In this document: positions 1 through 24,720 of the stretch, piece by piece
Layout of the letters: each line of letters begins with the position of its first letter
How positions within the stretch are numbered: the first letter of the stretch is position 1
Source: a virus
DNA length: 24,720 nucleotides
Strand: one strand, 5' to 3'
IMG/VR virus record: IMGVR_UViG_3300047276_000263
Span: 1-24,720 of that record
Program-made: the position numbers and the translations under genes
The notes under the pieces: generated by a model
Told to the model about the DNA's origin: nothing
Databases searched by the model: none
Seen by the model: only the letters and a program-made list of their open reading frames with translations

Positions 1-660
1 CGCTGCGCTTGCCCACGCATTGCTGCTAGTCATGTCGGCCACGCGCATCCCATCTACCTTGATTGCTTCGCTGGCCTTGTTGCCCTCTGCAATCTTGGCG
101 GTGGGGATAATGTCTGGGGCTACACGGTTCTCGACGTGCCACCAGAAGGATGTCTCTAGCTCAATGAGCTTCTCGATGTAGTCGTCATCCCGATCCACCT
201 TGCAATACTGTGGCTCGTCATTGCCACGGATCACAGAGAAGTAGCAGAACAACCGATTGGTTACGGCCATGTAGTGCTGCAACTGCGGTGCATAGTAGCG
301 GGCCTTATCCCAGAGGTTCGCGCTATTGCTACTGTGCTTCATCTCTAGGAAGGTATCGTGGTTGCTGATCCACCGATCCACATGGCCGAACATAAACTTG
401 TGGGTAGGATGCTCGAAGAAGGGAGGTGGGTCGATCACCTCGAAGCCAGACATACGAGCGAACCATTCGGCGTGGAAGTTCTCGGTGCGTAGGCCAAGCT
501 GCACACGGAACACACCAGATAAATCGTCTGGCTGCTTCTCTCCGATCTTCTCTAGATATAGGTCCAGCCATTCACCACACATGATGCGGCTGGCATCCGA
601 GCCACCGATACCCTTGGACCTATTGAGGGTAGCCATGGTGTTGACAAATGTTAGTGTCAT
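1..660 (-). CDS. YqaJ-type viral recombinase exonuclease, partial (C-terminus off window)
   Basis: This is a phage recombination nuclease of the YqaJ / lambda-exonuclease PD-(D/E)XK fold. Family members degrade one strand of a duplex so that a partner annealing protein can load. The 220 visible residues show the N-terminal signature RSKGIGGSDA (residues 14-23), an acidic residue at E60 in LGLRTE, D95 in GHVDRW, and the catalytic E106-M-K108 in FLEMKHSS. A later FWWHVENRVAPD stretch is also typical of the family. The start at 660 is set by AGGAG seven bases upstream, in a leader (AAGGAGAACACA) almost identical to that of the 2916 gene. The frame is open to the left edge, so the gene is cut by the window. 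It has its own predicted promoter at 687-715. The function is known for the family; the RecT-like partner outside the window is inferred. Confidence 0.88.
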   Translation of the reverse strand, partial: MTLTFVNTMATLNRSKGIGGSDASRIMCGEWLDLYLEKIGEKQPDDLSGVFRVQLGLRTENFHAEWFARMSGFEVIDPPPFFEHPTHKFMFGHVDRWISNHDTFLEMKHSSNSANLWDKARYYAPQLQHYMAVTNRLFCYFSVIRGNDEPQYCKVDRDDDYIEKLIELETSFWWHVENRVAPDIIPTAKIAEGNKASEAIKVDGMRVADMTSSNAWASAA

Positions 661-681
661 TGTGTTCTCCTTGTTGTTGAT

Positions 682-715
682 ACTGCGTTATTGCAGCAAG
701 CTACATTCTTGTCAA
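682..715 (-). promoter_or_regulatory. Early leftward promoter with overlapping palindromic operator
   Basis: On the minus strand a perfect -35 TTGACA (715-710) is followed after 17 bases by a weak -10 AATAAC (692-687), ahead of the exonuclease gene. The -10 lies inside the imperfect palindrome CTGCAATAACGCAG (696-683, minus strand). A sister site, CTGCATATACGCAG, lies within the other early promoter at 2946-2959. A repressor bound here would block polymerase. The sequence pattern is seen directly; the regulatory role is inferred, and the two small HTH proteins at 1822-2260 are the obvious candidate binders. Confidence 0.6.
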
Positions 716-1060
716 TAGCTTGTCTGCATTTTCCAACCGCTCCAACCAGAACAATATCTTTTCTTCCGTTGGTTTGCCTGCCTCTATGAACTGGGCAGGC
801 AGCGGCATGTTGGGATATTTGTGGGTCTTTACCACTTCACGACAGGCTTCTTTGAATGCAGCGCAAGGCATATCTTGAAGCACTGAGATGTAGATTTTTA
901 GCCCGGTCTTTTCTGGCAATGATGCGCGAAAGACTTGGGCTATTGCCTCTAATGCGGAGGCTACTTCTTCAAGCGAGGCCGGAGCTTGAGCCCGCCTCAC
1001 TGCGAGGAGGGCGGGCGAAAGCTCCAATCGAGCTTGTTCAGCGGTCCAGTTCTCCGGCAA
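701..1060 (-). CDS. Conserved hypothetical, replication-module protein (possible helicase-loader-like)
   Basis: This reading frame sits between the replication-associated gene at 1038-1415 and the exonuclease. The informative part reads LSPALLAVRRAQAP followed by a helical region and KTHKYPNMPLPAQF near the C-terminus. That layout resembles short phage and prophage proteins encoded beside replication genes, but I cannot name a family, and a helicase-loader role is a guess from context. The frame extends upstream to an ATG at 1282, but most of that extension lies inside the well-conserved neighbouring gene in another frame and looks like a shadow. I chose TTG at 1060, which leaves a 23-base overlap. 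TTG at 1027 and GTG at 1000 are alternatives, and none has a good Shine-Dalgarno. The stop at 701-703 abuts the promoter of the next gene. Confidence 0.5.
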   Translation of the reverse strand: MPENWTAEQARLELSPALLAVRRAQAPASLEEVASALEAIAQVFRASLPEKTGLKIYISVLQDMPCAAFKEACREVVKTHKYPNMPLPAQFIEAGKPTEEKILFWLERLENADKLLTRM

Positions 1061-1415
1061 TCGGCGGTGTCGGTTCAGCCAACTCACTAAATAATTGGTT
1101 GAGTCGTTGACGATTTGCTTCAGCCACAGTGGAGGTGTTGGCAAAAACAGATTGGTGTGGTCGCTGGATTGCGAAGGATCGGCGTATCCAGTTACGCCAC
1201 GTTGCGTCCCAATCGAGTTTCGTGCCGCCTGTACCGCGCCAGTAATCGCGGAACTTATGGGTTTCAAACTCTGTGTTGACATTGGGGTGTTGCTCCTTTG
1301 CCCACAGTATATCTTCTTGTCTTGGCTCCCAGTTATCGGGAAGCCGATGGGCTTGGCTGTGTTTCTTCCTTGGTCTGCTTTCGTCGAATGGTTTTATCCG
1401 ACTCTCTGTTCCCAT
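1038..1415 (-). CDS. Phage replication-associated protein (C-terminal replication-protein motif, stand-alone)
   Basis: This 125-aa protein carries, at about residues 24-80, the pattern LPDNWEP...DILWAKEQHP...KFRDYWRG...DWDATWRNWIRR. A very similar Trp-rich block ends many phage replication proteins, where it follows an N-terminal DUF1376 or winged-helix domain. Here it stands alone, with only a short basic N-terminus before it, so the N-terminal replication domain is either absent or encoded elsewhere. The start at 1415 has a strong AAAGGAGATAGACAAATG context and lies inside the end of the DUF1064 gene (22-base overlap), which suggests translational coupling. The C-terminal tail beyond the Trp block is variable and overlaps the next gene. 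The motif is seen directly; a role in replication initiation is inferred from family context. Confidence 0.72.
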   Translation of the reverse strand: MGTESRIKPFDESRPRKKHSQAHRLPDNWEPRQEDILWAKEQHPNVNTEFETHKFRDYWRGTGGTKLDWDATWRNWIRRSFAIQRPHQSVFANTSTVAEANRQRLNQLFSELAEPTPPIAGELDR

Positions 1416-1825
1416 TTGTCTATCTCCTTTGCTGGGATTTCATTGATCGAGATTGCGTAGGATGCCTCGACCATTTTCTTTTTAAGGGCATACACATCTG
1501 TAACCATGCCCTTCACATCTTCAACTACGACACGCTCAATCCTATGCCGTTCGTCTAGAACCGCATAGCGAAAGTCACCACGATAAGTAGTAATTGGTTT
1601 ACTGTTAATGGTGATAGGGAATTTAGGTTGTAACTCAAGGCCCTCGATCTTGCCTTGTTCTTGCATGGCTTTCAGTTGCAGATAGCGTTTACCTTCTGCC
1701 GCTGACGCAAACCAGAACCCATCTATGTGTTCGCCCTTGGCATTATACTTACCACGCCTAGACTTGGGCTGTGGTTTGGGCGGCTCATCACCCGGCTTTT
1801 TTATGATGAGCTTTTTGAATCTCAT
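1394..1825 (-). CDS. DUF1064 family PD-(D/E)XK nuclease-like protein
   Basis: This 143-aa protein matches the DUF1064 phage family. After a basic Pro/Lys N-terminus comes GKYNAKGEHIDGFWFASAAE (residues 25-44), then LELQPKFPI (63-71), YRGDFRYAV (81-89) and VVEDVKGM (100-107). The acidic and lysine residues E44, D84 and D103-V-K105 fit a PD-(D/E)XK nuclease core. The substrate is not established; a role in resolving or trimming branched DNA during replication and recombination is plausible beside the exonuclease. The ATG overlaps the stop of the upstream HTH gene (ATGA), and the C-terminus overlaps the downstream replication gene, so it sits in the middle of a coupled leftward operon. The family assignment is confident; the biochemical role is inferred. 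Confidence 0.85.
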   Translation of the reverse strand: MRFKKLIIKKPGDEPPKPQPKSRRGKYNAKGEHIDGFWFASAAEGKRYLQLKAMQEQGKIEGLELQPKFPITINSKPITTYRGDFRYAVLDERHRIERVVVEDVKGMVTDVYALKKKMVEASYAISINEIPAKEIDKWEQRVG

Positions 1826-2085
1826 TCTGTCGGGTCCTTGGCTTCGATGTTTAGTTTAAGTCCGAGAGAAATGCACCAACACATAAGCCAGAAGCAACCT
1901 GGAAGTTTAACTCCTGCCTCCCATTTATTTACTAAACCCTCAGACACACCGAGGGTAGAGCATAGTTCTTCTTGGCTTATGCCGAGATACTTTCGTCTTG
2001 CGACGAGCTTTGATATTATCTCTTTATAGAATACTTGTTCAGTCTGGCTGAGTGCTGTGGAATGTACCTTCCGAGGTACCTCCAC
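1822..2085 (-). CDS. XRE/Cro-type helix-turn-helix regulator
   Basis: The C-terminal half contains a clear XRE-family helix-turn-helix: LVARRKYLGISQEELCSTLG followed by VSEGLVNKWEAGVKLP, the usual recognition helix and E-x-G/K turn. A short Trp/Cys-rich hydrophobic end (CFWLMCWCISLGLKL) follows. Such proteins bind operator DNA as dimers. The frame is open back to an ATG at 2211, but that N-terminal stretch lies inside the neighbouring HTH gene in another frame. I therefore chose GTG at 2085, giving 87 aa; no start has a convincing Shine-Dalgarno and the start is uncertain. Its stop overlaps the DUF1064 start. It is a candidate binder of the palindromes at 683-696 and 2946-2959. The HTH is seen; the target is inferred. 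Confidence 0.68.
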   Translation of the reverse strand: MEVPRKVHSTALSQTEQVFYKEIISKLVARRKYLGISQEELCSTLGVSEGLVNKWEAGVKLPGCFWLMCWCISLGLKLNIEAKDPTE

Positions 2086-2260
2086 TCTGTTGACCCAGAT
2101 AGCCAGCGATCTTTTGGGCTGTGCAGAATCGTAGGTCGCACCCATTAAGGGCTCGATAGTAGGTGCTATCAGGGACTCCGGCGCTAACAAAGGCTTGCTT
2201 GAGGTTGACATTGTTCGCCTCCGCGAGTTTCGTTAGTTGTTCGAGGTAGTTTGTGAGCAT
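2039..2260 (-). CDS. Small helix-turn-helix DNA-binding protein
   Basis: This 73-aa protein has a lambda-repressor-like helix-turn-helix: LKQAFVSAGVPDSTYYRALN then DLRFCTAQKIAGYL, with an amphipathic leader helix (YLEQLTKLAEANN) before it and a polar tail after it. The start at 2260 is chosen because GGAAGGAGG ends eight bases before the ATG. A longer frame to 2326 exists but runs into the upstream gene and has no better ribosome site. The gene overlaps the extended frame of the second HTH protein downstream, so the two regulators are tightly packed and probably co-translated. The small size and position in the early operon are like Cro-type or late-switch regulators. Operator specificity cannot be read from the sequence. 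Confidence 0.75.
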   Translation of the reverse strand: MLTNYLEQLTKLAEANNVNLKQAFVSAGVPDSTYYRALNGCDLRFCTAQKIAGYLGQQSGGTSEGTFHSTQPD

Positions 2261-2303
2261 AAGGGTAGCCTCCTTCCTCAAGATACTGCCCTTATGCAGT
2301 TGG

Positions 2304-2483
2304 TCAAGCGTTCTTCTCTCGCTCATATACTTCGCGTTCTAGTTCCGCGATCTGTTGGTGCAGCCTTAGATACTCGTGGCTTTCGGGATGTGCTTGGCGG
2401 GCGAGTTCAAGGCGCACAGCTATGCGCGCCCTGAGTACGCCCAAGGTATCCCTTGGCTTGGCTGCGATCTGGTTTCGCAGCAT
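2304..2483 (-). CDS. Small helical hypothetical protein
   Basis: This 59-aa protein of unknown function is rich in Arg, Glu, Leu and Ala and looks almost wholly helical, with a likely short coiled coil in EYLRLHQQIAELEREVYERE. No domain is recognised. The ATG at 2483 shares a TGATG junction with the stop of the upstream gene, and GAGGAAG lies six bases before it, which supports coupled translation. Bases 2461-2481 form a perfect 7-bp-arm inverted repeat that starts at codon 1 of this gene, so initiation may be structure sensitive. Its place in a tight early operon and the good ribosome site support a real gene. Confidence 0.65.
   Translation of the reverse strand: MLRNQIAAKPRDTLGVLRARIAVRLELARQAHPESHEYLRLHQQIAELEREVYEREKNA
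2461..2481 (-). promoter_or_regulatory. Inverted repeat overlapping the start codon of the 2483 gene
   Basis: GCTGCGA (2461-2467) and TCGCAGC (2475-2481) are perfect 7-bp arms around a 7-base spacer. In the leftward transcript the hairpin begins at the G of the ATG and could hinder initiation until an upstream ribosome melts it. The arms also resemble the CTGC...GCAG arms of the early operators but with wider spacing. The structure is seen; any role is inferred. Confidence 0.4.
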
Positions 2484-2791
2484 CAAACTTCCTCATTCTC
2501 GATGAGATAGTTTGCTGCCTCGGCACCCTTCTTCTTCGCCTCATCGGCTGCGCGGGTAGCCTCGCCAGCAGCAAGCCACTTCTCCACGGTTTCAGTCGGC
2601 ACGATTTCTGCTTGGACAAAATCATCGCCTGACCCTGCGACATACTCCTTATAGCCAAGCGATTTGAAGGTATGCTCTGGTTTGAAGATCATGCTGAATG
2701 CTTGCATGTTTTCCGGCGTTGCCGGAAGCATGATGGCAGACCCCCACCCATGACGGATGACGATCTGGTGCGAGTTACGAGTTGCTTTCAT
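2483..2791 (-). CDS. Hypothetical early protein
   Basis: This 102-aa protein of unknown function has an N-terminal half with short beta-like segments (HQIVIRHGWGSAIMLPA) and a C-terminal half that becomes a charged Ala/Glu/Lys helix (EKWLAAGEATRAADEAKKKG). No catalytic motif or membrane segment is seen. The start at 2791 is preferred over the upstream ATG at 2812 because CAGGAGAATCACCAC places a Shine-Dalgarno just before it, matching the leaders of neighbouring early genes. It follows the 35-aa membrane peptide by 17 bases, and its stop overlaps the start of the next gene. Context suggests a small host-takeover or regulatory protein, but nothing in the sequence proves this. Confidence 0.72.
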   Translation of the reverse strand: MKATRNSHQIVIRHGWGSAIMLPATPENMQAFSMIFKPEHTFKSLGYKEYVAGSGDDFVQAEIVPTETVEKWLAAGEATRAADEAKKKGAEAANYLIENEEV

Positions 2792-2808
2792 GTGGTGATT
2801 CTCCTGAA

Positions 2809-2916
2809 TCATTGGCCGAGCAGGATGCTTCCGGCAGTGAAGAAAAAGATCACGAACCCCGCAGCGGCGAGGGCTCCGATAGCGACAGCGATTGCGTCAA
2901 TGATACTGTTGATCAT
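2809..2916 (-). CDS. 35-aa single-span membrane peptide
   Basis: This short gene encodes a 35-residue peptide consisting almost entirely of one hydrophobic helix: an N-terminal MINSIIDAIA, then AVAIGALAAAGFVIFFFTAG and a short polar end. The start at 2916 has an excellent AAAGGAGAACACAC leader, nearly identical to those of the 660 and 3526 genes, and it is the first gene after the predicted promoter at 2940-2968. It would insert in the inner membrane as a single span. Functions of such phage peptides range from holin-like depolarisation to superinfection exclusion or modulation of a host membrane protein. Its early rather than late position argues against a classical holin. The coding call rests on ribosome site, composition and spacing. 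Confidence 0.7.
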   Translation of the reverse strand: MINSIIDAIAVAIGALAAAGFVIFFFTAGSILLGQ

Positions 2917-2939
2917 GTGTGTTCTCCTTTAGCGTTAGG

Positions 2940-2968
2940 ATGCTACTGCATATACGCAGTGATGTAAA
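2940..2968 (-). promoter_or_regulatory. Early leftward promoter with palindromic operator in the spacer
   Basis: On the minus strand TTTACA (2968-2963), a 17-base spacer and TAGCAT (2945-2940) make a good sigma-70-type promoter. The spacer and first -10 base carry the near-perfect 16-bp palindrome ACTGCATATACGCAGT (2945-2960, one mismatched pair). The promoter lies directly after a terminator hairpin and before the strong ribosome site of the 2916 gene, so it should drive the whole early operon. Binding at the palindrome would occlude both promoter elements. Confidence 0.65.
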
Positions 2969-2992
2969 CCCCTGACCCGAGTGAGTCAGGGG
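2969..2992 (-). terminator. Terminator-like hairpin after the 172-aa gene
   Basis: CCCCTGAC and GTCAGGGG form a perfect 8-bp stem with an 8-base loop, 15 bases past the stop of the leftward 3008-3526 gene. On the minus strand the stem is followed only by TTT, so it is a weak intrinsic terminator. It separates that gene from the promoter that starts next to it. Confidence 0.6.
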
Positions 2993-3007
2993 CTATTGAA
3001 GTGGGGC

Positions 3008-3526
3008 CTATGCAGCCTCCACTCCACCGCCCTGCGGAACCTCGCGAGAGCCGATGGCGAACCGCTTGGCGCGTTCCATCGCTTGCGTGGAAAACTCGCG
3101 TTGCTGTGTGGGGCGAGCTACCGGAGGCTCGAAGGATTCGCCAGTGTGTTGAGTGTAAACCTCACTAGCGAGTGTCATCAGATTGGAGAGCGTAGCCTCT
3201 TGGAGTTCGAGGCGCTCGGCCCAGTCAACTGCGCGGTTGAGTGCAAGCTCGGAGAGTTCATCGCCGCGGTGGCTGCGGGCTGCCATCACCACCTTCTGCT
3301 TGGCTGCGTCGAGGTCTTGCTGGGTGCGCTGCAAGGTAAGCGCGGTGCTGTACGCGATCCCGTTCAGTACACGCTTCTGCGCGTAGGCGAGTCGATTAAT
3401 CTCGGTCGGTACACCATCGCGCTCAACAACTACCTTGTCAGTTAGCTCAGTAGCGATGACCTGGAGGGCTTCGATCAGAGAGATGGCCTTGGCGGTGGAG
3501 GTCTTTGAAGATTGGTTCTTGCTCAT
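3008..3526 (-). CDS. Hypothetical early protein, helical
   Basis: This 172-aa protein of unknown function is the first leftward gene. It begins with a Ser/Lys-rich segment (MSKNQSSKTSTAKAISLIEA), continues through long helices rich in Ala, Leu, Gln and Glu (TLQRTQQDLDAAKQKVVMAA; LNRAVDWAERLELQEA) and ends in a basic, Gly/Pro-containing tail. No signal peptide, membrane span or catalytic motif is seen. The start at 3526 is fixed by AAGGAGAACTTAC just upstream; the much longer open frame reaching 3763 lies in the control region and lacks support. It has its own short transcription unit, closed by the hairpin at 2969-2992. It faces the rightward late genes across a 368-base divergent region, so its promoter should lie there. 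Confidence 0.8.
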   Translation of the reverse strand: MSKNQSSKTSTAKAISLIEALQVIATELTDKVVVERDGVPTEINRLAYAQKRVLNGIAYSTALTLQRTQQDLDAAKQKVVMAARSHRGDELSELALNRAVDWAERLELQEATLSNLMTLASEVYTQHTGESFEPPVARPTQQREFSTQAMERAKRFAIGSREVPQGGGVEAA

Positions 3527-3894
3527 GTAAGTTCTCCTTGTGGCCGGGGGATTTCCCGGTAGCCTCCCGCAGCAGCCGAGGCTCACATCCAGGCAACTGA
3601 CTTCTCGAGGGACCCGAGCGCACGGAGCCACGCGCAGCGCAGCGAGCATGGCGAGTACGCCGGGACGGAAGTCGGTTGACAGGATGGGAGTGGATGCAAG
3701 GAAAGAGGCGTACGGGAAAGAACACGGACGCCTAGGGGAACGGAATGGGTAAGGGCCAAACACACAAAGGCATCAGAGCCGAGTCCGGCGCGCCGAAAGA
3801 AGCCCGAGTCACCGCCCCTTCAGTCTATCAGTCAGGGTCAGTAGAGCAATCGGTACATTGACAGGGTATTCGAGAGAGCCGTAGGAGGGGGGAC
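3527..3894. other. Divergent non-coding control region
   Basis: These 368 bases separate the leftward early arm from the rightward late arm and show no convincing gene on either strand. The plus strand is purine/G-rich. Visible structure includes the inverted repeat CCGGG/CCCGG (3544-3559) in the leader of the leftward gene, GCCTC/GAGGC (3552-3572), the perfect palindrome CGGCGCGCCG near 3785-3794 flanked by CCGAGTC repeats (3779-3785 and 3804-3810), and three TCAGT copies (3820, 3828, 3838). TTGACA occurs at 3676-3681 and 3858-3863, but neither has a good -10 at normal spacing. Position next to terS makes a packaging or replication-origin role possible; that is inference only. Confidence 0.55.
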
Positions 3895-3948
3895 ATGGGG
3901 GGAGGCACAACCTTAGCTTCAGTCCTCCTCAAGTCAGGTAAGGAGTGA
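3895..3948 (+). CDS. 17-codon leader ORF upstream of terS
   Basis: This short frame starts with ATG at 3895 after a very strong AGGAGGGGGGAC ribosome site and encodes MGGGTTLASVLLKSGKE, ending with TGA only three bases before the terS ATG. The last codons (AAG GAG TGA) contain the Shine-Dalgarno of terS, so a ribosome finishing the leader would sit on the next start. A CCTCCTC run at 3924-3930, inside the leader, can pair with AGGAGG at 3883-3888, so the transcript could hide its own ribosome site. This looks like translational coupling or attenuation control of terminase, though the peptide itself may have no function. It could also be a chance frame in a G-rich leader. Confidence 0.4.
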   Translation: MGGGTTLASVLLKSGKE

Positions 3949-3951
3949 CGT

Positions 3952-4359
3952 ATGCCTATGCGACCAGCAGTGAAAGACACAGAGTTCGTACCCTCAGTGC
4001 AAGGTAAGCTGACGGCCCTCCAAGATAAGTTCGTGGATCAATACATTGCAAACGGTGGGAACGGTAAACAGGCAGCGATAGATGCTGGTTACAGTGAGAA
4101 AGCCGCTGCGGAAAGTGCGTATGTGCTACTGCGTAAGCCACAGATAAGCCAAGAGATATATAGGCGCACCGTAGAACAAATCGGGTTGGCCGCTCCAAAG
4201 GCTCTAGGAACGATTGTTGGGCTCATAGACAAAGCCAAGTCCGATTACGTGAAGCTTGAAGCAGCTAAAGACATCCTTGATCGGTCTGGTATGCGTCCTC
4301 CTGAGCGAGTGAACCACAAGGTAGATACCGATATAGTTGTGAAGATCGACTTGGGGTAG
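3952..4359 (+). CDS. terS: Terminase small subunit
   Basis: This 135-aa protein matches the Terminase_2 small-subunit family. The diagnostic region is LTALQDKFVDQYIANGGNGK followed by QAAIDAGYSEKAAAESAYVLLRKPQI (residues about 20-66), a helix-turn-helix-like DNA-recognition segment. A helical oligomerisation part (APKALGTIVGLIDKAKSDYVKLEAAKDIL) and a short C-terminal tail complete it. TerS recognises the packaging site on phage DNA and hands it to TerL. The ATG at 3952 follows AAGGAGTGACGT. It opens the late rightward arm, directly after the control region and leader ORF, with TerL seven genes later. That separation from TerL by several tiny genes is somewhat unusual. Confidence 0.88.
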   Translation: MPMRPAVKDTEFVPSVQGKLTALQDKFVDQYIANGGNGKQAAIDAGYSEKAAAESAYVLLRKPQISQEIYRRTVEQIGLAAPKALGTIVGLIDKAKSDYVKLEAAKDILDRSGMRPPERVNHKVDTDIVVKIDLG

Positions 4360-4560
4360 CTACTCTGGGTTGTATAGATCAACTCTTAAGTAGGGCTGAA
4401 TGGTTGAGTGTGGTGTGAGGGTAGGGGTGGGTCAAAAACAGTAGCCATACAGGGTAGCGAGGTCCCCCTTAAATATTTTTCCCCCTCAAAGTTCGATCAG
4501 TCCATTCCTCTTATGGTTCGTGTATGTCTTTAGTGTGTGGTCTTTGGTGAGAGGTGTGTC
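4360..4560 (+). other. Intergenic region between terS and the tiny-gene cassette
   Basis: About 200 bases without a credible gene. The plus strand is G/T-rich (repeated GTGTGG and GGGTAGGGG elements) and contains a short AT-rich core, CCCTTAAATATTTTTCCCC (about 4476-4494). There is no strong hairpin before the T-run, so I do not call a terminator. It could hold a promoter for the downstream cassette, but no clean -35/-10 pair is seen. Confidence 0.4.
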
Positions 4561-4896
4561 TTGGCTACTCCGTTGTGGCAGAGGAAGGCGGGTCAGGACC
4601 CTCAGGGTGGGTTGAATGCTGCTGGTCGTGCTTCTTACAAGAGGGAGACTGGTGGTAATTTGAAGCCTCCGGTGAAGGGTGCGCCTAGTGGCCCTGAGGA
4701 TATGATGCGTAAGGGCAAGTTCCTTGTGCGTATGGGTAGTGCTTCTGGTCCTTTGAAGGATGAGAAGGGTAGGCCCACGAGGTTGAAGTTATCGTTGGAG
4801 GCTTGGGGTCATGGAGGTGACAAGGCTTCTGCGGTGGCGAAGGGTCGGGCGTTGTTGGCTCGGTATCGTGCTTTGAAGAAGAAGGGTGGTAAGTGA
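4561..4896 (+). CDS. DUF6321-like small phage protein
   Basis: This 111-aa basic protein begins LATPLWQRKAGQDPQGGLNA with the TTG read as Met, then GRASYKRETGGNLKPPVKG and, near the C-terminus, PTRLKLSLEAWG followed by a Lys/Arg-rich helix. This layout matches a small phage family I recognise as DUF6321, usually found beside terminase genes; its function is unknown. The TTG start at 4561 follows GAGAGG and fits the conserved N-terminus; the frame opens at 4537 but the first eight residues do not belong to the family. The stop overlaps the next ATG (TGATG). The strong positive charge suggests nucleic-acid contact, which is inference. Confidence 0.72.
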   Translation: MATPLWQRKAGQDPQGGLNAAGRASYKRETGGNLKPPVKGAPSGPEDMMRKGKFLVRMGSASGPLKDEKGRPTRLKLSLEAWGHGGDKASAVAKGRALLARYRALKKKGGK

Positions 4897-5072
4897 TGGC
4901 GAAGCAACCTCCTTTGGGGAGTGGCGCTCGGTTCAAGGCGTTAGTCTCGAAGTTGAAGAAGCAGGATGTGGATGATCCGAAGGCTTTGGCTGCTTCGATT
5001 GGTCGTAAGAAGTATGGTGCGGCCAAGATGGCTGCTTTAGCGAAGAAGGGAAAGATGGATGCCAAAGGTTGA
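4896..5072 (+). CDS. Small basic phage protein (GSGARF type)
   Basis: A 58-residue lysine-rich protein, beginning MAKQPPLGSGARFKALVSKL and ending with IGRKKYGAAKMAALAKKG. Short proteins with this GSGxRF...AASIGRKKYG layout are common in tailed phages near structural genes, with no assigned function. The ATG at 4896 overlaps the previous stop, and the end overlaps the next gene by 14 bases. Dense packing and the conserved-looking motif make this a real gene despite its size. It could be a minor virion or DNA-associated protein, but the sequence gives no direct proof. Confidence 0.7.
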   Translation: MAKQPPLGSGARFKALVSKLKKQDVDDPKALAASIGRKKYGAAKMAALAKKGKMDAKG

Positions 5073-5193
5073 TGGGAAGATGTTTCCTTATACTGCCAAG
5101 GGTATGAAGGATGCGATGAAGGCTCGTGAGGCGATGGGCAAGAAGCCCATGGCTGGTAAGGCGAAGCCTGTTAAGGGCCAGAAGAAGAAGTGA
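5059..5193 (+). CDS. Tiny lysine-rich phage protein (PKVDGKMFPYT type)
   Basis: A 44-residue, extremely basic protein: MPKVDGKMFPYTAKGMKDAM followed by a Lys/Met/Ala/Pro-rich tail ending in QKKK. The N-terminal PKVxGKxFPYTxxG pattern recurs in tiny proteins of many phages. The start at 5059 lies within the end of the previous gene and has GAAGGGAAAG upstream; the stop overlaps the next start (GTGA). No enzymatic motif is possible at this size. Charge suggests binding to DNA or RNA, or packing inside the head with the genome, which is inference. Confidence 0.65.
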   Translation: MPKVDGKMFPYTAKGMKDAMKAREAMGKKPMAGKAKPVKGQKKK

Positions 5194-5372
5194 GTAAGTC
5201 TCCTTCTAAGGTTAATGCGGCTGGGAATTACACTAAGCCGATGATGAGGAAGGCCTTGTTTGACAAGATCAAGGCTTCTTCTGTGCAAGGTACGAAGGCT
5301 GGCGAGTGGAGTGCGCGTAAGGCGCAGTTGCTTGCTAGGGAGTACAAGGCCAAGGGTGGTGGGTATAAATGA
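5190..5372 (+). CDS. Small phage protein (VNAAGNYTKP type)
   Basis: This 60-residue protein starts with GTG at 5190, overlapping the previous stop, and reads SKSPSKVNAAGNYTKPMMRK then a basic helix, WSARKAQLLAREYKAKGGGY at the end. The VNAAGNYTKPxMRK...WSARKAQ layout is a recurrent small phage protein close to terminase genes, with unknown function. The stop overlaps the following ATG (ATGA), so the cassette is translationally coupled. It is strongly basic like its neighbours. Confidence 0.72.
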   Translation: MSKSPSKVNAAGNYTKPMMRKALFDKIKASSVQGTKAGEWSARKAQLLAREYKAKGGGYK

Positions 5373-5611
5373 AGGCTCCGCAGAAATCGTTGAAGGCTTG
5401 GGGTGAGCAGAAGTGGCGCACCAAATCTGGTGAGCCTTCTTCTAAGACGGGTGAGCGTTACTTGCCGGAGAAGGCGATTAAGGCTTTATCGTCTAAGGAG
5501 TATGCTGCGACTACGAAGGCCAAGCGTGAGGGTAAGGAGCGTGGTCAGCAGTTTGTGAAGCAGCCCAAGGATATTGCGAAGAAGGTGGCTAAGTTTCGAA
5601 AGGTGAAGTGA
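5369..5611 (+). CDS. DUF5872-like small basic phage protein
   Basis: An 80-residue lysine-rich protein with the pattern KSLKAWGEQKWRTKSGEPSS, TGERYLPEKAIKALSSKEYA and FVKQPKDIAKKVAKFR. I recognise this KWRTKSG...GERYLP...QPKxIAKK layout as a family called DUF5872, widespread in viruses and of unknown function. The ATG overlaps the previous stop by ATGA, and the next gene starts immediately after the stop. Its basic charge and absence of hydrophobic core segments suggest a nucleic-acid-associated small protein. The family name is from memory and moderately sure; the function is unknown. Confidence 0.72.
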   Translation: MKAPQKSLKAWGEQKWRTKSGEPSSKTGERYLPEKAIKALSSKEYAATTKAKREGKERGQQFVKQPKDIAKKVAKFRKVK

Positions 5612-5812
5612 ATGGACGGGGGGAGTTTTTCGTCGGTCTTATCTTTGGAGCATCGTAATCTTTTGCGTCAGATAGTGAGGAAGGTTCACCTTGCTCATTA
5701 TCCTGCGGAGAAGTTGACGAATGTGGAGGTGGATAAGCTGATTGATGCCTGGGGTCCTGAGGTTGCGGGCCGTATGGTAAAGCGTGCGGTGGATGCGGGA
5801 TTGTCTGGCTAG
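5612..5812 (+). CDS. Small hypothetical protein directly upstream of TerL
   Basis: A 66-residue protein that differs from the preceding lysine-rich ones: it is less basic and looks like a compact helical domain (LSLEHRNLLRQIVRKVHLAH; NVEVDKLIDAWGPEVAGRMV). The ATG at 5612 is directly after the previous stop, and its own TAG shares its G with the GTG start of TerL. This tight coupling suggests it is made in step with TerL and may act in packaging, but no family is recognised. Confidence 0.72.
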   Translation: MDGGSFSSVLSLEHRNLLRQIVRKVHLAHYPAEKLTNVEVDKLIDAWGPEVAGRMVKRAVDAGLSG

Positions 5813-7341
5813 TGGTAGAGTTTGCTTACAAGCCGGATGGTGATGTTCTTCGTGACTTCATGAAGGATGATTCTTTCTTTCGTGGTTTGCGCGGGCCTGT
5901 TGGTTCTGGGAAATCTGTGGGGTGTGCGGTGGAGATATTTCGCCGCGCTTTGCAGCAGGAGCCTGATGCCAATGGGATGAGGAAAACCCGTTGGGCTGTG
6001 GTGCGGAACTCTTATCCTCAGTTGCGAACCACGACGATCAAGACATGGTTGGATTGGTTTCCCGAGGATGTGTGGGGCAAGATGTTGTGGCATCCGCCTC
6101 CGTACACGCATCGTTTGCAGCGTGGGAAATTGGATATTGAGGTGATCTTTCTGGCGTTGGATAGGCCGGAGGATGTGAAGAAGTTGTTGTCTTTGGAATT
6201 GACGGGCGTTTGGATTAATGAGGCGCGTGAGGTTCCGAAGGCTATTGTTGATGCTTGCACTATGCGTGTTGGTCGTTTTCCTTCGATGAAAGATGGTGGT
6301 CCGACTTGGTATGGTGTGATTGCTGATACCAATGCACCGGACGAGGATCACTGGTGGCCGATAATGTCGGGGGAGGCTCCGCTGCCGGATCACATCACAC
6401 GCGAGGAAGCGTTGATGTTGGTGAAGCCGGATACTTGGAACTTCTTCACTCAGCCGGGCGGGATGTTGGAGGAGAAGGATCGTGAGGGTAATCTGACTGG
6501 GTATAAGTTGAATCCTAAGGCGGAGAACCGGAAGAACATTACTCCAAACTATTATCCTGACATTATTAAGGGTAAGGCTAAGAGTTGGATTGATGTGTAT
6601 GTTTTGAATAAGTTTGGCAGTCTTAGTGATGGGAAGCCGATTTATCCGATGTTTAACGATGAGGTACACCTAGCTAAGGAACCGATCTTGCCTGTTCCTG
6701 GCGTTCCTATTGTGGTGGGTATGGACTTTGGGTTGACGCCTGCTGCGGTATTTTGCCAGCACGTTAGGGCGAAGTGGGTGATCTTGCATGAGTTGGTGGC
6801 GCAGGACATGGGCATTGTGCGCTTTGCGGAGTTGTTCCGTATTGAGGCAGCGCAGCGTTTCCCTGGTGCAAGCTTACAGGTTTATGGTGATCCGGCTGGA
6901 GATTATCGCGCGCAGACTGATGAGAGGACTCCGTTTCAGATATTGAGGTCTGCTGGGATCAAGGCTTATCCGGCTGGTAACAATGATGTTGCCTTGAGGT
7001 TGGAGGCTGTAAGTACGGCTTTGAATCGCCTGGTGGATGGTCAGCCGGGGTTCTTGGTTGACCCGAGGTGTGTGAATTTGTTGAAGGGCTTTCGTGGTGG
7101 GTATCAGTATCGGAGGATGCAGGTTTCTGGTGCTGATCGCTATGAGGAGCGGCCTGACAAGAACAAGTTCTCTCACGTTCATGATGCGTTGCAGTATGCG
7201 TTGATTGGTGGTGGCGAGGGCCGGAGTATCATGGGGCAGACCCAGGGTGGTAAGACGGTGCAGGCAAAACGTGACTTTGATGTGTTCACGAGGAAGCCGC
7301 TGTCTAATCGCCAGACGAGGGTTCGCTTCGGTCCATTGTGA
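5812..7341 (+). CDS. terL: Terminase large subunit (packaging ATPase/nuclease)
   Basis: This 509-aa motor protein drives DNA into the prohead and cuts the concatemer. The N-terminal ATPase has Walker A GPVGSGKS (residues 28-35) and Walker B LTGVWINEARE with the catalytic Glu at 137. The C-terminal RNase H-like nuclease has MDFGLTPAA (D305), YGDPAGD (first Asp at 360) and HVHDALQYAL (D458), three acidic metal ligands in the expected order. The GTG start overlaps the upstream stop (TAGTG); no upstream start in frame is better. It is followed by a short intergenic hairpin region and then the head genes. Its length fits headful or cos-type TerL of tailed phages rather than the longer T7 maturase B. 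Confidence 0.95.
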   Translation: MVEFAYKPDGDVLRDFMKDDSFFRGLRGPVGSGKSVGCAVEIFRRALQQEPDANGMRKTRWAVVRNSYPQLRTTTIKTWLDWFPEDVWGKMLWHPPPYTHRLQRGKLDIEVIFLALDRPEDVKKLLSLELTGVWINEAREVPKAIVDACTMRVGRFPSMKDGGPTWYGVIADTNAPDEDHWWPIMSGEAPLPDHITREEALMLVKPDTWNFFTQPGGMLEEKDREGNLTGYKLNPKAENRKNITPNYYPDIIKGKAKSWIDVYVLNKFGSLSDGKPIYPMFNDEVHLAKEPILPVPGVPIVVGMDFGLTPAAVFCQHVRAKWVILHELVAQDMGIVRFAELFRIEAAQRFPGASLQVYGDPAGDYRAQTDERTPFQILRSAGIKAYPAGNNDVALRLEAVSTALNRLVDGQPGFLVDPRCVNLLKGFRGGYQYRRMQVSGADRYEERPDKNKFSHVHDALQYALIGGGEGRSIMGQTQGGKTVQAKRDFDVFTRKPLSNRQTRVRFGPL

Positions 7342-7348
7342 GTAGGTA

Positions 7349-7398
7349 TTGCATTACTGCAAACCCACAGCATTGATTCATTTCCCTATATGTAGGGA
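7349..7398 (+). promoter_or_regulatory. Intergenic palindromes between terL and the head genes
   Basis: Two inverted repeats fill the 73-base gap. TTGCATTACTGCAA (7349-7362) has 5-bp arms and loosely resembles the early operators (CTGCAnnnACGCAG). TCCCTATATGTAGGGA (7383-7398) has perfect 6-bp arms and lies just before the GGAGG of the next gene. They could be an operator and an mRNA processing or translation-control hairpin. No clear -35/-10 pair accompanies them. Confidence 0.4.
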
Positions 7399-7414
7399 GT
7401 TATGGAGGTAAGTT

Positions 7415-7654
7415 ATGGGTGGTATTTTTAACGCCCCGAAGCCACCGCCGCCTGATCCTGCTGCCGAGGCTGAGCGCAAGGCTCGGTTGCAGCAGATTGA
7501 GGAGCAGAAGGACGCTCAAGCTGCCGAGCGCGCAGATGATAAGAAGCGTCGCACTCAGGAGATGGCTTCTCGTAGTGCTGGCATGGTTGGTATGCGATCG
7601 CTGATTTCTGGCTCTCGTGGTGGTGCTGGTTTTGGCCGTGGGCTTTTGGGGTAA
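7415..7654 (+). CDS. Small phage protein upstream of portal
   Basis: A 79-aa protein with a Pro-rich N-terminus (MGGIFNAPKPPPPDPAAEAE), a charged central helix that may form a coiled coil (RLQQIEEQKDAQAAERADDK) and a Gly/Arg-rich C-terminus (GSRGGAGFGRGLLG). Short proteins with a GGxFxAPKPPxPD start often lie beside the portal gene in podoviruses; their role is not established, but head or connector assembly is likely from position. The start at 7415 follows GGAGG at ideal spacing, and the portal ATG comes three bases after the stop. Confidence 0.75.
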   Translation: MGGIFNAPKPPPPDPAAEAERKARLQQIEEQKDAQAAERADDKKRRTQEMASRSAGMVGMRSLISGSRGGAGFGRGLLG

Positions 7655-7657
7655 GAT

Positions 7658-9241
7658 ATGATTTTGCAAGATGCGCTACCCTCTTTGCAGGGTGATGAGG
7701 CAGCGAGGATAGCTGCTCGTTTTGAGCGTTCAAAGCGCATCAAGGATACTTGGCTCTCCAAGTTTGAGGAGTGCTACGAGTATGCCATGCCTCAGAAGGA
7801 AAGCTTCTACGATCAGGCCCAGGGGCAGAGTCGGACTGACAAGATATTCGATGAGACTGCGGTAGTTGGGGTTCAGGAGTTTGCCTCTCGTTTGCAGGCT
7901 GGCTTGGTCCCTAACTATGCGCGTTGGGCTCAGTTGGTATCTGGCTCTGAGGTTCCTCCTGACGAGCGTCAGGATGTGGATGGCGCGCTGGAGGAGGTCA
8001 CGAACTATGTGTTCGAGATTCTCCAGAATAGTAACTTCTCCCAGGAAATCCATGAGTCTTTCTTGGATTTGGCTGTGGGTACTGGGTGCTTGCAGATTAG
8101 TGAGGGTGATGCGCTGAACCCTGTGATGTTCACGGCGGTTCCGTTGACTCAGTTGACTCTCGATGTTGGACCGGACGATAAGATTGATCATATCTTCCGT
8201 GAGCGTCAGCTTCGCATTTCCAATATCAAGGTTGCTTATCCCAAGGCTGTATTGCCTGCCTCGATGGCGCAGGCTTTGGCGGATGGGAAGGATGAGTATG
8301 TAAAGCTCGTGGATTGCACCTATCGAGTGTATGGCTCTCCTGAGGAGGAGCATCGCCGTGTGGTGTTTGATCCCAAGGAGAAGCATATCTTCTTCCGTGA
8401 AACCTATAAGGGTGTGGGTTCTTGCCCCTTTGTAGCGTTTCGTTGGGCTAAGGCTGCGGGTGAGGTGTATGGGCGTGGGCCTTTGATGAATGCCATGCCT
8501 GCGGTAAAGACCTGTAATCTGACTGTGCAGTTGATCTTGGAGAATGCCCAAATGGCGATCTCTGGGGTTTACACGCTGGAGGATGATGGGGTTATTAATC
8601 CCGATACAATTCAGTTGTTGCCTGGGACTATTGTTCCTGTGGCCCCTGGGTCTAATGGATTGAAGGCTATTGGTGCGGCGGGTAACTTTGATGTGGCCCA
8701 GTTGGTGTTGAGTGAGATGCGGATGAACATTCGCAAGGCGCTCTACAACGATATGTTGGGCAATCCTGATAAGACGCCTATGAGTGCGACTGAGGTTTCT
8801 CAGCGCATGGCTGACTTGTCGCGGCAGATTGGTTCTGCCTTTGGCCGCTTGCAGGCTGAGATGGTGAACCCGGTATTGCGTCGGGTTGTGTATATCTTGA
8901 AGCGTCAGGGTCGCATTAGCCTGCCGACTGTGAATGGCCGTGAGGTAAAGGTGCGTTCTACGAGCCCGCTTGCCCAGGCCCAGGCGCAGCAGGATATTGT
9001 GGCGTTTGATCGCTTCATGGAATTGGTTGGTGGTAGGTTTGGGCCTCAGTTGGTAAATCTTCTTGTGAAAAGCGAGGAGGCCGCTAAATATCTTTCCGAT
9101 AAGTTTGGTGTGCCGGAAAGGTTACTGAGGTCTGATAAGGAGCGAGCCGATCTGGTCGCTAAGATTACGCAAGCAACGGGGATGATGAATGGACAGCAAC
9201 AAGGTGGACCGCAAGCGGGTCCAGGGAGTATTGGGTCCTGA
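7658..9241 (+). CDS. Portal (head-tail connector) protein
   Basis: This 527-aa protein matches the T7-type head-tail connector family. Recognisable stretches are FDETAVVGVQEFASRLQAGL, PNYARWAQL near residues 65-95, ESFLDLAVGTGCLQI (about 132-146), GEVYGRGPLMNAMPAVKTCN (about 270) and the conserved PDKTPMSATEVSQRMADLSR (about 370-390). The C-terminus is Gln/Gly-rich. The protein forms the dodecameric ring through which DNA enters and leaves, nucleates prohead assembly with the scaffold, and docks TerL and later the tail. The start at 7658 is three bases after the upstream stop. The end overlaps the next small gene by 53 bases. Confidence 0.95.
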   Translation: MILQDALPSLQGDEAARIAARFERSKRIKDTWLSKFEECYEYAMPQKESFYDQAQGQSRTDKIFDETAVVGVQEFASRLQAGLVPNYARWAQLVSGSEVPPDERQDVDGALEEVTNYVFEILQNSNFSQEIHESFLDLAVGTGCLQISEGDALNPVMFTAVPLTQLTLDVGPDDKIDHIFRERQLRISNIKVAYPKAVLPASMAQALADGKDEYVKLVDCTYRVYGSPEEEHRRVVFDPKEKHIFFRETYKGVGSCPFVAFRWAKAAGEVYGRGPLMNAMPAVKTCNLTVQLILENAQMAISGVYTLEDDGVINPDTIQLLPGTIVPVAPGSNGLKAIGAAGNFDVAQLVLSEMRMNIRKALYNDMLGNPDKTPMSATEVSQRMADLSRQIGSAFGRLQAEMVNPVLRRVVYILKRQGRISLPTVNGREVKVRSTSPLAQAQAQQDIVAFDRFMELVGGRFGPQLVNLLVKSEEAAKYLSDKFGVPERLLRSDKERADLVAKITQATGMMNGQQQGGPQAGPGSIGS

Positions 9242-9464
9242 TGGTATAGTCAGGGACCTAGAGAAAGAAGCTACTCTTAATGCCTTATTTGCTTCGGTGT
9301 TTTCTCGTGAGGACGGGAGAGAGGTATTGAGGTATCTTCGGTCAGTAACCATTGAGGCGGTAGCCGGACCCGGTGTAACGCCTGATGAGCTTATGCACCG
9401 TGAGGGCATGAGGTTCTTGGTTGGCATTATTGAGCAACGTGTGGGGAGAGGTAAAAATGGGTGA
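9189..9464 (+). CDS. Bbp19-like small phage protein
   Basis: A 91-aa protein that begins inside the last codons of the portal gene and reads through a helical domain: TLNALFASVFSREDGREVLRYLRSV then PDELMHREGMRFLVGIIEQR. A short helix with 'DGxxVLxxLR' followed by 'REGxRxxxxxI' is characteristic of small phage proteins typified by Bordetella phage Bbp19, usually encoded between portal and capsid. The exact role is unknown; a head-assembly accessory is likely by position. The start ATG at 9189 has only a weak purine-rich upstream sequence, so translation probably depends on portal translation. Its stop overlaps the scaffold ATG. Confidence 0.7.
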   Translation: MDSNKVDRKRVQGVLGPDGIVRDLEKEATLNALFASVFSREDGREVLRYLRSVTIEAVAGPGVTPDELMHREGMRFLVGIIEQRVGRGKNG

Positions 9465-10224
9465 TAGTTTGATTAGTGGGCAGGCTTCTCAGGGCGAGGA
9501 GCAGCAGACGCAGCAGCAGGGGCAGGATCAATCTAGCTCGCAGCAGGAGGCTTCTTCACGGCCAGAGTGGTTGCCGGAGAAGTTCTTTGTTGAGGGTAAG
9601 CCTGCTTATGAGCTTTTGGCCAAGAGTTATGGGGAGCTTGAGACAAAGTTCCGCTCCAAGGAAGATGATTTAAAGGCTCGTCTCGTGGAGGAGTTGGCTA
9701 ATGAAGCTGTGGCTAATCGCCCTGAGGCGGCTGACAAGTATGAGTTGCCGGAGATTGAGGGTGCTGACCTTTCTCAGATGGCGAATCACCCGCTGGTGAA
9801 GTGGTGGGCTGACTTCTCTTTCGAGAATGGCTTTGATCAAAACACCTTCAAGACCGGGATTGAGACTTACATCCAATCTCAATCTTTCGGGATGCCTAAT
9901 CCTGAGGAGGAGATAAAGGCTCTTGGGGATAACGCCAAGGCTCGGACTGAGGCTGTGGGCTTGTGGGTTGGCAAGAACTTTGCGGCTGATGAGATTAGCC
10001 AGATCGAGCGCCTTTGCACTACTGCGGCTGGCGTTAAGGTCATGGAGCGCATTATGGGTATGATGCGTGGCGAGGGCGGTCAGGTAGTTGATGATCGCAC
10101 CCCGGCTGATGATGAAGCTGACATTATGAAGCTGATGAATGATCGCCGTTATTGGTCGCCAAGCGAGCGTGATCCTGCCCTTGTTAAGAGGGTAGAGGCT
10201 TTCTTTCAGAAGAAATTCAAATAG
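9457..10224 (+). CDS. Scaffolding / capsid assembly protein
   Basis: This 255-aa acidic protein has a Gln/Ser-rich disordered N-terminus (residues about 5-32), then RPEWLPEKFFVEGKPAYELL, the signature opening of podovirus scaffolds, a helical acidic middle, and a basic C-terminal tail (RVEAFFQKKFK) that would contact the inside of the capsid shell. It directs prohead assembly and leaves before packaging. The start at 9457 follows GGGGAGAGG; an upstream TTG at 9421 is in frame but lies within the previous gene. Location between portal and capsid matches the T7 gene 8-9-10 order. The GNAT gene follows after 20 bases. Confidence 0.88.
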   Translation: MGDSLISGQASQGEEQQTQQQGQDQSSSQQEASSRPEWLPEKFFVEGKPAYELLAKSYGELETKFRSKEDDLKARLVEELANEAVANRPEAADKYELPEIEGADLSQMANHPLVKWWADFSFENGFDQNTFKTGIETYIQSQSFGMPNPEEEIKALGDNAKARTEAVGLWVGKNFAADEISQIERLCTTAAGVKVMERIMGMMRGEGGQVVDDRTPADDEADIMKLMNDRRYWSPSERDPALVKRVEAFFQKKFK

Positions 10225-10244
10225 TTTTTGTGGGGGAGAGATAA

Positions 10245-10718
10245 ATGTTGGTACGTCCAGTAGAGCCAGCCGATATTGAAACGTGCGTAGAGTTAGGGCG
10301 TTTGCTTCATAGCGAAAGCCCTCACTACTGCCATTTAGAATATAGCGAGGCAAAAGTAAGTTCTTTGGTTGAGGCTTGTATTACTCAGCCAAACTTTTGC
10401 GGCTTTGTCGCGGAGCATAATGGAGAGATTGTTGGAATGATGGCTGGAGTTATTAGCCAGCACTTTTTCTCAAGCTTCTCGTTTGCTACCGATCTTACTG
10501 TTTTTGTTAAACCGGAGAGTAGGGGCTCTACTGCCGCTATCCGGCTTATTACTGCCTTTTGTATTTGGGCTGAGGCAATGAAATGCAATGAGATTCGGTG
10601 TGGTGTAAGCACTGGCATCAAAGAAGAAGCATCAGATCGAATGTATAAGAAGTTCGGCTTTGTTGAGCGTGGAACAATGTATGTGAAACACATAGAGGCT
10701 GGTAAATTGGTCCATTGA
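10245..10718 (+). CDS. GNAT-family N-acetyltransferase
   Basis: This 157-aa protein has the GNAT fold order: N-terminal VRPVEPADIETCVELGRLLH, a beta strand pair (FVAEHNGEIVGMMAG), strand DLTVFVKPESRG with the acetyl-CoA loop at about R93-G-S-T96, helix AAIRLITAFCIWAEAM and a C-terminal YKKFGFVERGTMYVK. The RGSTAA...WA...STGI...YKKFGF pattern is a phage-borne GNAT subfamily. The acceptor is unknown: capsid, host protein or small molecule are all possible. It lies between scaffold and major capsid, where T7 has only a promoter, and looks somewhat AT-richer than the capsid gene, so it may be an inserted moron gene. The start has GGGGGAGAG upstream. Fold confident, role inferred. Confidence 0.85.
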   Translation: MLVRPVEPADIETCVELGRLLHSESPHYCHLEYSEAKVSSLVEACITQPNFCGFVAEHNGEIVGMMAGVISQHFFSSFSFATDLTVFVKPESRGSTAAIRLITAFCIWAEAMKCNEIRCGVSTGIKEEASDRMYKKFGFVERGTMYVKHIEAGKLVH

Positions 10719-10849
10719 ATTAGAGGCCAATTATTTTGATTGTCCGAGGCGAGGCCCGTTTAAGGCTGGTCGAGCCCCGCTTGGGATAACTCACCTCCCA
10801 GTCTGCTTCGGATAACCTTATTGGTTCAACCGAATTGTAGGAGGCTATC
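10719..10849 (+). other. Capsid gene leader region
   Basis: A 131-base gap before the capsid gene. It contains two related 12-mers, GCTTGGGATAAC and GCTTCGGATAAC (about 10779-10815), and a TGGGA/TCCCA inverted repeat around the first. It ends in GTAGGAGG, a strong ribosome site. A promoter for high capsid expression would be expected here, as in T7, but I see no clear sigma-70 pair; a phage-specific promoter or an mRNA-processing structure is possible. Confidence 0.4.
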
Positions 10850-11671
10850 ATGGCGCTGACCATTGATCAGGCTTTTATCCGTCAGTTCGAGTCCGAAGTT
10901 CACATGGCGTACCAGCGCATGGGCTCGAAGCTGCGTAACACTGTTCGTTTCAAGGGTAATGTAACTGGCAAATCCACCACCTTCCAGAAGGTTGGCCGTG
11001 GTGCTGCTGCTACGAAGTCCCGTCATGGCAATCTGCCTGTGATGAACATCGACCACAGCAATGTGGAATGCACGCTCGCTGACTTCTACGCTTCCGACTA
11101 TGTTGATAAACTCGATGAGTTGAAGATCAACATTGACGAGCGTCAAGTTGTGTCTCAGAACTCCGCTTATGCCCTTGGCCGTAAGTCGGATGACCTGATC
11201 ATCACGCAGCTTGATACCGCGACCAATGTCATTACCGAAGCTGGTACTGACGGTCTGACGCAAACCAAGATCAACACGGTCTTTGAATCCTTCGGTGCGA
11301 ATGATGTGCCGGATGATGGTGAGCGTTACTTCGTCATTTCCCCGGCTGCGTGGGTTGATCTGCTGGCGATTTCTGCGTTCTCGGACGCTGACTTCATCGG
11401 CTCTGACGACCTCCCGTACAAGGGTGGCATGGTAGCGAAGCGTTGGCTTGGCTTCATGTGGATGACGCACTCGGGTCTCCCGGTTGCTTCTACCATCCGC
11501 AAGTGCTTTGCCTATCACCGCAGCGCGATTGGCTTGGCTTCTGGCCAGGATGTGTCCACGGAAGTGAACTACATTCCTGAAAAGGCCGCTCACCTCGTTA
11601 CTTCTATGATGTCCCAAGGCTCGGTTCTGATCGACGCCAACGGCGCATACGAAGTGCAGATCAAGGAGTAA
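10850..11671 (+). CDS. Major capsid protein
   Basis: This 273-aa protein matches a podovirus major capsid family with HK97-like fold. Recognisable parts are IRQFESEVHMAYQRMGSKLR, VTGKSTTFQKVGRGAAATKS, DEERQ-like strand DELKINIDERQVVSQNSAYA, a central DGERYFVISPAAWVDLL, and DLPYKGGMVAKRWLGFMWM. It is built mostly of beta strands with one long spine helix. It forms the icosahedral shell around the scaffold. The ATG at 10850 has GTAGGAGGCTATC before it. Codon choice here is richer in C-ending codons than in neighbouring genes, as expected for a highly expressed gene. It is followed by a small partner gene and then a strong terminator. Confidence 0.93.
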   Translation: MALTIDQAFIRQFESEVHMAYQRMGSKLRNTVRFKGNVTGKSTTFQKVGRGAAATKSRHGNLPVMNIDHSNVECTLADFYASDYVDKLDELKINIDERQVVSQNSAYALGRKSDDLIITQLDTATNVITEAGTDGLTQTKINTVFESFGANDVPDDGERYFVISPAAWVDLLAISAFSDADFIGSDDLPYKGGMVAKRWLGFMWMTHSGLPVASTIRKCFAYHRSAIGLASGQDVSTEVNYIPEKAAHLVTSMMSQGSVLIDANGAYEVQIKE

Positions 11672-11677
11672 TGATCT

Positions 11678-11923
11678 ATGGCTTTCGTTCTCGCTGATCT
11701 TGGTAAGGTGGCTGGTGGTGCGAAGCAAATCCACTACTACGCTACGACTGATGCCATCGCTACGGTGATTGCCTCTGGCTACTTTAATAGTGGCACGGAC
11801 AATCTTCGCCAATTTGATGTTATCATTGCGGTAACTTCTACTGGCGGCACCCCAGCGGTTGACGTTCTGGTTGTGACTAGCGCCACTGGTGCTACCACGG
11901 TCACGACGACCAACGGGACTTAA
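11678..11923 (+). CDS. Small capsid-adjacent protein, possible head decoration
   Basis: An 81-aa protein with an apparently all-beta layout: MAFVLADLGKVAGGAKQIHY, ATDAIATVIASGYFN-like strand and turn, then FDVIIAVTSTGGTPAVDVLV and a Thr-rich end (TTVTTTNGT). Short proteins of this ADLG...YYxTxDAIATVxASGYFN type follow the capsid gene in many podoviruses and occur as modules in fibres. A decoration or cement role is likely from position but not shown. Only six bases separate it from the capsid stop, so it shares its mRNA, and the double hairpin after it closes that transcript. Confidence 0.75.
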   Translation: MAFVLADLGKVAGGAKQIHYYATTDAIATVIASGYFNSGTDNLRQFDVIIAVTSTGGTPAVDVLVVTSATGATTVTTTNGT

Positions 11924-11924
11924 T

Positions 11925-11965
11925 AGGCTGGGAGCCACTTTGCCCTCCCCGTAGTGGCCCAGCCT
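11925..11965 (+). terminator. First hairpin of the post-capsid terminator pair
   Basis: AGGCTGGG pairs with CCCAGCCT (8 bp); after a 2-base bulge CCACT pairs with AGTGG (5 bp), leaving a 13-base loop. It begins two bases after the stop at 11921-11923 and is directly followed by a second, stronger hairpin. It has no T-tract of its own, so it may protect the mRNA 3' end or assist termination. Confidence 0.6.
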
Positions 11966-11998
11966 GGGGGTAGAGGAATCCTTCTTCTACCCCCTTTT
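11966..11998 (+). terminator. Rho-independent terminator after the capsid genes
   Basis: GGGGGTAGAGGAA pairs with TTCTTCTACCCCC over 13 bp (one G-T pair) around a 3-base loop, followed by TTTT. This is a strong intrinsic terminator. T7 has its late terminator in the same place, after capsid gene 10, which lets capsid mRNA outnumber tail mRNA. Confidence 0.9.
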
Positions 11999-12012
11999 GA
12001 GAGGTATAGATT

Positions 12013-12597
12013 GTGGCAACTACATCCATCGACATTTGCGCTCGTGCGCTGATTTTGATTGGGGCTAATCCCATTACCTCGTTTTCCGATGGGACAACGG
12101 AGGCCACTGTTGCCGCCAACCTCTATGAAGATACTGTTAGGGATATGCTGGCGCGGCATCGCTGGCGCTTTGCAACTGGTCAATCGCAGCTTTCACGCCT
12201 TGTTGCTGTACCTGACGGTAGGTGGGATTCTGCTTATCAGCTACCTTCTGATTTGCTTATTCTTCATTCCATCACTGTTACTGATGATGTTATTGCCTAT
12301 GACCGCTATCAGGACATGGTTTACTGCAATGCTACGTCAGAAGATGTAGTGGTTGCGGATTATACCTTCCGAGCGGATGAGAGCCTTTGGCCTCCCACTT
12401 TCGTAACTGCTATGCAGTTCCAGCTTGCTTCGATCTTCGCGTATTCGGTTGCAGCCCAGGAGGGGCTCTCGGATATGATGGAGAAGCGGGCTGTGCGCTA
12501 CACCTCGATTGCCCGGAACATTGATAGCCAGAGCCAGACTACGCGCAGGCTGAATGTGCAGAGGTTCCACCAGCTACGCACTACTATAAGGGGTTGA
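12013..12597 (+). CDS. Tail tubular protein A
   Basis: This 194-aa protein matches the T7 gp11-like gatekeeper family: TSIDICARALILIGANPITS, YEDTVRDMLARHRWRFATGQ and, in the middle, the strand-rich WDSAYQLPSDLLILHSITV. The C-terminal part is helical (AMQFQLASIFAYSVAAQEGL). It forms the ring under the portal to which the nozzle protein binds. The GTG start at 12013 follows GAGAGGTATAGATT and matches the family N-terminus. It lies just after the terminator, so its expression depends on read-through or another promoter. The next gene starts one base after its stop. Confidence 0.92.
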   Translation: MATTSIDICARALILIGANPITSFSDGTTEATVAANLYEDTVRDMLARHRWRFATGQSQLSRLVAVPDGRWDSAYQLPSDLLILHSITVTDDVIAYDRYQDMVYCNATSEDVVVADYTFRADESLWPPTFVTAMQFQLASIFAYSVAAQEGLSDMMEKRAVRYTSIARNIDSQSQTTRRLNVQRFHQLRTTIRG

Positions 12598-12598
12598 G

Positions 12599-14776
12599 AT
12601 GGGCGTTAAGCTTGTTCAGAACAATTTCGCCAATGGCGAGATTGATCCCCTTATGGATATGCGTCACGATACTGGAGCCTATGTTGGTGGCGCTCGCAGG
12701 CTTCGTAACGTTGCCTTACTCAATCAAGGTGGCGTTAGTCGTCGTCCTGGGACTGAGTATCTGGCTACTCTAAATGCGAAAAGCCGTTTAATTCCTTTTG
12801 AGTTCTCTGCCTCTGAGCGTTACCTCTTTGCCTTTTCTAATACTCGCCTGGATATTTACAGCACTTCCGGCACCTTGATTCAGAGTCTTACTAGTTGCCC
12901 TTGGACTACTTCGCAGCTTTTTGACCTGACCTATACTCAGGCAGCGGATGTGATGATTGTCTGCCATCCAGAGATGCAGACGCAGAAGATTGTACGTACT
13001 TCTCTTTCTACCTTTACACGATCTGCTTTTGCCTTTGGTCAATCTATCAATGCAAACCTAACTTATCAGCCCTACTACAAGTTTGCGGATGATGCTGTGA
13101 CGCTTAGTGCTAGTGGCACTACTGGCAGCGTCACGCTCACTACTAGCGCGGCCTTCTTCACTGCGAGTTATGTTGGTTTGCGAGTTCGTTGGTTTGATGT
13201 GGAAATTGAGATTACTGCATACACCAACTCGACTACCGCAACTGGCACTGTGAAAGGTGAGCTAAAGGGGCGCTATGACATTGATCCTTTCAGAACAACG
13301 CACAACTCAAATGTTATTACTGTAACTCATGTCAATCATGGTCTGGCTACTGGAGCAGTTTTAACCATAGCTGGCTCAAATGGGCTTAGTGGCATCTCAA
13401 ATAACCAGATAAATGGTAGTCGTACGATTACTGTTTTGAACGATAATGAGTACACATTTGTTGCTGGCAGTAATGCTACCGATAGTGCTGATGGCGGCGG
13501 GGTGAATGTTACCTTCTCCGGCAACAATATTCCCACGCGCACTTGGAGTGAACCTTCATTTTCTACTGTGCGCGGCTGGCCAGGGTGTGTAACCTTCCAT
13601 GAAAACCGCCTATGGTTTGGTGGTAGTTACTCGCAGCCTGACGGGTTGTGGAGTTCCAATATTGGCAACTTCTTCAACTTTGATCTTGGGGAGGGCTTGG
13701 ATAATGAGTCTATCCAAGTAACCATTGGCTCTGATGATATCTCATCTGTGAAGCATCTCGTGTCTAATCGGCACTTGCAGATATTCACGGCTACTAGCGA
13801 GTTCTATATTCCTCGTGTTTCGCAGAGTACCATTACTCCAGCGAATATCACCATTGCTCGGCAGACTCCTTACGGTTCATCGAAGGTAACGCCTTTCCCG
13901 TTTGATGGCGCTACTGTGTACGTACAGAGTACGGAGAAAGCTATCCGTGAGTTTCTCTACACGGATACTGAGCAGGCATATAACTCTCCTACTCTAACCT
14001 TGTTGGCGGATCATTTAATCTCCTCGCCGCAGGATATGGCGACTAGTTACGGCACCTCCAAGCGTGGTGAGCAGTATCTTCTTGTGGTGAATGGCGATGG
14101 GACTTTGGCTGTCTTTCATTCGGCTCGCGCTGAAAAGCTGGCTGGCTGGACTCTTTGGTCCACAAGCCATCCATCGGGAACTGCCTCTTTTGATAGCGTG
14201 GTGGGGCTTGGTGATCGTATATATATTTCTGTTCTTCGTGGTTCTTCTTACTATCTTGAGCGATTCGCTGAGTCTGATCAGGACCTAACACTAGATTGCA
14301 CGGTTTCCTATACGAGTGGTTCGGCCACAAGTAGTTGGACTGTGGGCTCGATCTTCTACAATCGTGTAGTGTCCGTCACCTCGAATAACTACTACCTTGG
14401 TGATTTTACCGTGGGTGCTAGTGGCGCGTTGACGCTCAATGATGAGGTCACTTCGATCAAGGTTGGCTTTAACTTTACGCCCGAGATTGAAACTCTGCCT
14501 GTCAATTTGCAGATGCCGGATGGCTTTTACACTGGCAGGCCCAAGCGTATTGCGCGTGTGATCCTTGGCCTTAACTCTACTCTGGCTGTGAGTGTGGCTG
14601 GCAATAGGTTGATCATACGTCAAGTCACGGATGACTTCTCGGTGCAGCCTACTTCGGTTACGGGCAAGAGGGAGTTCTTCTTGCTTGGCTTCAATCGTGA
14701 TGCCACCGTTTCTATTACTCAAACCGAGCCGCTCCCGATGCGAGTGCTTGGTTTAGCTTTGGAGGTATCAGCCTAA
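12599..14776 (+). CDS. Tail tubular protein B (nozzle)
   Basis: This 725-aa protein is the T7 gp12-like tail nozzle. The N-terminus has the family hallmark NNFANGEIDPLM followed by GGARRLRNVALLNQGGVSRR and PGTEYLA. Later come TVRGWPGCVTFHENRLWFGG and FFNFDLGEGLDNESIQV, both typical of the family. At about residues 230-311 there is an extra beta-rich module (NVITVTHVNHGLATGAVLTI; INGSRTITVLNDNEYTFVAG) that is absent from T7 gp12 and resembles an exchangeable domain seen in other phage tail proteins. A hexamer would form the tube tip through which DNA passes. The stop overlaps the next ATG (TAATG). Confidence 0.92.
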   Translation: MGVKLVQNNFANGEIDPLMDMRHDTGAYVGGARRLRNVALLNQGGVSRRPGTEYLATLNAKSRLIPFEFSASERYLFAFSNTRLDIYSTSGTLIQSLTSCPWTTSQLFDLTYTQAADVMIVCHPEMQTQKIVRTSLSTFTRSAFAFGQSINANLTYQPYYKFADDAVTLSASGTTGSVTLTTSAAFFTASYVGLRVRWFDVEIEITAYTNSTTATGTVKGELKGRYDIDPFRTTHNSNVITVTHVNHGLATGAVLTIAGSNGLSGISNNQINGSRTITVLNDNEYTFVAGSNATDSADGGGVNVTFSGNNIPTRTWSEPSFSTVRGWPGCVTFHENRLWFGGSYSQPDGLWSSNIGNFFNFDLGEGLDNESIQVTIGSDDISSVKHLVSNRHLQIFTATSEFYIPRVSQSTITPANITIARQTPYGSSKVTPFPFDGATVYVQSTEKAIREFLYTDTEQAYNSPTLTLLADHLISSPQDMATSYGTSKRGEQYLLVVNGDGTLAVFHSARAEKLAGWTLWSTSHPSGTASFDSVVGLGDRIYISVLRGSSYYLERFAESDQDLTLDCTVSYTSGSATSSWTVGSIFYNRVVSVTSNNYYLGDFTVGASGALTLNDEVTSIKVGFNFTPEIETLPVNLQMPDGFYTGRPKRIARVILGLNSTLAVSVAGNRLIIRQVTDDFSVQPTSVTGKREFFLLGFNRDATVSITQTEPLPMRVLGLALEVSA

Positions 14777-15309
14777 TGTGTACAGGCATTGAGATAGCTC
14801 TTATTGGCGCGACGGCAGTTTCTACTACGGGAGCTTTTGTTGCTGCTGGGCAGACTGCGGCAGCAGCAGAGGGTGAAGCTAACTTCCGTAACTATCAAAT
14901 TGCTGAGCAGAATAAGCAGCTTGAAGAAGATCGGAAGCTGGTTGAATTGCAAGCTATTGAGCAGGAAAACGCTCGCAGAGATAGATCGAGGCAGATCAAG
15001 GCTACCAATGAAGCTTTCTTGGCTGGCTCTGGTGTGAGTGAAAGCCTATCCTTTGAGGCAATAGATCAGGCTGCGAATAAGGCGCTATCTACTGACATTC
15101 AGAATATTCGGCTTAGTGGCCAGGTATCTAGTGCGCGCCTTGCGGATCAGATTGCAGTCAATCGAGTAGAGCAGCAGTTTCAAAGGACTCGTGCAAGCCA
15201 GATTGCTACGCAGGCTTATACTGGTGCTGTATTCCAATCGGCTTCTTCTGCCCTTAGGAATTATGCTACTGCTGATTATTATAGAACCCGTTCTACTTCT
15301 GGGAGGTAA
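14776..15309 (+). CDS. Internal virion protein B-like
   Basis: A 177-aa protein in the position of T7 gp14. The N-terminus is hydrophobic and Ala/Gly-rich (IEIALIGATAVSTTGAFVAA), suiting membrane insertion, and the rest is a long polar helix rich in Gln, Glu, Arg and Ala (ANFRNYQIAEQNKQLEEDRK; IRLSGQVSSARLADQIAVNR). T7 gp14 forms the outer-membrane part of the DNA ejection channel. Sequence similarity to gp14 is general rather than strong; the call rests on order, length and architecture. The ATG overlaps the nozzle stop, and the next gene starts three bases after its stop with GGGAGG as ribosome site. Confidence 0.78.
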   Translation: MCTGIEIALIGATAVSTTGAFVAAGQTAAAAEGEANFRNYQIAEQNKQLEEDRKLVELQAIEQENARRDRSRQIKATNEAFLAGSGVSESLSFEAIDQAANKALSTDIQNIRLSGQVSSARLADQIAVNRVEQQFQRTRASQIATQAYTGAVFQSASSALRNYATADYYRTRSTSGR

Positions 15310-15312
15310 GTT

Positions 15313-18159
15313 ATGGCCATTCAACGCGATGAACAAAAGATTGGCGTTCAGCCAAGTGGCCGTACTATTCGCGAGTTTCGTACTGAATTGCCTGGGGCAT
15401 TTGGTACACAGCAGGCGGTAGCATTTGGTAATACCATTGCCCAAGCTGTAGAGCCATTTGCTCGCGCCGAAGCAACTGGTGCTGCGCGTGAACAAGCTGC
15501 TGCTGCTCCAATTCCAAAGGATGAGAATGGCAACTACACTCGCCCTCCTGCGCCCGAGGGCTTTGGTATTTTTGCTCGTGGCATCTACGACCAGATTGTA
15601 ACTGAGCGCACTGCCAATTCTTCATACATGGATTTTGAGGCAGAGGCGCAGCGTATTCGTGCCGCGCATGGGAATAATCCCGCCCATGCGATTGATCTTC
15701 TCAATACCTCTGCCGAAGCTCGCCTTTCTGCGATGGACCCACAGGTAAGGGCCAGGGCTGAACCTCTGATTCGTCGTGAGGTTAATCAACACGCCGGGCC
15801 TATCTTGTTTGAGGATGCTCGTCGGCGTGAGCGTCTTGAAGTAGAGAATATCAATAGCATCATCAATCGCTCCCTACAGGAGTCTATTGATCTTGCTTCT
15901 GTTGGAATCCCAGAAGCATCGGCGCGCTCTCTTTCTGCCTTAAATACCGCGCGCACCAATGCTGATTTGTTGCTTGCTCGTGGCGTAATTTCTCAGGGTC
16001 GTCACGCTGAAATCCTAGATGGGTTTACTGCGGTGCAAGCTGGTGGTTCTGTCATGGCTACGGTCATGAACCGCCTGCGTGATGGTACTCTTGATGTTGC
16101 CGCGCTCGATGATCTTTCTCGCGTAGTTCGCTTTCCGTTTACGGATGGCGAGAATGTCATGGGTGTACGCCCTGAGGACATTCGCGCATCTATTCGGACT
16201 CAGGCTGGCCGTGACGCGCTTGCAAATCAGATTGACAGGGTTCGCGCTAATCTCAATAGGCAAGCGGCCACTCAACAGGTAGAGGGGCAGTATAATAACT
16301 TTACCTCTGCCTATTCTGCTGGTGCGCGTGGGGCTCCTGCTGGGATTCCTCGTGAGAGGGCTGATGCCTTTGTCCTGCGTTGGGCTCAGGATAATGGTCT
16401 GAACATCTTTTCTCCCGAGGGAATTGATCGAACCTTTCAGCAGTTTGGGTTTCTACCCCAAAGTGCGTTGCGTTCTTTCTTCTCCAACTCAAATCTTGCT
16501 ACGCCAGAGCAACTAACACAGCGGATGGTATTGTTCCGTCACCTTGATCGGATGCCGATTGGTGGTGGTGAGGACTCTACCGCTCTTGGTGCAATGAGCC
16601 GCAACGACTACAATTTCATGTTCCACTTCAATTCTGGCATGGTTGCTGGTCAAACTGCTGTCCAGGCTGCGGAAACTGCGCGCACTCTGGTTGAGCGTAA
16701 TCGTGCGGCCCCCACAACTTATGATGAGTTATCTCGTTCGGTTCGTGGGCGAATCAAAGAGAATGATGGGATTGATTTAACTGACCGTAAGTTGATGGAT
16801 AAGATTGACGATAACTTTCCATCTACGGGTATTTTCTCTCGCGCTAATTGGGCGACTGCAAGCTTTCAGCAGCGCCGCACCATTCTTTCTAATGTTTACT
16901 CGCTGATGGCAACCAATGATGCTTTGCCATTGGATGATGCGATCAAACAGGGTGTGCGCCAATTTATGACACAGCATACCTATGACCGGAATCTTGTGAG
17001 TGAGAATGGTACTGTTGGGGCTATTGTGCCTCGTAGCCAAGCACTACCACAAGTGATGGATTTGTATGGAAGTGGCGGTAGGGAAGCGCGGACTACCGAC
17101 TACGTTCAGCTTTATGTGAACGCTGCAATCCAGGCTAATCGCTCTTTGGTTCCCACCCCTAATGCTCCAGATGGAGAGAGGTATATTCCTCGCTCTCAAC
17201 CTGGGTGGAATTTGCCAGAGCAATTAAACTACGGGGATAATCTAGCTCTGCGGCATACTGGAATAGACACTGCAAATCCGGGCTACAACCTTGTGGCAAA
17301 GGGTAATGATGGTATCTGGCGCACAGTTTACAATTACCAGAATCAGCCTGTTATTTTGAACCTTGGCGTAGCTGCCCAGAAACAGGATGAATACGCTAGT
17401 ACAATTTCTCTGGATCAATCTGGCTCTCGAGCTATTTACCTTCGTGCCAATCCTCCTGACATTGGAGTGAGTGGACTTCCCGCCGCTGAGAGTTTGCAGC
17501 CTACTCCCGGTATTCCTAATACTGAGTTTAGGCCCGTTCCTCGTCCAGAGAGATTCGGTCCTGTTGAATTGAGGGATGCAATCATTGAACGTCCTGCTGC
17601 TGGTCAGGGTTCTACGCCTGTGATTCCTCGCACGGCTCCACGCCCGGCCCCTGGTATTCGACAGGATACTGACCAGCCCGTCATTCGTCAGCGCGTATCT
17701 GAGAATGACCGCCCTATCTTTGATAGGGTGGCAACCTTTGCGTCCAACTCTACCATTGGCCGTAATGTTGATGGGCTTGAGGCTCCCTTTGTTCGTAGCA
17801 TTTCCAATATGCTTGATGCCATGCCTGAAGAATTGCGGAGTGGGTTCCGTATTACTTCTAGCTATCGCTCAGAGGAGCGGCAGGCACAGCTATTTGCAGA
17901 TGCCGTGGCAAAGTATGGTAGCGAGGAAGCTGCCTCTCGTTGGGTTGCTCGCCCAGGTCAAAGCAATCACGGCTTTGGTCGCGCGGCTGATTTGCGGATG
18001 GACCCGGAAACTCGCGATTGGGTAAGGGGTAATGCCTCTCGCTTTGGGCTGCACTTCCCATTAGCTCATGAGCCGTGGCACATTGAGCCTATATCTGCTC
18101 GGCGTGGTCGTAATGCCGCCACCAATGCTGGTGCCGATAGCGAGGATTGGAACGGATGA
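15313..18159 (+). CDS. Internal virion protein with C-terminal M15/VanY-type peptidase
   Basis: A 948-aa protein in the position of T7 gp15. The first about 680 residues are helical and Arg/Ala/Glu-rich, with no recognised enzyme. A Pro-rich linker (about 715-800) leads to a C-terminal peptidase M15 / D-Ala-D-Ala carboxypeptidase-like domain: GFRITSSYRSEERQAQLF, then SNHGFGRAADL with zinc ligands H886 and D893, and EPWHIEPI with catalytic E920 and ligand H923. Such domains cut peptide stems in peptidoglycan. Ejected with the DNA, it would open the wall for the tail channel, a task done in T7 by the gp16 transglycosylase. Start at 15313 follows GGGAGGTAAGTT. The stop overlaps the next gene start (ATGA). 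Confidence 0.88.
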   Translation: MAIQRDEQKIGVQPSGRTIREFRTELPGAFGTQQAVAFGNTIAQAVEPFARAEATGAAREQAAAAPIPKDENGNYTRPPAPEGFGIFARGIYDQIVTERTANSSYMDFEAEAQRIRAAHGNNPAHAIDLLNTSAEARLSAMDPQVRARAEPLIRREVNQHAGPILFEDARRRERLEVENINSIINRSLQESIDLASVGIPEASARSLSALNTARTNADLLLARGVISQGRHAEILDGFTAVQAGGSVMATVMNRLRDGTLDVAALDDLSRVVRFPFTDGENVMGVRPEDIRASIRTQAGRDALANQIDRVRANLNRQAATQQVEGQYNNFTSAYSAGARGAPAGIPRERADAFVLRWAQDNGLNIFSPEGIDRTFQQFGFLPQSALRSFFSNSNLATPEQLTQRMVLFRHLDRMPIGGGEDSTALGAMSRNDYNFMFHFNSGMVAGQTAVQAAETARTLVERNRAAPTTYDELSRSVRGRIKENDGIDLTDRKLMDKIDDNFPSTGIFSRANWATASFQQRRTILSNVYSLMATNDALPLDDAIKQGVRQFMTQHTYDRNLVSENGTVGAIVPRSQALPQVMDLYGSGGREARTTDYVQLYVNAAIQANRSLVPTPNAPDGERYIPRSQPGWNLPEQLNYGDNLALRHTGIDTANPGYNLVAKGNDGIWRTVYNYQNQPVILNLGVAAQKQDEYASTISLDQSGSRAIYLRANPPDIGVSGLPAAESLQPTPGIPNTEFRPVPRPERFGPVELRDAIIERPAAGQGSTPVIPRTAPRPAPGIRQDTDQPVIRQRVSENDRPIFDRVATFASNSTIGRNVDGLEAPFVRSISNMLDAMPEELRSGFRITSSYRSEERQAQLFADAVAKYGSEEAASRWVARPGQSNHGFGRAADLRMDPETRDWVRGNASRFGLHFPLAHEPWHIEPISARRGRNAATNAGADSEDWNG

Positions 18160-21100
18160 GCGACCTAACTAATCTGCCATTGATGGGTGCTGAAACCCGT
18201 ATTATTCAGCCTCCTACCCCTCCAAATCAGCCTGAGGGTGGCTTCTTTCGCAATGTCATGGACAATGTTGCGAATAGCTGGTGGGTTCAGCAGGGCGCTA
18301 ATATCCTTGAAACCAATATACCTGGTGATCAGAACTTCAATCCTCTTGATCCTGAGTTAATCAAGGGCAAGGAGCAGTATCTTCCTTACTTGCAGGATGC
18401 CCGTTCTCGCGCCCATTTCGATGCCATTTATGAGCGCATTCAATCTTATGAGCAGAGGCGTACTCGCCTTGCCGAAGAAGGTGGTATTGGCTCTGCGCTT
18501 GTAGCGGGCATCTTTGACCCGGCTAACTTTGTGGGTCTTGGTGTAGCTCGTGGCGCTGGCTTTGCTCGCGGCCTCTTAACGGGTGCCTCGACTACTGCGC
18601 TTGTTTCTGGTGGCACGGCACTATTGGAGCAGCAAGTTGCACCAATGGAATCCAGCGAGGTTTATACTCGCGCTGCTTTTGGGGCCGCTTTTGGCGGTTT
18701 GTTTGGTGGCATTGTTGGCCGCAATATTCCATCCAATGCAATGATGGGGGACTTATCTAACACGCTTACTGACTTTGGTAAGGCTGTGGATGAGGCGATA
18801 GAGCGCGGCTCCTTTGGTGGTAATCCAATGGATCGCACAGTTCCGCCCGCTCCTTTTGTTGCACGTGAAACAGGTAATAGCCCAGTTGGCTTTGCTCCGG
18901 CCATGGGGGTTGAGAAGATAGTTTCAGAGAACATTGGCGATCTTGGCCCTATGGTTGCTAGTGGCCACCGCTCCTTTGAAGATTTGGCTTTGAATATGGC
19001 TGGCACTGGCCAGTTGATGAAGCGTAATCTTGGTGGAGAGGCGAGCCCGCAATCCTCTCTGCTTCGGGCTGGTTATTGGACCGGACTCGCGGGCAATACC
19101 ATGAAGTCTGTGGATGATATCTACACTCGCTACATTAGTGGCGGCACACAGGCTGCGAGTATGTTGGGAGCTAATGTCCCTGCGGCTGCAATGCGTGTGG
19201 GGCAGTTCTTTGGTATGCGTCCAGGTGAAGGCAAGATGACTCTTAATGAGTTCTATACTGCCGTTGCTCGGGCTCACTATCGAGACAAGATTGACTCTCC
19301 AATCCCAGAGGTAAAAGAGGCCGCTCTCGAAGTTCGTAAGTTCTTCGATGAGATGCGTGACTATGCTTTGCAGGCTAATATGATCATGGCTCCTGAGACT
19401 GCCCAGAGGTCATTGGATCGTACTATGCAGAGCCTTTCCTCCAAGCAAACCAAGTTGGGGGAATTGGAAAAGAAGGCGGGCCAAACCAAAGACGGTGAGG
19501 TTGATACCTCAAAGCTTTCTGCGAGTGAGCGTGTTCAATATGCTTTGCTTAATAGGGCTATTGGAAAGCTGAATGAGCGGGCTGACTATTATCGTGGCGC
19601 ATTAAACTTCATGCAGTCAAAGCAGAAGCCCGGCCCCAAGGCTGCTGGTTCTGCTGTGATCAGCGAGAAGGAACCCATTGTTACTGGCGCTCCGGCTAAT
19701 GAGAATGTTGGGCGTGTTAATGGGGTGGAGGTTTCTTATACTTCCACTGGGAAGAAAGATGCTGACGGCAATCCCGTTATTGCCCTTTTCCGCCTAGAAG
19801 AAAATAGGATCATCTTTGATCGTGAGGCATCTGATGCTGCTTTTGCGCGTAAGGCTTGGCGCAATCCAAGGGTAGATGGTGTAAACCCACTGCCAGATGA
19901 ATTGTTCCCTACGGCTGATGCGTGGGCTGATTTCATTATGCGACATGAGATGGCTCATGTTACTGTTAGGCGCGGCGCTGGATTGGATAAGGCTGGCTAT
20001 GAGAATCTTATTAATGAGATTGCCCGTAGGCAGATTGAGGAATTGCGCCAACCTACTCGCGTGACTACTGGCACTGCTGCCATTGATAGTGCTACTGCTG
20101 CTGCCAATGAGAACTACTCAAAGTTTCTTGGGCCAGCCAATGAGAAGTATTATCTTCCTCGTATTTGGAATCTTGATAAGGTTCTTGCTGACGAGCTTGG
20201 AGATAAGAACCTTCGTAAGATTCTGCGCCAATGGTTTATTGATAATCCGATTGAGGGTGGAAAGATGGACCCCGCATCTATTGATGCTCGGGTTGATTCA
20301 ACCATAGCTGGCATTTTGAAGCAGGCAGAGCTTGGTGAGTTGTCTCTTGGCCGCAAGGTTGACCAGCCATTCCTCTCTCGTGATCTGAATATCCCGAATG
20401 AGTTGGTATGGGATTTTATTGAGGATGATGTGAACTCCCTCATGAAATCCTATTCTCATAGGGTGGGTCGCTCTTTGGAATTTGCTCGTGCCTTTGGTGA
20501 GCGTGACGCAGAGGATGCCATCTTTGATGCGGCTATTCAGGCAGCGCGCGAGATGGGCGGGACCGAGAAGGAGATTACCACTCGGGTGAATAAGCTTATT
20601 GGTCATGCCGAGAACCTGCGTGACTTCACTTTGGGGGATGTGTACTCCAAGAACCCGCTTTCTCTAAACCGCAAGATTGTTTCTGGAGCAGCTAATTACT
20701 CCACGATTACTAGTCTGGGCCGAGCTTTATTCTCTAGTTTTACTGAGCCTGCAAAAGCTGTGATGATGCATGGCTTTGGTCGAACCTTTGGCTTTGCCTT
20801 CGATGCTCTGGCAGATCGCAAAGCCTTTGGGGATATGGCTGCTGATATGCGGCAGCTTACCGGGCAGGCTTTGGATACCGCAATGGGTCTGAGCATGAGC
20901 CGCTATGGTGAGCAAGGTGGTCCTATCAATGGTTCGATTGATTGGGCGGGACGTATGATGGACAAGGCTACTCGTCCTCTGGCTAAGTTTACCAATGGCC
21001 CATACTTTGTGATGAACTTGCTTGGCCCCTATACTGACGCGCTAAAGAACTTCTCCAATGTGATGAATGCTCATTACATCTTGGAGGATGCTAGGGCGGT

Positions 21101-21905
21101 GGCTTCTGGCAAAGCAAGTGAGCGTACGGTCAAGAATATGGCGGCACTTGGCTTTGATCGTGAGTCTGCGGCTCGCTTGGCTAGTATGCCATTTGAGCGT
21201 GATCGCGCTTTGAACTTGGCCAATATCCAAGATTGGGGTGATGATGAAATGGTGCGGAAGTTTGGGAGTGCGGTTGCTGCCCAAACTATGCGCCAGGTGG
21301 TTACTGCTACCGAGGGCGACATTCCCAATGTAGCTAGGGGCTTTATCGGGGCCGGGGATAAGCGCCGCGAGATACCCTACATTCGGCTCCCATTCCAATT
21401 CATGAACTTCTCCTTTGCCTCCACCAATAAGACGCTTGTCTCTGCCTTGCAGGGGCGTGAGGCTAATGTTGTTGGTGGCTTAATGTCAATGCTTGGTCTG
21501 GCTTATTTATCTCTATGGTTAAAGACACCAGATAAGGCATGGGGGAAAATGCCGATGGAAGATAGGCTAGTTCGTACCATGGAAGGTTCGGGTTTCTTGG
21601 GTATCTTCTCAGATATTTCACAGAAGATCGAGGGGATTAGCCAGAATCGCTTTGGTGTGCGGGCTATGATGGGGCTGGGGCCAAGGTTTGGCCCTCGTAG
21701 CGTAGATGAGCTTGCGCCTATTGGAGAGGCTTTTGGCCCTGTTGCTGGTAAGGCTACTGACATTTACCAGTTAATGTTTGATAATTCCATGACGGCAAAA
21801 GAGGAGGCTCGTGGGATTAGGCGTCTAATTCCCATGAATGACCTTTTTTATCTCCGTGGGATTGTTAATGATCTGGAGCGGTCTGCTTTAGAAGCGGGCT
21901 ATTAG
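18156..21905 (+). CDS. Very large internal virion (ejection) protein with HExxH zincin motif
   Basis: A 1249-aa protein in the position of T7 gp16. After a Pro-rich start come hydrophobic Gly/Ala-rich segments (about residues 110-190; AAFGAAFGGLFGGIVG) suited to membrane insertion, then long helices. Around residues 500-620 a separate domain carries RHEMAHVTVRR, an HExxH motif at H597-E598-M-A-H601, preceded by ELFPTADAWADFIM; this fits a zinc metalloprotease-like fold. A third ligand is not obvious; Glu residues shortly downstream (for example in NEIARRQIEEL) are candidates. The remaining half is helical with more hydrophobic patches (GGLMSMLGLAYLSLWL). No transglycosylase motif is seen. Start at 18156 overlaps the upstream stop; TTG at 18147 is a weaker alternative. 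It is likely part of the ejection channel. Confidence 0.87.
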   Translation: MSDLTNLPLMGAETRIIQPPTPPNQPEGGFFRNVMDNVANSWWVQQGANILETNIPGDQNFNPLDPELIKGKEQYLPYLQDARSRAHFDAIYERIQSYEQRRTRLAEEGGIGSALVAGIFDPANFVGLGVARGAGFARGLLTGASTTALVSGGTALLEQQVAPMESSEVYTRAAFGAAFGGLFGGIVGRNIPSNAMMGDLSNTLTDFGKAVDEAIERGSFGGNPMDRTVPPAPFVARETGNSPVGFAPAMGVEKIVSENIGDLGPMVASGHRSFEDLALNMAGTGQLMKRNLGGEASPQSSLLRAGYWTGLAGNTMKSVDDIYTRYISGGTQAASMLGANVPAAAMRVGQFFGMRPGEGKMTLNEFYTAVARAHYRDKIDSPIPEVKEAALEVRKFFDEMRDYALQANMIMAPETAQRSLDRTMQSLSSKQTKLGELEKKAGQTKDGEVDTSKLSASERVQYALLNRAIGKLNERADYYRGALNFMQSKQKPGPKAAGSAVISEKEPIVTGAPANENVGRVNGVEVSYTSTGKKDADGNPVIALFRLEENRIIFDREASDAAFARKAWRNPRVDGVNPLPDELFPTADAWADFIMRHEMAHVTVRRGAGLDKAGYENLINEIARRQIEELRQPTRVTTGTAAIDSATAAANENYSKFLGPANEKYYLPRIWNLDKVLADELGDKNLRKILRQWFIDNPIEGGKMDPASIDARVDSTIAGILKQAELGELSLGRKVDQPFLSRDLNIPNELVWDFIEDDVNSLMKSYSHRVGRSLEFARAFGERDAEDAIFDAAIQAAREMGGTEKEITTRVNKLIGHAENLRDFTLGDVYSKNPLSLNRKIVSGAANYSTITSLGRALFSSFTEPAKAVMMHGFGRTFGFAFDALADRKAFGDMAADMRQLTGQALDTAMGLSMSRYGEQGGPINGSIDWAGRMMDKATRPLAKFTNGPYFVMNLLGPYTDALKNFSNVMNAHYILEDARAVASGKASERTVKNMAALGFDRESAARLASMPFERDRALNLANIQDWGDDEMVRKFGSAVAAQTMRQVVTATEGDIPNVARGFIGAGDKRREIPYIRLPFQFMNFSFASTNKTLVSALQGREANVVGGLMSMLGLAYLSLWLKTPDKAWGKMPMEDRLVRTMEGSGFLGIFSDISQKIEGISQNRFGVRAMMGLGPRFGPRSVDELAPIGEAFGPVAGKATDIYQLMFDNSMTAKEEARGIRRLIPMNDLFYLRGIVNDLERSALEAGY

Positions 21906-21921
21906 TGCATTGAAATACGGG

Positions 21922-21937
21922 TTTGCTTCTTAGCAAA
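21922..21937 (+). other. Hairpin before the tail fibre gene
   Basis: TTTGCT, a TCTT loop and AGCAAA form a perfect 6-bp stem in the 50-base gap between the large ejection protein and the fibre. It is AT-rich and lacks a T-run, so a weak terminator or mRNA processing site is possible; GGAGG for the fibre follows at 21946-21950. Confidence 0.4.
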
Positions 21938-21955
21938 AGGACTCTGGAGGTCTAA

Positions 21956-22153
21956 ATGGCTATTCTCATTAACGACACTACACCGCGCATCCAATACACT
22001 GCCACGAGCGGGCAGACTGTATTTACTGTGCCGTTTGAGTTCTTTGAGAACGCTGACCTCAAGGTTTACAAGAACTCTACCCTACTCACCATCACGACCA
22101 ATTACACGGTCACTGGTGTGCTGGCGTTACGGGTGGTGGTTCTGTCACCCTAA
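21956..22153 (+). CDS. Tail fibre, N-terminal fragment (frame broken)
   Basis: This 65-codon frame encodes the virion-attachment end of a T7-like tail fibre: RIQYTATSGQTVFTVPFEFF, ENADLKVYKNSTLLTITTNY, TVTG. After codon 54 the reading frame leaves the family sequence and ends at TAA 22151-22153. The family continuation (AGVTGGGSVTLTSGATAGDV) is present in the -1 (= +2) frame from base 22120. An extra GT in GGTGTGCTGG would explain the break, since GGTGCTGGC restores the expected TGAGV. The start has GGAGG at good spacing. This is either a real mutation, an assembly error, or, less likely, a recoding site; no classic slippery heptamer is seen. Confidence 0.75.
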   Translation: MAILINDTTPRIQYTATSGQTVFTVPFEFFENADLKVYKNSTLLTITTNYTVTGVLALRVVVLSP

Positions 22154-22284
22154 CAAGTGGTGCTACTGCCGGGGATGTAATTACGATCTTCCGCGATATT
22201 GCGGTAAAGCGCGTAACTGACTTTCCGACCTCTGGGCCGTTTAATATCTCCGCTCTTAATAATGACTTGGATCGCATTGTTGCT

Positions 22285-24720
22285 ATGGTCCAGGAGCGTG
22301 AAGATGAGGTGACGCGCGTTATCCAACTTTCGGATACGGACTCTGCGGTAAACCTCCAGATGCCTGCTGCTGCCTCTCGTGCCTCTCGGGTTCTTGGGTT
22401 TGACGCAACTGGCAACGTAATTTCCATGCAGGAGCTTGGAAACTATCGTGGTAACTGGGTTTCTAGTAGGGCTTATGTTCTTCGTGATCTTATCAAGGAC
22501 ACGACTAACGCCAATATCTACATCTGTGTAGCGGCGCATACATCTTCTGGCTCTTTGCCTATTTCAACAAATGCCAATGCTGCTGCTTGGGCGCTCTTGG
22601 TTGATGCGGCTACCGCCACCTCCTCATCTTCTGCTGCCGCTTCTAGTGCTTCTGCCGCTGCATCTTCTGCCTCTGCTGCGGCTGGCTCTGCAAGTGCGGC
22701 ATCTACCTCCGCAAGTAATGCGGCGACTTCTGCAAGTAACGCCGCTACATCTGCGACGAATGCCTCTAATAGTGCCAGCACCGCTTCTACGCAGGCTACT
22801 AACGCAGCTAATAGCGCAAGTAGCGCCTCTACTTCCGCGACCAATGCGGCCAATAGTGCAACGTCTGCTTCTGGTTCTGCAAGCACGGCTACGACACAAG
22901 CAAGCAATGCGTCCAGTAGCGCAACGTCTGCGGCATCTTCTGCAAGCACGGCTACCACTCAAGCATCTAATGCTGCTTCAAGCGCATCTGCTGCTTCTAC
23001 GTCTGCTTCTAATGCGGCTACATCCGCGTCTAATGCAGCTACATCTGCAAGCAATGCCTCCTCATCGGCTACTGCTGCGGCTGCGGCACAATCCGCTGCG
23101 GAGACTGCGCGCGATCAAACGCTGACTGCGTTCGATAATTTTGATGATCGCTACCTTGGGACCAAGACGGGCGATCCCGCACTAGACAATGATGGCAATG
23201 CTCTTGTTGCGGGAGCTTTGTATTTTGACTCAACCTCTGGCGTGATGAAGGTTTACACTGGCTCTGCCTGGGTTGCAGCCTATGTTTCTGGTAGCGGATT
23301 CCTTGCTACCAGTGGTGGCACCATTACTGGCAATCTTGTTGTTAATTCTAATTCCGCTTCTGACGGTGTTCGCATTACCCAAACAGGCGCTGGCAATGCG
23401 CTGGTGGTTGAGGATAGCGCCAATCCTGATTCTTCGCCGTTTGCTGTTAATCAAAGTGGCCAAGTTTTAATTGGTAGGACTACTGCTCCATTTGGTTCTA
23501 CCAGCCTTGCTATCGAACAATCGGCTGCTGATACAGCCCCTTCTAATATAGACTTCCTCAAAAATCGCGCTGGCGCGATTGTTAATTCCGGTGATGGTTT
23601 GGGGCGTATTAGGTTTTGGGGGTATGATGGGGCATCAAATATTGATGCTGCTGAAATAGTTGCCGCCGTTGATGGCACCCCCGGCACCAACGATATGCCT
23701 GGGCGTTTGGTGTTCAGCACCACGGCTGATGGTGCATCTTCGCCGACTGAGCGGATGCGGATTACTAATGCCGGAATAATTGGTATTGGTTCTACAGGCA
23801 CTACCGGCGCAACAGTAACTATAGCAAAAACTTTAACCGGAGCGACAACTGCGTATGGAATTTTGTCTTCTGGGCAAGTTCAGTCTGATGTCACGACAGT
23901 AAATTACGGTTATCTTTCTCAATCAAATACACAAGCAACAGCTTTCACGCTTGGCGAATTTAGGCATTTTGCTGCCGTTCAAGGAACTATTGGTGCTACT
24001 TCCGCCATTACTAATCAACATGGGTTTTATGTTGCGAGCAGTTTGACGGGAGCCACCAACAACTACGGCTTTTATTCCAACATTGCCTCCGGCACAGGGC
24101 GTTGGAATTTCTACGCCAATGGCACTGCTGACAATTACTTTGCTGGTCAGGTTCAGCTTGGCGCTGGCAGTGCTGCTGCTCCGGCACTCAGCACCACGGG
24201 CGACACCAACACTGGTATTTTCTTCCCTGCCGCTGACACGATTGCCTTCTCTGAAGGTGGCGCTGAAGTTATGCGCATCAACAGCAGCGGCAACGTGGGG
24301 ATTGGGACGAGTTCTCCAAATTCTTTGCTTGAGTTAAATAAAGCGTCTGGCGCATCTGATATTCGCCTTTCCGTTGCGGGAACGCTTTATGGTACCGCGT
24401 ATGCGTCATCGTCTGATATGACGATTAACAGCGTTACGGCAATTCCGCTAAAACTTGGAACCAATAATACGGAACGCTTTCAAATTGGCTCATCTGGCCA
24501 GCTTGGTATTGGCGGCGCAAACTACGGCACCTCTGGTCAGGTATTGACCTCCAATGGCTCTGCCGCTGCTCCTTCTTGGCAGACTGCATCTTCAACAGGC
24601 GCTCTCAAGAACGTCCAGGTCTTCACCTCATCCGGCACTTATACACGCACCAGTGGCGTTACCACGGCGGTTGTGGTGGCTGTTGGGGGCGGTGGTGGTG
24701 GTAAGGGGGCAACTGGGAAT
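22285..24720 (+). CDS. Tail fibre, main part (partial; C-terminus off window)
   Basis: Family-like sequence in this frame begins at 22120; the first in-frame ATG is at 22285, so this start is only the first usable one if the frame break is real. In order: the end of the adaptor (DVITIFRDIAVKRVTDFPTS lies before the ATG), a carbohydrate-binding-like module (GNWVSSRAYVLRDLI...AAWALLVDA, 22447-22602), a 500-base Ala/Ser/Thr/Asn-rich stalk, DNFDDRYLGTKTGDP, TSGGTITGNLVV, four G-x-x-x-IG turns (GQVLIGRT, GIIGIGST, GNVGIGTSS, GQLGIGG) and a glycine-rich tip (VFTSSGTYTRTSGV; AVGGGGGGKG). It binds the host surface receptor. No stop codon occurs from 22120 to the right edge. Confidence 0.85.
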   Translation, partial: MVQEREDEVTRVIQLSDTDSAVNLQMPAAASRASRVLGFDATGNVISMQELGNYRGNWVSSRAYVLRDLIKDTTNANIYICVAAHTSSGSLPISTNANAAAWALLVDAATATSSSSAAASSASAAASSASAAAGSASAASTSASNAATSASNAATSATNASNSASTASTQATNAANSASSASTSATNAANSATSASGSASTATTQASNASSSATSAASSASTATTQASNAASSASAASTSASNAATSASNAATSASNASSSATAAAAAQSAAETARDQTLTAFDNFDDRYLGTKTGDPALDNDGNALVAGALYFDSTSGVMKVYTGSAWVAAYVSGSGFLATSGGTITGNLVVNSNSASDGVRITQTGAGNALVVEDSANPDSSPFAVNQSGQVLIGRTTAPFGSTSLAIEQSAADTAPSNIDFLKNRAGAIVNSGDGLGRIRFWGYDGASNIDAAEIVAAVDGTPGTNDMPGRLVFSTTADGASSPTERMRITNAGIIGIGSTGTTGATVTIAKTLTGATTAYGILSSGQVQSDVTTVNYGYLSQSNTQATAFTLGEFRHFAAVQGTIGATSAITNQHGFYVASSLTGATNNYGFYSNIASGTGRWNFYANGTADNYFAGQVQLGAGSAAAPALSTTGDTNTGIFFPAADTIAFSEGGAEVMRINSSGNVGIGTSSPNSLLELNKASGASDIRLSVAGTLYGTAYASSSDMTINSVTAIPLKLGTNNTERFQIGSSGQLGIGGANYGTSGQVLTSNGSAAAPSWQTASSTGALKNVQVFTSSGTYTRTSGVTTAVVVAVGGGGGGKGATGN
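22609..23106 (+). repeat. Ala/Ser/Thr/Asn-rich stalk repeats in the tail fibre
   Basis: About 165 codons are built from imperfect units such as SASNAATSASNAATSATNAS. Heptad-like spacing of Ala and Asn suits a trimeric coiled stalk. Codons vary (GCT, GCA, GCG; TCT, TCC, AGC, AGT), so the repeat is at protein level more than DNA level. Length of such stalks often varies between related phages by recombination. Confidence 0.85.

What the first reader, a model, noticed from the sequence alone, without database searches (positions are those of the whole stretch)
19650..20060. HExxH metallopeptidase-like domain inside the giant ejection protein
The 1249-aa gp16-position protein holds RHEMAHVTVRR (H597-E598-M-A-H601) preceded by a compact domain, while the lytic transglycosylase known from T7 gp16 is not seen. 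A zincin carried in the virion and delivered to the host envelope or cytoplasm could process other ejection proteins, cut host proteins or act on the wall. The motif is seen directly; activity and target are inferred.
Basis: partly seen in the sequence, partly recalled or inferred. Interest (0 to 1): 0.72.

Follow-up and report, generated by a model that had tools for sequence, protein, structure and literature searches.

The report
Swappable metalloprotease in phage ejection protein
The protein that this short-tailed phage is expected to push into its host along with its DNA carries an inserted zinc-protease-like module that related phages move to other positions, replace with a different enzyme fold, inactivate or drop, which suggests it is delivered cargo aimed at the host rather than part of the DNA-entry machine.

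Summary
HEMAH lies at residues 597-601 (nt 19944-19958) of a T7 gp16-type ejection protein and is part of a real ~115-aa zincin-like domain. A 22-sequence AlphaFold model (pLDDT 85.5) puts HExxH and an invariant Glu (E616, 'YEN') on the two adjacent C-terminal helices, and its best solved-structure neighbours are nearly all zincin metal hydrolases at modest Z (up to 6.7). Pfam, NCBIfam and PHROGs have no model for it, and tblastn finds it in none of 50,697 phage records. I found 40 sequence-distinct copies: at three different places in homologous ejection proteins and in at least two other kinds of large phage protein. HExxH is intact in 33 of 39 readable copies; the other six (three or four lineages) always have Lys/Arg in place of the first His. 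Two close relatives lack the zincin and carry an ADP-ribosyltransferase-fold domain instead, one at the same spot. Best reading: an exchangeable metallopeptidase effector riding on gp16, most likely cutting a host protein in the cytoplasm or at the inner membrane. The wall-enzyme reading is unlikely, because a VanY-type peptidase sits on the neighbouring gp15-position protein. Metal binding, activity and target are not shown.

The parts
18156..21905 (+). T7 gp16-type ejection (internal virion) protein, 1249 aa, scaffold that carries the inserted domain
   Evidence: phrog_342 'internal virion protein with endolysin domain' E 3.3e-47 on residues 750-1239; third gene of the gp14-gp15-gp16 order; profile alignment of residues 81-186 to T7 gp16 295-404, E 3e-6
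18396..18713 (+). Gly-rich segment equivalent to T7 gp16 295-404; the protein starts downstream of the T7 transglycosylase (gp16-N) region
   Evidence: hhalign
19620..20150 (+). Variable insert region between conserved flanks KQKPGP and SKFLGPANEKYYLPR (site 1): zincin in window/L003/L005, empty in L004, ADP-ribosyltransferase-fold domain in L006
   Evidence: alignment of L003-L006 and the window
19698..20072 (+). Zincin-like domain, residues 515-639 (core about 522-633)
   Evidence: AlphaFold2 model pLDDT 85.5, pTM 0.79; structural neighbours; 40 homologous copies
19944..19958 (+). HEMAH, H597-E598-M-A-H601: predicted zinc ligands and catalytic base, on helix 73-89 of the model
   Evidence: intact in 33 of 39 readable copies
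19998..20015 (+). Y615-E616-N617-L-I-N620 on the next helix; E616 is the candidate third metal ligand (nt 20001-20003), 15 residues after H601
   Evidence: invariant in the 22-sequence alignment; helix 98-117 in the model; geometry not measured
20403..21872 (+). Conserved C-terminal half (gp16-C core), residues 750-1239
21240..21242 (+). Position (about residue 1029) at which most relatives carry the same zincin domain (site 2); empty in the window
15313..18159 (+). gp15-position ejection protein, 948 aa, with C-terminal VanY-type D-Ala-D-Ala carboxypeptidase (residues 828-913, nt 17794-18051) and an apparently complete motif SNHGFGRAADL...HEPWH
   Evidence: PF02557 E 3.1e-10; sequence
14776..15309 (+). 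gp14-position ejection protein, 177 aa
   Evidence: weak PF24072 T7_gp14 (E 0.021) and phrog_418 internal virion protein (E 0.044), plus gene order

Best explanation
The segment is a small zincin-type metallopeptidase domain inserted into the gp16-C part of a T7-type ejection protein. Two His of HExxH and E616 on the following helix would hold the metal, and E598 would activate the water. The domain is not part of the core ejection machinery but an exchangeable cargo module. Packaged in the head as part of gp16, it would enter the host with the ejectosome and be exposed at the inner membrane or in the cytoplasm, where it most likely cuts a host protein (defence or host-takeover target) in the first minutes of infection. 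Shown here: the domain, its conservation, its three positions in the scaffold, its presence in other phage proteins, its absence or replacement by an ADP-ribosyltransferase-fold domain in close relatives, and its decay in some lineages. Predicted: the fold. Inferred: metal binding, proteolysis, delivery (by homology to T7) and host target.
For: Predicted zincin topology with HExxH and the invariant Glu on the last two helices. Structural neighbours by VIA-align are nearly all zincin-type metal hydrolases in the first 28 rows: YbeY Z 6.7 (rmsd 3.1, 95 aligned), DPP III 5.0 (3.7, 108), selecase 5.0 (4.5, 76), Acel_2062 4.6 (3.2, 73), Wss1 4.5, IrrE 4.2; phage 'metallopeptidase', SprT-like and IrrE-like models follow in BFVD. 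Domain dN/dS 0.04, at least as constrained as the scaffold. Three positions in homologous scaffolds (window-equivalent residues ~224-262, 514, ~1029) and copies in two other large phage protein types (L080/L082 2.35 kaa; L081 1.3 kaa); tree not following host protein. Near relatives: L004 (77% identical) and L006 (50%) have no zincin anywhere in their records but an ART-fold domain; window, L003 and L005 the reverse (ART fold: Tpt1/KptA Z 9.2, DarT ~7). In all six copies lacking the first His it is Lys or Arg, while the motif Glu is kept in all and the YEN/FEN Glu in five (in L025 the YEN lies beyond a long insert), as expected if a basic side chain takes the metal's place in a shared pocket (inference).
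Against: No sequence-profile match to any known peptidase family above threshold and Foldseek found no PDB match at E<=0.001; Z values are modest. In Hodr and others the domain persists without metal ligands, so it can have a non-catalytic role, and the Glu and YEN conservation in dead copies could be structural. No partner, substrate or defence-system link was found. Records are metagenomic fragments, so absence from a record is not proof. Delivery into the cytoplasm rests on the T7 model in PMC8954989.
Confidence: 0.6

Rival explanations
1. Active zincin, but self-directed: it cleaves gp16 or another ejection protein (in the head or after ejection) to free a part or allow refolding, as proposed for phage P1 DdrB and as one option for N4 vRNAP.
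For: This is the leading proposal for zincins in polyvalent proteins (PMC5512222); the domain is in cis with a protein that must refold on ejection.
Against: Homologous scaffolds without any copy in their records (L004, L006, L024, L028) and isolates with a dead copy (Hodr) exist; the domain sits at three different places in the scaffold, which a fixed self-cleavage geometry does not predict; an ART-fold domain replaces it in relatives.
Confidence: 0.2
2. Zincin-fold domain now used as a structural or binding element (pseudo-enzyme), with catalysis secondary or lost.
For: At least three lineages lost HExxH yet keep the domain and the YEN/FEN motif; Hodr, an isolate, keeps a dead copy (E 3e-13).
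Against: 33 of 39 copies, including the window's and those in unrelated host proteins, keep HExxH across ~35% identity; strong purifying selection.
Confidence: 0.12
3. Wall- or envelope-acting metalloenzyme that replaces the T7 gp16 transglycosylase.
For: The transglycosylase region of T7 gp16 is missing.
Against: A VanY-type peptidase is on the gp15-position protein, matching the known gp16-to-gp15 swap of the wall enzyme (PMC8954989); the zincin lies in gp16-C, not at the N-terminus; it can be missing.
Confidence: 0.05
4. Chance HExxH in a helical scaffold, no zincin.
For: T7 gp16 itself has an HERLH at 559 that is not part of such a domain.
Against: Conservation, fold model, mobility as a unit, copies in other proteins.
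Confidence: 0.03

Closest known systems
Zincin-like MPTase domains of polyvalent proteins (Iyer et al. 2017, PMC5512222), e.g. phage N4 vRNAP C-terminal region and P1 DdrB
   Same: Small zincin with HExxH on the first and Glu on the second C-terminal helix, variable inserts between those two helices (seen here in L011, L059-L061), carried in very large virion-delivered phage proteins, ART domains in the same class of proteins
   Different: Host protein is a T7 gp16-type ejection protein, not named in that paper's text; no match to PF18818 and no convincing profile match to the N4 domain
T7 gp16 ejection protein (phrog_342)
   Same: Gene position, C-terminal half, Gly-rich segment
   Different: No N-terminal transglycosylase; carries a zincin that T7 lacks
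T4 Alt, an ADP-ribosyltransferase injected from the head (as described in PMC5512222)
   Same: Works-like analogy: enzyme packaged in the virion and delivered with the DNA to act on host proteins
   Different: Different enzyme class for the window; the ART-fold domain is only in sister phages and is an insert within gp16, not a separate protein
Minimal gluzincins, YbeY, IrrE/ImmA, SprT/Wss1 (PDB 4qhf, 1xm5, 3dte, 5xbn)
   Same: Predicted fold arrangement
   Different: No sequence similarity detectable by profile

Membership tests
Zincin-like metallopeptidases (superfamily) | HExxH on a helix | tested here: met
   H597-H601 on model helix 73-89; 33 of 39 readable copies
Zincin-like metallopeptidases (superfamily) | Sheet plus two C-terminal helices, the second bearing a conserved ligand | tested here: met
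   Model: strands 4-7, 10-14, 29-32, 37-40, helices 42-50, 73-89, 98-117; invariant E616 on the last helix. Prediction only
Zincin-like metallopeptidases (superfamily) | Fold match to solved zincins | tested here: inconclusive
   Nearly all top VIA-align rows are zincins but Z <= 6.7; Foldseek PDB E > 0.001
Zincin-like metallopeptidases (superfamily) | Binds zinc and cleaves peptide bonds | not testable with these tools
   needs protein
MPTase-PolyVal (PF18818) | Matches the family profile | tested here: not met
   No match in any of 10 members nor anywhere in the window record
Peptidase M13 (PF01431) | Profile score over the cut-off | tested here: not met
   15.1 bits against a cut-off of 24.5, over the HExxH helix only
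T7 gp16-type ejection proteins (phrog_342) | C-terminal gp16-C core | tested here: met
   E 3.3e-47, residues 750-1239
T7 gp16-type ejection proteins (phrog_342) | gp14-gp15-gp16 gene order next to tail tube proteins | tested here: met
   ORFs 12013-21905; the gp14 match itself is weak
T7 gp16-type ejection proteins (phrog_342) | N-terminal transglycosylase (T7; known to be absent or swapped in others) | tested here: not met
   the wall enzyme is VanY on the gp15-position protein
Polyvalent proteins (Iyer et al. 2017) | Several unrelated enzymatic domains in one injected polypeptide | tested here: inconclusive
   Only one enzymatic domain is recognised in the window protein; L059 and L072-L076 carry the zincin plus ART-like inserts
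Polyvalent proteins (Iyer et al. 2017) | Packaged and injected with the DNA | not testable with these tools
   inferred from T7 gp16 homology

The most novel reading that the evidence does not exclude
gp16-type ejection proteins of a broad group of uncultivated podophages have at least three permissive sites where small effector enzymes are swapped in and out: a zincin family unknown to Pfam and PHROGs, an ADP-ribosyltransferase-fold family, and nested combinations of both. The short-tailed phage ejectosome would then double as an effector-injection device, with zincin decay to Lys/Arg-plugged pseudo-enzymes recording an arms race with the host.
Probability: 0.45. Interest if true: 0.75.

Novelty: new variant of a known kind. 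Interest (0 to 1): 0.6.

Why it matters
Ejection proteins are usually seen as a conduit for DNA, with one wall enzyme. Here the same scaffold carries a mobile, selectively maintained metallopeptidase that close relatives replace with an ADP-ribosyltransferase fold. If true, the gp16 insert sites give a simple sequence-based way to find host-directed enzymes that act before any phage gene is expressed, and natural zincin-minus, zincin-dead and ART-for-zincin relatives make the question testable.

Tried and rejected
Domain tblastn against phages (window, site-2, site-3 and HELHH-type queries) and plasmids: no match. Scan of bacterial and archaeal genome contigs: no relative. PDB sequence search with the single sequence and two profiles: only chance ribosomal L5 hits for the single sequence, nothing for the profiles. 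Peptidase M13 as a family: subthreshold and limited to the motif. N4 vRNAP zincin as direct relative: only 10 columns around HExxH align. T7 HERLH at 559 as a cryptic zincin: no profile support. Foldseek's top PDB hits for both models are chance level, so the fold argument rests on the VIA-align second look and topology; families not listed there are not excluded. Wall enzyme: rejected in favour of VanY on the neighbour. Literature: three searches combining ejection or internal virion proteins with zinc, metalloprotease or metallopeptidase terms gave no paper describing a zincin in a gp16-type ejection protein, but the library holds open-licence papers only.

Full report
Observation. The window is an IMG/VR virus record of 24,720 bases. 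It holds a podophage-type late cluster: terminase, portal, capsid, tail-tube proteins, then gp14-, gp15- and gp16-position genes. The gp16-position ORF (18156-21905, 1249 aa) has H597-E598-M-A-H601 at nt 19944-19958. Given the protein's nine His, any HExxH turns up in 0.3% of shuffles.

What protein it sits in. The C-terminal half (750-1239) matches phrog_342, the T7 gp16 family, at E 3.3e-47. Residues 81-186 align with T7 gp16 295-404 (E 3e-6). The protein therefore begins downstream of the T7 transglycosylase region, which is missing. A wall enzyme is still present in the cluster: the gp15-position protein ends in a VanY-type carboxypeptidase (PF02557, E 3.1e-10; motif SNHGFGRAADL...HEPWH). 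A shift of the wall enzyme from gp16 to gp15 is known in other podophages (PMC8954989).

Relatives of the whole protein. L003 (97%) and L005 (73%) keep the domain. L004 (77%) lacks it at the exact spot: the flanks KQKPGP and SKFLGPANEKY are joined by a short linker, and a different insert sits further down. L006 (50%) has that other kind of insert at the same spot. Whole-record searches confirm the split: window, L003 and L005 have the zincin and not the other domain; L004 and L006 have the other domain and not the zincin (the records are fragments). The other insert models as an ADP-ribosyltransferase fold (pLDDT 80.8), with Tpt1/KptA at Z 9.2 (rmsd 3.0, 92 aligned) and DarT at about 7.

Relatives of the domain. 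Searches with domain alignments found it in further uncultivated phages. A local HMM collects 40 sequence-distinct copies, the window's included. Most are in gp16-type proteins, but at a different position: residue ~1029 in window coordinates, between two conserved C-terminal segments. L036, Pelagibacter phage Hodr and probably L072-L076 have it at a third, N-terminal position. L080/L082 and L081 carry it in other large proteins; L080 and L081 gave no phrog_342 match. The window copy groups with L036, L080 and L082 in a domain tree (support 0.78; short alignment, weak tree). It is thus a unit that moves between sites and proteins.

Conservation of the site. HExxH is intact in 33 of 39 readable copies. 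The six others read REITR, REIMH, KEVYR, KELNR and KELNQ (twice): the motif Glu is always kept and the first His is always replaced by Lys or Arg. YEN/FEN, 15 residues after the second His in the window, is kept in five of these six; in the sixth (L025) it lies beyond a long insert. One explanation is a basic side chain filling the metal's place between the two Glu, which would mean that they share a pocket; a structural role of these Glu is the alternative. The window domain is under strong constraint (dN 0.019, dS 0.49 against L003, no weaker than the scaffold).

Fold. The 22-sequence AlphaFold2 model has mean pLDDT 85.5 and pTM 0.79, with strands, a helix, the HExxH helix (73-89) and the YEN helix (98-117). 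This agrees with the zincin core described for polyvalent proteins: sheet, helix, HExxH helix, Glu helix (PMC5512222). VIA-align on Foldseek's candidates lists almost only zincin-type metal hydrolases in its first 28 rows (YbeY 6.7, DPP III 5.0, selecase 5.0, Acel_2062 4.6, Wss1 4.5, IrrE 4.2). The Z values are modest and Foldseek alone is not significant in the PDB. BFVD has five hits at E <= 0.001, all in large phage proteins. Coordinates could not be read, so ligand distances remain unmeasured.

Mechanism. In T7, gp16-C (411-1118) is modelled as a cytoplasmic hub after ejection (PMC8954989), and site 1 falls in the corresponding region. The simplest reading is a metallopeptidase delivered to the cytoplasm or inner-membrane face. 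Absence in a 77% identical scaffold, loss of catalytic residues elsewhere, three positions and replacement by an ADP-ribosyltransferase fold argue that it is not needed for ejection itself and is host-directed. Iyer et al. already listed self-processing and host targeting as options for such domains; the exchange pattern here favours the second. Target, metal and activity are inferred.

Known or new. Zincins and ARTs in virion-delivered phage proteins are a described theme (PMC5512222), but gp16 is not mentioned there, no library profile covers this family, and the 50,697 phage records give no tblastn match, although a profile finds the decayed copy in Hodr. I therefore rate it a new variant of a known kind.

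Noticed in passing
window:17794-18051 (in ORF 15313-18159): VanY-type D-Ala-D-Ala carboxypeptidase on the C-terminus of the gp15-position ejection protein; wall enzyme moved off gp16.
   Followed up: partly
L006:7498-7902, L004:7912-8310, L072-L076:4992-5327: Unannotated ADP-ribosyltransferase-fold domain (YHGT/FHGS ... VSF ... DYATR ... VIP) inserted in gp16-type proteins; nearest solved folds Tpt1/KptA and DarT.
   Followed up: yes
L072 (after residue ~420 of its gp16-type ORF): A second ART-like stretch (LFHGYGRAQKGSIYSQKNGGPLFGSARYMSFSKT) follows the first in the same protein.
   Followed up: no
L059:5280-5900: A ~200-aa ART-like insert (YFVHFT ... VMYFT) splits the zincin between the HExxH helix and the YEN helix; L011, L060 and L061 have other inserts at the same place.
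   Followed up: partly
L005, between zincin and FLGPANEKF: Extra ~150-aa segment (KGLKETAGWKFHVGYNSLS...) next to the zincin, unidentified.
   Followed up: no
L020, L021, L022 (HELHH, near residues 1009-1073 of the gp16-type ORF): A divergent zincin-like version with HELHH and YEKRID and a different N-terminal part at site 2.
   Followed up: partly
L080 and L082: 2.35-kaa phage proteins with the zincin; L080 also has an apparent transglycosylase-like stretch (AETTFGINNKISSTGAVGELQVIYPTF) and no Pfam match.
   Followed up: partly
L063 (Pelagibacter phage Hodr, OQ414635) residues 258-378 of its gp16-type protein: Isolate with a decayed copy of the zincin (KEVYR, FENRIN), annotated hypothetical protein.
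   Followed up: yes
window:10245-10718: Small ORF that reads like a GNAT acetyltransferase lying between the putative scaffold and capsid genes.
   Followed up: no
window:22267-24720: Open-ended tail-fibre-like ORF with a long Ala/Ser-rich repeat.
   Followed up: no
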